Under the pieces are notes generated by a model. It made no database searches. It saw only the letters and a list, made by a program, of their open reading frames with translations, and was not told the DNA's origin. Positions 1 to 64,000 of a DNA stretch of 64,000 nt are shown here, in pieces. The stretch comes from Chlorobium sp. GTDB lineage: Bacteria; Bacteroidota; Chlorobiia; Chlorobiales; Chlorobiaceae. The stretch lies in assembly GCA_005862285.1 (NCBI GenBank), contig SZXW01000001.1:124001-188000 (forward strand). Reading direction: 5' to 3'. The translations under genes were made by a program, and so were the position numbers. Every line of letters starts with the position of its first letter. Position 1 is the first letter of the stretch.

Positions 1-349
1 TCACTGCGCTTGTAACATCGACATTGATCACACCTCTCTTTTCATCGAGAAGTTCCTGAAACTCAGCGATGATTTCAGGCAACAATCCGGCACGTTTCTT
101 CTTCGCGATAAGGCTTAAAAAAAGCAGCATTTTTTCACCGACGGAATCCCTGAAAACAGCTTCAAGAATATGAATTTTCTTATCGCCTTTAATAAGAGGG
201 CTTCTCAGTGCGTGAACAAGATCCCGGGAGCTCTCAAGAGTCTCACCGATAATTTTAAGCTCATCGACAATCTGATCAAGAAACCCGCCAGCTTGAGCTG
301 CAGACATAAGTGCTGTAGCATATCGACGGCTTGCAATTACACTTGACAT
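1..349 (-). CDS. atpH: ATP synthase F1 subunit delta (3' part outside window)
   Basis: This is the N-terminal 116 residues of the delta (OSCP-type) subunit, which sits on top of the F1 head and links it to the b-subunit stalk. The ATG at 349 opens with MSSVIASRRYATAL, the usual start of the family, and continues through helical sequence such as LVHALRSPLIKGDKK and EKMLLFLSLIAKKKR. The frame is open to the left window edge, so the C-terminal part is missing here. It starts 11 bases after atpF and is read in the same direction, so it belongs to the F0 operon. The F1 alpha and gamma genes probably lie beyond the window. Confidence 0.9.
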   Translation of the reverse strand, partial: MSSVIASRRYATALMSAAQAGGFLDQIVDELKIIGETLESSRDLVHALRSPLIKGDKKIHILEAVFRDSVGEKMLLFLSLIAKKKRAGLLPEIIAEFQELLDEKRGVINVDVTSAV

Positions 350-360
350 GTCGTGCGGTT

Positions 361-888
361 TCAGTTACGTTTTGTTGAAAGATCCTGTATCATGCTGTCA
401 ACGATCTTTTTCTGAAGATCAGCATCAAGGGTTGTTTTAATTATTTTTTCAGCGCCCTTGACAGCAAGATCGGCCACCTCGTTTCTCAGGACATCGAGTG
501 CGCGGCGTTTTTCCTGCTCGATTTCATCTTTCGCATTTGAAATCATTTTTTTCGATTCTGCCTGGGCCTTCTCGGAAATATCGGCACGAAGCTTGTCAGC
601 GTATTCCTTTCCTTCACGGATAATCCTGTCAGCTTCGGCATCGGCTTTTGCAAGCGTATCCCTGTTTTTCTTCAGAATCGCCTCAGCCTCTTCCTTGGCT
701 TTGTGTGCACGATCGATGGAAGACTGAATTCCTTTCTCACGCTCATCGAGAGCTGAAATAATAGGGCCCCATGCAATCTTTTTAAGAATGATCAGCACAA
801 TCACGAATGTAATTGCAGTCCAGAAGATAAGACCGGGATTCGGGCTCAGGAGACTGCCGGCAAGAAGTATGTTTCCCGACGTAAGCAT
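361..888 (-). CDS. atpF: ATP synthase F0 subunit b
   Basis: The b subunit forms the peripheral stator stalk of F1F0 ATP synthase. The 175-residue protein has one N-terminal membrane helix (about residues 15-38, [22 protein letters not shown]) followed by a long charged coiled coil rich in Glu, Lys and Ala, then a C-terminal part that contacts delta. I chose the ATG at 888. A TTG two codons upstream (894) in the same frame lies closer to the AAAGGA ribosome-binding sequence and cannot be excluded. It is the third gene of the atpB-atpE-atpF-atpH order. Confidence 0.93.
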
Positions 889-989
889 GAACAATTTTTC
901 CTTTAACGTGTTAATAAAGCCCGATTGCAGTCTGCCGAAACATCTGCAATCGGGATTTCTCCGGTATCAAGCAGAGGCTTTCCCTCCGA

Positions 990-1211
990 TTACTTAAGAG
1001 CGAGAAGCACGCAGATAACTTCGCCGAACAGAGCAACACCTTCAATAAGAGCTGCTGCGATAATCATGGTTGTACGGATATCAGCGGTAGCTTCCGGCTG
1101 ACGAGCAACGCCTTCGGCTGCTGAAGCAGCAACATTACCAATACCGAGGCCAGCACCGATAACAGCAAGACCTGCGCCAATACCTGCTCCTAAAAATCCC
1201 AAACCTTCCAT
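990..1211 (-). CDS. atpE: ATP synthase F0 subunit c
   Basis: This is the proteolipid of the rotating c-ring, 73 residues in a two-helix hairpin. Helix 1 is the glycine-rich stretch around residues 7-27. The polar loop is ARQPE (residues 36-40). Helix 2 carries the ion-binding carboxylate Glu57 in ALIEGVALF. The glutamine and serine ligands of sodium-type c subunits are not seen, so proton coupling is the better inference. A strong GGAGG ribosome-binding site lies just upstream of the ATG, as expected for the highest-copy F0 subunit. Confidence 0.95.
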   Translation of the reverse strand: MEGLGFLGAGIGAGLAVIGAGLGIGNVAASAAEGVARQPEATADIRTTMIIAAALIEGVALFGEVICVLLALK

Positions 1212-1310
1212 ATTTAAATTACCTCCGTTTATTTGTTGTAAGTTTTTTGCTAATTCACTTAGCGTTTTAAAACAAGTTAAGAAAAACCAAGACCGCCTGA
1301 CCGCCTCACA

Positions 1311-2330
1311 TCAATGGTGAGCTGCTCCAGCTTCATGCTCTTCATGTCCTTCGTGAGCTGATGCAAGACCGATGAACAGCGCCGAAAGCATGGTGAAAAT
1401 GAAGGCCTGAAGAAATGCCACGAACAACTCGAGCAGGTAGATGAAAATAGAGAACGGGACCGACATCACTACCGCAACAATATAGCTTTTTAAAATAAAG
1501 CTGATAAAAATAAGGCTGAGAATCACGATGTGCCCGGCCGTCATGTTCGCGAACAACCGGATGGTGAGAGCGACAGGCTTTGTGAACAGTCCGATGAACT
1601 CGATCGGAATCATGATGATCCATAGTGCAGGGTGCGTACCGCCGGTCAGATGGGCCAGATACCCCTTGATGCCATGGGCTTTCAATGCTGCAACCTGGGT
1701 AATGAAGAAAGTGAATGTCGCCAGCGTAAGGGTCACGTTGATGTTGCCGGTAGCTGTCGAACCGTAGGGGACAAGACCGAGAAGGTTACAGAGCAGAATG
1801 AAAAAGAATACCGTCAGGAGATAATCGAGATACTTTGCATAATCCTTTCCGATATTGGCTTTTGCGACATCCACCCGGATAAACTCGACCAGGGCTTCCA
1901 GTGCATTTGTAAGCCCTTTCGGAGCCTGACGAGCGGTCATTTTTTTGTATTTTCCGCCTGCGAGTGCAAAAAGGGCGATAAGTATGGCTGAAACAACCCA
2001 GAGCATGACGACATGCTTGGTGATCGAAAGATCGAAACCACCGACGACAATTTTCGGAAGTTCTATTTCACCGAAAGGCTCGAATGCAAGGATATGATTG
2101 TCGAGAATGTGATGCATGATGACATCGCCGGCCTTTTCCTCTCCTTCGGCACCTTCCGCCGGTGCTGCAGCGGTTTGCGGAGCGGTCACCTCGGTCTTCG
2201 GGGACTGGGAAGCTGCTGGTGTTTCAGGAGTAGATGCGAGGGTAAAGCTGTTGATACTCAGCAGAAGTGGAACGATAAGCGCGATAACCTTGAGAATAGT
2301 GTTCGCCTTGATAGCTTTAACCCGTTTCAT
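1311..2330 (-). CDS. atpB: ATP synthase F0 subunit a
   Basis: Subunit a forms the proton half-channels against the c-ring. The 339-residue protein has the essential arginine in [13 protein letters not shown] (Arg258) and several membrane helices between about residues 105 and 320. It is longer than the usual 230-270 residues. Residues 1-32 look like a signal peptide or extra helix ([19 protein letters not shown]), followed by an Ala/Pro/Glu-rich linker to about residue 66. The C-terminus is His/Glu-rich. It overlaps the upstream atpI-like gene by four bases (2327-2330) and is about 100 bases upstream of atpE. Confidence 0.93.
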
Positions 2331-2713
2331 GCAGCGTTTTTTTTCTGTTTATTTTTCTTCTGATACCCGAGAATCTCGACGATTACATAAATACAATAAA
2401 ATGCAAAGAGGGAGTAAATAAAATCATTGGTATCAACCATTTTTCCGATCAGGACGACGGCGACAGCCGTCATCAGAATCAGCATCCGTATGACAAGCCC
2501 ACCGAAAACGACTTTAGTGAAAAGCGATGACTCTTTTTCAAAAGCGTACTCAAAGAGCAAATACCCTACGACCGCGTTGATGACAACCATTATCCATGCG
2601 AGAAACACCGCTGAATAATGAACATTGCCTGAACCAAGACCAAAAAGAATAACTCCCCATAAAATGACTGACAAGATACATAACTTTAATAAAAAGTCAA
2701 ACAATGGCTTCAT
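2327..2713 (-). CDS. Small membrane protein of the ATP synthase operon (AtpI-like)
   Basis: This 128-residue protein has four predicted membrane helices (about residues 7-27, 34-55, 66-88 and 95-118) and a very basic C-terminal tail ([11 protein letters not shown]). Position and shape fit the AtpI-type small membrane proteins that precede atpB and help c-ring assembly, but I see no diagnostic motif. Its stop overlaps the atpB start (ATGA), which implies translational coupling. The call rests on topology and location. Confidence 0.7.
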
Positions 2714-2759
2714 ATAACCCTTTCCAATCTTGATTATCGATGAATTGAGTATGAATGTA

Positions 2760-3005
2760 CTATTTTTTTTTATTTGCCTGTCGCAGAACCTTCATAAGAA
2801 CAAGCACCATCCCCGTCATTCCCAGGGCCACCCCGACAAGCAGCATCAGGGGTGATGTCCCCAGCTTTCCATCCGCCCAGTAACCGAGAAATACAAAAAA
2901 AGCGAAGCTTGCCGCAATCTGCACACCCATGCCCAGATAATCAGAAAGCGCCCTTGCAGAGCGGCCGAACTGATCGGGAAACCTTTCTTCACCGGCTTTC
3001 TTCAA
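2760..3005 (-). CDS. AtpZ/AtpI-family F0F1 ATPase accessory protein
   Basis: An 81-residue protein with two membrane helices (about residues 24-44 and 52-73). The pattern SDYLGMGVQIAASFAFFVFLGYWADGKLGTSPLMLLVGVALGMTG, quoted here in outline only by its key groups (GxGxQ, GYWxD, GxxLGxxGG-like second helix), matches the AtpZ/AtpI family found at the head of atp operons. A stop codon lies two codons upstream, so the TTG at 3005 is the only possible start near the N-terminus. It is the first gene of the F0 operon, with the promoter presumably in 3006-3216. Confidence 0.75.
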   Translation of the reverse strand: MKKAGEERFPDQFGRSARALSDYLGMGVQIAASFAFFVFLGYWADGKLGTSPLMLLVGVALGMTGMVLVLMKVLRQANKKK

Positions 3006-3216
3006 TGCTCATGGTCCATATTTGCGTTTTTTCAGAAGTCATTACGTCAAATCAACAATTAACCTGATTTCCATGCCGGTCTGAATTAAACCTGAATATA
3101 CGGCTCTTCACCAAATGTTGAGCCTTCGCCGCTTCAACTCGTCATGAAAAATCATGTTGTAATGATATTTTTTCTTTCATTCAGAATAAAATACCAAAAC
3201 CGTTAATCGGAAATCA
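3006..3216. promoter_or_regulatory. Divergent intergenic region, atp operon / pgeF
   Basis: These 211 bases separate the minus-strand ATP synthase operon from plus-strand pgeF, so promoters for both should lie here. The region is AT-rich. A TTGACG hexamer reading toward atp is seen near 3040 on the minus strand, but I cannot match it to a convincing -10 element. No gene or RNA was recognised. Confidence 0.4.
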
Positions 3217-4011
3217 ATGGCCGTAACTCTATCGACTGACCACTTGCCATCACCAGTGTATATCGTCCCTGACTGTTTTCGCGACAAAACTGATCTTCTG
3301 GCCCTGCAAAGCACAAGACTAGGCGGCGTCAGCGAAGGACCTTATTCGTCTCTCAACCTGGGAGGAAATACCGGAGATCTCCCTGAAAAGATTCAGAAAA
3401 ACATACTCCTGCTCTGCTCCGCAGCAGGAATTGGCAGCAACAGGTTGGTCAGCAGCAACCAGGTACACGGCACCGGGATCCTTTATGCTGAAGAACCGGG
3501 ACATCATGACGGTTACGACGCATTTGTCACCGACAAGCCCGATCTCTTCCTTTGCATTTTTACGGCGGACTGTTACCCTGTAATGATATATGACCGGAGA
3601 CACAGGGCAGTCGGAGCTGCCCATGCCGGATGGAAAGGAACCGCCAGTGAAATCGTGATGAAAACGGTTGCTGAAATGGGCGCCCGTTTCAACACGGAAG
3701 CTTCAGATTGCCTCGCATATATCGGAGCGGGCATTTCTGCAGCGGCTTATGAAGTCGGAAGGGACGTTTGTGAGTTGTTTCCGGAAGAATTCTGCATGAC
3801 GAAGATCTTGACGGAGGGAGGCCGGAAATATTTTCTCGATCTTGGGAAAGCAAACCGCAGGCAGCTGCTCAATTCAGGAATTCCAGCTGAAAATATAGAA
3901 TGCTCACCTTTCTGCTCTTTTATCGACAGGGAGATGTTTTATTCCTACCGCCGTGACAATGGCATGACCGGACGCATGGTCAGCCTGATTGGAATGAGAA
4001 CCCTCGGATAA
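3217..4011 (+). CDS. pgeF: Peptidoglycan editing factor / laccase-domain purine nucleoside phosphorylase (PgeF/YfiH family)
   Basis: A 264-residue single-domain protein of the multicopper-oxidase-like laccase domain family (DUF152). Members act on purine nucleosides, and in E. coli PgeF protects peptidoglycan from incorporating wrong amino acids. The metal-site motifs are present: SSNQVHGTG with His, FTADCYPV with Cys, and AAHAGWKGTA with His. GAGISAAAYEVG follows and is also typical. Length is normal. It stands alone on the plus strand between the atp operon and a convergent CoA-transferase gene. The ribosome-binding site is weak. Confidence 0.88.
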   Translation: MAVTLSTDHLPSPVYIVPDCFRDKTDLLALQSTRLGGVSEGPYSSLNLGGNTGDLPEKIQKNILLLCSAAGIGSNRLVSSNQVHGTGILYAEEPGHHDGYDAFVTDKPDLFLCIFTADCYPVMIYDRRHRAVGAAHAGWKGTASEIVMKTVAEMGARFNTEASDCLAYIGAGISAAAYEVGRDVCELFPEEFCMTKILTEGGRKYFLDLGKANRRQLLNSGIPAENIECSPFCSFIDREMFYSYRRDNGMTGRMVSLIGMRTLG

Positions 4012-4022
4012 CCCGTTTTACC

Positions 4023-4062
4023 GCAACAGGAAATGTATGAATATCTCTACAGATCCTGTTGC
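4023..4062. terminator. Inverted repeat between convergent genes
   Basis: A perfect 9-base inverted repeat, GCAACAGGA (4023-4031) and TCCTGTTGC (4054-4062), encloses a 22-base loop between the 3' ends of pgeF and the CoA-transferase gene. It may act as a terminator for one or both genes, but no U-tract follows, so this is tentative. Confidence 0.4.
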
Positions 4063-4085
4063 CCGATACCGGAACAATTGTTCAT

Positions 4086-5378
4086 TCAACAGCTGCCTTT
4101 GCCGTAAGAACCATATGCTTCATGGGCTTTCCGGGATATTTCCTCCCTGAAATCCGGATGAGCGATACCGGCAAGCGCTTCGGCACGCTGCCTCAGATTT
4201 TTCCCGTAGAGATTGACGATACCATATTCGGTAACAACGTAGTGGACATGGGCCCTTGTGGTGACGACACCGGCTCCGGGCTTGAGCTGCGGAACAATAC
4301 GCGACATGCCTCCTTTTGATATGGACGGCAATGCGATGATCGGCTTGCCTCCCTGAGAAAGTGCCGCGCCGCGGATAAAATCCATCTGTCCGCCGACACC
4401 GGAATAATATTTCTGCCCTATCGAATCCGCACACACCTGGCCGCTCATATCTATTTCAAGAGCGCTGTTTATTGCTGTTACCTTGGGATTTTTCCTGATC
4501 TGGACGGTATCGTTCACATAATCGGAAGGCAGCATTTCAACCAGCGGGTTATCATCGACAAAATCATACAAGCGGCGGCTGCCCACAAGAAAACTGGCGA
4601 CGATGATCTCCCGGTTTATTTTCTTTTTGCTGCCGTTGATCACTCCTTTTTCAACGAGCTCTATTACTCCGTCGGAAAACATTTCCGAGTGAATACCGAG
4701 ATCCCTGTGTCCGCCGAGCGCGGCAAGCGTCGCATCGGGTATCGCACCGATGCCCATCTGAAGCGTTGCACCGTCCTCGACGATCGATGCGATATGCTGC
4801 CCGATACGGATTTCGATATCGGTCAGCTCGTGCTTCGGATGTTCAGGAAGCGGATCGTCGACATTGACCATTGCATGGATCTTGCTTATATGCAGCAATC
4901 CTTCCCCATGGGTCCGCGGCATATGGGGATTGACCTGCGCAATGACCAGCTTTGCCGCATGGACTGCTGCAAGACTGGCATCTACCGATACTCCGAGGGA
5001 ACAGTAACCATGATGATCGGGGGGAGATACATGGACAAGGGCTACATCGAGGGGAAGAATATTATTGTAGAACAGTGACGGGACTTCGCTGAGGAATACC
5101 GGAATTGCATCTCCATTTCCCTGCTGAATGCATTGTCGGACATTTTTTCCGACAAACAGAGCGTTCATCCTGAAGCTCTCGCGATATTCCGGCTTCGTAT
5201 AGGGTGCGTGACCCTCCGTGTGAAGACTCACGATTTCAACATTTTTCAACTCGGGGGCCCTTTCTACCATAGCATTGATCAACTGTTGAGGTACCGCCGC
5301 CGCTGTATGTAAAAAAACCCTGTCACCTGATTTTATTTTTGAGACCGCACTTTCTGCGGTAATTGAACGATAATGCAT
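4086..5378 (-). CDS. Acetyl-CoA hydrolase/transferase family protein (CoA-transferase)
   Basis: The protein of 430 residues belongs to the acetyl-CoA hydrolase/4-hydroxybutyrate CoA-transferase family, which moves CoA between acyl-CoA and a carboxylate through a glutamyl-CoA intermediate. Supporting segments are LQMGIGAIPDATLAAL, HSEMFSDGVIELV (Glu of the catalytic EMFSDG motif), YSGVGGQMDFIRGA and VVTEYGIVNLYGK. The acceptor acid cannot be told from sequence; acetate or succinate are possible in this metabolism. The ATG at 5378 was chosen. An in-frame TTG at 5384 is the alternative. It lies just downstream of ftsZ in the same direction, probably by chance. Confidence 0.87.
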   Translation of the reverse strand: MHYRSITAESAVSKIKSGDRVFLHTAAAVPQQLINAMVERAPELKNVEIVSLHTEGHAPYTKPEYRESFRMNALFVGKNVRQCIQQGNGDAIPVFLSEVPSLFYNNILPLDVALVHVSPPDHHGYCSLGVSVDASLAAVHAAKLVIAQVNPHMPRTHGEGLLHISKIHAMVNVDDPLPEHPKHELTDIEIRIGQHIASIVEDGATLQMGIGAIPDATLAALGGHRDLGIHSEMFSDGVIELVEKGVINGSKKKINREIIVASFLVGSRRLYDFVDDNPLVEMLPSDYVNDTVQIRKNPKVTAINSALEIDMSGQVCADSIGQKYYSGVGGQMDFIRGAALSQGGKPIIALPSISKGGMSRIVPQLKPGAGVVTTRAHVHYVVTEYGIVNLYGKNLRQRAEALAGIAHPDFREEISRKAHEAYGSYGKGSC

Positions 5379-5410
5379 GATCAAATTGTTAATTATTCAA
5401 TATTACAGTA

Positions 5411-6703
5411 TCAGCTTCCGCTGTTTTTCCGTCGCAGATAGGCCGGAGTCCCGCTCAAACCTTTCTGAATTCTGTCCTCATGCTCAGCAGCACTTCCGGA
5501 TATCGGCTGGTTCTGATCGGACTCAATGCCAGACCTTCCCGACCTGCCTGCTTCACCCGGGTTATTTATTGTGATATTCCTCCTGATATAGGCCGGAATG
5601 CGGAAATCTTCCTCCTGACGTTCGGGTCCGGAGGAAAGGCCTTGCCGGAAAGAAGGCTGCTGCTGAGCGATCCTGTTTCCCCTTGCTTCCGGAGTGGAAG
5701 TGCTGACCGGAGTTTCCTTCGGCTCCTCATATTCCTTTCGTTTGAACCCAGTCACGATAACCGTCACCCTGATCTCTCCCGAAACATGAGGTTCATCGAC
5801 ATAACCATTGATGATCTTCGCTTCGCTCCCGACCTGCTCCTCTATGTAGTTCATGGCATCGGACATATCCCGCATGGTGACTTCGCCGGTTATATTCACC
5901 AGAACACCTTTGGCGCCGAACACCGACACCCCTTCGAGAAGGGGACTGTTCAGGGCATCGCTCGATGCCTTGAGAGCCCTGCGTTCACCAGAAGCCGCAG
6001 CGGAACCCATTACCGCATCACCTGCTCCGGACATGATGCTGCGGACATCGGCAAAATCGACATTGACATGTCCGTGGCGCGTGATGATGTCCGCAATTCC
6101 TTTTGCTGCCCTGTAAAGGACATCATTGGCCATATTGAAAGCTTCGGTGGCACTTACCCCTTCCTCTGCAAGGCTGAGAATCTTTTCGTTTTCGACGATG
6201 ATGAGCGTATCGATAAATTTGCGCAGTTCGGCAATACCTCCGTCGGCAATCCGTGCTTTCACCTGACCTTCGAAATTGAAAGGCCTTGTTACCACTCCTA
6301 TCGTGAGAATTCCCATATTCCTCGCGATAGAGGCGACAACCGGGGCCGCACCGGTACCGGTTCCCTTGCCCATGCCGGCGGCAATGAAAACGAGGTCTGC
6401 GCCTTTCAGCTGTGCAGCGATAATTTCACGGTCATCTTCGGCAGCCTGACGACCTTTTGCGGGATCGGCTCCTGCGCCAAGCCCATTCGTAGCCTTCCTG
6501 CCGATCTGGACCCTTATGGGGGCTCTCGAATTGAGAAGCGCCTGGCGATCGGTGTTGAACACGATATATTCAACGCCGCTTATCTTCCTGTCGATCATAT
6601 TGTTGACCGCATTGCCGCCGCAGCCGCCCACACCGACGATTTTTATGGAAACGCCCTTGCCTTGCTCACTGTCAAACAGGTCGGGTTCCAGCTCAAATGC
6701 CAT
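5411..6703 (-). CDS. ftsZ: Cell division protein FtsZ
   Basis: The tubulin-like GTPase that forms the Z ring. Visible features are the nucleotide motifs GGCGGN (residues 26-31) and GLGAGADP (about 74-81), the tubulin signature GMGKGTGTG (110-118) and the T7 synergy loop NVDFADV near residue 210, which completes the active site of the next subunit. The C-terminal linker (about 325-430) is Gln/Glu/Ser-rich. Unusually it holds two copies of the membrane-tether-binding peptide, IPAYIRRN (369-376) and TPAYLRRK (419-426). The start ATG has a GGAG ribosome-binding site. It is the last gene of the dcw cluster, 41 bases after ftsA. Confidence 0.98.
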
Positions 6704-6744
6704 AAATCAGTTCTCCGCGTTAATACACTCTTTTTGTGCCCTTG

Positions 6745-8073
6745 TCATAGCTGCTCCCAGAATTTTTTCAGCTTGTCGACAATTTTTTTTCCGGCAGGGT
6801 TCTGCTCCGATGCAGCAGGGTCTTCCTTCGTCTCTTTTACTGCATCCACGGCTGGTGCTTCGGAAGCGTAAACAAACGGACGGTCGCCGGTAAGATTGTT
6901 CTTGAAGGCATGTGCGACAAGTCCCATAACCGTAGCATACATCGGATTGTTGACGGAATCCTTGATCCCCCCTGAAACACCCTCCGGATATCCGATACGA
7001 ACATCGAGACCTAAAATATCATGAGCAAGTTCTTCGGTTCCGGGAAGAAGCGATCCTCCACCGGTAATTATTGCTCCTGCATTGAGGTATTCATAATAAC
7101 CTGAACGTTTGATGGCATCACGAACAAGCTCGAAAATTTCCATCATCCGGGCTTCGATGATCATGGTCAGCGAACTTTTGGGAAAAGTCTTCTGCGGCCG
7201 GCCTTCAATTCCTTCGACAAGCAGTTCCTCATTATCTTTACTGACACTGGTGTAAGCGCAACCATGGCTTATTTTCAATTCTTCTGCAACTTCATACAGC
7301 GCTTTCACTCCATGGGCAATATCGTGTGTGACATCGTTCGAAGCAACTTTGATAACCTCGGAATACCGGATCGCCCCTTCGACGTAGATAGCCACTTCCG
7401 TAGTTCCTCCGCCGATATCAATAACGACTACACCGCTTTTCTTTTCCCGTTCTTTCATGACCGCCATTCCGGATGCCACCGGTTCAAAGGTGATTGCATT
7501 GATTTCCAGTCCGGCTTTTTCGACGCACTGCTTGATGTTCCGGATTTTTGTCCTCAGGCCGACAACGATATAGGCGCTGCCGCGCATGGTTGTTCCGGCC
7601 ATGCCGATCGGATCGAGGAGACCTTCCTGATCGTCGACAATAAACTCCTGGGGAATGACATGAATAATTTCATGATCGATATCGAGATACCGGATATTGG
7701 TCTTTGCCTTTTCCAGAAAACGTTTAACATCGGATTCATTGACAATACCGGTCTGATTGATGCTGATTTCGGAATTGCTGTGAATGCAATGCACATGTGC
7801 TCCTGAAATCCCGACATTAACATCCTGGATGCGAATGGACGACTCCCTTTCCGCATCGGCAACGGCCGCCTTGATAGCGTCCACAGTCTTGTTGATATTG
7901 ACAACTGTCGCCCGCTGCAGTCCATCGGAATTGGAACGCCCTTTACCAAGCACGTTGAGTTTTCCAAGTTCGTCCTTCTCGGCCACTACAACGCACACCT
8001 TGGTCGTACCAATATCAAGACCGACAGCTATGTTGCTTTTCAGCATTGTATTCTTTTCTATCATGATTTTCAC
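6745..8073 (-). CDS. ftsA: Cell division protein FtsA
   Basis: An actin-like ATPase that anchors FtsZ filaments to the membrane and recruits later division proteins. The 442-residue protein shows the actin-fold phosphate-1 motif GLDIGTTKVCVVV, the SHS2/1C region (VNVGISGAHVHC), the phosphate-2 motif VVVIDIGGGTTEVAIY and the adenosine motif GAIITGGGSLLPG. The C-terminus (VDKLKKFWEQL) is the amphipathic membrane-targeting helix. The GTG at 8073 overlaps the ftsQ stop (GTGA), which suggests translational coupling. An ATG at 8064 is the alternative start. Confidence 0.97.
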   Translation of the reverse strand: MKIMIEKNTMLKSNIAVGLDIGTTKVCVVVAEKDELGKLNVLGKGRSNSDGLQRATVVNINKTVDAIKAAVADAERESSIRIQDVNVGISGAHVHCIHSNSEISINQTGIVNESDVKRFLEKAKTNIRYLDIDHEIIHVIPQEFIVDDQEGLLDPIGMAGTTMRGSAYIVVGLRTKIRNIKQCVEKAGLEINAITFEPVASGMAVMKEREKKSGVVVIDIGGGTTEVAIYVEGAIRYSEVIKVASNDVTHDIAHGVKALYEVAEELKISHGCAYTSVSKDNEELLVEGIEGRPQKTFPKSSLTMIIEARMMEIFELVRDAIKRSGYYEYLNAGAIITGGGSLLPGTEELAHDILGLDVRIGYPEGVSGGIKDSVNNPMYATVMGLVAHAFKNNLTGDRPFVYASEAPAVDAVKETKEDPAASEQNPAGKKIVDKLKKFWEQL

Positions 8074-8963
8074 AGTGAAACATCCTGTGGAGCCTTCAGG
8101 GACAAGGAATCCCTGGTAAAAATCCTGTCCTTGAACCTCAGATCCACAGTTTCATAAACATCAAAACCCTTCTTGGATACAACCTTTTGCCAGAATATCT
8201 CGAATTTTTTCAACTTTTCCTTGAAGTTACCGTCATTACCGACAATAAAGCGGGTAGGGGTCTGCATCGTCAGGCAATAGGTCTTATTGTTCGATTCCAG
8301 ATGAACTTCCCGTATAAGCATCTTCGCATATTCGCTTTCGGAAAGGGCTCCGGCTATCCGTAAAAGCAGATCCGCTTCCTGCCCCGACATCTGCAGCAAT
8401 CCATTGGGCTGAGCTTTCGGCCGACTGATTCCGGATACCAGGGGCAATCGCTGAAAACGGGTTTCGACCACACTGTTCAGGGGAAGAATGAATCCTTCAC
8501 GGTCAACAATCATCTGCTTCCCGGCGACAACTGTTTGCGCGAGCGGTATCCGTTCTGCAACCCCTATACGGACCAGGCCGTTCATCTCCTTTATGATAAT
8601 GACGTCCTTGATATAAGGAAACTTCAGCACCCTTTGCCTGAGGTCACCGGCGTCAAGCGAATCCAGGTTTCTGCCGTGATACAGCTTCAGAATGTCTGCA
8701 AGCTCTCTCGTCGAGACAATCGAGTTCCCGTCAAAAACATATTTTCTGACATCGACATCTTTTTTCCACTTCCCTGCATAAAAAGCCAGCCCTCCGAATG
8801 CCCCGATAACAACCAGAAAGACAAGGAAAAGCAATTGCCACCCTCCGGACCTTTCCGGAACAAATGGCTCAGGATACCCCTCTTCCGGCAGCTCTTCGCT
8901 CGAACCCTGTTCATCAGGGAAGGGAAGCGGTTCCTGCTTGCGAATGTATTCGAAATCGGGCAT
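8070..8963 (-). CDS. ftsQ: Cell division protein FtsQ/DivIB
   Basis: A bitopic divisome protein of 297 residues. It has a Pro/Glu-rich cytoplasmic N-terminus, one membrane helix at about residues 43-64, and a periplasmic POTRA domain (DVRKYVFDGNSIVSTRELADIL and following) with the FtsQ beta domain after it. FtsQ joins FtsL and FtsB and controls septal peptidoglycan synthesis. Sequence conservation is low, as usual, and the call leans on topology, the POTRA pattern and the murC-ftsQ-ftsA-ftsZ position. A 95-base gap separates it from murC, where other bacteria often have murB or ddl. Confidence 0.92.
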   Translation of the reverse strand: MPDFEYIRKQEPLPFPDEQGSSEELPEEGYPEPFVPERSGGWQLLFLVFLVVIGAFGGLAFYAGKWKKDVDVRKYVFDGNSIVSTRELADILKLYHGRNLDSLDAGDLRQRVLKFPYIKDVIIIKEMNGLVRIGVAERIPLAQTVVAGKQMIVDREGFILPLNSVVETRFQRLPLVSGISRPKAQPNGLLQMSGQEADLLLRIAGALSESEYAKMLIREVHLESNNKTYCLTMQTPTRFIVGNDGNFKEKLKKFEIFWQKVVSKKGFDVYETVDLRFKDRIFTRDSLSLKAPQDVSL

Positions 8964-9058
8964 GTGTGAAGCTTTTTCAAATACTTACCTTATCCCGTTC
9001 CTGTTGATCCGGGGCGGCGATCCTGCGCTGGAGCATGTCATGCCGGATCGTTACCCTG

Positions 9059-10474
9059 TTAATTTTCCTCTTTTTGCCCGTCATCAGATCCTCCGCAATA
9101 ACCGGCAACTTTCGTTGCAAGATGAGTGACATCCCCGGCACCCATAAAAAGCAGCATGTTTCCGTTCACGCAAAGCGAACTGACCTTCGAAAACAGTTGC
9201 TCCCTGTCGGGAATAAATTCAACCTGTTTACCGCCGGCTTTCCTTACAGCAGCAGCAACAAGCTCTCCGTTCACACCGGGAAAATCATCTGCTTTTTCTC
9301 GGGAAGGATAGATGTCGGCGATGTAAACGATATCCGCCCTTGACAGGGCCCAACCATACTCATCGGAAAACTCCCTGGTTCGTGAAAAAAGATGGGGCTG
9401 AAAAACCGCGACAACCTTAGAATCATTCCACCCGCTTTTGGCGGCTTTGACCGTTGCCTTTACTTCCGAAGGGTGGTGGGCATAATCATCAACAACCATA
9501 AGGCCCTGCCCATTGTCGAATTTGACCTGGAACCGTCTTCTCATTCCGGTATACCTTCCAAGCCCTGCAATCAGTTTTTCCGGTTCTATGCCAAGCTCAA
9601 GTCCTGTTGAAAATGCCGCCAGGGCATTGAGCACATTGTGTCGTCCCGGAACATTGAGGCGGACATCCGGGTAACGGCGCCCGAACGCCTCGATGGTAAA
9701 GACGCCGCTCTGTTTTTCAAGAACGATATCAGCAGCCATGACGTCAGCCGGTTCCTCGATGCCGAACGATGTATAATGACGGTTGAGAGACGGGATAACC
9801 TTCCGGATTTCCGGCCAGTCGACACAGCAGATCACTCGTCCGTAGAACGGTACCTTGTTGGCGAACTCGATGAATGACTTTTTCAGTTCTTCGAGCGTTC
9901 CATAGGTGTCCATATGCTCGGATTCCAGGCTGTTCAGCACGGCAATGGTCGGCGTCAGTTTTAAAAATGCGCGGTCATACTCGTCGGCCTCGATAACCAT
10001 ATATTTTCCTTCACCTACCACCGTGCTCCCCTTGAGGTAGTCCGAAATGCCTCCGATCATGACCGTCGGCTGCTCTCCTGATTCGATAAGCATGGTGGCG
10101 ATCATGGCGGTAGTCGTGGTCTTGCCATGGGTGCCGGCCACACAGATACCGTATTTGTAACGCATGAGTTCGCCAAGCATTTCGTCCCTTTTGATGACGG
10201 GAATGCCTGCTTTTTCAGCGGCAATGATCTCAACGTTTTCATGAGGCCTTACGGCCGATGAATACACAACGACATCACATTCATCAACCTGTTCGGCACG
10301 GTGTCCATTGTAGATAACCGCACCGCGTTCCGTCAGCTTTTCGGTTACCTCGCCCGATGAAAGATCGGAGCCTGTTACCCTGAAACCTGACGTGAGCAGC
10401 AATTCCGCAATGGCACTCATTCCTGCCCCGCCAATACCTACGATGTGAACACTCTGTGTCTTTCCAAGTTCCAT
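9059..10474 (-). CDS. murC: UDP-N-acetylmuramate--L-alanine ligase MurC
   Basis: Adds L-alanine to UDP-MurNAc with ATP, the first amino-acid step of the peptidoglycan stem peptide in the cytoplasm. The 471-residue protein starts with the nucleotide-binding loop [18 protein letters not shown] and carries the Mur-ligase P-loop [12 protein letters not shown] and the motif [11 protein letters not shown] chose the ATG at 10474 (MELGKTQS), because the longer open frame upstream does not resemble MurC and runs into murG. The spacing from murG is 13 bases. Confidence 0.97.
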
Positions 10475-10487
10475 GAAAAACTCTTTT

Positions 10488-11585
10488 TTAATTTTTTTTA
10501 GCAAGTGCGATAATCCTGAGGGCAAGATGATGTGCGGCATCGGGATATGCCAGTTTGCGCGAAGCCTGGCCCATAGCTTCCAGCTTCGCACTATCATTCA
10601 GCAATGCAAGTATTTTTTTCCCGGAACCCGTTTCCCCGAGTTTCCTGTCTTCCATCACTATCGCCGCTCCGTTTCCGGCAAGCGCTTCAGCATTATGGCG
10701 CTGATGATCACCGGTCGCATGCGGAAAAGGCACCAGCACCGATGCTTTGCCAAGATTTGTCAGCTCGGCGATGGTTGATGCCCCGGCCCGGCACAGCACA
10801 AGATCGGCAGCGCTGTAAGCGCTTCCCATATCTTCAATATATGGTGCAACCCAGAGACGGGATGAGTGCGCTATCTTGCTTTTTATGCGTTCATAATCGA
10901 GCTTTCCCGTCTGCCAGACAAGGTTTGCCGATGCCGTCAAATCGTCAAGCATCGAAAGCACTGCATTGTTGATGGAACGGGCACCGAGGCTCCCACCGAA
11001 AACGAGAAGTGTGGGAAGATCCTCCTGTAAACCGAAACGCGCCCTTGCTCTCGCTGGAGATAGCGTTTCAAAGGAACGGACAGGGTTGCCGGATACAAAA
11101 ACCCTTTCGGATTTTGCAAGATAAAGGCGGGCTTCTTCAAACGAGAGATGCACTTCGCTTGCCATGCGGGAAAGCAGTTTCGTCGTTACACCGGGAAATG
11201 CGTTCTGCTCCTGGATCAGTGTTTTTTTCCCCATGAGCTGTGCCGCGAAAAGCAGGGGAGCACTGACAAACCCGCCGGTGCCGACAACTACATCGGGTTT
11301 TTCCCTGGCGACAAGAGCAAACGCCTTGCCCAGCGCAGCACCGAAGTCGAACAGTACCGGGACATTGGCAAGAATATCTGAGATCGAGCGCCCTCTTTTC
11401 AGTCCTCTGACCGGAATAAGATGCAGCCGGTAACCAAGCCGCGGCACCTCGGTCGCTTCAATTCCCGAATTTGTCCCGGCAAATGAAATCGACACTCCGG
11501 GAATGAGCTTGCCAAGCTCCTGGGCCATCGCTACACCGGGGTACAAATGACCGCCGGTTCCACCTCCTGCGAAAAGCACTTTCAT
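10488..11585 (-). CDS. murG: Undecaprenyldiphospho-muramoylpentapeptide beta-N-acetylglucosaminyltransferase MurG
   Basis: A GT28 glycosyltransferase that converts lipid I to lipid II on the inner face of the membrane. The 365-residue sequence shows the glycine-rich N-terminal loop [15 protein letters not shown], the segment [16 protein letters not shown], the second glycine loop [14 protein letters not shown] and the UDP-GlcNAc-binding region [11 protein letters not shown] with [14 protein letters not shown]. The start overlaps the ftsW stop (ATGA). Confidence 0.97.
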
Positions 11586-12787
11586 GTGACAATCCCTTCA
11601 GTATCGGCAGGCAGGGCGCTTTTGGCCTGAATCCGTTTCTTGTGGCGTGAAATGCTCAGGAGAATACCGGCCCCGAGAGAGTTGAAAATCAGAGCTGTGC
11701 CTCCGTAACTGATAAACGGTAGAGCTACTCCTGTTGTCGGAATCAGATGGCATGCAACCGCGATATTGATAAAAGCAAAAAGTGTAATGGCCATCGTGAT
11801 ACCCGATGCAACATATTTCCCGAAATTATCCGTTGCATGCTTGGCTATGATAAGACCGCAGATAAAAAATCCGACAAACAGCGCAATAACGATGACCGCA
11901 CCGATAAAACCGTACTCTTCACCGATGACGACAAAAACAAAATCGTTGTAGGAAAGCGGCAGATAGAGCTCCCTCTGTTTGCTTGCCCCGATACCGAGAC
12001 CGAACAATCCTCCGTTTCCGAGACCGATCAGCGCCTGAACAACCTGATAGCTCAGTTTTTGTTCGTCACCACTGGAAAAAGAGCGAAGACGGTCCAGACG
12101 GTAGGTAGCTGTTATGGCAAAAACGGCCGCGATAGGCAGGAAAAGCGAAAAGGTGGCAAGGAGATGCCGGATTCTGATCCCGCCGATAAACATGAGCATG
12201 AAGCCGACTATAGCGATCAGGGATGCGGTGCTGAAATTCGGCTCCAGCGCAACCAAAGCCACAACCGCCATCAACAGGGTAAGCAACGGATAGTAGGAAT
12301 TGTTCAGATCCCTGATGTACGACTGTTTTTCACTGATAAGCCTCGAGAAATGAAAGATCAGTGCATATTTGGCAAAATCTGAAACCTGGAACTTCATTGG
12401 ACCAAATCCTATCCACCGGGCTGCTCCCGAAATAATATGAACGGCTTTCAAGGCAAGAAGAAGGGTCAGGAGCAGGATACTGGCAAAAAGCAGGATCTTG
12501 CTTGTTTTCCAGAAAACATGGTAGTCAATCTGCGCCACGAGTATGACCGTCAGAATACCCAGAACTGAAAATACAAGCTGACGCCATAAAAAATATTCCG
12601 GACTCGAATACTTGTTTTCGGCCCATCCCGCCCCGCTGCTGTAAACAATTGCAATACCGATGCACATAAGTACGGTGATGATGAACAGCAACAGTTTCCC
12701 GGCAAAACTTTCACTCCTTGTTTGAAGCTGAAGCTCTGCACTGACTGCCTGTCCTGCATTATCTGGAATGACTCCGTTATTCAGCAT
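11582..12787 (-). CDS. ftsW: Lipid II polymerase FtsW (SEDS family)
   Basis: A membrane glycosyltransferase of the SEDS family that polymerises septal peptidoglycan together with FtsI. The 401-residue protein has about ten membrane helices, the conserved segment [22 protein letters not shown], quoted in part: GAARWIG and FQPS-like QVSD, plus [18 protein letters not shown] and the C-terminal motif [17 protein letters not shown]. The ATG at 12787 was chosen because it gives a compact overlap with murD. In-frame starts at 12808 and 12865 would extend further into murD. Confidence 0.96.
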
Positions 12788-14178
12788 GGCTGTAGCTGTT
12801 GAAAACATTGTTTGAACTGCCTGCCGCGGTCTTCGAAATTCTCGAACATATCGAAGCTCGAGCATCCCGGAGAAAAGAGTACGGTCTGGCCCGGTACGGC
12901 AGCTTTGCGAGCTGTCGATACCGCTTCTTCGAGCGTCCAGGCCGTTTTCACCTCGACAATATCCCGGAAAGCGGAAACGATCTTTTCTTTCGATTCACCA
13001 ATCGCGACAAGCAGGGACACTTTCCGGCCGACAAGTTCGGCAATAGTTGAATAATCGTTCCCCTTGTCCCTTCCTCCGGCAATGAGAACCGCTCTGCCGT
13101 CAACCCCTTCGAGCGCCTGACGCATGGCATTGAGGTTTGTTGCTTTCGAATCGTTGATCCAGCCGACACCGTCAACAGTCGCAAGGAATTCCTGCCGGTG
13201 CTCAACCCCCGTGAACTCCCCGAGAGCGGAACAGAGTACGTCATTACCAATGGAAAGAGCCTTCGATACAGCTGCCGCGGCAAGTACGTTATAGATATTG
13301 TGTCTTCCCCTGAAACTGTTCTTGAGGAAATCACGGGTTTTTATCAACATCTCCTTTCCGCCTTCGCTCGAAGCGGTTATTGCTTCCCCTTCGAGAAAGA
13401 GACATGAAGATACCGGCAGGTTTTCAGGACGGCAATCGATGCCGAACGGTATTATCCTGAAAGGGTAATTGCCTCTCATGTCCGTAAAATGTTCCCTCAG
13501 GATAGGGTCATCGGCATTGTAGACAAGCGTATCGTCCGGACCCTGGTTTGCATGTATCCGGAACTTCGCTTCGGCATACCGATGGATGTCGCCCTCATAA
13601 CGGTCAAGGTGATCCGGGGTGATATTGGTAATAACCGCCACATCCGGCCTGAAGGTAAAGCACCGTTCAAGCTGGTAGCTGCTCAGTTCCACGACGGCAA
13701 TGTCGCGCGGAGTCATTTCAAGCACCTTCGAAGAAAACGGGACACCGATGTTGCCGACGCAGTATGAGCGGTACCCGTTTCGATTGCCGTCAGCCTCGCA
13801 TATACGGTGAACAAGTGTCGAAGTTGTTGTTTTACCATCAGTTCCTGTAATTCCGACAATTTTTGAACTGCAGTACAGACTTGCGATTTCAATTTCACTG
13901 AAAAGCCCGATCCTCTTCGACTGCATATTTTTTATGACGGGAGCAGAGGGAGGAATCCCCGGACTGACCACACAGAAATCCGCATCATAAACTTTTTCTG
14001 TATGGCCGCTTTCTTCGAAAGGAATCCGCTTTTCATGAAGAGTTGACCTTCCGGCGTCATCTATCTTTCCAAGTTCACTGACAAGCACCTCCGCTCCCTT
14101 GACCAAGAGCAGTTCCGCCGCTGCGATGCCGCTTTTTCCGGCACCCAGGACCGTTACCTTTTTACCCGATACGTTCAT
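12781..14178 (-). CDS. murD: UDP-N-acetylmuramoylalanine--D-glutamate ligase MurD
   Basis: Adds D-glutamate to UDP-MurNAc-L-Ala. Of its 465 residues, the N-terminal part holds the Rossmann loop VTVLGAGKSGIAAAELL, the centre holds the Mur-ligase P-loop GITGTDGKTTTSTL and the ITPDHLDRYEG segment, and the C-terminal part holds NDSKATNLNAMRQAL and the FSPGCSSFDMF motif. All are typical of MurD. It lies seven bases after mraY and overlaps the ftsW start by seven bases. Confidence 0.97.
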   Translation of the reverse strand: MNVSGKKVTVLGAGKSGIAAAELLLVKGAEVLVSELGKIDDAGRSTLHEKRIPFEESGHTEKVYDADFCVVSPGIPPSAPVIKNMQSKRIGLFSEIEIASLYCSSKIVGITGTDGKTTTSTLVHRICEADGNRNGYRSYCVGNIGVPFSSKVLEMTPRDIAVVELSSYQLERCFTFRPDVAVITNITPDHLDRYEGDIHRYAEAKFRIHANQGPDDTLVYNADDPILREHFTDMRGNYPFRIIPFGIDCRPENLPVSSCLFLEGEAITASSEGGKEMLIKTRDFLKNSFRGRHNIYNVLAAAAVSKALSIGNDVLCSALGEFTGVEHRQEFLATVDGVGWINDSKATNLNAMRQALEGVDGRAVLIAGGRDKGNDYSTIAELVGRKVSLLVAIGESKEKIVSAFRDIVEVKTAWTLEEAVSTARKAAVPGQTVLFSPGCSSFDMFENFEDRGRQFKQCFQQLQPC

Positions 14179-14185
14179 GGCGGAG

Positions 14186-15292
14186 CTATCTTAGTTTCAG
14201 GGTCATAAGACTCGCCAGCAGAAACAGGATAGCCATGATCCAGAACCTGATCACAATTTTCTGTTCCGGCCATCCTTTCAGCTGGAAATGATGGTGGAGG
14301 GGTGCCATGAGAAATATCCTCCTGCCCTGGCCGAACCTCATCCTGGTAAATTTGAAGTACAACACCTGCAGGGAAACCGAAAGCGTTTCAAGAACAAAAA
14401 CTCCAGCCAGAACAGGAAGGAGGAGTTCCTGCTTGATAAGAAGAGCGATAACTGCAATCGCGCTGCCTATTGCAAGCGAACCGGTATCGCCCATGATGAT
14501 TTCGGCAGGGTTCGTGTTGAACCACAGAAAGCCCACACAGGACATGACAAGAGCCATACAGACAACCGCAATCTCGCCTCCGCCTGAAATAAAAGGAATA
14601 TTCAAATATGCGGCATACACAGCATTACCGGCAAGGTAGGCAAAACCTCCAAGACCGAACACCACAATCGCGGATGTTCCGGAAGCGAGACCGTCAAGCC
14701 CGTCCGTGAGGTTGACGGCATTTGAAACTGCTGTAATGATGAATATCACGATCGGAATATACAGATAGCCGTAGTCGAAGACCAGGTGTTTGAAAAACGG
14801 CACCGCCGTTTCGGAACGAAGCACTGAAAATGCCGGATCATACCAGGTGTAAACTCCCACGATCAGTCCGAGGGAAACCTGACCTGCAAGCTTGTACCTT
14901 GCGGACAATCCGCCCTTGATTTTCATGACGACCTTGCTGTAGTCATCGATAAAGCCGATGCATCCCATCCAGAATACCGCGAGCATGATCAGCCACACAT
15001 GCGGATCACTGAATTTTGACCATAACAGAACGGATATTTCGAACGAAATGATGATCATTATCCCCCCCATGGTCGGCAGGGACTTTTTCTTTTTATGCTC
15101 GGGCGGAGCTTCCTCCTTGATCGGTTCGATAAAACGGGATCTGAGGTACCTGATGAATCCGGGTCCGGCAAGCAGAGTTATGAGCAGTGCCGTAATCGAG
15201 GCGGCACTTATCCTGAACGTGAGGTACTCGACTACACCAAACCCCGGCGGGGCAAAAACATTGTTTATATATTTCAGGAGATAATAAAGCAT
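14186..15292 (-). CDS. mraY: Phospho-N-acetylmuramoyl-pentapeptide-transferase MraY
   Basis: Transfers phospho-MurNAc-pentapeptide to undecaprenyl phosphate to make lipid I. The 368-residue protein has about ten membrane helices and the family motifs [19 protein letters not shown] (acidic metal ligands), [26 protein letters not shown] and the histidine-rich [17 protein letters not shown]. The start follows a GAGAG ribosome-binding sequence 15 bases after murF. Confidence 0.98.
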
Positions 15293-15307
15293 TCTCTCTG
15301 GTATGAA

Positions 15308-16726
15308 TTAACCTGTTACTGTTTCTCTTTCTTTTACAAGTCCTTCGACAACCTCTTCCAGCTTCATACCTCTGGATCCCTTGAAAAGAACGACATCTCC
15401 GGAACTCACTCCGGAAACCAGGGCTTCCAGCAATTTTTCACGACTGTCGAAATGCCCGCGGCATATCCTGGACCCGTCGGTGCAATAGAGCCGGGCTTTG
15501 TCCCCGAAAGTGAAAAGGGTGTCTATGGAGCGCTGCTGAATATACCTGCCAATTGTTTCATGTTCAACTTCTCCCGCTGCACCAAGTTCAAGCATGTCGG
15601 CAAGGACGGCAACCCTTTTCCCGCTGCAGGGCATATCGCAAAGCGTATCGATGGCCAGTCGCATCGAATCCGAATTTGCATTGTAGGTGTCGTTGATGAT
15701 AGTGAGTCCGTCCGCTTCAAGAATTTCGAGCCGTTTCCATCCACGGTACGGGACAAGGGTTTCAAGTCCCTTTCTGATTTCAGGGAGGGAAAGTCCGAAA
15801 TACGTTCCGACCGCCGCTGCGGCAATGGCATTGATGACATTGTGCTTCCCGGTGAAATTCAGTGAAACCTTTTCGGAGCAGGTTCCGGAACATAAGCGGA
15901 AAGAAACCATGCCTGAAGCCTCTACCGTAATGCCGGTTGCAGAACAGATATGCCCGGGGCCATCCTCAAGTCCATAGGCAATATGGCCGGGGAGTCCGGT
16001 TCCTGCCGCTTTGAGACGGGGATCTTCGTCATTGATGAAAATTGTTCCTCCGTTCCTGAAAAGATAACGGAAAAGGGAAGTCTCTTCTTCGGCAACACCG
16101 TCGAGATCATGTAAAAATTCAAGGTGTTCGTGACCGATATTGGTCAGCAGTCCGTGGGTTGGCCGGGCGATCTCTGCAAGCTGCAGCATCTCTCCCGGAT
16201 GATTGATTCCCATTTCAACGACTGCGATGCCGGTATCCTGCCTGAGCTGCAGAAGAGTAAGCGGAACACCAAGATGGTTGTTCATGTTCCCCCGGCTCAT
16301 GTGTACCGTAAACCCTCTTCCGAGCACGGAAGCAACCATCTCTTTGGTCGTGGTTTTTCCGTTGCTGCCTCCCACAGCGACAACCGGAATGGAAAACGTA
16401 TTGCGATAGAGAGCCGCAAGCCGCTGCAAACCAGCAACCGTATCGTCTGTCACGATGAAGCCTTTTCCTTCCGGCGGCTCCGGCGATCCTGCTGCAGCAT
16501 ACCACTCCCTGCAGACCATAGCCCATGCGGCTCCTTTTGAGAAAACGTCTTCGATAAACATATGCCCGTCGGTTCTATCTCCCTTCAGGGCAACAAAAAT
16601 CTCCCCGCCCCTTACGAGCCTCGAATCAATAAGGACGACCGGATCAACGATCGTTTCGGGCACAGTTCCTGCCGTGACAACGGTTCCTGCAGTCCCGAGA
16701 TCTGCCAAAGTCAGTACACCCTTCAC
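15308..16726 (-). CDS. murF: UDP-N-acetylmuramoyl-tripeptide--D-alanyl-D-alanine ligase MurF
   Basis: Completes the UDP-MurNAc pentapeptide by adding D-Ala-D-Ala. The 472-residue enzyme shows the N-terminal binding domain (DSRLVRGGEIFVALKGDRTDGH), the ATP-binding loop VGGSNGKTTTKEMV, the segment NINHPGEM-like EMGINHPGEM, and INDTYNANSDSMRLAI. Translation begins at a GTG with an AAGGAG ribosome-binding site. The GTG overlaps the murE stop (GTGA). Confidence 0.97.
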   Translation of the reverse strand: MKGVLTLADLGTAGTVVTAGTVPETIVDPVVLIDSRLVRGGEIFVALKGDRTDGHMFIEDVFSKGAAWAMVCREWYAAAGSPEPPEGKGFIVTDDTVAGLQRLAALYRNTFSIPVVAVGGSNGKTTTKEMVASVLGRGFTVHMSRGNMNNHLGVPLTLLQLRQDTGIAVVEMGINHPGEMLQLAEIARPTHGLLTNIGHEHLEFLHDLDGVAEEETSLFRYLFRNGGTIFINDEDPRLKAAGTGLPGHIAYGLEDGPGHICSATGITVEASGMVSFRLCSGTCSEKVSLNFTGKHNVINAIAAAAVGTYFGLSLPEIRKGLETLVPYRGWKRLEILEADGLTIINDTYNANSDSMRLAIDTLCDMPCSGKRVAVLADMLELGAAGEVEHETIGRYIQQRSIDTLFTFGDKARLYCTDGSRICRGHFDSREKLLEALVSGVSSGDVVLFKGSRGMKLEEVVEGLVKERETVTG

Positions 16727-18300
16727 GTTTTCTCCTTAACGACAGATCCTGGATGGAGCTGCCGCATGTTCATATTATTCATAGTATTTCTTAAAATATC
16801 CTGGTCTGAAAAATACTCCTTGCGACCTTTGATTTCCTGGTATTTTTCATGCCCCTTACCGGCGACAAGAAGAATGTCTCCCTCTTCAAGCATGGACAGG
16901 GTTTTTACAAGTGCCTCCCTGCGGTCGCTTATCCTGATATGGCGGCCGCCGCTGATTCCTCTTTCGATTGCATCAAGTATGGCTTCGGGGTCTTCGCTTC
17001 TCGGATTGTCCGATGTAAGGATAACCTCGTCGGCCGTTTCCGACGCAATGCGCCCCATTTCCGGACGTTTGGACTTGTCCCTGTCACCACCGCAGCCGAA
17101 AACCACAAAAAGACGTGAGCCTTCGGATTTAAGCTGGCGGAGAGTATCGAGCGCTTTCTGCAGTGCATCAGGTGTATGCGCATAATCGACAAAAACATTG
17201 TAACCCGTTCCCGCTTCGCCAATCCTCTCCATCCGTCCCTCTACTGAAGAAACAGATGCGAGGGAGCCGGAAACAGCCTGCGGATCAAGTCCAAGGCCAT
17301 ATCCTGTGGCTGCAGCTTCGAGGACGTTCATGACATTGTAGTCTCCTGGCAGATGAACCTCCAGCGAAACACGGGCATCAGAAAAATCCATGTCGACAAA
17401 GCTCGAATCGATGGAGCTCAGATGAACTTCAGCCCTGAAAAAACGGCTGCACTGAAATTCCGGATCACCGAAGCTGCGCTTCATGCTGCAGCAAAATCTG
17501 CTTTCAGGCGGAACCTTCGACATCATCTGCCCGGCATACGGATCGTCGATATTGAATACGGCAAATCCTCCCGGAGAAAGCTGATCGAACAGCCGCTGCT
17601 TGGCGGCGGCATATTCCTGCATGGTCTGGTGAAAATCAAGGTGCTCCATGGTCAGGTTGGTGAAAACCGCCGCATGGAACGCTATACCATAGACCCGCCA
17701 GAGCATCAGGGCATGTGAGGATACCTCCATGACGACGGCCCTGCATCCTTCCTCGAGCATCCTTGCAAAAAGGGAGTGCAGCTGGTCCGCTTCAGGCGTT
17801 GTCCGGTCAAGTACGATATCGCGATCTCCTATCCTGCAGAGGTTTGTGCCAATGTACCCGGCTGGAATTCCGCCGGCGTTGAGCATCGAGGTGATCAGCC
17901 GGGCTGTCGTGGTCTTGCCGTTGGTACCGGTTACTCCTATGACAAGAAGCCTGTCCGATGCCTTGCCGTAAAATATCCTTGCGGCTTCGGCAAGAGCTTT
18001 CCGTGCATTGGCAACTTTTATGAACAGACAGTTTCCGTTCGTTTCAACAGGAACCTCTTCGCAGATTACGGCTACGGCACCACGGGCGATAGCACTTGCA
18101 ATGAACTGGTGACCGTCGGCAGCATATCCTCTGATCGCTACGAACACAGCCCCGGGAACAACCTCCCGTGAATCACAGGTAACCTTGCGGACAAGCTCCT
18201 GATCTGAAAGACTGCCGGCAACAGCAAGATGTTCGATTGCTTCGGCCAGCGCCTTCAATGAAACCTCATGGCCGGAATTGATGAGTGCACCGGCTGTCAT
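16723..18300 (-). CDS. murE: UDP-N-acetylmuramoyl-tripeptide synthetase MurE
   Basis: Adds the third stem-peptide residue, normally meso-diaminopimelate in Gram-negative bacteria. The 525-residue protein has CDSREVVPGAVFVAIRGYAADG in its N-terminal domain (key group DSR...FxAxxG), the P-loop GVTGTNGKTTTARL, the segment EVSSHALMLWRV and, in the C-terminal domain, TSDNPRSEDPEAIL. DNPR is the signature that distinguishes diaminopimelate-adding from lysine-adding MurE, which fits dapD at the right end of the window. It overlaps ftsI by four bases. Confidence 0.97.
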   Translation of the reverse strand: MTAGALINSGHEVSLKALAEAIEHLAVAGSLSDQELVRKVTCDSREVVPGAVFVAIRGYAADGHQFIASAIARGAVAVICEEVPVETNGNCLFIKVANARKALAEAARIFYGKASDRLLVIGVTGTNGKTTTARLITSMLNAGGIPAGYIGTNLCRIGDRDIVLDRTTPEADQLHSLFARMLEEGCRAVVMEVSSHALMLWRVYGIAFHAAVFTNLTMEHLDFHQTMQEYAAAKQRLFDQLSPGGFAVFNIDDPYAGQMMSKVPPESRFCCSMKRSFGDPEFQCSRFFRAEVHLSSIDSSFVDMDFSDARVSLEVHLPGDYNVMNVLEAAATGYGLGLDPQAVSGSLASVSSVEGRMERIGEAGTGYNVFVDYAHTPDALQKALDTLRQLKSEGSRLFVVFGCGGDRDKSKRPEMGRIASETADEVILTSDNPRSEDPEAILDAIERGISGGRHIRISDRREALVKTLSMLEEGDILLVAGKGHEKYQEIKGRKEYFSDQDILRNTMNNMNMRQLHPGSVVKEKT

Positions 18301-20321
18301 AAAAGGTTTTTGTTATTATTGTTATTCATCGCCAAAGCAACCTTTACTATAGTTTTTTTCTCAATTTTCTGACCGGGCGCTACACTCTGGCTGACTACAT
18401 TTCCGTCAATACTTCCCGTAAACTCCATGCCCAGATCGAGCCACTTCAGCATCCGCTGGACTTCCCGGCCTGAAAGGCCCCTGAGGTCAGGAACAGAAAC
18501 CGTCCTGACGGCATCGAGAAGCTCCTGCTCAGGAGAACGGAGTGCGAGATTTTTCTGCATCTCTTCCGAGCACGCCATCATTCTCGAGGTAATGCTGGAA
18601 AAAACAGGTGCTGCCACGGTCGCCGCATAATAGGCTGTTTTCGGATTTTCAACAATAACAATTATGGCATATCGGGGAGATTCGACAGGAAAATAACCGA
18701 CGAAGGATGAGACATACACCGGTTTGGCATACGATCCTCCGGCAGCACGTCTCGCCGTACCTGTTTTTCCGGCGACAGTCAATCCGGGAACCGAGGCATT
18801 TTTAGCCGTGCCGCTGTCGACAACGGCTTTGAAATATTCTTTGCCGAGATACCGGGCTGTTTCCGTTGAAACCACGCGCCTGACTTTCTGTGGAACGTTT
18901 TCACTAAGGACGCGGCCGTCCGACCCGATAACCTTCTTTATGATGAACGGCTTCATCATTTCGCCGTCATTTGCTATTGCCGCATAGGCCTGCAGGGTCT
19001 GCATCGGCGTTGCCATAACCTGGTAACCGTAACCCATCCATGGAAGCGTCGTTTTATCCCAGTGTGCAAGCGGCCTTACCCTGCCGGGCGATTCTCCGAT
19101 CATACCGACTCCGGTCCTCTGTCCGAACCCGAAATTTTTCACATACGTATAAAATCTGCTGCTGCCCACCTCCATAGCAGTCTTGGCTGCAACGATATTG
19201 CTCGAATACATGATCGCTTCACGAAAAGTCATGTTGCCGTAGGATTCATGATCCCTGATGACAAGATTATAGAGTGGCATGGCTCCATTGTTGGCGAACA
19301 CAACATCAGTCGCCTTCCTTTTCAGTACCTCCGTCGCCGCTGCAGCCATGACCAGCTTGAAGGTTGAACCCGGTTCATAACTGTCTGTGACCGCACGGTT
19401 CCGGGATTTTTCCGGATTCCATGTTGTCCTGTCATTGAGATTGTAGGTCGGATAATTGGCCATGGCTAGGATCTCCCCGCTCCGTACATCCATTACAATG
19501 CTTGACGCAGCATCCGCTTCGAATTTGGGAACGGCTTTCGAAAGCTCGTCCTCGACGATACTTTGCATATCGGCATCGAGCGTCAGTTGAACGGTGTTTC
19601 CCCTTACAGCCTCGAACTGCCTGGCATCCGGAGCCGGGTACCTCCTTCCTGTAGCAGATCTCTGGTATATTCGGGTGCCATCGCGCCCTTTGAGATCGCT
19701 GTCAAGCTGCAGCTCAAGACCGCTGCTGCCCGCATTGGTGCTGTTGGTCAGGCCGATCACCTGCGATGCAACGTTGAGATAATAACGCTGAAGCTCTTTC
19801 TCATACCATACGCCAGGTATCTTTTCCTGCATGAGCGGGAGGGCTTTTGCTGCAGATACCCTTCTGGCAAGAACTACGACCTCCTTCTGCTGCCTCAGCT
19901 CTTTGAGATAAGTGGCGCTGCCGCCGCCGAATTGCTTTGAAAAACGAGTTGCCACATATGATGAATTGTCAAAAACGTGCTGTTTGCCGCTTTTTTTATC
20001 TACCGACGGTTTGCCTTTTTCATCGAAACGGAGCGTATTCCTCACCTGCCCGGGATCCGCATAGAAGGTAATCGTCTCGATGCTTTCACCCAGCATCCTT
20101 GCATTACGATCGAGAATGACTCCTCTGTCCGCCGCTTCGGTGACAACCCGCTCATATTGCCTGGAAGCCTTTTCCTTGTACTTTTTAACATTGATGACCT
20201 GAATACTGAGCAGCTTACCGACAAGGGCCACAACAAAAATGAAGTAGATCAGCACGACAAAGCCAAGTCGTTTGCCGAACTCGTATTCATCCGATCTTTT
20301 TATGTCAGGCTTATCAGTCAT
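18297..20321 (-). CDS. ftsI: Septal peptidoglycan transpeptidase FtsI/PBP3 with PASTA domain
   Basis: A class B penicillin-binding protein that cross-links septal peptidoglycan. It has a membrane anchor at about residues 19-40, a dimerisation domain, and a transpeptidase domain with the three active-site motifs STFK (Ser319-Lys322), SSN (373-375) and KTG (519-521). A single PASTA domain follows (about 610-665), beginning SVPDLRGLSGREVQ. The protein ends in an asparagine run (MNNNNNKNLL). It has 674 residues, longer than E. coli FtsI because of the PASTA extension. The stop overlaps the murE start. Confidence 0.96.
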   Translation of the reverse strand: MTDKPDIKRSDEYEFGKRLGFVVLIYFIFVVALVGKLLSIQVINVKKYKEKASRQYERVVTEAADRGVILDRNARMLGESIETITFYADPGQVRNTLRFDEKGKPSVDKKSGKQHVFDNSSYVATRFSKQFGGGSATYLKELRQQKEVVVLARRVSAAKALPLMQEKIPGVWYEKELQRYYLNVASQVIGLTNSTNAGSSGLELQLDSDLKGRDGTRIYQRSATGRRYPAPDARQFEAVRGNTVQLTLDADMQSIVEDELSKAVPKFEADAASSIVMDVRSGEILAMANYPTYNLNDRTTWNPEKSRNRAVTDSYEPGSTFKLVMAAAATEVLKRKATDVVFANNGAMPLYNLVIRDHESYGNMTFREAIMYSSNIVAAKTAMEVGSSRFYTYVKNFGFGQRTGVGMIGESPGRVRPLAHWDKTTLPWMGYGYQVMATPMQTLQAYAAIANDGEMMKPFIIKKVIGSDGRVLSENVPQKVRRVVSTETARYLGKEYFKAVVDSGTAKNASVPGLTVAGKTGTARRAAGGSYAKPVYVSSFVGYFPVESPRYAIIVIVENPKTAYYAATVAAPVFSSITSRMMACSEEMQKNLALRSPEQELLDAVRTVSVPDLRGLSGREVQRMLKWLDLGMEFTGSIDGNVVSQSVAPGQKIEKKTIVKVALAMNNNNNKNLL

Positions 20322-20337
20322 GATTGTGGCTTATCAC

Positions 20338-20841
20338 TTAATTCCTGATCTCCACAGGCGGAACGCCTGATTCCGCAAGTCCGACAGCCGCAGCATCCCG
20401 GGCGATATTATGAATACTCTGCAATTCATGCACTTTAAGCTCCTGCGCGGTTATAACACTCGATGTCATCTCGATCTGATTACGAAGTTTCTCGTTCTCC
20501 ATCGCAAGATTGATGATGGTAAGCGTGTTATTCGTCTGGAAAACAAAAATCCCTGTTCCCGCAAGCAGATATATGAAGGATTTCGGCTGAAGCAGCACGC
20601 TGATATCAAACTCCAGGGCATTGCTGATCAGCTCTTTCAATCCGGCTGAAACATTTTTTTTCCCGATAACGTCCTTAACCTGTTCAAGTGAAGGAGGATA
20701 GCTTTCCATTGCGGTAAAATCCGTTTCCTTGACGGGGATTGGATGATACGTTGCCTCTTCCGGCATTTTTTCCCTGATACGCCTGAACTGGCTTATTCCA
20801 CGGTTCAGCAGCGAAACCGGTATATTGTCAGCATGCATCAT
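20338..20841 (-). CDS. FtsL-like septum protein
   Basis: A 167-residue protein with one membrane helix near residues 88-106 and a C-terminal coiled coil (MENEKLRNQIEMTSSVITAQELKVHEL). This topology and the rsmH - X - ftsI position are those of FtsL, a small bitopic divisome protein that pairs with FtsB and FtsQ. The N-terminal cytoplasmic region of about 85 residues is much longer than in E. coli FtsL. I placed the start at the ATG at 20841, which has a GGAGG site five bases upstream. The adjacent ATG at 20838 is equally possible. It overlaps the rsmH 3' end. Confidence 0.75.
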   Translation of the reverse strand: MMHADNIPVSLLNRGISQFRRIREKMPEEATYHPIPVKETDFTAMESYPPSLEQVKDVIGKKNVSAGLKELISNALEFDISVLLQPKSFIYLLAGTGIFVFQTNNTLTIINLAMENEKLRNQIEMTSSVITAQELKVHELQSIHNIARDAAAVGLAESGVPPVEIRN

Positions 20842-21820
20842 GGTTGCCTCCATGGGAAATTTTTTCAATGACTCTCAGTTTGGCGCTTCTTGCCCTCGGA
20901 TTCGACTCCACCTCCTCACCTCCCGGAAGAACAGGCTTGCGGGTAAGCAGGGTAACGCATCCTCTTCGAACCGGCTCCCGGAGACCCACTCCTTTCGGCC
21001 CCCAGTCATTGCTCGCTTTCTCGGCAAACACGGTCTTTACAATCCTGTCCTCAAGCGAATGATAGCTGATGACTGCCATTCTTCCATGATCTTCCAGCCG
21101 GTCGATGCCATCGTACAATGCCCGGCGAAGAACTTCGAGTTCGTTGTTTACCTCTATCCTCAAAGCCTGAAATACTCTTGAGAGTGTCTTGAGCACCATC
21201 TCTCCTCCATGCATGTTTTTCCGGATAATACCAGCAAGTTCTTCTGTCCCGGTGACTGGTCCGTTCTTTTCCCGGTATGCCACGATCGCTCTTGCAATCC
21301 GCCTGCTTTTAGGTTCTTCGCCATACCTGAAAAAAAGCCCGGCAAGCTCGTTTTCACTGAAGGAATTGATAATATCGCCAGCCGTTCTTGTACCTCCTGT
21401 GTCCATTCTCATGTCAAGAGACCCTTCACGAAGGTAACTGAACCCCCTTTCAGGAGTGTCGATCTGGAATGACGAAACTCCAAGGTCAAGCAGGATTCCG
21501 GATACTCCGGGCTGCAGGCATCTTTTATAACATACTTTTGTGACGATTTCACCGATTTCACAGAAATTCCCTTTCACCAGTTCTGTATGCTCTCCATACT
21601 GTTTCAGTTTCTCAGATGCGGCCTTAAGTGCCGCATCATCCTGGTCTATGCCGATCAGGAGCGATCCTTCAAGACAACCCTTCGCGTCAAGCTCCTGCAA
21701 AATCATGAATGAATGACCTCCGCCTCCGAGAGTCCCGTCGACGTATATCCCTGGTTTCCGGACCAGCACTGCAACAATTTCAGAAGCAAGGACCGGTTCA
21801 TGATAGAAGATCTGAGACAT
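20828..21820 (-). CDS. rsmH: 16S rRNA (cytosine1402-N4)-methyltransferase RsmH (MraW)
   Basis: Methylates N4 of C1402 in 16S rRNA. The 330-residue protein opens with HEPVLASEIVAVLVRKPGIYVDGTLGGGGHS, recognisable by its HxPVL start and the SAM-binding GTLGGGGHS loop, and continues with GILLDLGVSSFQID, ERGFSY, RVFQALRIEVNNEL and ISYHSLEDRIVK. All are family signatures. It begins three bases after mraZ ends. Confidence 0.97.
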   Translation of the reverse strand: MSQIFYHEPVLASEIVAVLVRKPGIYVDGTLGGGGHSFMILQELDAKGCLEGSLLIGIDQDDAALKAASEKLKQYGEHTELVKGNFCEIGEIVTKVCYKRCLQPGVSGILLDLGVSSFQIDTPERGFSYLREGSLDMRMDTGGTRTAGDIINSFSENELAGLFFRYGEEPKSRRIARAIVAYREKNGPVTGTEELAGIIRKNMHGGEMVLKTLSRVFQALRIEVNNELEVLRRALYDGIDRLEDHGRMAVISYHSLEDRIVKTVFAEKASNDWGPKGVGLREPVRRGCVTLLTRKPVLPGGEEVESNPRARSAKLRVIEKISHGGNHDAC

Positions 21821-21823
21821 TTT

Positions 21824-22282
21824 CTAAAAATACCTTCCGGCAAGAACTGAGAATCTTTCCGTATTTTCCTGCAGGACCGCAGAAAGCCGGCTCGGGTCCC
21901 AGATAATCATTTTCGTGTCAGCGCCGATTATGACGACATCCCTTGTTATTCCTGCATGATCAAGAAATTCACGGGAAAGTGCTATTCGCCCCTGACGGTC
22001 CAGTTCGACCGTTTCAAGGCTTTCATACATCAATGTTTTCAACAGGCGTTCTTCAGGATTGAAATCCGAAAGAGAAGAGATGGTTTTTCTCATTTCGTCC
22101 CAGATGCATGGCTCATACAGCTCAAGGGAACGATCAGGAGCTTTCATGATATAAAGACAGTCGGTATTGCCGGAAGCGGCGGATACTTTCTCAACCCCCA
22201 GTTTCCGGCGGAATCTGACAGGTATCATCAGCCGGCCTTTTTCATCGACCGCATGTCTTTCTTTTCCTATAAAGCCGGACAT
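21824..22282 (-). CDS. mraZ: Transcriptional regulator MraZ
   Basis: A DNA-binding protein with two SpoVT/AbrB-like half-domains that binds repeats upstream of its own gene and regulates the dcw cluster. The 152-residue form starting MSGFIGKERHAVDEKGRL has the DxKGRLxxP motif in the first half and DRQGRIALS in the second. The ATG at 22282 was preferred over a TTG at 22357, because the extra 25 residues are not MraZ-like. A three-repeat MraZ box lies about 100 bases upstream. Confidence 0.95.
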   Translation of the reverse strand: MSGFIGKERHAVDEKGRLMIPVRFRRKLGVEKVSAASGNTDCLYIMKAPDRSLELYEPCIWDEMRKTISSLSDFNPEERLLKTLMYESLETVELDRQGRIALSREFLDHAGITRDVVIIGADTKMIIWDPSRLSAVLQENTERFSVLAGRYF

Positions 22283-22382
22283 TCCACGAGGATGCTTAGT
22301 CTTTGTTAGACAGAATGTTTCACCAATCAGACCCTGCGCACAAACCGGCAAGCTCAAATGAATGGCGAAAACAACAATTTAT

Positions 22383-22411
22383 TCCCATTTTTTACCACTT
22401 TGCACCACTTT
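22383..22411 (-). promoter_or_regulatory. MraZ box: three 10-base-spaced repeats upstream of mraZ
   Basis: On the minus strand the sequence reads AAGTGGTGCA, AAGTGGTAAA, AAATGGGAAT. These are three direct repeats with TGG(T/G) cores starting exactly ten bases apart (plus-strand ACCA/CCCA cores at 22384, 22394 and 22404). This matches the known MraZ operator architecture, TGGGN- or GTGG-type repeats one helical turn apart. It lies in the mraZ/NYN divergent intergenic region. Confidence 0.8.
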
Positions 22412-22497
22412 AATGTATCAAAAATGATGTATTAAAAAAATAATCATCTATTTTATACCTTAGTTGTCAGAGACACCATGAAAGGACCATGGGCCCC

Positions 22498-23025
22498 ATG
22501 AAAAGAGGAAACACCGAGTATGTTGTTGATGGATACAACCTTATCCATTGCCTCTTTCCGGACGGTAAAAAAACGTCGCTTGAAGAGATGCGAAGAAAAA
22601 CTGAAGCCCTGCTCCTCGCATTTCAAAAGGAACAGCGATGCTCCGTCACTATCGTTTATGACGGAAAAGAATGTTTCAGGGAACTTGCCTCCGGCACTTC
22701 ATTGCATATTGTGTTCACTCCTGCATCAAAAAGTGCAGACCGGTGGATTATTGATTATGTAAAATCGTTGAACACAAAAATAAAATTGGTTACTATTGTA
22801 AGTACGGACAATGAAATCCGAAGGGACGCCACTGCTTTCGGCGCGCAATGTATAAGGTCCGAGGATTTTGCGAAACTTCTGAAGAGCCGTTCCACTTCCC
22901 GGAATAACGAAAATAAACGTGGATTTTACCTCCACGACAAAGAAAATAAAGCAATAGACGCCGAAGTACTGTGCGAACAGGAAATTGCCTTATGGAAAAA
23001 ACTTTTCATTAAAGGTAAATTATAG
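22498..23025 (+). CDS. NYN-domain protein (YacP-like putative ribonuclease)
   Basis: A 175-residue protein with the NYN (PIN-like) nuclease fold: YVVDGYNLIHCLF at the N-terminus with the catalytic aspartate, VTIVYDGKE in the middle, IVSTDNEIRRDATAFGAQCI with the STDNE acidic group, and RSEDFAKLL. YacP/Rae1-type members are ribosome-associated or RNA endonucleases; the substrate here is unknown. The ATG at 22498 is 11 bases from AAAGGA. Another ATG at 22489 is in frame but too close to that site. Confidence 0.8.
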   Translation: MKRGNTEYVVDGYNLIHCLFPDGKKTSLEEMRRKTEALLLAFQKEQRCSVTIVYDGKECFRELASGTSLHIVFTPASKSADRWIIDYVKSLNTKIKLVTIVSTDNEIRRDATAFGAQCIRSEDFAKLLKSRSTSRNNENKRGFYLHDKENKAIDAEVLCEQEIALWKKLFIKGKL

Positions 23026-23087
23026 GTGCACTGCCGCACATCAACTTTCGCCACGCAATACCAGTTCACTTATCAACCACCAGGATC

Positions 23088-23417
23088 ATGACGGCCGGAA
23101 TCAACGACAACAACAATGAACACAGGCAGGAACTTGAAGATTGGAGAAAAAAAATTGATGCCCTCGACAAACAGTTGTCAATGCTTCTCTGCGAGAGACT
23201 TCGGTGCGCCCAGAATATCAGTAACCTGAAATCAAGAATAGGAGAGCAGGTGCTCCAGCCTGAACGGGAAAAAGAGGTACTGAACAATGTGCTGATTCAT
23301 GCCGATTCACCTCTCGTTTCCCAGACCCTTGAAAAAATCTATCGTTGTATTATCGAAGAAACGCGCCTTTTTCAGCATGAGTGGAAAAACAACCGGCATG
23401 AGATCACTTCCGGATAA
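23088..23417 (+). CDS. Chorismate mutase (AroQ class)
   Basis: A 109-residue all-helical protein that fits the monofunctional AroQ chorismate mutase domain: WRKKIDALDKQLSMLLCERLRCAQNI carries the IDxLDxxLxxLLxxR signature, followed by LKSRIGEQVLQPEREKEVL with the active-site Lys/Arg pattern and a third helix EKIYRCIIEETRLFQ. The enzyme converts chorismate to prephenate for Phe and Tyr synthesis. No prephenate dehydratase domain is attached. It sits 14 bases upstream of mltG. Confidence 0.85.
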   Translation: MTAGINDNNNEHRQELEDWRKKIDALDKQLSMLLCERLRCAQNISNLKSRIGEQVLQPEREKEVLNNVLIHADSPLVSQTLEKIYRCIIEETRLFQHEWKNNRHEITSG

Positions 23418-23431
23418 AAGAACTCTCTTGC

Positions 23432-24454
23432 ATGTCACCCAGAAAAACACCGCTATATAAAACTTACACGTTCAAAATCATACTGGGCATTTTGCTCGGT
23501 GTTACGGCATTTTTTCTGTTCATGCCGGGACTGAATACGGCATCAAGGCAAACCAGGCTGGTCATTCACAGAGGAACGGGTTTCAAGGCGATTGTTGATG
23601 GACTCTACAATGCCGGAACGATTAAAAGCCGCTGGCCGACTCTTGTTACAGGCAGCGCCATTCCGTTTCTTCACAAGATCAAACCGGGGAGATATGATAT
23701 CCCTCCGGGAATGTCAAATTTCCAGCTGCTCTATTACCTGCACTCCCATACCCAGGACGAGGTCCGTATAACGATCCCCGAAGGCCTCGAACTGAGAAAA
23801 GTTGCCAGGCTCATGTCTGGAAAACTCGATTTCGATTCCACAGCTTTCATGATAGCGGCATCGGACAGCTTCGTGCTCTCCAAATATGACGTAACGTCAA
23901 AAACAGCCGAAGGATACCTTTTTCCCGGTACCTATAACTTCGTCTGGTCTGAAACTCCGAGAGGAGTGGTGGAATTCCTCATCGGCAAGTTCCGCAGTTT
24001 TTACAGTGATGACCTGAAAAAAAGAGCAGATGAAAAGGGGCTCAACGAAATACAGCTGCTGACCCTTGCATCCATTGTTGAAGCCGAAACACCCCTCGAC
24101 CCGGAAAAACCTCTTGTAGCCAGTGTTTATTTCAACAGACTGAAAAAAAATATGCGCCTCCAGGCAGATCCTACCATTCAGTACGCTCTTGGAGGAAATG
24201 CCCGCCGGTTGTTATTCAAAGATCTGGAAGTCGACTCCCCCTACAACACCTACAGACACAGTGGTCTGCCGCCCGGCCCCATATGCAGCCCGGGTTCCGC
24301 AGCGATTCGAGCGGTGATCAGGCCTTCCGATACGGAATTCCTTTACTTTGTAGCTTCCGGTAAAGGCGGTCACAACTTTTCGGGGACACTTACCGGGCAC
24401 AGCCAGAACATCAGGAAATACAAAAAGGTACTTAAGGCAGCTTCCTCCCGGTGA
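23432..24454 (+). CDS. mltG: Endolytic murein transglycosylase MltG (YceG-like)
   Basis: A membrane-anchored lytic transglycosylase that cleaves nascent glycan strands and so sets their length. The 340-residue protein has an N-terminal helix at about residues 11-31, a LysM-like region, and the catalytic segment LASIVEAETPLDPEKPLVASVYFNRL with the conserved glutamate of EAE. LQADPTIQYALG and SPYNTYRHSGLPPGPICSPG are also family hallmarks. The gene lies close to other wall genes but on the opposite strand from the dcw cluster. Confidence 0.95.
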   Translation: MSPRKTPLYKTYTFKIILGILLGVTAFFLFMPGLNTASRQTRLVIHRGTGFKAIVDGLYNAGTIKSRWPTLVTGSAIPFLHKIKPGRYDIPPGMSNFQLLYYLHSHTQDEVRITIPEGLELRKVARLMSGKLDFDSTAFMIAASDSFVLSKYDVTSKTAEGYLFPGTYNFVWSETPRGVVEFLIGKFRSFYSDDLKKRADEKGLNEIQLLTLASIVEAETPLDPEKPLVASVYFNRLKKNMRLQADPTIQYALGGNARRLLFKDLEVDSPYNTYRHSGLPPGPICSPGSAAIRAVIRPSDTEFLYFVASGKGGHNFSGTLTGHSQNIRKYKKVLKAASSR

Positions 24455-24566
24455 TGGTGAAACGACAAGTTTGCGTTATTCCTGTTGAGCGGAATGAAAT
24501 ATATCGTAGATTGCAGATTATAAACATTGCACCTGCAAATCATTTTTTCAACCAATCCTCAAAACA

Positions 24567-25760
24567 ATGAAGAAAAAGACCTTGTCAGACATAGCAATCC
24601 AAGGCAAACGGGTTTTAATGCGTGTTGATTTCAATGTACCGCTCGATGAAAACAAAAAAATTACCGACGACAAACGTATTGTAGAATCCCTTCCGTCCAT
24701 CAGAAAGGTCATTGAAAATGGCGGTAGACTGATTCTTATGTCACATCTCGGACGGCCGAAAGGAAAGGTAAATCCCGATTACTCTCTTGCTCCGGCAGCA
24801 TCGAGGCTTTCCGAGCTGATCGACGCTCCCGTCAAGATAACGAAGGATTGTGTCGGCAACGAGGTGATGCAGCAGGTTCTCGCAATGCAGGACGGGGATG
24901 TGGTCATGCTTGAAAATCTGAGATTCCATCCTGAAGAAGAGGCTAATGACCCTGATTTTTCGAAGGAACTTGCTTCGCTTGGCGAGGTTTACGTGAACGA
25001 TGCATTCGGTACAGCCCACAGGGCCCATGCTTCAACCGAGGGAATAACACATTACGTACAGACTGCCGTTGCAGGCTATCTCATCGAACGTGAACTTATG
25101 TACCTCGGAAAAGCGCTCGATGAGCCGAAACGTCCATTTGTAGCCATTCTCGGTGGCTCTAAAATTTCCGGAAAAATAGATGTCCTTGAAAACCTGTTCA
25201 ACAAGGTCGATACGGTACTTGTCGGCGGAGCCATGATCTTTACCTTCTTCAAGGCTCAGGGACTTGCCGTAGGCAATTCACTTGTAGAAGACAGCAAGAC
25301 CGACCTTGCTCTCAGCCTTCTCGAGAAGGCCAGGGAGAGGGGAATAAAACTTCTGCTTCCCGATGACGTGATGGTTGCCCCTGAAATTTCGGCAACTGCC
25401 TCATGCCATGCGGAAAACATCAATGAGATTTCAGATGGTATGATCGGCGTCGATATCGGCCCTGCAACCGTTGAAAAATACAGAAACGCAATACTCTCGG
25501 CTCAGACGGTTCTCTGGAACGGACCGATGGGAGTTTTTGAAATCGACAATTTCGCTGCAGGAACCATGGCTGTTGCACATGCGCTGGCAGATGCCACCGA
25601 AAAAGGTGCGATCACGATCGTCGGCGGCGGTGATTCAGCCGCAGCGATTGCAAAAGCCGGACTTTCCAGCGAAATTACCCATATTTCAACAGGAGGCGGA
25701 GCGAGCCTTGAATTTCTTGAAGGCAAAGACCTTCCGGGAATTTCCGCACTTAACGATTGA
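24567..25760 (+). CDS. pgk: Phosphoglycerate kinase
   Basis: Interconverts 1,3-bisphosphoglycerate and 3-phosphoglycerate with ADP/ATP. The 397-residue protein has the N-terminal signature [21 protein letters not shown], with the RVDFNVP group, then [10 protein letters not shown] and the arginine-rich substrate site [11 protein letters not shown]. The C-terminal half has [28 protein letters not shown] and the nucleotide loop [10 protein letters not shown] with [13 protein letters not shown]. Length is typical. Confidence 0.98.
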
Positions 25761-25808
25761 CCGGTTCGAAGTATAATCTCCATTTTACTGGACTTTTTTA
25801 CAGGACAT

Positions 25809-25852
25809 CTTCTGCCGCAGCTTTTTATCGAAAGGAACCGTTGCGGCAGAAG
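25809..25852. terminator. 11-base inverted repeat between pgk and the rhomboid gene
   Basis: CTTCTGCCGCA (25809-25819) and TGCGGCAGAAG (25842-25852) form a perfect 11-base stem around a 22-base loop. It could terminate pgk transcripts or fold in the leader of the rhomboid mRNA just 17 bases before its start. No U-run follows the stem. Confidence 0.45.
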
Positions 25853-25869
25853 GATATCCGGATACAGCC

Positions 25870-26697
25870 ATGACCTATTACAACCAGCCATACAGACCGG
25901 GTGGTTTTCAACTGATTCCACCTGCCATCAAGATCATCATTCTTGCCAATGTCGCGGTATTCTTTCTGCAGACGACACCGGCCGGCAATGTCATCAATGC
26001 CATCGGCGCCCTGTGGCCTCTCGGTTCCGAGCAGCAGGGCGGCCTGCCTTTCCGCCCCTGGCAGCTCGTATCCTATATGTTCATGCATGGCAGCCTCCAG
26101 CATCTGTTTTTCAATATGTTCGCACTCTGGATATTCGGCGCCGAAATAGAAAATTACTGGGGTACCCGCGAGTTCACAACCTATTACTTTGTATGCGGCA
26201 TCGGAGCTGCTGTCATCAATCTGCTGGCTACCATGGGAAGCCCTTACCCGACCGTCGGGGCATCGGGAGCCATATTCGGTGTTCTCCTGGCATTCGGGAT
26301 GATGTTCCCGGACAGATATATTTTTCTCTATTTCCTTGTTCCGGTCAAAGCGAAATATTTCGTGGCCGGTTATGCTTTCATTGAATTCATATCGGGTTTC
26401 GGAAGCAAGACCATGGGAAGCGACAACATGATCGCCCATTTTGCACACCTGGGTGGTATGCTGATCGGCTTCATCTATATCTTGATTAAAAGAAACGAAT
26501 ATACGCTCTCCGGTTTTTTCTCACGATTCCGTCAGTCCGGAAAGAAAAGCGGCCCGCAGCTCTACCGGCAGGACAGGCGAGACGCTCCGGTTTCCGAGGA
26601 GGAAATCAATGCCATTCTCGACAAGATTTCAAAGTATGGTTATGCTTCGCTGACCCCTGAAGAACGCCGCAAACTCCTCAAAGCAGGAGGAAAATAA
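25870..26697 (+). CDS. Rhomboid family intramembrane serine protease
   Basis: A 275-residue membrane protease with six helices. The catalytic dyad is visible: Ser132 in the GASGAIFG motif and His193 in AHFAHLGG. The conserved [18 protein letters not shown] loop 2/helix 2 region is present. The cytoplasmic tail after about residue 215 ends with a small domain, [24 protein letters not shown], of the type attached to Bacteroidetes/Chlorobi rhomboids. Substrates are unknown. The next gene begins four bases after the stop. Confidence 0.93.
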
Positions 26698-26701
26698 ACT
26701 G

Positions 26702-27109
26702 ATGAGCAGGATTTTTGAGCAAACAAAAGAGCGTGCCCGGGTTCTTCTCGGGAACCCCGGAAAAACCGGAAAGCTCATCGATGATGTGCTCCGCATGACA
26801 TCATCAGGCAAAATGGCCCCGCAGATTTCCGGCCTTGCCGATAAAATCCGTTCGCTGGTAAGAATGGTGAAATGTTACATCAGGAAAGAATATCTCGACG
26901 TCCCCTGGCAGACCATTGTGCTTGCGACCGCTGCCCTCGTCTATTTCGTCTCTCCTGTGGACGCCATATCCGATTTTCTCCCCGTTATCGGCTTCACCGA
27001 CGACGCGGCCGTTCTTCTTGCTGTTTTAGCCTCGATCGGCAAGGATCTGTACCGCTTCATTGCATGGGAAACGTCCAGTAGCGACGATTTCATTGAAGTG
27101 CCGGGCTGA
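26702..27109 (+). CDS. DUF1232 (YkvA-like) membrane protein
   Basis: A 135-residue protein with the DUF1232 core: QTIVLATAALVYFVSPVDAISDFLPVIGFTDDAAVLLAVL, shown here by its key elements YFxSPxDxIxDFLPxxGxxDD in the second half. This family contains small membrane-associated proteins of unknown function. The N-terminal 60 residues are charged and helical. It is probably co-transcribed with the rhomboid gene, from which it is separated by four bases. Confidence 0.85.
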   Translation: MSRIFEQTKERARVLLGNPGKTGKLIDDVLRMTSSGKMAPQISGLADKIRSLVRMVKCYIRKEYLDVPWQTIVLATAALVYFVSPVDAISDFLPVIGFTDDAAVLLAVLASIGKDLYRFIAWETSSSDDFIEVPG

Positions 27110-27153
27110 TCCTTTCCCTGCCGCTGCCATAATGCCTGAATATAAAAATACGT

Positions 27154-28587
27154 TTACCCGTTTTTTTCAAAACAGGCAATGCTCTCTATATGATTGGTAT
27201 GGGGAAACATATCGACCGGAGTCACAGAAATCAGCGTGTATCCACGGGAGCAGATTTCCCTGCCGTCACGTGCAAGACTCGCCGGGTTACAGCTGACATA
27301 TACGATCCGCCTTGCTCCAAACCGTATCATCGTATCGAGAGCTTTCGGATGCATGCCCGCCCTCGGCGGATCGGTGATGATCACCGAAGGCGAATCATAC
27401 TCTTCAAGGGCATCAACCATCGAATGGAAATTCATGAGATCGACCTTGAAGAACACAGCATTCGTTATACCGTTCAACGCAGCATTGCTTCGGGCATCGC
27501 TTATGGAACTCTCAACCACCTCAAGACCGATGACCCGGCGGCAGTGCCTTGCAAGGTAAAGGGTTATGGTGCCTGTGCCGCAGTAGAGATCGTAAACCGT
27601 ATCTTTTTCCCTCAATCCTGCAACATCAAGAATGCGGTCATAAAGCCGTTCGGCCTGGGAGGAGTTCGTCTGAAAAAATGAATTTGCCGATATCCTGAAA
27701 TCGAGATCGCCGAGCCGCTCGGTTATATACCCGCTGCCGGTGATTGTAAACTCCTCTTCGCCAACAGCTACGGTGTTCTTTTTCCCGGTGACATTGTTGA
27801 CGACGGTCATTTTCTCTCCAGGCATTCCCGATTCAAGATGGCAGGCATAGCGCTGCATGAGCTCACTGTCATGCCAAGAGGTGACAATATTCACCATCAG
27901 TTCACTGCGGTCTTCGCTGAAACGAACGACCAGATTCCTGAGAAATCCGGTATGAGCCCTGGCATCGTAAGGTGAGAGGTTATTGGCATGAACAAATTCC
28001 CTGGTCAGTGCAAGCACACGGTTCATCTGCTCTTTTGCAAGATAGCAGTAGTCGATATCGATGACTTTCTCGAAATTGCCCGGCGTATGGAACCCGAGAG
28101 CGAAATTTTTCGGCCGGAGCAGTGTTTCGAGTGACAGTTCTTCCGGGAGCAGGTAACGTTTATTTGAACAGGAGAATTCGATCTTGTTCCGGTAATTGAA
28201 CGGAATGTCAACAGGGAGAGCTACGCTGACCGGTGGATCCGGAAAACTGCCAAGATGCCGGAGTGCATCGATCACTTTTTTCCGCTTGTACCTCAGCTGG
28301 GCATCGTAACTGACATGCATGAGCTTGCAGCCGCCGCAAACTCCGAAATATCCGCATGGAGGCTGGATCCTGTCCGGCGATGGTTCGAGGATTTCCAGAA
28401 CTTCCGCTTCGATATATCGCTGTCGCAATTTCCTGATCCTTGCAGTGACCCTGTCCCCTATGGCAAGCATTCCCGATATCATCACCCCGACACCGTTTTC
28501 AAGCTTGCCGAAACACTGCTCCTTTTCTGCAAGATCGCTTATCGTCAGTTCTATCAACCCGCCTTTTCCGAGATGTTCTTCGTTCAT
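27154..28587 (-). CDS. rlmD: 23S rRNA (uracil-5-)-methyltransferase RumA/RlmD family
   Basis: A SAM-dependent RNA m5U methyltransferase of 477 residues. It has an N-terminal TRAM RNA-binding domain, an iron-sulfur cysteine cluster (CGYFGVCGGC plus a distal Cys in IDYCYL), and the catalytic domain with VYDLYCGTGTITLYLA (SAM loop), ITDPPRAGMHPKAL and the nucleophile Cys in YVSCNPASLARD. Which uridine is modified (U1939 or U747 of 23S rRNA, or a tRNA site) cannot be decided by eye. The ATG at 28587 has AAGGAT upstream, four bases after the ROK gene. Confidence 0.9.
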   Translation of the reverse strand: MNEEHLGKGGLIELTISDLAEKEQCFGKLENGVGVMISGMLAIGDRVTARIRKLRQRYIEAEVLEILEPSPDRIQPPCGYFGVCGGCKLMHVSYDAQLRYKRKKVIDALRHLGSFPDPPVSVALPVDIPFNYRNKIEFSCSNKRYLLPEELSLETLLRPKNFALGFHTPGNFEKVIDIDYCYLAKEQMNRVLALTREFVHANNLSPYDARAHTGFLRNLVVRFSEDRSELMVNIVTSWHDSELMQRYACHLESGMPGEKMTVVNNVTGKKNTVAVGEEEFTITGSGYITERLGDLDFRISANSFFQTNSSQAERLYDRILDVAGLREKDTVYDLYCGTGTITLYLARHCRRVIGLEVVESSISDARSNAALNGITNAVFFKVDLMNFHSMVDALEEYDSPSVIITDPPRAGMHPKALDTMIRFGARRIVYVSCNPASLARDGREICSRGYTLISVTPVDMFPHTNHIESIACFEKNG

Positions 28588-28591
28588 ATCC

Positions 28592-29503
28592 TTATCTGAT
28601 TGTTTGCAGCAATGCCGCTCCGAAAACTCCTGCGCTGTCACCAAGCAGCGGTTTGAGCAGCGGTATGCGAAGTTCACTGTTGAACAGATGCCGTTCTATC
28701 GACCTGACTGCTTCCGCAGAATACAACGCGTCGATCCGGCCGACCCCGCCGCCAAGGATGCAGATATCGGGATCGAGAATATTGATTACTGAAGCAAGTG
28801 CTTTGCCGAAGTAAAAAATAAGCCTGTCGATCGTTTCTCTTGCTGCGGAATCAATAGCTGCAGATGCGGCAATACGATCGAGCGTCATTGCTTCCCCGGT
28901 CAGCTTCCTGTAATGACGTTCCAGGGCCGGCCCTGAAATAACGGTTTCGACACACCCCTTCCTGCCGCAATAACACGCTTCTCCATCAGCGATCAGCTCA
29001 TTGTGGCCCCACTCACCGGCAATACCGTGTGCTCCGTGAAGAGCATTCCGGTGAAAGACAATCCCTCCGCCGACTCCGGTTCCGAGAATAATGCCGAATG
29101 CAACATTCGTTTCTTTCCGCATATGAGCAGAACCGGCCCCAAGCAGTGATTCTGCAAGTGCAAAACAGTTCGCATCGTTGTCGATCAGGACATCCAGTCC
29201 GAGAACAGCTTCGAGATCATGTTTCAGATCCCTGCCATTCAGGCAGACCGTATTCGAGTTCTTCAGCACTCCAGACCGGTCATCATAACTGCCTGGAGTT
29301 CCGATACCGACAACCCCGGGCAGGGGAATACCGGTTTCAAAAGCTACAAGCTCAACAAGCTGCCGGATGCGACCGAGGATATGGGTGTAGCCATGTTCCG
29401 CCTCCGTGGCAATTCTTCGGCGGGCAAGAGGTTTCATCGCTTCATCGATGACCGCCGCCTCGATTTTGGTGCCTCCGAGATCGATACCCCACCGCTCAGC
29501 CAT
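28592..29503 (-). CDS. ROK family sugar kinase (glucokinase-like)
   Basis: A 303-residue ROK-fold kinase. It has the ATP phosphate motif IDLGGTKIEAAV, the sugar-binding GTPGSYDDRSG and IDNDANCFALAESLLG (catalytic Asp in NDAN), the ROK signature GIILGTGVGGGIVFH and the zinc-binding CYCGRKGCVETVISG. Glucose or N-acetylglucosamine/mannosamine are the usual substrates. No operator-binding helix-turn-helix domain is present, so it is an enzyme rather than a ROK repressor. It overlaps the PAP2 gene by eight bases. Confidence 0.9.
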   Translation of the reverse strand: MAERWGIDLGGTKIEAAVIDEAMKPLARRRIATEAEHGYTHILGRIRQLVELVAFETGIPLPGVVGIGTPGSYDDRSGVLKNSNTVCLNGRDLKHDLEAVLGLDVLIDNDANCFALAESLLGAGSAHMRKETNVAFGIILGTGVGGGIVFHRNALHGAHGIAGEWGHNELIADGEACYCGRKGCVETVISGPALERHYRKLTGEAMTLDRIAASAAIDSAARETIDRLIFYFGKALASVINILDPDICILGGGVGRIDALYSAEAVRSIERHLFNSELRIPLLKPLLGDSAGVFGAALLQTIR

Positions 29504-30098
29504 CGATACCGCGTTTATCGCTCATGACACGGGCATGAATGACATTTTTCAGCAGCCATGAATAGATCATATATACCAGGAAAGCACTGGCAATCCCGAT
29601 CAGCATTCCGGCGAGGACGTCTCCGGGATAGTGAACGCCGACATAAATCCGGGACCAGGCAATAAGGAATGCATAAACCGTCATCAATACTGAAAAAAGC
29701 TTTTCAATGAGTAGGCCGCGGTGAAAAAAAATCCATGTCATTGCTGCTGCGGCAGCGGAATTGGCCGCATGAGATGATGCGAAAGAATAACTTCCGGACT
29801 GCATGACAAGAAGCCGGCAATGATCGAGCGCGAAACAGGGACGGATGCGCTGCACAAGAGGTTTAAGCAGGCCTGATGCGGTAAAATCGGCTATTCCGAC
29901 AGCGATGAGGATCAGAATAACTGCCGGAACTCCATCTTTACCCATCCTGATCACAAAAAAGAGTATGGCAAGCAGATAGATATGTCCGGAAAGGTTGTCT
30001 CTGGTCAGAAAAACCATGAGATCGTCGGCTGCCGGATGAACCAGATCGAGGTTTATCCGCTGAAACAACCAGGCATCAGCCTGCTCGAGAATGGACAT
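29496..30098 (-). CDS. PAP2 superfamily phosphatase
   Basis: A 200-residue membrane phosphatase of the PAP2 (type 2 phosphatidic acid phosphatase) superfamily. The three motifs are present: KPLVQRIRPCF (KxxxxxxRP), SYSFASSHAANS (PSGH-type, here ASSH) and SRIYVGVHYPGDVLAG (SRxxxxxHxxxD). Such enzymes dephosphorylate undecaprenyl diphosphate or phospholipids, and a role in lipid carrier recycling is an inference. About five membrane helices are seen. It sits nine bases downstream of yidC. Confidence 0.9.
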   Translation of the reverse strand: MSILEQADAWLFQRINLDLVHPAADDLMVFLTRDNLSGHIYLLAILFFVIRMGKDGVPAVILILIAVGIADFTASGLLKPLVQRIRPCFALDHCRLLVMQSGSYSFASSHAANSAAAAAMTWIFFHRGLLIEKLFSVLMTVYAFLIAWSRIYVGVHYPGDVLAGMLIGIASAFLVYMIYSWLLKNVIHARVMSDKRGIDG

Positions 30099-30107
30099 AG
30101 CGGCGCT

Positions 30108-31862
30108 TTACTTTTTATCTCCCCCTTTTTTCTTTTTTCCGGACGGCTGTGTTGCGCTTTTGCCGGTATTCACAGCCGGAACAACAGCTGTTGTCGCAGT
30201 TGTCTTATTGATGTAAAACTGCTGGGCAACACTGAAAATATTGAACATGAGATAATACAGGCCAAGTCCTGCCGGCATGTTGTTGAAAAACAGCAGCATC
30301 ATTGCCGGGAACATGTAGGTCATGACCTTCATCTGGTCATTGGTCTGGGCAGTAGGGGTGATCTTCTGCTGCACAAAGACGGTAACCGCCATCAGGATAG
30401 GAAAAACCGCGATATGTTCACCATACATGGGAATGCTGAACCCGAAATTAAAAATGGAATCAGGGACCGAAAGGTCTTTTGCCCAGAGAAAACTGTGCTG
30501 GCGCAGCTGGATAGATGAACGGAACACATAAAACATGGCGAAGAGCAGCGGCATCTGAAGCAGCACTGGAAGACATCCACCAAGAGGATTCACTCCAGCC
30601 TCCTTGTAAATCCTTCCCAACTCGCTCTGCATTTTTGCAGGATTGTCCTTGTACTTCTCCTGGAGCTCTTTCATAAGCGGCTGCAATGCGGCCATTTTTT
30701 TCATCGACTTCGTGGAAGCCATTGAAAGAGGATAGGTCACCAGTTTGATAAGGAAAGCGAAAATGATGATGATCAGGCCGTAATTGCCGACAAAGGTATT
30801 CATCCAGTTGAAAACCGGGAGAATGATGAATTCCGCAAAAGGTCTTGTAAGCCAGTCCCAGCCGAAATCCATGATTTTTTCAAGACCGACTTTCATGGAC
30901 TTGACAGTATTGTAATCAAGCGGACCGACGTAGAGACTGTAACGGTTATCGACAACGCCGCCTGTTGACGGGACCCCCGTTTTCAGGGCTACAAGATAGT
31001 TTTCAAATTCGTTGCCGGCTGTTTTCCTTCCTTCGAGATAGATTCCCGAAGTACGGCCCTGGGGGATCAATGCCGATACGAAATACTTGTTGCGGACAGC
31101 AACCCATTTGGCCTCGCCGGATTCTTCCTCCCGATAAAGCTGGTTCTCCTTGCTTGCATCAAGCTTGACAAGGCTTCCTCCCAGATATGCACTGGAAAGG
31201 GCATTCATGGATTCATCCTTTCGGTTCAGCTCGCTGTATGCCAGACCTCCGTCCCACTGCAGCTGGTACTCGTTACCGGCAAGTTCACTGGCAAATCCGG
31301 TAAGTTTGACATCGTAATCGACTTTATAACTCTGTCCTGAAAAGAGATAGGTGATATCGACAGCCTGACCGGGAGCAACATCGAGATGATAGCTCACCGT
31401 ATAGGTCTGCTGACCGGTAATTGTATGAAGGGTATCGGCTGTCACCGAAGAGAAATAGAGATCCCTGGTATCAATTTTCTTGCCTTCCCTTGTCTGAAAA
31501 AGCAGTGAGAGAGCTCCTTTACTGCCATTGGTTACCAGATCGAACGGTTTGCGGTTTCCATCGAGGTGCTTTTTAAGCACGAGGGATTTCAATGTCGCAC
31601 CTTTTGAAGAAAGTGTTGCCCGGAAAAGATCATTTTCAAGCTTCAAGAGCCGCTCTTTGCCATTTGCAGCATTGGCAAATGCACCGAAACTGGCTGTGAG
31701 CGGTACTGCAGAAGGTTGTTCCTGAGGAGCCTGAATGCCGGTCTGCTCTGTCTTGGCAGCCTGCGGCGCCGGCAACGGCTTCTTTGCCGGAGACATGAAC
31801 TGAAGCCATACGATCATGATTAAGGCAATAAGAGCAAGCCCCGTAACCGAATTTCTATCCAT
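30108..31862 (-). CDS. yidC: Membrane protein insertase YidC
   Basis: Inserts membrane proteins alone or with SecYEG. The 584-residue protein has an N-terminal helix (residues 7-24), a large periplasmic domain (about 60-345) as in Gram-negative YidC, and the conserved insertase core with five helices from about 350. [39 protein letters not shown] and [22 protein letters not shown]-type segments identify it. The tail is lysine-rich ([11 protein letters not shown]), as in ribosome-binding YidC. It overlaps yidD by eight bases. Confidence 0.98.
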
Positions 31863-32130
31863 TACAACATTCTTTATGATTTGCCTTGAAACTGTTTTTT
31901 CCTGGCGGGACAGGGTCGAATCCCCCCTTTGAAAAAGGATTGCATCGTAAAATACGCCATACTGTCAATCCGGCGGCGGAAAAAAAGTTATGCTTTTCAA
32001 AAGCCTCAAGAGCATAACTTGAACAGGTAGGATAGTACTTACAGGAAGGTCCGAGCAACGGTGAAAGAAATGCCCGGTAAAATTTTATCAGAGCTATCGG
32101 AACACGATTGAAAAAATGCCATCTGTTCAT
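31855..32130 (-). CDS. yidD: Membrane protein insertion efficiency factor YidD
   Basis: A 91-residue protein with the Haemolytic/YidD domain: [35 protein letters not shown] (key groups FLSPxxGxxCxxxPTCSxYA) and [17 protein letters not shown]. It is believed to aid YidC-dependent insertion near the inner membrane face. It lies in the widely conserved rpmH-rnpA-yidD-yidC order beside the origin. Confidence 0.95.
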
Positions 32131-32197
32131 ATTCTTACGCTATCATGCAGTAAAAAAATCACATACCTGTTCATCTTCCATCCCCTGACACCGAAAA

Positions 32198-32635
32198 TCA
32201 TGAAGTGATCATTCTCCGTATCAATCTTCTGATTTCCAACCTGAATGCTTCGAGATCCGGAATAGTATTTTTTCTTCCCTTGTAAACAACAGCCATGTCC
32301 CTGCGATGGATTTCCGAAGCGGCAACTGCCGGTTCATCACCATTCACGGAAAACGGCTTTTCGAGCCTGTATGCTTCTCTCATCATCCTTTTGACCCTGT
32401 TGCGGCCAACTGCAGAAGGAACTGTCTTTTTACTGACCGCGAACAGAATGGAACCACTCTCTCCTGAACAGCTGCTTTCAGGTAAAGAAGCCGCATATAC
32501 CACTGTTAAAAAATCACCTTTCACACTTTTTCCAATTCTGAAAAGGCGTGAAATAAGATTTTTTTTTCTCAGGATTTCCCGCTTGCGCAGAGATTGGTTG
32601 TGTGCCTTTACCTTGTTCAATGCTTGAAAATGCAA
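32198..32635 (-). CDS. rnpA: Ribonuclease P protein component
   Basis: The protein cofactor of RNase P, which trims tRNA 5' ends. The RNR motif is present in VGRNRVKRMMREAYRLEK, and FAVSKKTVPSAVGRNRVKRMM spans the family centre. The frame of 145 residues begins at a TTG at 32635, preceded by CGGGA. A second TTG at 32620 is possible, and no ATG fits. It begins 44 bases after rpmH, as expected for the rpmH-rnpA pair. Confidence 0.9.
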   Translation of the reverse strand: MHFQALNKVKAHNQSLRKREILRKKNLISRLFRIGKSVKGDFLTVVYAASLPESSCSGESGSILFAVSKKTVPSAVGRNRVKRMMREAYRLEKPFSVNGDEPAVAASEIHRRDMAVVYKGRKNTIPDLEAFRLEIRRLIRRMITS

Positions 32636-32679
32636 TTTTCCCGATCAGCCGGTTTCGATGCAGCTGAAAAACCAGATAT

Positions 32680-32841
32680 CTATCGACCGGTTGTACCCAT
32701 CTGACTGCTTACAGAAAGCGAATGACGTCCTTTGGCTCTTCTGGAAGACAGAACTTTCCGGCCGTTTTTGGTGGCCATTCTTTGTCTGAATCCGTGCTTG
32801 TTCCTTCTTTTTCTATTCCTCGGCTGAAAGGTTCTTTTCAT
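32680..32841 (-). CDS. rpmH: 50S ribosomal protein L34
   Basis: A 53-residue, very basic ribosomal protein. The sequence [22 protein letters not shown] followed by [22 protein letters not shown] is unmistakable L34 (shown in two parts: KRTFQPxxxKRxxxHGFRxRM and GRxVLxxRRxKGR). It has a nine-residue C-terminal extension beyond the usual end. It is the first gene of the minus-strand rpmH-rnpA-yidD-yidC block facing away from dnaA. Confidence 0.97.
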
Positions 32842-32849
32842 TTCTCAGT

Positions 32850-33339
32850 GCTCCACACCGTTTAAATAAACAAAAATTACTTGGCTTATAATTTAGCATA
32901 ATGAACTGTCAATAACAAATGTTCACACATCGCATAAAATCATGATAACTCTTTTATCAACACGCTTTGACCGATACCGGACAATGTGGACAACTTGTGG
33001 AAAAAAATACCATCCTGCCCGGAAACAGGCGCCAGTACCGGGAAACAAAACAATCAAGACATGTTGACTACTTTCAGTAAAAAGCAGTTTAAAATATTTA
33101 TATATAATCACTTATAGTGTTGAGAAATCTGAATGGATTCAATGCTTTCCTGATGATGTTTTAAATCAAATGAATTTGTTATTTATCCACGTAAAACACT
33201 AACTTGTAAACAGAAAATGTTGATGATGAAAGGACAAAGACCCTTATTCACTCTATTTTCCTTAATTCTACGCTATTAACAGGGAACTGCTTCAACCCGT
33301 TTCCTGTATAAAATCACATGAAAAAAGAAGAAAAGTTCA
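32850..33339. other. Candidate oriC part 1: AT-rich rpmH-dnaA intergenic region with DnaA-box-like sites
   Basis: This region of nearly 500 bases has no gene. It separates rpmH (minus) from dnaA (plus). DnaA-box-like 9-mers, each one mismatch from TTATCCACA, are TTATCAACA at 32954-32962, TTGTCCACA (minus) at 32985-32993, TTTTCCACA (minus) at 32996-33004 and TTATCCACG at 33183-33191. A very AT-rich stretch at about 33085-33115 could be the unwinding element. Location and composition fit a replication origin or a DnaA-autoregulated dnaA promoter. Confidence 0.65.
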
Positions 33340-34749
33340 ATGGAGCAGCAAATCTGGGTTTCCTGTCTCAAAGACATAAGGGAAAAAATAAATCCCCTTG
33401 CTTTTAAAACATGGTTTATCCCTATCAAGCCCGTCAGTTTTACCGGAAATGAACTCACTATAGAGGTTCCAAGCCAGTTTTTCTACGAATGGATTGAAGA
33501 AAACTATTCGTCATTTCTGAAACAGGCTCTTAAAAATGTCATCGGCCCGGAAGCAAGATTGATGTACTCGATTGTTGTAGATAAATCACAAGGCCAGCCG
33601 GTAACCATAGAATTACCGCATCAGAACGTGATGAATGGTGGTTCAGGCGTTGAAAATCTCTCTCAGAACAGTGCTCCTGCCGCTCAGTCTGTTTTTCAAA
33701 ACAATCTTGCCCGTTTTGAGACACAACTGAACAAGAAATATACTTTTGACACCCTTATCCGCGGAGACTGCAACTCTCTGGCTTTCGCTGCCTCAAAATC
33801 GGTTGCACAGAGTCCGGGACAAAATGCTTTCAATCCGCTGGTCATCTATGGAGGGGTAGGGCTTGGAAAAACGCATATGATGCAGGCTATAGGAAACACT
33901 GTTAGAGAAAGCAAACCGAACAGTCGTGTACTGTATGTATCGAGCGAAAAATTTGCCATCGATTTTGTCAGTGCCATTCAAAACGGAAAAATTCAGGAAT
34001 TTTCCTCTTTCTACCGCTCCATAGATGTTCTGATCATAGACGACATTCAGTTTTTCTCCGGCAAGGAAAAGACACAGGAGGAAATTTTTCACATTTTCAA
34101 TACCCTCCATCAGTCAAACAAACAGATCATACTGTCGGCCGACCGCCCCATAAAAGAAATAAAAGGGATTGAAGACCGTCTGATATCCCGTTTCAACTGG
34201 GGCCTCTCGGCAGATATACAGCCTCCTGATTACGAAACGAGAAGAGCTATTATCCAGAGTAAACTGGAACATAGCGGTGTAAATCTCGATGAACCGGTCA
34301 TCGAGTTTATCGCAACAAACATCACGGACAACGTCCGAGAGCTTGAAGGGTGCATCGTAAAGCTGCTTGCCGCCCAGTCACTTGACAACATGGAAATCGA
34401 TCTGCAGTTCACAAAACAGACCCTGAAGGATATTATCAGGCAAACAACAAAGCGTCTTACGCTGGAAACAATTGAAAAAGCTGTCTGCTCATATTTTTCT
34501 ATCACACAGAATGACCTGAAAGGAAAATCGAAAAAGAAGGAAATAGCTATGGGAAGGCAGATTGCCATGTATCTCTCTAAAACAATGACAGAGTCATCTC
34601 TTAAAACAATAGGCCTTCATTTCGGAGGGAGAGATCATTCAACTGTTATCCATGCCGTGAATACTGTAGGAAAACGTGCGGAGTCGATATCAGAGGAAAG
34701 AAAAAAGATAGAAGAAATCAGGAAAAGGATAGAGATTCTTTCAATGTGA
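33340..34749 (+). CDS. dnaA: Chromosomal replication initiator protein DnaA
   Basis: The AAA+ initiator that binds DnaA boxes and melts oriC. The 469-residue protein has domain I (residues 1-85, including NPLAFKTWF-like sequence), a Gln/Asn-rich linker, the AAA+ domain with Walker [12 protein letters not shown] and Walker [20 protein letters not shown], and the C-terminal DNA-binding domain ending [12 protein letters not shown]. It is the first gene rightward from the origin. Confidence 0.98.
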
Positions 34750-35030
34750 ACAGAAAATGTGTAAAAAATGTTGGCCGGATGTTAGTATAATCTTGATAAC
34801 AGGCTGGATTATCCACGGAAAAAGTTACAGAAAGAAGCTTCCACAAATAACTCACAATACTGACATTGAAAAAAGGAGATGCTATCAACACTGAAACATG
34901 ATATTCAAATCCTTTTATATTATTAAAATAAATACATTTATCAAGCAGAGAGCTTGAAGCATCAAGATTTCAACACTAACAACAACAGCAACAATAATTT
35001 TAAAAATATAAATAGTTAATACAGAGGCAG
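34750..35030. other. Candidate oriC part 2: dnaA-dnaN intergenic region
   Basis: A gap of 281 bases that is strongly AT-rich toward dnaN (about 34900-35025) with no gene. It has a TTATCCACG at 34809-34817, identical to the 9-mer upstream of dnaA, and a weaker CTTCCACAA at about 34838. The dnaN promoter must also lie here. Together with the region upstream of dnaA this may form a bipartite origin. Confidence 0.5.
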
Positions 35031-36155
35031 ATGAAAATAATCTCTTCCATTCGACAACTGCAGGATGCAGTCGGTAAAGTTGCCCACGCAATACCTGCAA
35101 AAAGCATTGATCCAAGGTTTGAAAATGTCCATTTGACAGTAGAAAGCGGCAATCTTACCATCTATGCAACTGATGGAGAGCTTTCAATAACAGCAACAAT
35201 CGATGTTGAAACGAATGACAACGGAAACATCGCCATCAAGGCAAGAACTTTTCAGGATTTCCTCAGGAGTATGTACGATACATCTGTTTCATTTGCCATT
35301 GAAAGGCAGGAGATAAGCGATCATGGAACAGTAATGATTACAACGGATAAGGGTAAGTACAAAATGCCCTGTTTTTATGAGAGCAAAACGGAAAAACAGG
35401 ACAAGAACTATGATATCTCACTTGAGCTGCCAACTTCAGAACTGCAGGACCTCATCCAGAAAACGATATTTGCATGCAGTGTTGATGGTATGCGACCTGC
35501 TATGATGGGCGTTCTCTTTGAACTAGAAGGAAATGTCATAACAGCTGTCTCGACTGACGGGCACAGGCTGGTACGGTGCAGGAAAAACTCATCACTCGAC
35601 ATCAAGGAAAAACAGAAGATTGTTGTCCCATCCAGAGTTCTTTCAATTATTCAGAAACTCGCTCAGCAAGAGACAATCGTCATGAGTATCGATTCTGATC
35701 GACGTTTTATTCGTTTGACAAGCGGCAACATCGTTCTTGATGCAGCACTGATAGTAGAACCATATCCCAACTATGAAGCTGTCATTCCTGTAGAGCATGA
35801 CAAGCAGATGATAATTGAAAGATCGATAATCTATGATTCCGTAAGACGTGTGGGAAGGTTTTCAAGCATAGGGGATGTGAAAATGGTTCTTGACGGGCAG
35901 AACATAAGAATCATGGCAGAAAATACAAATGAAGGAGAGTCAGCACAGGAAGAATTGCCATGCAGTTTTACTGGTGAGCCCATCACGATAGGGTTCAATT
36001 CACGTTTTGTTGAGGCGGCACTTGCGCATATTGATGAAAACGAGATAAGGGTAGAGTTGAAAAGCCCGACAACTGCCGTAATTTTCAAACCGAACAGCGA
36101 AGAACAGCAGGATAGACTTATCATTCTGGTAATGCCTGTGAGGATCAATAATTGA
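35031..36155 (+). CDS. dnaN: DNA polymerase III subunit beta (sliding clamp)
   Basis: The ring-shaped processivity clamp. The 374 residues match the three-domain clamp fold: NLTIYATDGELSITATI in domain 1, GVLFELEGNVITAVSTDGHRLVRC in domain 2 (TDGHRL is the hallmark), and the C-terminal LVMPVRI as the peptide-binding rim. The clamp tethers replicative and repair polymerases. It is followed by recF after 16 bases. Confidence 0.98.
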   Translation: MKIISSIRQLQDAVGKVAHAIPAKSIDPRFENVHLTVESGNLTIYATDGELSITATIDVETNDNGNIAIKARTFQDFLRSMYDTSVSFAIERQEISDHGTVMITTDKGKYKMPCFYESKTEKQDKNYDISLELPTSELQDLIQKTIFACSVDGMRPAMMGVLFELEGNVITAVSTDGHRLVRCRKNSSLDIKEKQKIVVPSRVLSIIQKLAQQETIVMSIDSDRRFIRLTSGNIVLDAALIVEPYPNYEAVIPVEHDKQMIIERSIIYDSVRRVGRFSSIGDVKMVLDGQNIRIMAENTNEGESAQEELPCSFTGEPITIGFNSRFVEAALAHIDENEIRVELKSPTTAVIFKPNSEEQQDRLIILVMPVRINN

Positions 36156-36171
36156 AGAATGAGGAAATTTA

Positions 36172-37275
36172 TTGATACTGAAAAACATATCGTATGAGAA
36201 TTTCAGGAATCACAGATCGCTGACATTTGAACCGGAAAATGGAATAAATCTCATTTACGGACCGAATGGATCCGGTAAAACATCGATTCTTGAAGGGATT
36301 CATTATTGCGCGCTGACAAAGGGTTTTGTCAGCGCCAACGATCAGCAGTGTCTAACTTTTGAAGCAGAATATTTTTTGGTCAACGGTCATTTCATAAGTG
36401 AAAATGACAGGCAGTTAACAGTAAAAATTACGTATAAAAAAGAAAAAAAGATAACCGTCAATCATTCAGAAGTTAAACCATTTTCACAGCATATAGGTAC
36501 GATACCCTGTATAACATTTTCCCCTCCAGAGATTTCAATTGTCAATGGATCGCCAATGGAAAGAAGGAGATTCATTGACAATTCCATTTGCCAGACAGAC
36601 AGAAAATATCTTGATGATCTCCTCACATATAGGAGGGTTCTCAGCCAGAGAAATACATTACTTGCACAGATAAAGGAACATTCAGAAGAACGGGACAATA
36701 CACTGTCGATATGGTCCGAACAGCTTTCACGCATTGCTGCCGCAATCATAACAAAAAGGGTACGATTTACAGAAGAAATACTACAGCGGCTTTACGGAAT
36801 ATATAAAGAGCTTTCGGTTCGGGAAGAACCATCAATATTGTACAGATGCTCAGTGGGAAGCATAAGTAAAGAAGATAAAGAGGAAATACTCTATCACAGG
36901 TTAAGGCAGAAGTATAAAGAAACAGAAAAAACGGATATTTACAGGGCACAGACATCGATAGGGCCGCATAGGGATGACATGCTGATAAAAATGAATGAAA
37001 AAGAGATAGGAAAATACGCATCCCAGGGACAGATGAGAACATTTCTTATCGGTCTGAAACTCGCACAGCACCGGTATTTCAACGAAAAACTTGGTGAAAA
37101 GCCGATATGCCTTCTTGACGACATCTTCAGTGAGCTCGATACAAAAAGAACCGAAGATATACTTGCTCTCCTGAAAACATACGGACAGAGTATCATAACA
37201 TCGGCTGAAAAAAAAACATACGGTGGTATAAATGAGATTTCGATAGAAAATATGAAGAAAGAAAAGAGGCTGTAA
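36172..37275 (+). CDS. recF: DNA replication and repair protein RecF
   Basis: An SMC-like ATPase for loading RecA at gaps. The 367-residue protein shows the N-terminal ISYENFRNHRSLTFEP, Walker A YGPNGSGKTSILEGIHY, the segment TSIGPHRDD, the ABC signature region YASQGQMRTFLIGLKLA and Walker B CLLDDIFSELD. Translation starts at a TTG with GAGG eight bases upstream. dnaA-dnaN-recF is the ancestral origin gene order. Confidence 0.96.
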   Translation: MILKNISYENFRNHRSLTFEPENGINLIYGPNGSGKTSILEGIHYCALTKGFVSANDQQCLTFEAEYFLVNGHFISENDRQLTVKITYKKEKKITVNHSEVKPFSQHIGTIPCITFSPPEISIVNGSPMERRRFIDNSICQTDRKYLDDLLTYRRVLSQRNTLLAQIKEHSEERDNTLSIWSEQLSRIAAAIITKRVRFTEEILQRLYGIYKELSVREEPSILYRCSVGSISKEDKEEILYHRLRQKYKETEKTDIYRAQTSIGPHRDDMLIKMNEKEIGKYASQGQMRTFLIGLKLAQHRYFNEKLGEKPICLLDDIFSELDTKRTEDILALLKTYGQSIITSAEKKTYGGINEISIENMKKEKRL

Positions 37276-37277
37276 CA

Positions 37278-37571
37278 GTGTCACGAAAAAAAAATCCAAG
37301 GAAAATATCAGAAGTTGTTTGCGAAATGTGCAGGAGCATGGGAATGGATGATGCTTACCAGCAATACAAGACACTTCAGATATGGAACAGTGTTGTAGGT
37401 GAAGGCATATCCGCAGAAACGGCAATAGAGAGATTTTACGAGGGACAGTTGTTCATCCGAGTCAAAAACCCGGCATGGCGAATGGAGCTGAATTTCAGGA
37501 AACAGGAAATAAGAAGGAAATTGAACGAAGCTCTGAAAGATAATATTGTCGAAGAAATAGTCTTCAGATGA
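37278..37571 (+). CDS. DUF721/DciA family protein
   Basis: A 97-residue protein of the DUF721 family. The family includes DciA, a loader for the replicative helicase DnaB in many bacteria lacking DnaC. WNSVVGEGISAETAIERFYEGQLFIRVKNPAWRMELNF covers the KH-like core; shown by its key features WxxVVG, LxVxxxxxxWxxEL. It starts at a GTG two bases after recF and is therefore coupled to it. The position beside dnaA, dnaN and recF supports a replication role. Confidence 0.8.
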   Translation: MSRKKNPRKISEVVCEMCRSMGMDDAYQQYKTLQIWNSVVGEGISAETAIERFYEGQLFIRVKNPAWRMELNFRKQEIRRKLNEALKDNIVEEIVFR

Positions 37572-37596
37572 AAAAGGGCCGGAAAGGCCCTTTTTT
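37571..37596. terminator. Bidirectional rho-independent terminator
   Basis: A 10-base stem AAAAAGGGCC / GGCCCTTTTT with the five-base loop GGAAA (37581-37585) and T-tracts usable on both strands. It lies exactly between the convergent DUF721 and flavodiiron genes. Confidence 0.9.
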
Positions 37597-37611
37597 ACAT
37601 GCAGGAAACCT

Positions 37612-38835
37612 TCAGAGATTGCAGCTCAACTGGTACATTTCAATCATTTTATCCGCAAAAGATTTTCCGAATGAGAGACATCTTTCAAATTCCGGTTCAT
37701 GGGGTTTGAATTTCACCATGACGTTCTGGTCGAATACCTTCAGTTTCAGCATGGAAAAGTTGGTTTCAATCATCTTTGCAGCTTCACCGCTCCATCCAAA
37801 TGATCCGAACGCAGCGGCAAGCTTTCCCCTGTCACGTATAGGATTGACGGCAGCAAAGAACTGATAGATCTGAGGAAGGATGTTCTGGTTAATTGTTGGA
37901 GATCCGAGTATGATGCCTGAACAGTGAGCGATTTTGTCTTCAAGCCTGGAAAAGTGTACCGATTCGATGTCGCAGATATCGATAACGAAGTCGCATGACT
38001 GTCGGAGACCATCGGCAATTTTATGTGCAAGCAGGGTTGTGTTTTCGTAGGCTGAAACGTATGCGATAAGAATATTCTTGTCGTTTGGCAATGCAATGGC
38101 ATGTGAGGCATATTTAGCGGAAAGGTCAACATATTTTTTCCAATTCGTGCGAAGGATAGGCCCGTGACCAGGGCAGATACAGGCAATATCGAGCGATTGT
38201 ATCTTATCGATGGCCTGAAGCATGTATTTGCTGAAAGGACGAAGTATGGCATCGAAATAATAGGTAAATGCATCGTCGAAATCACCGACGGTATCATCAT
38301 ACATTTCCTCATGACAGAAATGGCTGCCGAAAGAGTCGCAGGTGAAAAGAATACGATCTTCTTCGAGCCAGGTATATATAGAGTCCGGCCAGTGAAGATT
38401 TGGAGCATTGATAAAATGAAGGGTTTTGTTGCCGAGATCAAGGGTGTCCCCGGTTTTCACGACAAGTGATTTGAAATCATGACCGGTCTGGTCACGAAGA
38501 AACTTGATGGCATTGCCGCTTCCGACAACCGTCGCTTCGGGCGCAATGGCAAGGAGATTGCGCACATTGCCGGAATGATCAGGTTCGGTATGATCGACGA
38601 TGATGTACTGTATATCAGATGGATCCGTAACCTGTTTTATCTTTGAGAGATAAGTTGGCCAGAATTTTTCCTTCGTTGTTTCTATAATTGCCTTCTTTTC
38701 AGCGTTGATGAAATACGAGTTGTACGTTGTTCCGTATTTCGTTTCCATTACAATGTCAAAAGTTATAAGTCCAGGATCGAGGACACCTATCCAGCTTACA
38801 TCCTGCGTGACGGGAAGAACTTTATGGTCAGTCAT
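37612..38835 (-). CDS. fprA: Flavodiiron protein (A-type flavoprotein, FprA)
   Basis: Reduces oxygen to water or nitric oxide to N2O, protecting anaerobes. The 407-residue protein has the metallo-beta-lactamase di-iron domain with HTEPDHSGN (H-x-E-x-D-H ligands), later His and Asp ligands (CPGHGPILR), and a C-terminal flavodoxin domain ([52 protein letters not shown]). No rubredoxin domain is fused. A role in oxygen detoxification fits a strict anaerobe. Confidence 0.95.
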
Positions 38836-38939
38836 GTTTGATAAGAGAAATGATTAAAAATAAATACTTTACCCATATACTACCGTTAAAGGGCGCACAG
38901 AGTTCCGATTAAAAAAAAAGAGAGAAAGTATAAAAACTA

Positions 38940-41333
38940 TCAGAAAGGAATATCAGTGTTTACATCATTTGTTTCGGTATTACGGATTTCCTTGAGCAAC
39001 TCGATACCTTCAGCAGAAAAGGAAAAAAGAGTATCGGCAGAAAAAATCATGCTGAAATCCTGGGGCTTGAAAAAAGGAAGGAATTTCTGACAGAATTCAT
39101 CGAGACGTTTGAGGTAGAAATGAGAATTTTCATCAGGTTTATCCTTGTTCCAGTCGGAAGACGGTTTGCCTTTGTCATAAAAAGAAGAACCTGTTCCGCT
39201 TCCTGAAACGTAAAAAGTGATTCTGTCGCCTTTTGCAACCTTCATTCCTGATTTTAACGCAATTTCATAAGCGATCGATTTAGATCTTTTACCGGATCGG
39301 ACATCCTCAAGATACTGATCGAGAGTGTTTTTCAGTGTTTCTGTTTTCGAGAATTCAGAGACGTCCAGCTCATGGTTGATAATTTTGTTTCGAAAATCAA
39401 TAAAAAGATCGTGCAGACCGGAGATATCTTCATTTAAAAGTTTTTCGAAGCCGAGGCGAACAAAATCAAGGCCGAATTTTTCACCGCTGCGGCTTGTAAG
39501 GGATGACCCTTTCAGAGTCATGACATTGTCGTAGCCGAGAAGGACGTAGTTTTTCTTTAAATAGGAAATCATTTTCTGGAACCTGCCGTCATAACCGATT
39601 TTGATGCCATCAGGCATGAGTTCGGAAACTTCGCTGACCAGTTTTCTTTCATCGCTCTCAGTTTTGACGGCAGGTGGCGGGATGAAAAGAATACCATCAG
39701 TATCGACCTCAATAATCCTGCAGCCGAGAAGCTCAAATTCATGGATCATTTTTTTCGCCAGCATCTGACCGGTTGAGGTCACTTTATCGGCTTCATCGTA
39801 ATCATTGAAGATACCGGCACTGAATCCGAGGTATCCATACATGGCATTGATAAGGATTTTGAAAGAACTCTGCATGGCATCGAAGTTGTCGGCCAACGAT
39901 TTATTTCCGTCTGCGGAAAAATCCCGTAATTTGTCCTTTGCCTTGAAACGGAGGTTTTTAAGGTCATTGAGCACACCTGGAAATACTCTCAGTTCATCGC
40001 TTTTTGGACAGATATCGTAAGACAGCATGATTGACGGGTAAAGAGACTCGATATCAGCATATACGACCGGTCCAAGAATGCCCTTGAGAAAAACTTCTGT
40101 ATATCCGCCGCTATGCTGCTGACCGGAAGAAGGTCTGGGAATGGCATGCTTCCGGCGCAGATATTCACGGATAAAAAGAGCCTCAATTTTCGCAGCAGGA
40201 CCAATGCGGGATGTCATGGCATAGGTGTACGGCAACATCTGGGAGAGGAAGAAATTGCTTCCGGACAAAAGAGATGAAAGGGCCCTTGTTTCACGGACAT
40301 CATCAAGTGCGTAGGCAAGAAGCTTTTCATGGTTGTTTTCCCAGACATTGGCAATGTCTCTGTAATCGATATAGGTCCTGTCGGGAGAGGCGAATCCGAA
40401 ATGTTTCGCTACGGCTTTTAGACCGTAGCTCTGCATGGATCGTTTGGAGACATCGTAACTCTGGACAAGAAACAGTGTATCGACAACATGTCTGCCCGGA
40501 ATGTCAAAAAAAGGAAAATCGATGCTTCTTTCGGCAAAACGCACGCTCGACATGTATGATCTTGGTTGAAGGCCGTTTCTTCCGATGGTAAAAGGTATGC
40601 CGAGCAATTCACATCTGCGCTGGATACAGGAAAGATCGAAGCTGAATATGTTATGTCCTTCTATGACATCAGGATCTTTCTCTTTGATTATGGATATCAG
40701 ATTTTCAAGAAGTGCTTTTTCATTGCTGTTTTTGGAATGGAGAACAGTTTCCCACCCCCGGTTATCGCTCAGGGAAACGATAATTATCTCATCCTCTCCA
40801 ATAAAAGAGCGATCGGATTGTTTCTCACCGGGCCTGTAATACGTTTCGATATCGAGTTGCATCCGGTAAAGATCATCAAACAGCATTCCTTTGAAGAGAG
40901 TCTTGCCACTCTGCAGAAAATATTGTGTGACGGCATCGCCTTTATTGTAAACAAGGGAATTAAAGTCGTTCAACGAGTTCTGTGTGGCGTTCTCGAAAGC
41001 ATCGGAAGGGCGTTTACTGTTGATGAAATCGAGAGCACTGCGGTAATTCCTCCAGTTCCTGAAAATGGAAAGATACTTGTAAAAATTGGATCCTTCGAGT
41101 TTGACAAGCCAGAAACTGTTTTTATCCTCGGGTACAAACCCTTCAAGAAGCGAGTTGTCAGACAGAAAGAAAAAAGGGTAAAATGGTTCGTCATGAAAAC
41201 TCACATTGTCATCTATCCGGTTGAAAATTCGAATATGGGTATCAGAAAGCTGATAAGAGCCAACAATAAAATCCTCTTTATCCTTACCAAACAAGAGATC
41301 ATTATTGATGATATCGCTTATAATACTGTCCAT
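38940..41333 (-). CDS. Family B DNA polymerase
   Basis: A 797-residue family B polymerase with an intact 3'-5' exonuclease. Exo I is MQLDIETY near residue 160, Exo II is [10 protein letters not shown] and Exo III is YALDDVRET. The polymerase motifs are A ([14 protein letters not shown]), B ([12 protein letters not shown]) and C (EVDTDGILF), with KKNY later. All catalytic acids are visible, so it should be active. Family B enzymes are the replicative type in archaea and the SOS Pol II in some bacteria; its job here is unknown. The ATG at 41333 was chosen over a TTG at 41339. It follows mnmG after a parS-bearing gap. Confidence 0.93.
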
Positions 41334-41369
41334 AAACAATGAATAGGAAAAAAATAAACAGGATAAAAA

Positions 41370-41385
41370 TGTTTCACGTGAAACA
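41370..41385. promoter_or_regulatory. parS site, perfect consensus
   Basis: TGTTTCACGTGAAACA is a perfect 16-base palindrome identical to the general bacterial parS consensus bound by ParB. It lies in the short gap between mnmG and polB, about 8 kb from dnaA. Confidence 0.9.
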
Positions 41386-41396
41386 ATTCGAATTTT

Positions 41397-43262
41397 TCAA
41401 CGTCCGAGACGAATCATAAGCACAGAAATATCAGAAGGAGATATCCCGAGAATTCTCGATGCCTGGCCGATAGTCTCCGGTTTGTACTTTTTCAGCTTTT
41501 CCCGGCCTTCGTTTGACAAGCCGGCAATGGAGTCGTAGTTGTAAGATACGGGGATTTGATGAGATTCAAGTCGCTGTATTTTTTCGGCCATCAACAGATC
41601 CCTTTTCAGATATCCTTCATATTTCAGATCAATATCGACCTGTTCATGCACGGAAGGGTCGCGACTGATTGTGAAAACAGCCTCTGAAAAGCTCTCGGAG
41701 GCTTCAAGCAGCATATGAAAGTGAATCCCGGGTCTTTTCAGCAGTGCTGCTGCATTCTGTGGTGAAACGACGGAGGGATAGCCATGAATTGTGAAAATTG
41801 CATTGACCTGATCTGCCGGCAGTTTTGTCGTCTGGCAGAGCATTTTCAACTGCTCTATAAAAAGCTTCTTTCTGCTTCTTGCCGAACAGGTTTCAGGATC
41901 GACAATCCCGGAAAAAGAGGCGAATTCCAGCAGTCTTATGTCGGCATTATCATGGCGGAGCAGAAGGCGATGTTCGGCTGATGACGTGAACATCCGGTAA
42001 GGTTCTCTGGTTTCTTTCGTGACAAGATCATCGATGAGCACGCCGATATACGCATCGGAGCGCTTCAGAAACAGAGGGGGCTTGTTCTGAATTTTAAGCG
42101 CCGCGTTTATTCCCGCAATCAGTCCCTGGGCGGCAGCTTCCTCATAACCCGATGTGCCGTTAATCTGACCGGCAAAATAGAGGTTTTCGACAAGCTTTGT
42201 TTCAAGCGTTCTTTTGATCTGGTAAGGGAAGAAATAGTCGTATTCGATGGCATAACCCGGACGCATCATTTTAACATCCTGCAAACCGGGAATGGTCTTC
42301 AGCCCCGCAATCTGAATGTCTTCCGGTAAAGAGGTGGAATAGCCGTTGACATACATTTCGTTCGTATCGTATCCTTCCGGCTCGAGAAAAATATGATGGC
42401 TGTCCTTGTCCGGAAAACGGGAGATCTTGTCTTCTATCGAAGGGCAGTAACGTGGTCCGACACCCAGGACTTTTCCGGTGAAGAGAGGTGATCGGTCAAA
42501 ACCTGTTTTCAGAATTTCATGGGTTTCCGATGTTGTTTTTGTAACGAAACAGCTCAACTGGCGAACTTTATGCTGCTGTTCCGTCAGGAAAGAAAAGAAA
42601 ACCGGCAGATCGTCCCCTTTCTGTTCATCAACCAGTGAATAATCCACGCTTCGGGCATCGATCCGAGGCGGAGTGCCGGTTTTCAGCCTCCCGGATCTGA
42701 AACCGAGATTGACAAGGTTTTCGGTAAGTCCCAAAACAGGCGGTTCGGCGACCGTCCTGCCGCCAGTGTAATGGTTCATCCCGATATGAATAAGGCCGTT
42801 CAGGAATGTGCCGCAGGTGAGTATGGCTGCGGAACCTCTGACAATACGTCCGGAAGATAGTTTTACACCATTAAACAATCCAGGGGCACAATCGATACCG
42901 ATAACCGTATCCTGAAGAAGGTCGATATTATTTTCCTGCTCGATTACCTTCCGCATATAGAGCGAATACAGTGTACGGTCCGCCTGTGCTCTCGGTGAAT
43001 GCATCGCAGGACCCTTGCTTCGGTTAAGCAATCTGAACTGAATGGCAGTTGCGTCGATTGCTTTAGCCATTTCACCGCCGAGAGCATCAATTTCTCTTGT
43101 GATCTGCCCTTTGGCAACTCCTCCTATTGCAGGATTACAGGACATGCGGGCAACGGCATTCAGGTCGGTAGTTACAAGCAGACAGGAGCAACCCATTCTT
43201 GCTGCGGACAAAGCCGCTTCACAACCAGCGTGACCTGCCCCGGCGATTATGACATCATACAT
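41397..43262 (-). CDS. mnmG: tRNA uridine-5-carboxymethylaminomethyl modification enzyme MnmG (GidA)
   Basis: With MnmE it installs the carboxymethylaminomethyl group on wobble uridine 34 of several tRNAs. The 621-residue protein begins with the FAD loop [21 protein letters not shown], then [14 protein letters not shown], and later [33 protein letters not shown] and [18 protein letters not shown], all MnmG hallmarks. The gene is flanked on both sides by parS palindromes. mnmG beside the chromosome-partitioning locus is common in bacteria. Confidence 0.98.
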
Positions 43263-43273
43263 TGACTCTTCAT

Positions 43274-43289
43274 CGTTTCACGTGAAACA
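43274..43289. promoter_or_regulatory. parS site, one mismatch
   Basis: CGTTTCACGTGAAACA differs from the parS consensus only in the first base. It lies 12 bases upstream of the mnmG start, 1.9 kb from the first site. ParB binding here could also influence mnmG transcription. Confidence 0.85.
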
Positions 43290-43737
43290 TGCTAACTCTT
43301 TTGACTGTTCTTGAGCAATCAGCACAAAGATACAAATAATAACGCTATTCATGTCCGATCTTCTCCTCTTGTGGTGCGGTTGATCATACACTGCCGGGGA
43401 TGTCAGAAAAAAACGGAGAATCGGTTAAACAGTTTGCCATGATCATTTCAAACTCGAACTATGAAGATTGACGGGGTCGTATCAAAATATGCCTGTCTTG
43501 CAGGGTTATGGTATATAGTACTTGCATAACGGATTGTATTTTGCGCTTTCTAAGGGGATTTAACCATAAAATCTGCAGCGTGTCTGTTGCGTAGTCATAT
43601 GCTGACGTGTCGCGGGCCTATAAAAAAATATTGCATAATAGGATTTGATTATTTATAATTGTTAATAGAATCCCTGTGTCCGCTTATTGCAGGCCTTTAA
43701 AGAAAATATCCACAGTAACCGACATCGACGATACCAA
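43290..43737. promoter_or_regulatory. mnmG-soxY intergenic region with sox promoter
   Basis: About 450 bases without a gene. The clearest element is a sigma70-like promoter for the sulfur cluster: TTGCAT at 43631-43636, a 17-base spacer, and a perfect TATAAT at 43654-43659. This puts the transcript start near 43666 and leaves a leader of about 70 bases before the soxY ATG. The mnmG promoter must lie at the left side. I see no clear operator repeats. Confidence 0.7.
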
Positions 43738-44175
43738 ATGGATAGACGGCATTTTCTTGCCTATGGTGTGCTATTTGCCGGTTATTCACTGGCTTTGCCT
43801 TCAAAACTGTTTGCTGAATGGAGTGTGAACAGTTTCCAGCAGTGCTCTATCGAACAGGCTTTTATCAATGCTCTCGGAACTCAAGAGATGGTAAAAACCG
43901 ACAAGATATCGATTGTCGCTCCTGTTGTGGCTACAGACAGTTCACTGGTGCCTGTAGATGTTATATCGGAATTGAAAGGGACCCGGATTTTTCTTTTTGT
44001 CGAAAAAAATCTTACTCCTCTGGTGTTTGTCTGTGATCTCCATGAAAATGCACTTCCATGGTTCTCGCTTAATATCAAGATGAAAGAAAGCTCGGCGCTT
44101 TATGCCGTTGTCAGGGATGGCGGCAAGTTTTTCATGTCGTCGGTACACGTCGATGTGGTGGCACAGGCCTGTTGA
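43738..44175 (+). CDS. soxY: SoxY-like sulfur carrier protein, C-terminal Cys
   Basis: SoxY carries sulfur intermediates on a C-terminal cysteine on a swinging arm, in complex with SoxZ in the periplasm. The 145-residue protein starts with a Tat-type signal (MDRRHFLAYGVLFAGYSLALP) and has an immunoglobulin-like SoxY fold (DKISIVAPVVATDSSLVPVDV). It ends in HVDVVAQAC and then a stop. The usual GGCGG tail is missing: Cys is the last residue and is preceded by Gln-Ala. The ATG at 43738 was chosen, since the extra residues upstream are not signal-like. soxZ and fccAB follow. Confidence 0.82.
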   Translation: MDRRHFLAYGVLFAGYSLALPSKLFAEWSVNSFQQCSIEQAFINALGTQEMVKTDKISIVAPVVATDSSLVPVDVISELKGTRIFLFVEKNLTPLVFVCDLHENALPWFSLNIKMKESSALYAVVRDGGKFFMSSVHVDVVAQAC

Positions 44176-44202
44176 TATCAATTCATTCTGAATCTGCAGT
44201 AA

Positions 44203-44511
44203 ATGAACGAAAGTGTGAGAATAGCTGCACGGGAAGAGAGTGGTATCGTTACAGCAAAGGTCATCATCCCTCATCCCAGTGAGTCCGGTGCGAGAAAAGA
44301 CGAGTCAGGCAATATCGTTCCAGCGCATTTTATCAAAACAGGAACGGTAACGTTGAATGGATCCCCTCTGCTTGACATCCAGCTGGGACCCGCAGTATCG
44401 AAAGATCCCTTTCTGCAGTTCCGCTTCAAAGGCGTGAAGGGAGATATATTGAAGGTATTGTTTCTTGACAGCTTCAATGATCAGTTTGCCGCAGAAACCC
44501 GTGTTCTTTAA
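44203..44511 (+). CDS. soxZ: Sulfur oxidation protein SoxZ
   Basis: SoxZ is the cofactor-free partner of SoxY. The 102-residue protein matches the family: VTAKVIIPHPSESGARKDESG, HFIKTGTVTLNGSPLLDIQLGPAVSKDPFLQFRF and a final GDILKVLFLDSFNDQF, recognised by the HPMETG-like HPSESGxxKD and the PAHFI segment. No signal peptide is present, so export would be in complex with SoxY by the Tat pathway, as known for SoxYZ. It lies 27 bases after soxY. Confidence 0.92.
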   Translation: MNESVRIAAREESGIVTAKVIIPHPSESGARKDESGNIVPAHFIKTGTVTLNGSPLLDIQLGPAVSKDPFLQFRFKGVKGDILKVLFLDSFNDQFAAETRVL

Positions 44512-44588
44512 ATTTTTTAGATATTCGGAAGTTTCTTTGTCCATTGTTATAAAAATTTTTCTTATCACTAATCAAGGAGAACTACGTT

Positions 44589-44972
44589 ATGGCGTTGAAT
44601 CTCAGAGTGTGGCTGACTGCTTGCGCATTCTCTTCCGCAGTGTTCACTTCGGGAAGCGTCGCTCTTGCTGCAGGAAGCAGTGCTAAAGCGAAACCTGTTC
44701 GAGAATCCGCTGCTAAAGCTGCAGAAGAAAATCCACGGGGACTTGTCCTCTCTTTATCATGTACCTCATGTCACGGCACAGATGGCAAGAGTGTCGGCAT
44801 CATTCCTTCAATTTACGGTAAATCGACTGAATATATCGAAGCATCCATGCTTGCGTTCAAATCCGGAGCCCGTTATTCGACAGTAATGAGCCGTCATGCA
44901 AAAGGATATACTGACGAGGAAATCCGGCTTATTGCCGAATATTTTGGAAGACTCTCGCACAATAAAAAATAA
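44589..44972 (+). CDS. fccA: Flavocytochrome c sulfide dehydrogenase, cytochrome subunit FccA
   Basis: A 127-residue periplasmic c-type cytochrome that takes electrons from the flavin subunit. A signal peptide covers residues 1-28. There is one heme site, CTSCH (Cys58, Cys61, His62), with a methionine ligand probably at residue 100 ([10 protein letters not shown]). The surrounding [12 protein letters not shown] and [22 protein letters not shown] is the usual FccA pattern. The small monoheme form is typical for green sulfur bacteria. fccB follows 14 bases later. Confidence 0.93.
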
Positions 44973-44986
44973 GCCGGAGGAAAAAC

Positions 44987-46279
44987 ATGAGTCACTCAAT
45001 TTCACGCAGGGATTTCAATAAACTTCTTGTTACCGGGGTTGCCGGAGCTTCTCTCGGAATATTCGGAACATCAACCAACGCTTTTGCTGCATCGAAAAGA
45101 GTTGTGGTCATCGGTGGAGGATTCGGGGGGGCCGCTGCGGCAAAATACCTCAGAAAACTCGATCCATCAATTTCGGTGACCCTTGTCGAGCCGAAAGCTG
45201 CGTTTTATACCTGTCCTTTCAGCAACTGGGTCCTTGGTGGTCTGAAAACCATGGACGACATCATTCAGACCTACACCGTACTCAAAAACAAATACCAGAT
45301 CAACGTTATCGCCGATGTTGCGGTTTCAATCGATCCTGCCAGAAATGCAGTCAAGTTGAAAAGCGGTTCGACGCTGAATTACGATCGTCTTGTCCTGTCT
45401 CCCGGCATCGATTTAAAATATGATGCCGTTGCCGGTTACAGCGAGGCCGTTGCAAACACCCGGATTCCTCATGCATATCAGGCGGGTCCGCAGACCATCC
45501 TGCTGCAGAAGCAGCTTCTTGCCATGCGCAACGGCGGCAGGGTCATTATCTGTCCTCCGGTGAATCCCTACAGGTGTCCTCCGGGACCTTACGAACGGGC
45601 AAGTCTCATTGCTCATTACCTGAAAGAAAAGAAGCCGCAGTCGAAAATTCTCATTCTCGATGCGAAGGATAAATTTTCCAAGCAGGCGCTGTTCAAGCAG
45701 GGCTGGGAAAAGCTGTATCCCGGTATGATAGAATGGCGTTCAAGTGTTACCGGTGGAAAGGTGGTTAAAGTCGATGCCCCAACCATGTCCGTGACTACCG
45801 AATTCGGCGTTGAAAAAGGTGATGTCATCAATCTCATTCCTCCGCAGAAAGCCGGTAGAATCGCTTTCGATGCCGGGCTTACCGATGCCACGGGATGGTG
45901 CCCGATAAATCCCATATCGTTCGAATCCACCATTCATCCCGGGATCCATGTTATCGGCGATGCAAGTATCGCAGGTTCCATGCCTAAATCAGGTTTTGCC
46001 GCAAGCAGTCAGGGTAAGGTTGCCGCTGCCGCAATCGTCAGGCTGCTGCAGGGCAAGGTTCCAGCAGCCCCATCGCTGGTAAACACATGTTACAGCCTGA
46101 TAGGACCGAGCTACGGTATCTCTGTTGCCGGTGTGTACAAGCTGACTGCCGAGGGTATTGTGGAAATTCCGGGTTCGGGCGGCCTTACCCCCCTCAATGC
46201 TGATGCTGATCAGCTCAGCGAGGAAGCAAGCTTCGCTCGTGGCTGGTATAACAATATCATTCATGATACCTGGGGATAG
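44987..46279 (+). CDS. fccB: Flavocytochrome c sulfide dehydrogenase, flavin subunit FccB
   Basis: Oxidises sulfide at FAD and passes electrons to FccA. The 430-residue protein has a Tat signal with SRRDFNKL (residues 6-13) ending near AFA at 32-34, the FAD loop [16 protein letters not shown] (about 40-55), and Cys76 in YTCPFSNWV, the expected covalent FAD cysteine. The redox-active disulfide would be Cys197 (PYRCPPGP) and Cys368 (NTCYSLIGP). The ribosome-binding sequence GGAGG is strong. A terminator follows the gene. Confidence 0.95.
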
Positions 46280-46295
46280 GATTGAGTATTTAAAG

Positions 46296-46335
46296 GCAAA
46301 AAACCCGGACCGAAAGCCGGGTTTTTGCTTTTATA
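46296..46335 (+). terminator. Rho-independent terminator after fccB
   Basis: GCAAAAAACCCGG and CCGGGTTTTTGC pair around an eight-base loop (46309-46316) with one bulged A, followed by a T-rich run. It ends the soxYZ-fccAB transcription unit. Confidence 0.85.
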
Positions 46336-46442
46336 CGGATTGATAAAAGCTTTGCAGGGAGGTTTGCCGATTGTTAGTTAATCAGTACCTCATTTTATAT
46401 ATTGGCTGAATTATTTCTTTCGAGAGCAAAGCGATATCTTCA

Positions 46443-48293
46443 ATGAAAAATAAACGTTTTAATCTTCTTCTGATAGTTGTTGTCACCGTTGTGGCAATCT
46501 GGTCATTATGGCCTACCTGGCGGGACTATACACTGACGAAACAGGTTAACAGCCTGGGTTCCTCTCGTGACAGTCTCACGTTTGCAGTGAACCACCGTGA
46601 CGAGATTGAAAATGCCCGCAAGAAAAGCCTCAAGCTTGGCCTTGACCTTAAAGGGGGGATGCATCTTGTCATGGAAGTTGACCAGGTTGACCTTTTCGAT
46701 CAGAAAGCATGGAACAAGGATGAGAAATTTTTTGCCATCATGGATGCTGTCAGGGCAAAGACAGTCTCGAGCGATGAACGGGTGATCGACCTTCTTGCCT
46801 CCGAGTTTAAAAAAGAAAATATTCCTCTCAGCAGGTACTTCTATGATATCCGGAATACAGACAAGGAAGTCATATCAAAGCTTCAGAAAGAGTCCGAAGA
46901 TGCGCTTAGCCGCGCGAAGGAAATTATCAGGAACCGTATTGACCAGTATGGTGTCGCTGAACCGGTTATTACCACTCAGGGGAGCAGGAAGATCATTATC
47001 GAGCTTCCCGGTGTTTCCGATGAAAACAGGGTAAGAAACCTTTTGAAAGGCACAGCGAAACTTGAATTCAGACTGCTCCGTGAACCGGAGGTTCTGATTC
47101 GGACACTTGACAAGATCAATACTTACCTTGTTCAGAACGCTTCTGCCGGAGCCCAGGCTGTGCAAGCAGATTCGGCATCGGCTGCTGCGGTTCACGGTAA
47201 ACCTGTTGCACCATCACCCGCTGCTTCGACAGGCAAAGTTTCTTCCAGGCCGCTTTACGATGTTGTCGGTGTTTATCAGAATGGAACCGCTTTTACGAAC
47301 GAACATTCAAAGGAATATGTCTCCAGCCTGTTTCATCGTAACGATATCCAGGCTCTTCTGCCTCCTGATACGGAATTGCTTATTTCTGCAAAACCTGATG
47401 TAAATAAAACCGGAGAAAAACTCTTTACGGTCTTTCTTGTAAAAAAGACGCCTGAGCTTACCGGCGGTGTCATCACTGAAGCGAAAGCGACCTTTGGTTC
47501 CCAGGGAGTGCAGCCTGAAGTACTCATGTCGATGAACTCCGAAGGAACTTCGAAATGGGCCCGGATCACCGGCGCAAATATCGGCAAAAGAGTTGCAATC
47601 GTGCTCGATAATGCGGTTTACAGTGCGCCCGTCGTCCAGTCGAAGATCCCTAACGGCAACTCCGTGATCAACGGTATCGAAAGTCTCGAGGAGGCAAAAG
47701 ACCTCGAAATCGTACTCAAAGCCGGTGCTCTTCCGGCGCCTGTGAGAATTACCGAAGAGCGTACGGTCGGGCCTTCCCTCGGTGCTGATTACATCCGTGC
47801 CGGCATGCTTTCCCTTTTATGGTCATTTGTCGCGGTTTCCGGCTTCATGCTCGTGTATTACAAGAAAGCTGGCATAGCAGCAAATATAGCGCTGGTGCTC
47901 AATATCCTTATTGTGCTTTCCGTGCTGGCAGGGTTCAACGCATCACTTTCCCTTCCGGGTATTGCCGGCATCGTTCTGACCATCGGTATGGCTGTTGACG
48001 CGAACGTGCTCATCTACGAGAGGGTCCGCGAAGAACTTGCCGAGGGAAAAACAGTAGTGAGCGCTGTTTCACAGGGATATGACAGGGCTTTTTCCTCTAT
48101 TCTCGATTCGCATGTTACGACACTGGTTGCAGCCTTCCTGCTCTATACCTATGGTATCGGTCCCATTCAAGGGTTTGCCGTGACGCTCATGATCGGCACT
48201 TCTGCAAGCCTGTTTACGGCTATCATCGTGACAAGGGAGATATTCAACGGCCTGCTCGGTAAAAACATGCTTACACAAAAAAGTTTCGGTTAA
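46443..48293 (+). CDS. secD: Protein translocase subunit SecD
   Basis: Part of the SecDF complex that uses the proton motive force to complete export through SecYEG. The 616-residue protein has TM1 at about residues 6-24, a large periplasmic P1 domain ([14 protein letters not shown] is the SecD signature; [15 protein letters not shown] follows), and the five remaining helices from about 450 with [31 protein letters not shown] (key group [13 protein letters not shown]). An Ala/Ser/Pro-rich insert lies at about 235-275. secF follows after 21 bases. Confidence 0.97.
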
Positions 48294-48314
48294 TATTTCA
48301 AGACGTTTCAACCA

Positions 48315-49253
48315 ATGAGGATTTTTCAGAAGACCAATTTCAATTTTATCGGACATCGTAAAATTGCCTATGGTATATCCCTTGTCCTGCTTATAGCCGG
48401 GTTTATCTCTCTGGCGGTCAAAGGTCTGAACTACGGTATCGATTTCAGGGGAGGATCGGAGGTCGTTATCAGGTTCGAAAAGAATATCGATGTTTCAACG
48501 GTCCGGGGAGCCCTCGACGCATCCGGGGTGTCCGGTTCCCTGAAGCAGTACGGAATGGACCGTTCTTTCCTGTTGAGCACGGTATTCAGGGGTGATACAG
48601 GCGAGCTGAAGACGCTGCTGTTGAATGCCCTGAATTCGCGGATTCCCGGAAACAGGCATGAAATCGTCAGGATAGACGCCGTAGGACCAAGTATTGCATC
48701 CGATCTGAAACTGTCCGCCATAAAGGCACTTCTTGCATCATTGCTTGCGATCCTGCTGTATGTAGGCTTCAGGTTTGAAATCAAATTCGCAACGGCCGGA
48801 GTTGTTGCGATTTTCCATGATATTCTCTGCGTTCTGGGCCTTTTCAGCATGATTGGCGGATTGTTCGATTTTATGCCGCTGGAAGTCGACCAGAGTATCA
48901 TTGCCGCTTTTCTGACAATCGCGGGCTATTCCATCACCGATACCGTTGTTGTCTATGACCGTATCAGGGAACGAGTCCGTGGCCAGAAACCGGCCGATTA
49001 CGAGCGGATATTCAATGAGAGCATGAACCAGACGCTGAGCAGAACGGTCATTACATCGGGAACGGTACTGCTATCCGTACTTGTCCTGTTCATTTTTGCC
49101 GGTCCGGCCATCAGAGGTTTTGCTTTTGCCGTATTCATGGGCATTCTCGTTGGTACCTATTCATCGATATTTGTCGCGGCTCCCCTTGTCTTCGACTGGG
49201 TGAGGCTTTCAAAGAGTGCGATTCATCTTAGAGGCGGTCAGAAATCATCATAA
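48315..49253 (+). CDS. secF: Protein translocase subunit SecF
   Basis: The SecF half of SecDF, 312 residues with six helices. The N-terminal GLNYGIDFRGGSEVVIRF holds the FDF/DFxGG signature. AGYSITDTVVVYDRIRE is the TM4 motif equivalent to Sec[12 protein letters not shown], with the functional aspartate. FNESMNQTLSRTVITSGTVL and AGPAIRGFAFAVFMGILVGTYSSIFVAAPL complete the family pattern. It is co-transcribed with secD. Confidence 0.97.
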   Translation: MRIFQKTNFNFIGHRKIAYGISLVLLIAGFISLAVKGLNYGIDFRGGSEVVIRFEKNIDVSTVRGALDASGVSGSLKQYGMDRSFLLSTVFRGDTGELKTLLLNALNSRIPGNRHEIVRIDAVGPSIASDLKLSAIKALLASLLAILLYVGFRFEIKFATAGVVAIFHDILCVLGLFSMIGGLFDFMPLEVDQSIIAAFLTIAGYSITDTVVVYDRIRERVRGQKPADYERIFNESMNQTLSRTVITSGTVLLSVLVLFIFAGPAIRGFAFAVFMGILVGTYSSIFVAAPLVFDWVRLSKSAIHLRGGQKSS

Positions 49254-49393
49254 GGAGAACGGGTTATTGTTCTGGCATTGCAGTACCATGTATGCAGAAT
49301 ATTTCAGTGCTTGTTGAGCCTCACGGTTCCGATAGTCCGTGAAGGTTCATTACCCGGCGAATTTAATACTATTTACACGGAAGGAGTCTTTGC

Positions 49394-52663
<3,270 letters not shown>

Positions 52664-52725
52664 CTATTGTAAAGAATATTGATTTACAAGATAAGAAAAA
52701 TAGCGTTATATGCTTGCTTTATCGA

Positions 52726-53109
52726 TCATGATGCAGCCCAGAACGCGTCGATGACATGTTCGACCGTGAACGAGGATATCCGGCCCTGCCCCATCTCCCG
52801 AACCCTTACAGCCACGACATCGAACCTGCAGTCGGTATCCATCCCGCCGTTGCGGAACAGGTAGGATTTAGCCGCCTTGATGATCTCCTGCTGTTTCTGC
52901 GGTGTGACCGCATCGAGCGGGTCGCCCTTTTCATCCGATGAACGGGTTTTCACTTCCACAAAACAGAGCACTCCCCGATGACGGGCGATAATGTCGATCT
53001 CGTTTCGCCGGAAGCGGTAGTTCCGCTCGAGGATCCGGTACCCTTTTCCGGAAAGGTAATCGGCTGCGATTTTTTCCCCCTGCGGCCCGAGGAGGTGAGC
53101 ATCATACAT
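52726..53109 (-). CDS. UPF0102/YraN family endonuclease-like protein
   Basis: A 127-residue protein of the YraN family, which has a Holliday-junction-resolvase-like restriction endonuclease fold. GPQGEKIAADYLSGKGYRILERNYRFRRNEIDIIARHRGVLCFVEVKTR spans the core; the catalytic acids are E of NEIDII and the EVK triad. The ATG at 53109 was chosen; a longer frame upstream would overlap rnhB. The gene follows rnhB after seven bases, a frequent pairing in bacteria. Function is not established. Confidence 0.9.
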   Translation of the reverse strand: MYDAHLLGPQGEKIAADYLSGKGYRILERNYRFRRNEIDIIARHRGVLCFVEVKTRSSDEKGDPLDAVTPQKQQEIIKAAKSYLFRNGGMDTDCRFDVVAVRVREMGQGRISSFTVEHVIDAFWAAS

Positions 53110-53116
53110 GCTAGAG

Positions 53117-53743
53117 CTACTTTTCTCCCAACTGGCGGAGCTTGAAACTTTTACGGTGAATCGGGCTGCGGCCGTACCGGCGGATAGCCTCCACATGCCC
53201 CCTGGTGGGATAACCGAAATGCCGGTCGAAGCCGTATTCAGGCAAGGTGAGGTTGTGAACCCTCATGATTTCGTCCCGGCAGGTTTTTGCAAGTATCGAT
53301 GCGGCTGCGATCGAAAACACCTTGGAATCTCCTTTCACAACGGTTTCATACGTGATCGGAAGGTGAGGTTTGAAGCGGTTGCCGTCAACGAGCAGGTAAT
53401 CGGGAGTTTTCTGAAGCGATTCGACCGCCTGGTTCATTGCAAGCATTGTCGCCTGCAGGATATTGACCCTGTCAATGGTTTCAGCCTCCACGACGGCAAC
53501 CGCCCACGCTTGCGCATGTGCCTTGATGAGCGGGACAAGCTCTTCCCGTTCCCGTTCCGTGAGTTTTTTAGAATCGTCGATAGCGTCAAGAATGGGGCTT
53601 TCGCATTCCTCCGGCCTGAACCAGCGTGGAAATACCACCGCTGCCGCTACAACCGGTCCGGCAAGCGGCCCCCGCCCGGCTTCATCGATACCGCAAACAA
53701 GCTTTGCCGTTTGCCACAACGGCCATTCGTACTCGGTGTTCAT
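53117..53743 (-). CDS. rnhB: Ribonuclease HII
   Basis: Removes ribonucleotides from RNA-DNA hybrids. The 208-residue protein shows [22 protein letters not shown] with the catalytic DE pair, [14 protein letters not shown], and the third acid in [29 protein letters not shown] and [12 protein letters not shown] are further family signatures. yraN follows directly, giving a two-gene unit. Confidence 0.97.
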
Positions 53744-53856
53744 ATTCTTGTCGGTGTTGGTATTATTGCTGTGGAGCCGTGGAAGAGTCTCTGAAAGATC
53801 TATATACCCTTAATTTACATCATATCCAGAATATAAAGGAGAGGCTGAAATAAAAT

Positions 53857-55341
53857 TTATTTCCCGTTCAGCACTCCCATGATTTCACGGAAGCTTGAAA
53901 GCCCGGCTTCGAGGTTTTCGATGATTTCTCCGGCCAATAAATCAGGGTCGGGCAGGTTATCGAGGTCGGCGAGGCTTTTGTCCTTGAGCCAGAAGATGTC
54001 GAGGTTCGTTTTGTCGCGGGCGGCGATCTCCTCGTAGGTGTATCTGCGCCAGCGGCCATCTGGATTTTCCGGCGACCAGGTTTCCTTGCGTATGTATCGG
54101 TTTTCGGGGTTGTAGCACTCCACGAACTCCTGCAGGTCCGAGGCTTTCAGCGGGTTCTTTTTCAGGGTATGATGGATGTTGGTGCGGTAGTCGTAGAACC
54201 AGACTTCGTGAGTCCAGGGGTCTTTTGCTGCGGGCATGACATCGAAAAAGAAGACATTCGCCTTCACGCCCTGCGCATAGAAGATTCCTGTCGGCAATCT
54301 CAGGATGGTGTGCAGTTCGGTGGTTTCAAGCAGCTTTTTGCGCACCAGCTCACCGGGGCCGCCTTCAAACAGCACGTTATCGGGGAGCACCACCGCAGCC
54401 TGCCCGTGAACTTTCAGGATGGTATGGATATGCTGCAGGAAGTTAAGCTGCTTGTTGGCGGTTATCGCCCAGAAATCCTGCCGGTTGTAGACAAGGCTCT
54501 CTTTCTCCTGCTCATCTTCATCGTTGGTGAAGGTCATGCTGCTTTTCTTGCCGAAGGGAGGATTGGTGAGCACATAATCGTATCGGGCACCGTTATCGGC
54601 AACAAGCGCATCGGTGGATGAAACCGAGACATTTCCGTCAAGCTCTCCGATATTGTGCAGGAACATGTTCATCAGGCAGAGCCGCCTCGTTCCCGGAACA
54701 ATTTCATTGCCGCCGAAGGTGCGGTGCTTCAGAAATTCCTTGGCTTCCCGATCGAGGCTGTAACGGTTTGTGATGAAATCGTACGCTTTAAGGAAGAAAC
54801 CGCCTGTTCCGCATGCCGGGTCCCCGATGGTTTTCATGGGTTCCGGCCGGATGCATTCCACCATCACCTCGATCAGCGCACGGGGTGTGAAGTACTGTCC
54901 GGCACCGCTTTTCATGTCTTCAGCGTTCTTTTCGAGAAGTCCTTCGTAGATTTCCCCCTTGACATCGGCCCCCATCATCACCCAGCTCTCCTTGTCGATC
55001 ATGTCAACAACCTTGTAGAGCATGGCTGGATCGGCGATCTTGTTCTGGGCTTTCAGGAATATCTGTCCGAGCATGCCGGGTTTCTGCCCGAGATCGCGTA
55101 ACAAGCCAGTGTAAAGCTCTTCGAGCTCCGCGCCCTTTTTTTCCTTGAGCTTTGGCCAGGTGTATTCCTGCGGAATCCCGATTGTGCGGCTGTAGGGCGT
55201 TTTTGTGTACTCATCGGCCATTTTCAGGAAGATGAGAAAGGTCAACTGTTCGAGGTAATCGCCATAGCCGACACCGCTGTCGCGCAGCACGTGGCAGAAC
55301 GACCAGACTTTCGAAACGATTGCTGAAGGAGTGTTGGTCAT
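53857..55341 (-). CDS. hsdM: Type I restriction-modification methyltransferase subunit HsdM
   Basis: The N6-adenine methyltransferase subunit of a type I system. The N-terminal domain (about 1-140) is the HsdM helical bundle (GYGDYLEQLTFLIFLKMADE). The catalytic domain has the SAM motif GDPACGTGGFF (173-183) and motif IV NPPFG (260-264). At 494 residues it is full length. It is the last gene of the operon, 11 bases after hsdS. HsdM and HsdS together protect host DNA. Confidence 0.96.
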   Translation of the reverse strand: MTNTPSAIVSKVWSFCHVLRDSGVGYGDYLEQLTFLIFLKMADEYTKTPYSRTIGIPQEYTWPKLKEKKGAELEELYTGLLRDLGQKPGMLGQIFLKAQNKIADPAMLYKVVDMIDKESWVMMGADVKGEIYEGLLEKNAEDMKSGAGQYFTPRALIEVMVECIRPEPMKTIGDPACGTGGFFLKAYDFITNRYSLDREAKEFLKHRTFGGNEIVPGTRRLCLMNMFLHNIGELDGNVSVSSTDALVADNGARYDYVLTNPPFGKKSSMTFTNDEDEQEKESLVYNRQDFWAITANKQLNFLQHIHTILKVHGQAAVVLPDNVLFEGGPGELVRKKLLETTELHTILRLPTGIFYAQGVKANVFFFDVMPAAKDPWTHEVWFYDYRTNIHHTLKKNPLKASDLQEFVECYNPENRYIRKETWSPENPDGRWRRYTYEEIAARDKTNLDIFWLKDKSLADLDNLPDPDLLAGEIIENLEAGLSSFREIMGVLNGK

Positions 55342-55352
55342 GGGGTCTTCAA

Positions 55353-56810
55353 TTAATGCCTGTTACGGCTGTTCATTTTCTCAGACCTGATGCGTTCGAG
55401 AAGCTTCCCGGCAGGCTCCCATTCCGGATCATTGCGCGTTGCCTCAAGCTCATCATTACTGAGCAGTTTTCCTTCAAACGCTTTTTTCAGGATGCTTTGC
55501 CGGAGAGCTTCGGCCTTTTCAAGCGACTCCCTGATGGTTGCCTCAATGTTGTCGCAAACCGAGAGGCGAGTTTCTATTTCCTGTACGATTTGAACTTGCT
55601 CATGTAGGGAGCAAAATGGAAAGGGTAGAGTTTTGATAATCTGCATATTCAGGATATCCATAGTAGTTCCCTGAGTTCGTGCAGAATAAACCTTCTTCAA
55701 AAAAGAACATTCAAAGTAATACTTAAAAAACGGCGGGTAATAATTGTTCTTATTTAAAGATATTTTAATCAAACGAGGGTTTATAATCCCTTCTTGAAAA
55801 TTTTCCGGTAAAATTAAAATCTTTCCTACAGTCCCAACCAATGAAATAAGAATATCATGCAGCTTTACCTTATACGCACTAAGCTCATCATATTTTTTTT
55901 TATCAATAAAATAATCACCATAAAAAGCATCCTCTTTAATCACCTGCTCTTGGCCATAAACCTTATACCCTTTTGAAACATATACTTCCTTCTTTAACAA
56001 AGATCCAAAAGGGCCTGCTTTGAGGCTATTTTTATCATAATCACTTACTGTATCAATATTTATCCACTTCCAATTTTTCGGCAGTTCAGGCAATTCATCA
56101 AGTTCAGCTTTTGTCAACGGCTTGACTGACTTGAGCTTTTTACCCTGATTTTTTGCAGCCAGTTCTCTTTCGGATGTTATTTTTTCGAGCAGTTCCTGCG
56201 CTGTCGGGAGGCCGGTTTGTTGCTCACGCCAAGCTTTGGTGAGTGCTCCTTCAAATGCCTGCTTCAGAACTGCCTGATGATAGACCTTGAGTTGCTCCTG
56301 GGCTGTTTTCAGGGAGGCAATGCCGTTATCGAGTTCGCTGAAAAGCTGTTCGATTTTTGCAACGATGGCTAGCTGTTCGGAAAGGGGAGGAATAGCAAAA
56401 AGATAATTCCAAAGTATCCCGGGATCAACATGAGGAGTTCCGGTTCCCTTTGCCCTCGTATTGATTTCAAGATATTTCGATTGTAAAAAATAATAAGCGT
56501 AATCCGTTTCAATTCCCGGAAAGGAGATTTTCATCAGAGTGCTGCCTAAAGCACCTTTTATTGCTTTTCCTACATAACCTGAACGAGACCCATCCCAAAC
56601 CATGAGAAAGTCATTCTCTTCGCAAAACACACACTTATTTCCATCGGTGTACTCCTTCACAATACCCTTCTCAAACGCCTGAATGTCGACATACGGATAT
56701 TTAAAAATATCATCTGCATTTTTTTGTGATCGTTTTGGTTTAGACCCTTTTTCATGCAGGGCAAAATCCCCAAGTCGTTGAACACTCCAATCCGATCTAT
56801 AATCAGTCAT
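55353..56810 (-). CDS. hsdS: Type I restriction-modification specificity subunit HsdS
   Basis: Recognises the split DNA target. The 485 residues show two target-recognition domains (about 1-135 and 225-400), each followed by a conserved coiled-coil spacer. The first spacer is SEQLAIVAKIEQLFSELDNG and on to KQAFEGAL. The second is HEQVQIVQEIETRLSVCDNI and on to KKAFEGKL. This internal repeat is the HsdS hallmark. The DNA coding for both recognition domains (about 55600-56060 and 56390-56760) is much more AT-rich than the spacers, a sign of domain exchange. Target sequence cannot be predicted by eye. Confidence 0.95.
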   Translation of the reverse strand: MTDYRSDWSVQRLGDFALHEKGSKPKRSQKNADDIFKYPYVDIQAFEKGIVKEYTDGNKCVFCEENDFLMVWDGSRSGYVGKAIKGALGSTLMKISFPGIETDYAYYFLQSKYLEINTRAKGTGTPHVDPGILWNYLFAIPPLSEQLAIVAKIEQLFSELDNGIASLKTAQEQLKVYHQAVLKQAFEGALTKAWREQQTGLPTAQELLEKITSERELAAKNQGKKLKSVKPLTKAELDELPELPKNWKWINIDTVSDYDKNSLKAGPFGSLLKKEVYVSKGYKVYGQEQVIKEDAFYGDYFIDKKKYDELSAYKVKLHDILISLVGTVGKILILPENFQEGIINPRLIKISLNKNNYYPPFFKYYFECSFLKKVYSARTQGTTMDILNMQIIKTLPFPFCSLHEQVQIVQEIETRLSVCDNIEATIRESLEKAEALRQSILKKAFEGKLLSNDELEATRNDPEWEPAGKLLERIRSEKMNSRNRH

Positions 56811-56834
56811 TTGCTTTTACGAATTACATCTTGA

Positions 56835-57566
56835 TTAACCAATCAGCAATTCCGGCATTTCCGGGGTCTGATCCCAGATACGCCCGTCGAGCATTCGTCC
56901 TGCTTTCTTCTTGTTGAACCCGCCCCATTGCTTGAAGAAGAACGGCACATCGGCGGCAAGGCATTGTTCCCTGACCTCCTGCACCCATTCGGGCTTCATC
57001 GGTCTTGCATTTCTGCCGCTTTCACCGCCGACAATGACCCAGTCGATACCCTTCAGGTTCATCTCCGGCAGGGGACCAAGCAGAGGCTCGCACGAAAGAA
57101 ACTTCACCCGTGCCCCGGTTTCCCGCAGCAGGTCGATCCGGTGCATCGAGTTACGGTTTTCCACCGATACCCCCATCCAGACGTTATGCGGCCATTGCAG
57201 CCATCCTTCACTGTCGTAGTACCGCAGCACATCGGCGCGCTTCGTCAGCACCTGAAAGACATGATGCGGATTCTGCTGCATGACGCTGAACACCTCCCGG
57301 ATATAGTCGACAGGCACATCCTTGTGGAACAGGTCGCTCATCGAGTTCACGAATACTACGCGCGGCTTTTTCCATTTGAATGGTTCCTGTAACGTTTCAG
57401 GATGCAGGGCAAGATGAAACCCGTTCAGGTATTTCCCGACTCCCATTCCCTGAAGACGTTTTGCAAACGCTTCTGCGTAGCAGAACCGGCACCCGTCCGA
57501 GACCTTGTCGCATCCGGTCACCGGGTTCCAGGTCATCTCCGTCCACTCTATGTGCGATTGTGCCAT
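56835..57566 (-). CDS. DUF5131 / phage Gp37-Gp68 family three-Cys-motif protein
   Basis: A 243-residue protein of the Gp37/Gp68 (DUF5131) family, known in phages and bacteria. It has a radical-SAM-like iron-sulfur motif at the N-terminus: Cys19, Cys26 and Cys29 (CX6CX2C, followed by YAE). The family segments IEWTEMTWNPVTGC, VVFVNSMSDLFH, FQVLTKRADVL, NVWMGVSVENR and FFKQWGGFNKKKAGR are all present. Its activity is not established; the motif suggests radical chemistry on a nucleic acid or other substrate. The start is two bases after the tcmP 3' part. The presumed partner is TcmP, encoded upstream. Confidence 0.9.
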   Translation of the reverse strand: MAQSHIEWTEMTWNPVTGCDKVSDGCRFCYAEAFAKRLQGMGVGKYLNGFHLALHPETLQEPFKWKKPRVVFVNSMSDLFHKDVPVDYIREVFSVMQQNPHHVFQVLTKRADVLRYYDSEGWLQWPHNVWMGVSVENRNSMHRIDLLRETGARVKFLSCEPLLGPLPEMNLKGIDWVIVGGESGRNARPMKPEWVQEVREQCLAADVPFFFKQWGGFNKKKAGRMLDGRIWDQTPEMPELLIG

Positions 57567-57568
57567 GA

Positions 57569-58033
57569 TTATTTTTTTATTCTTACTGTGATTTTTTGAG
57601 GATTATTACACCTATCAGTATAGTTTAAGTAAAAAGCACCTTTTTTTGCTGGATTGCCATTTTTATCTTGAACAATCAAAGTCCCCTTATTTTGCCAACT
57701 CTTCAATATTTGATTAGCATGTTTTGGTAAATGACTGCTATGCAATACAAACTCATAGATATCTTTATTTGTTCTCCACCCCTCACTTAGAAAACATCGT
57801 AACTCATTCTCAAATTTAATTGTCGCAGAATGCTTGATTTCAACACATGAAAAAAGATCATCTTCATCCATCATTGTCCATCCACGTCCTTCTTTTTCAT
57901 CTATATCCCATTTAGCTTCAAGCATTTTTTCAAAACCATATATATGACTTGTAAAAAAGAAAAGGCAAAAATATTGATTAACATCTCTCTGAATTATAAA
58001 AGTATCAATATAGAAATCATTTCTAACTTCCAT
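57569..58033 (-). CDS. C-terminal part of three-Cys-motif partner TcmP (frame -1)
   Basis: An open frame of 154 residues beginning MEVRNDFYIDTF at 58033, in the -1 frame relative to the upstream part. It continues with YFCLFFFTSHIYGFEKMLEAKWDIDE, which resembles the second half of TcmP proteins, and ends in a winged-helix-like region (NKDIYEFVLHSSHLPKHANQILKSW). A TAA lies directly before the ATG in this frame. I infer that it was the end of one tcmP gene and is separated by a one-base loss. Whether it is translated alone, by reinitiation at the overlapping ATG, is unknown. The DNA is AT-rich. Confidence 0.7.
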   Translation of the reverse strand: MEVRNDFYIDTFIIQRDVNQYFCLFFFTSHIYGFEKMLEAKWDIDEKEGRGWTMMDEDDLFSCVEIKHSATIKFENELRCFLSEGWRTNKDIYEFVLHSSHLPKHANQILKSWQNKGTLIVQDKNGNPAKKGAFYLNYTDRCNNPQKITVRIKK

Positions 58034-58695
58034 TTAAAATGTTCTTTTAAACTATATATGAAATCTATACCGGTTATGCTAATCGGCCATTCATCATATG
58101 GAACAAGATCTTCAATAAAGCTTTTCAGGCTTTGAGGTGTTCCATTTGATTCAAATCGAAACATGAACTGTGTTGGTAAAAATAATAAAATCTCAGTCTT
58201 TTTCGTATTTAACAGAGATTCGATATCTTTAAGTCGTATGTTCTTATATTGAAAAGGATCAATAAAAACAAAGCTTTTCTCTCGATCTCCTAAGGAATTA
58301 TTTTTTCTAATTACCTCATCAATAACTATTTCATAATCTTTACACGAATAACTGGTGTCAATATTTTTTTTATTAATGCTTGATTTTGATATATAGTCTT
58401 TTAATATCAAAATTCTTTCAGAGTCCGTATCATTAAAAAAACACTCAAACTTCGCTTCACTACAAATACCTTTTTCTAACACTTTAAGAATTTCGTTTAA
58501 AATCACTAATGGACTTCCTTGCTTTTCATTTTCATATATACCAGGGCCACAAAACAAATCATATACGTATATTTTTTTAATTTGAGTAGAATGGCCCAAA
58601 ACCAAAAAGTATTTTTCTAAATAGATTCTTAATAACTCAACTTTTATTTCCGAATGAGGATACAAGTTTCTTTGTGAGTCTCTGTATTTTTTCAT
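57994..58695 (-). CDS. tcmP: N-terminal part of three-Cys-motif partner protein TcmP (frameshifted gene)
   Basis: The family partner of DUF5131 proteins, function unknown. The 233-residue frame starts with MKKYRDSQRNLYPHSEIKVE and has methyltransferase-like segments YVYDLFCGPG (residues 43-52), CFFNDTDSER (85-94) and FIDPFQYKNI (144-153), as in TcmP. It then runs into an out-of-frame tail and stops at 57994, while the downstream frame carries the missing half. The ATG overlaps the hsdR stop (ATGA). Intact TcmP is about 350-390 residues, equal to the two parts together. The DNA is far more AT-rich than flanking genes. Confidence 0.75.
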   Translation of the reverse strand: MKKYRDSQRNLYPHSEIKVELLRIYLEKYFLVLGHSTQIKKIYVYDLFCGPGIYENEKQGSPLVILNEILKVLEKGICSEAKFECFFNDTDSERILILKDYISKSSINKKNIDTSYSCKDYEIVIDEVIRKNNSLGDREKSFVFIDPFQYKNIRLKDIESLLNTKKTEILLFLPTQFMFRFESNGTPQSLKSFIEDLVPYDEWPISITGIDFIYSLKEHFKWKLEMISILILL

Positions 58696-61556
58696 ACCGT
58701 CAACGCTTCGTTGAGTTCTTCGATAATCCCGTCCATCCGGTCGCCGAAAAGCTGCCACATCCGTCCCCGGCCTCCATGCGCGTCGAAAGGTGTGAAATCG
58801 AGGTCATCCTTTTCCATGTGTATGCTCGATGCAACATGCTCCTTGATCATGCGCAGCCAGTTCATCTGCTCTTCGGTGAACTTTTCACCGGCGCCTGAGT
58901 GCTTTTTGAACACCCACGCCTTGAAATTGGCATCGACGGTTTTATCGTAGGCTGTCAGGACCCGGTCGATGCCCGTTACCCGGCGGATGAGTGAAACAAG
59001 CGCCATCAGCTCGTTTTTCGGGTTTCCATTGACCTTGTCGATCTGTTCGTATGCATGCCATATACGCATCGGTGCCAGGGCCGGTTTGTCGGCTTTCAGG
59101 CGGTCGAGCACTTCGCGGATCATCCGGTAGGTCAGGGTTCTGCGCTGGTAAGGCTGGTTGTAGAATATCCCGAGCGCAGCGATTTCATCCTTGTGGGCTT
59201 CGAGGTAAGCCTTGAACTCCCCGATAAGCTCTCCGGCCTTGTCGGCACTGTCTGAAGCCCATTCGGAACCCGTCAGCCGGTCAAGGTTGACCGTGTCGAT
59301 GATCTGCTCATGAACCCGGCGTACCGTATCGATGAACTCATTCAGTTCCCCGTTGAAAGTTGAACTTGCTTCATGCAGCAGTGACTGCTGAGCCTGCTCA
59401 AGATACATGGTCGATTCGGCGGACGGGCTCTCGCTCCCGTCTTCAAGCGCAGCGGGGTTCATCTCTCGCGCTTTCCGGCTGATGCTGTCGGGGTCCCATG
59501 AGTCGAGCAGTTCTCGGACAACCTGGTTGATGCTCTTTCCCCTGGCCTTGTCGGCAAATTCCGACCTTTCCCTGTCGGTTATCTCTTTTTCAAGGCGCGC
59601 AAGGCGGTTGGCAAGCGAGATATACAGATCCTCTTCCTGTGCGCCGAACGTCACGGCTTCGAGCAGCTCTTTGAGTGAAACTGATGGTTTGCGTTCAAGC
59701 GGACGGCTGTCGGTCTTCAGGGATTTCGTCACCCCAACCGCATCGATGATCACGAAATGGGTTTTGGCCGAGGTAACCGAAGGCGTAACCTTTTTCAGGT
59801 CGTCAAAATTCAGTGTGCGTGTTCCTCTTCCTTTCATCTGCTCGAAATAGTTGCTGCTCCGGACATCGCGCATGAACAGCAGGCATTCGAGCGGTTTGAC
59901 GTCGGTTCCGGTAGCGATCATATCGACCGTGACAGCTATTCTCGGGTTGTACTCGTTGCGGAAGCGGGCAAGCAGCGATTTCGGGTCATCCTGTGCCTTG
60001 TAGGTTATCTTGTTGCAGAAAGCGTTGCCTTCGTTGAACTCTTCACGGATAATCTGGATGATATCGTCGGCATGACTGTCGGTTTTTGCGAACACAAGGG
60101 TTTTCGGCACCTCCTTTCGGCCGGGAAACAAAACAGGCAGGATGTCGCGAAACGCCCGGATGACGGTTCGTATCTGGCTCGGGTTCACCACATCGCGGTC
60201 CAGCTGGGTTCCGGTATAAACCACATCCTCGTCGAGCTGTTCCCAGCGCCTTCGGCGTGAAAGTTTTTCGCGTCTGTCGATATACTCTTGAGCCTTGATC
60301 TGTGAGCCGTTCCGGGTTATTTCCGTCTCGATGGTATAGACATCGTAACCGACATTGACCCCGTCCGCCACTGCCCGTTCGTGGCTGTACTCGCTCACGA
60401 TATTTTCGTTGAAAAAACCGAAGGTCCGCTTGTCGGGCGTAGCAGTCAGGCCGATCAGGAAAGCATCGAAATAATCGAGCACCTGCTTCCACAGGTTGTA
60501 GATCGAACGATGGCATTCGTCGATGACGATGAAGTCGAAAAACTCTATCGGAACCTTTGCATTATAGGCTACCGGAACAGGCTCTTTCGGCTGCCAGCTT
60601 TTCTCGGCCGGATTTTCTTCCTCAAGTGAAGCGTCAAGCTCCACACCTTTCAGAATTGAATAGAGCCGCTGGATAGTTGAAATGCAGACCTGGCTGTCGC
60701 CGGCAACAGAGCCTGACTGCAGCCGCTGCACATTGTAGAGCTCGACAAACTTGCGGTTGTCGTCATTCGGGGTGTATGCACGGAACTCCTGCTCGGCCTG
60801 TTCACCAAGGTTCCGGGTATCGACAAGGAAAAGTATCCGTTTTGCATCGGCATGTTTCAGCAGACGGTAGATAAAGGTGATCGCCGCGAAGGTTTTTCCG
60901 GAGCCGGTCGCCATCTGGATCAGTGCCCTCGGGCGACCATCCCGGAAAGAACGCTCGAGGTTGCCGATAGCCATGGACTGGCACTCCCGCAAACCGGAAG
61001 TGTTCAGTTCCGGCAGGGACTGCAGGCGCTCCCTGAGGCTTTTCTCCTTTGCAAGCCATTCCCGGAATGTTTCGGGACGGTGAAAGGTGAATACCGGCCG
61101 GGAACGGGGTTTCGGATCGCGGTAATCGGTAAAGCGGGTCAGGGCGCCTGTGCTTTCGTAGACAAACGGCAGCGGATCGTTATTCAAGTGCTTCAGTTTG
61201 CTCCCGGCATATCCGGAAGACTGCTCTTCGACAACGGTGAGATGATGCCCTTCCTCTTCCTTTTTCGCCTCGATGATCCCGACCGGCCTACGGTCGACAA
61301 ACAGAACGTAATCGGCTTCCTGACCGTCCTGCGAAGGATAGTGCCTGACGGCTATTCCCGGCGACTTGTGCCAGTCGATGCGGTTCTTGTCCTGAACATC
61401 CCAGCCGGACACTCCGAGTTTATCGTCGATCGTATCCCGGGCTCGTTGTTCCGGGGTCTGATTTAGAGACTGTTTTTGAGTCACAGTGAGGGTTGTTCCA
61501 TGTTGAGATCTGCAAATGCAGAAAATCGGCATTTGAACACGTGAATACTGCTTCAT
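58692..61556 (-). CDS. hsdR: Type I restriction enzyme subunit HsdR
   Basis: The DNA-translocating and cleaving subunit. Residues 60-110 hold a PD-(D/E)xK nuclease: Asp82 (EADYVLF), then Glu96 and Lys98 (GIIEAKKE). The SF2 motor follows, with Walker A QMATGSGKTFAAI (about 213-225), DECH box FIVIDECHRSIY, motif III GLTATP, and C-terminal helicase motifs TVDMIATGTDVKPLECLLFMRDVRSSNYFEQMKGRGTR (key group QMxGRGTR). At 954 residues the family length is normal. The ATG at 61556 lacks a good ribosome-binding site; in-frame starts at 61532 (ATG) and 61484 (GTG) are alternatives. It is the first gene of the operon. Confidence 0.95.
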   Translation of the reverse strand: MKQYSRVQMPIFCICRSQHGTTLTVTQKQSLNQTPEQRARDTIDDKLGVSGWDVQDKNRIDWHKSPGIAVRHYPSQDGQEADYVLFVDRRPVGIIEAKKEEEGHHLTVVEEQSSGYAGSKLKHLNNDPLPFVYESTGALTRFTDYRDPKPRSRPVFTFHRPETFREWLAKEKSLRERLQSLPELNTSGLRECQSMAIGNLERSFRDGRPRALIQMATGSGKTFAAITFIYRLLKHADAKRILFLVDTRNLGEQAEQEFRAYTPNDDNRKFVELYNVQRLQSGSVAGDSQVCISTIQRLYSILKGVELDASLEEENPAEKSWQPKEPVPVAYNAKVPIEFFDFIVIDECHRSIYNLWKQVLDYFDAFLIGLTATPDKRTFGFFNENIVSEYSHERAVADGVNVGYDVYTIETEITRNGSQIKAQEYIDRREKLSRRRRWEQLDEDVVYTGTQLDRDVVNPSQIRTVIRAFRDILPVLFPGRKEVPKTLVFAKTDSHADDIIQIIREEFNEGNAFCNKITYKAQDDPKSLLARFRNEYNPRIAVTVDMIATGTDVKPLECLLFMRDVRSSNYFEQMKGRGTRTLNFDDLKKVTPSVTSAKTHFVIIDAVGVTKSLKTDSRPLERKPSVSLKELLEAVTFGAQEEDLYISLANRLARLEKEITDRERSEFADKARGKSINQVVRELLDSWDPDSISRKAREMNPAALEDGSESPSAESTMYLEQAQQSLLHEASSTFNGELNEFIDTVRRVHEQIIDTVNLDRLTGSEWASDSADKAGELIGEFKAYLEAHKDEIAALGIFYNQPYQRRTLTYRMIREVLDRLKADKPALAPMRIWHAYEQIDKVNGNPKNELMALVSLIRRVTGIDRVLTAYDKTVDANFKAWVFKKHSGAGEKFTEEQMNWLRMIKEHVASSIHMEKDDLDFTPFDAHGGRGRMWQLFGDRMDGIIEELNEALTV

Positions 61557-61816
61557 TCAATGTACATAACTTCCTGCAACCGGTGCAAATGGAAAGCGGT
61601 ACTGAGTGGGTCTTGATTTTGCTGTTTCCTTGTATTATTTCTTATCTTGTTCACTGGATTTTAACGCCTGCTTCCTTCCGGATTGCCCGATATTTCCGTG
61701 TTCCGGTTAACAGCTTTTCGTTTGAAACGTAAACAGGCGTGATGCCAGTGAAAGCCATTATAGAGGCAAAGTTACATGATTGAGAATATGGGTTACCATA
61801 ATAAAAGAGTTCGAGT
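61557..61816. promoter_or_regulatory. hsdR/rng divergent intergenic region
   Basis: About 260 bases between the minus-strand RM operon and plus-strand rng. Promoters for both should be here. AT-rich hexamers are present, but none forms a convincing pair at 17-base spacing. No gene or RNA was recognised. Confidence 0.35.
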
Positions 61817-63502
61817 ATGAAGAAGAGTGCGAATAAACAGCTACTGATGAACAAGACCGGTGATGAGATCCAGGTTGCTCTTGTCGAGGAAGGCCGTCTT
61901 GTCGAGTTGATTATCGAACGTCCTGAAAGCATGAGGAGTATCGGCGATATCTACCTTGGTCGGGTTCACAAGGTTATCGAGGGCCTCAAAGCGGCTTTTG
62001 TCGATATCGGGCAGAAGTCAGACGGGTTTCTGCATTTTTCCGATGTGGGTACGACGACAGAGGATTACCGTGCCCTGATCGAGGACGATGACGATGAGGA
62101 AGCCGTCGGCTCGGATGAAGCCGAAAACGGCGGAACGGCGACGTCATCAGAAAACGGTACGCAGGCGCAAAGCGTGAAAGCCCCGGCAAGGAGCCCGGGA
62201 AAAAGAGTTTCGAGTGACGAGCAGGAAAAAACCGAAAAGAGACAGTCATACACCCAGATGATAGCCGGCAAGCTGAAACCGAACGACTCCATTCTCGTGC
62301 AGGTTATCAAGGAGCCTATCAGCAGCAAGGGATCACGTCTGACATCCGATATCACCATCGCCGGACGATTCATGGTACTTTTGCCTTTCGGCGGAGGACA
62401 GGTGGCGGTGTCACGAAGGGTGGTTTCCCGCAAGGAACGGACCCGCCTCAAGAAACTGGTTCGTTCGATGCTGCCCGAGGGTTTCGGCGCCATTATCCGT
62501 ACCGTAGCGGAAGACCAGGAGGAGTCGCTCCTGAAACAGGACCTGGAGAAACTGCTCGCCAAATGGAAGCAGATCGAGGAACAGCTGCAGAATGCCGTGC
62601 CGCCTCAGCTTATTTTCAAGGAGGATACCATTATTTCAAGTGTTCTTCGTGATTCGCTCACGTCGGACGTCACTGAAATTGTTGCCAATTCACCGGTAAT
62701 ACACAAGGAGACGCTGAACTATATCCAGTGGGCAGCTCCAGAGATGGTGAAAAATGTCAGCCTCTACCAGGGCAAGCTTCCCCTGTTTGAAGGGTACGGT
62801 ATCGCCAAGGATGTCGAGTCGATCTTTTCTCGGAAAGTGTGGCTCAAATCTGGAGGCTATATCATCATCGAGCATACCGAAGCCATGGTGGTGATCGACG
62901 TCAACAGCGGCAGGTATGCCGCCAAACGCGAGCAGGAGGAGAACTCTCTCAAGACCAATCTCGAAGCTGCACGTGAAGTTGTCAGGCAGTTGAGGCTCAG
63001 GGATATCGGCGGAATCATCGTTGTTGACTTTATCGATATGCTTGATTCGAAAAACGCCAAGAAGGTCTATGATGCCATGAAAACCGAGCTTCGGAACGAC
63101 CGGGCGAAATCGAACATTCTGCCCATGTCCGATTTCGGTATCATGCAGATTACCCGCGAAAGAATTCGTCCCAGCCTCATGCAGCGCATGGGCGACCAGT
63201 GCCCGGCCTGCGGCGGCACCGGAGTGGTGCAGGCACGGTTCACGACGATCAACCAGATAGAACGGTGGCTGAGGAAGTATGCACTGAAGCATCCCATGCA
63301 GTTCACGCAGCTGGACCTCTATGTCAGCCCGACGGTTGCCGAGCCTCTGAACAACAGCGATATGAAAACCGAACTGAAATGGTTTCTCCAGCACCTGCTT
63401 TTTGTCAAGGTCAAGCAGGATGAGAGCCTGAGGAGCGATGATTTCAGGTTCTACAGCAGAAAAAGCAACCAGGATATAACTGCTGAATATTCAGATCTAT
63501 AA
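61817..63502 (+). CDS. rng: Ribonuclease G/E family endoribonuclease
   Basis: A single-strand endoribonuclease for rRNA maturation and mRNA decay. The 561-residue protein has an S1 domain ([32 protein letters not shown], its core group GRVxxVxxGxxAAFVDIG), the catalytic DNase I-like domain with VIDVNSGRY and VVDFIDM aspartates, and the zinc-link CPACGGTG. A charged insert of about 70 residues (Asp/Glu-rich then Ser/Lys-rich) interrupts the S1 domain at about 90-150. There is no long C-terminal scaffold, so it is RNase G-like. dapD follows after 18 bases. Confidence 0.95.
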
Positions 63503-63520
63503 ACAAGCAGAACACAGAAC

Positions 63521-64000
63521 ATGGGTCAGTACGAAACGTTGAAACAGGATATTCTCAGGTTTTCTTCCCTGGGGGCCGCCGAACTGCATGAAATTCCGGT
63601 TGCCCGGAAAGTCTTTGCCGATTTCAAGCATTTGCTGAACGAAGGCCTGATCAGGGCTGCTGAAAAATCGGGAAACGAGTGGGTTGTAAACTCCTGGGTA
63701 AAACAGGGCATTCTGCTCGGTATGCGCCTCGGCAAACTGCAGGAATACCACCTTTCATCCGATGAACCGGGAGGTGGGCTCACCTTTATAGACAAGGAGA
63801 CCTATCCGCTTAAAAAATTGACGCTGGCCAACAATGTCCGCATTGTCCCCGGCGGCTCATCGGTCCGTGACGGCTCATATCTCGCTCCATCAGTGGTCAT
63901 GATGCCGCCGGCATATGTCAATGTCGGTGCCTATGTCGACGAGGGTACCATGATCGATTCCCACGCACTTGTCGGCAGCTGTGCACAGGTCGGCAAAAAA
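63521..64000 (+). CDS. dapD: 2,3,4,5-tetrahydropyridine-2,6-dicarboxylate N-succinyltransferase (3' part outside window)
   Basis: The first 160 residues of DapD, which succinylates tetrahydrodipicolinate in the lysine/diaminopimelate pathway. The N-terminal helical domain ([17 protein letters not shown]...) leads into the left-handed beta-helix: [37 protein letters not shown] with the hexapeptide repeats and the family segment [13 protein letters not shown]. The frame runs off the right edge. Diaminopimelate from this pathway would feed MurE, which here has the DNPR motif for it. Confidence 0.95.

Follow-up and report, generated by a model that had tools for sequence, protein, structure and literature searches.

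What does a SoxY-type protein carry, and for which partner, when it ends in a bare cysteine in place of the glycine-flanked arm of canonical SoxY? This question is raised by a gene in a 64,000-nucleotide stretch of DNA from the green sulfur bacterium Chlorobium sp. (the window, from contig SZXW01000001.1). The genome assembly to which the window belongs comprises 2.61 Mb in 15 contigs, is 100% complete, and has metagenome-assembled genomes of Chlorobiaceae as its close relatives. The SoxY-like protein and its SoxZ-like partner are named SoyY and SoyZ here, as we take the pair to be the "SoyYZ" of Gregersen, Bryant and Frigaard (2011).

The tail that the preliminary description had located at 44131–44175 is real, but 44131 falls inside an open reading frame that starts with ATG at 43738 and closes with the cysteine codon TGT (44170–44172) and the stop codon TGA (44173–44175). 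The encoded protein carries a twin-arginine N-terminus (MDRRHF), and its C-terminus reads SSVHVDVVAQAC and then stop, with VVAQAC as the final residues and Cys145 as the very last one. When this end (VDVVAQAC) is compared with the canonical Chlorobiaceae SoxY tail (VKVTIGGCGG), the two cysteines coincide in position; Q-A takes the place of the glycine pair that precedes the canonical cysteine, and the glycine pair that follows it has no counterpart in SoyY. The comparison upholds the earlier claim that the terminal cysteine aligns with the carrier cysteine, while the end of the reading frame and the 26 orthologues described below uphold the claim that this SoxY ends in a bare cysteine without GGCGG. 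A frameshift or sequencing error concealing a GGCGG motif is ruled out, since the motif is absent from both alternative frames downstream of SoyY, in the window as well as in 25 relatives, and the 26 orthologues agree. No inverted repeats were found around the soyY gene. SoyY has a second cysteine, Cys99 (codon 44032–44034), which is invariant in 24 of 24 Chlorobiaceae orthologues and replaced in the two Chloroherpetonaceae-like ones.

SoyY meets the Pfam SoxY family PF13501 with 75.8 bits against a cut-off of 28.4. It stays under the curated equivalog cut-off of TIGR04488, SoxY_true_GGCGG (84.1 versus 125 bits), and far under that of TIGR04487, the "AACIE arm" model (18.3 versus 172 bits). 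The AlphaFold model of SoyY, built with the 26-row alignment, adopts the immunoglobulin-like fold of SoxY with a pLDDT of 81.7. Its best PDB matches are all SoxY, with the Chlorobium SoxY 2nnc at the top (TM 0.86 on the target). The last strand of the model spans residues 130–140, and residues 141–145 are predicted to be unstructured at low confidence (block mean pLDDT 60), as would be expected for a free arm.

When 394 genomes of the phylum were searched, 26 SoyY orthologues were identified including that of the window, 24 of them in the same genus (relatives at 51–90% identity) and two in another Chlorobiales family (38%). The cysteine is the last residue in all 26 and belongs to the invariant columns of the alignment, with tails reading QAC in 23 proteins, EAC in two, and EGC in one. 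At the DNA level, the cysteine is encoded by TGT in 17 orthologues and TGC in nine, and the stop codon is TGA in 18 and TAA in eight. As both codons vary, it is selection, and not recent shared descent of the DNA, that preserves the terminal cysteine. Comparison with close relatives, as proposed in the preliminary description, therefore returned the same C-terminal cysteine across Chlorobiales, and the tail is not a peculiarity of one sequence but belongs to a paralogue that is found throughout the lineage and has a synteny of its own. The canonical SoxY proteins recovered by the same searches end in VTIGGCGG, or in VGGCG in two genomes, and those of Chlorobiaceae are about 27–34% identical to SoyY. 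Genome G145 carries both kinds of SoxY, on different contigs. Outside Chlorobiales, a handful of SoxY tails (L081–L083) are all of the glycine type. In two genomes of the sister genus (G028 and G229; loci L100 and L101), a SoxY with the tail VGGCG occurs with SoxZ, SoxA and SoxB were not found, and fccAB lies on another contig.

Judged from these sequences, the bare C-terminal cysteine is a conserved, clade-wide diagnostic variant and not damage. The opposite reading, in which soyY is decaying after the loss of a Sox system or carries a 3′ sequencing error, draws on two losses of soyYZ on the FccB tree (see below), by which the pair is dispensable. Against it, the 26 orthologues share the same end with intact frames and varying stops, none of them contains a premature stop or frameshift in soyY, and dN lies well below dS (0.046 versus 0.154 between the window gene and its nearest relative); we regard this reading as scarcely credible. 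A phage or plasmid origin was also rejected: viral contigs and phage records contained no relative, and the sole plasmid match was a 24.5% SoxY on one Allomeiothermus plasmid.

The gene neighborhood sets SoyY apart from an ordinary SoxY (Table 1). The protein had been described as SoxY, which holds for its homology but not for membership of an ordinary sox cluster, as soyY heads an apparent operon of the order soyY-soyZ-fccA-fccB. SoyZ scores over the cut-off of the SoxZ_true model (88.2 versus 76). The closest structures to FccB are 5n1t (E 1e-144) and 1fcd (E 3e-137), and three conserved cysteines are kept in FccB according to its sequence and the alignment with 5n1t.

Table 1 Features of the soyYZ-fccAB locus and its conserved flanks, in window coordinates.
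Feature	Position	Strand	Basis
SoxY-like carrier subunit (SoyY), 145 aa	43738..44175	+	PF13501, fold, 26-row alignment
C-terminal arm VAQAC in place of IGGCGG	44158..44172	+	Tail comparison; 3′ of last predicted strand
SoxZ-like partner (SoyZ), 102 aa	44203..44511	+	PF08770 93.5 bits; solved SoxZ relatives
fccA-like monohaem cytochrome c subunit, 127 aa (CTSCH)	44589..44972	+	PF00034 27 bits, cut-off 21.3
fccB, flavocytochrome c sulfide dehydrogenase flavoprotein, 430 aa	44987..46279	+	PF21706 and PF09242 over cut-off
mnmG (GidA), conserved upstream flank, outside the function	41397..43262	-	Synteny
secD and secF, conserved downstream flank, outside the function	46443..49253	+	Synteny

The order mnmG / soyY soyZ fccA fccB / secD is found in the window and 22 further loci, wherever the contig is long enough, and fccA adjoins fccB in every locus whose contig extends far enough. 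The two Chloroherpetonaceae-like genomes keep the four genes together between other flanks. At the mnmG-secDF site, fccAB occurs without soyYZ in a second Chlorobiaceae genus and in G098, G024, and G185; in the second-genus loci L087 and L103, fccAB likewise lacks soyYZ, and mnmG and secDF were not seen alongside. Three changes of the soyYZ label are needed on the FccB tree, a number that a single gain and two losses would give. An old operon that lost its carrier twice would account for this pattern, on a tree whose rooting is unproven. As two lineages retain fccAB without soyYZ, the pair is accessory and not required for the retention of FccAB. No signal of relaxed constraint was found on FccA or FccB of the loci without soyYZ (6 versus 13 and 29 versus 64 columns, the opposite direction).

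We then consider the enzymes with which a SoxY would be expected to work. No second SoxY, SoxA, or SoxB was found in the window genome, and SoxX is represented solely by cytochrome matches below the curated cut-off; such absence calls are only as good as the completeness of the assembly and the first-look filter allow. The check for a second standard sox cluster elsewhere in the genome, also proposed in the preliminary description, thus came out negative, and on this gene content the known thiosulfate Sox pathway cannot run in the window genome, which lacks SoxA, SoxB, and a second SoxY. Three of the SoxX-model matches, all below cut-off, fall in one 878-aa open frame (G000:C7:239001-240569; L104–L106), which suggests a multihaem cytochrome c. 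Across genomes, FccB is present in 26 of 26 with a C-terminal-Cys SoxY versus 53 of 98 in the whole order (Fisher p 3e-9; the co-occurrence p values, about 1e-9, ignore phylogeny and are descriptive only). SoxA accompanies the C-terminal-Cys SoxY in one of 26 genomes and the GGCGG/GGCG type in 19 of 21; among these 21 is G374, whose SoxY match is a fragment with the tail outside it. SoxB exceeds the cut-off, at full length, in only one of the 26, G145, which is also the only one of them with SoxA and has a canonical GGCGG SoxY in addition; a SoxB fragment is present in G330.

These distributions bear directly on whether SoyY could be an ordinary SoxY of the thiosulfate pathway with a variant tail. 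The Pfam SoxY match, the SoxY fold, and the passing of the NCBI SoxZ model by SoyZ would agree with such a role, but the 100% complete genome is without SoxA and SoxB, and the score lies under the SoxY_true_GGCGG cut-off, so that we consider this role very improbable. In Chlorobiales, a soxY match with a bare terminal cysteine should accordingly not be taken as a sign of thiosulfate oxidation. The earlier suggestion that partners or chemistry differ, with sulfide or polysulfide rather than thiosulfate as the substrate, is probably correct given the lack of SoxA and SoxB and the FccAB neighbor; with a flavocytochrome c sulfide dehydrogenase as neighbor, sulfide or zero-valent sulfur is a better match than thiosulfate. 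As for downstream enzymes, dsrA is present in the window genome, is absent from the Chloroherpetonaceae with the operon, and has no match over cut-off in G248. An obligate link between SoyYZ and Dsr was rejected as not general, because the Chloroherpetonaceae have the operon without dsrA. The window genome also encodes, outside the window, a type III sulfide:quinone reductase (G000:C1:827745-828956; L110), which scores over the cut-off of the NCBI selenoprotein-subtype model and has no in-frame stop in the match.

Comparable arrangements have been published. In Prosthecochloris without soxAX and soxB, soxYZ adjoins fccAB and shares about 30% identity with canonical SoxYZ (PMC10158934); the same paper, citing Gregersen 2011, describes the soxYZ-fccAB cluster as conserved in other green sulfur bacteria, and a Prosthecochloris metagenome-assembled genome with SoxYZ and without SoxXAB has been reported (PMC8066431). 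A literature search that did not cover Gregersen et al. 2011 gave no match for the name "SoyYZ". The published cluster shares with the window locus its gene order, its bacterial group, and its low identity to canonical SoxY, and the window locus is most likely an instance of it. The module is therefore already known, and the bare-Cys tail is a clade-wide variant of it. Canonical SoxY and SoxYZ (TIGR04488; PDB 2nnc, 2oxg, 4uwq) resemble SoyY in fold, cysteine position, SoxZ partner, and twin-arginine N-terminus, whereas SoyY ends in AQAC, stands in an operon with fccAB, and occurs in a genome without SoxAX and SoxB. SoxY paralogues with altered swinging arms are known from TIGR04487 and from the swinging-arm signature groups (PMC11237559). 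They share with SoyY an altered arm and suspected non-thiosulfate roles, but differ in sequence and in their neighbors, which are DMSO or tetrathionate reductases and alcohol dehydrogenases. A Burkholderiales metagenome-assembled genome (L083) also has SoxY and SoxZ beside FccA/FccB-like genes, but in divergent orientation and with the tail GGCGE, so that adjacency to fccAB is not in itself enough to predict a bare cysteine.

The question of the partner can now be addressed. Flavocytochrome c uses a cysteine pair beside FAD to oxidize sulfide to zero-valent sulfur, and to our knowledge the periplasmic acceptor of this sulfur is not established. SoyYZ is a concrete candidate for this acceptor, as it lies in the fccAB operon and has its Sox arm swapped for a bare cysteine. 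On balance, we favor the reading that SoyYZ, a SoxYZ-type pair, carries sulfur in the periplasm specifically for FccAB and not for the thiosulfate Sox enzymes. In its favor are the conserved gene order, FccB in all 26 genomes with soyY, the scarcity of SoxA and SoxB among them, the SoxY fold, the terminal cysteine that persists while its codon and the stop change, the FccB tree, and the three cysteines kept in FccB. Against it stand the loci that retain fccAB without soyYZ and the negative result for relaxed constraint on FccA and FccB there. In the proposed mechanism, FccB would oxidize sulfide at its cysteine pair beside FAD, with the electrons leaving via FccA, and zero-valent sulfur would move from FccB onto the Cys145 thiolate of SoyY, forming a persulfide or a short polysulfane. 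SoyYZ would then hand the sulfur to the next acceptor, for example polysulfide, sulfur globules, or a route to Dsr. The glycine-flanked arm may have been lost because the cysteine would meet one fixed partner and need no longer enter several Sox active sites such as those of SoxB and SoxA. A more specific proposal, which we advance with somewhat less assurance, is that the product sulfur of FccAB leaves as a SoyYZ-bound persulfide on the bare cysteine rather than as free polysulfide, making the operon a Sox-independent module. SoxYZ is able to carry SoxY(S)n polysulfane adducts on the arm cysteine in vitro after sulfide treatment (PMC5336275).

The operon evidence would also fit sulfur flow in the reverse direction, in which SoyYZ presents sulfide, polysulfide, or other sulfur to FccAB, or FccAB keeps the carrier cysteine redox-active. 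The flavoprotein SoxF has been proposed to keep the SoxYZ carrier cysteine active in thiosulfate oxidizers, and canonical sox clusters of the family have an FccB-like gene in the SoxF position about 1 kb from soxY (e.g., L098). However, relatives of FccB are generally known to use free sulfide without a carrier, and the locus holds no other Sox enzymes that could employ a reactivated carrier; the reverse direction appears unlikely to us. A still less probable role for SoyYZ is that of a non-carrier partner of FccAB, serving in scaffolding, docking, or maturation, with the terminal cysteine used for a disulfide or tethering. The closest solved FccB relative is 5n1t, an FccB reportedly crystallized with a CopC protein to which SoyYZ would be comparable in role, the SoyY arm is without the glycines thought to serve active-site access, and the invariance of Cys99 in the 24 Chlorobiaceae rows would suit a disulfide. 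On the other side, no element of the tail is stricter than the terminal cysteine, which still occupies exactly the place of the carrier cysteine, and a Cys99-Cys145 disulfide could not be general, given that Cys99 is missing in Chloroherpetonaceae.

Elsewhere in the window, a type I restriction-modification locus with HsdM, HsdS, and HsdR was identified on the minus strand at 53857–61556 (Pfam, PADLOC). It includes a DUF5131 gene at 56835–57566 that PADLOC assigns to PDC-M30B/M41B. A candidate defense gene of the PDC-M30A type is spread over two frames, with 57994–58758 covering profile positions 4–226 and 57569–58033 covering 227–371, and appears to be a single gene interrupted by a frameshift.
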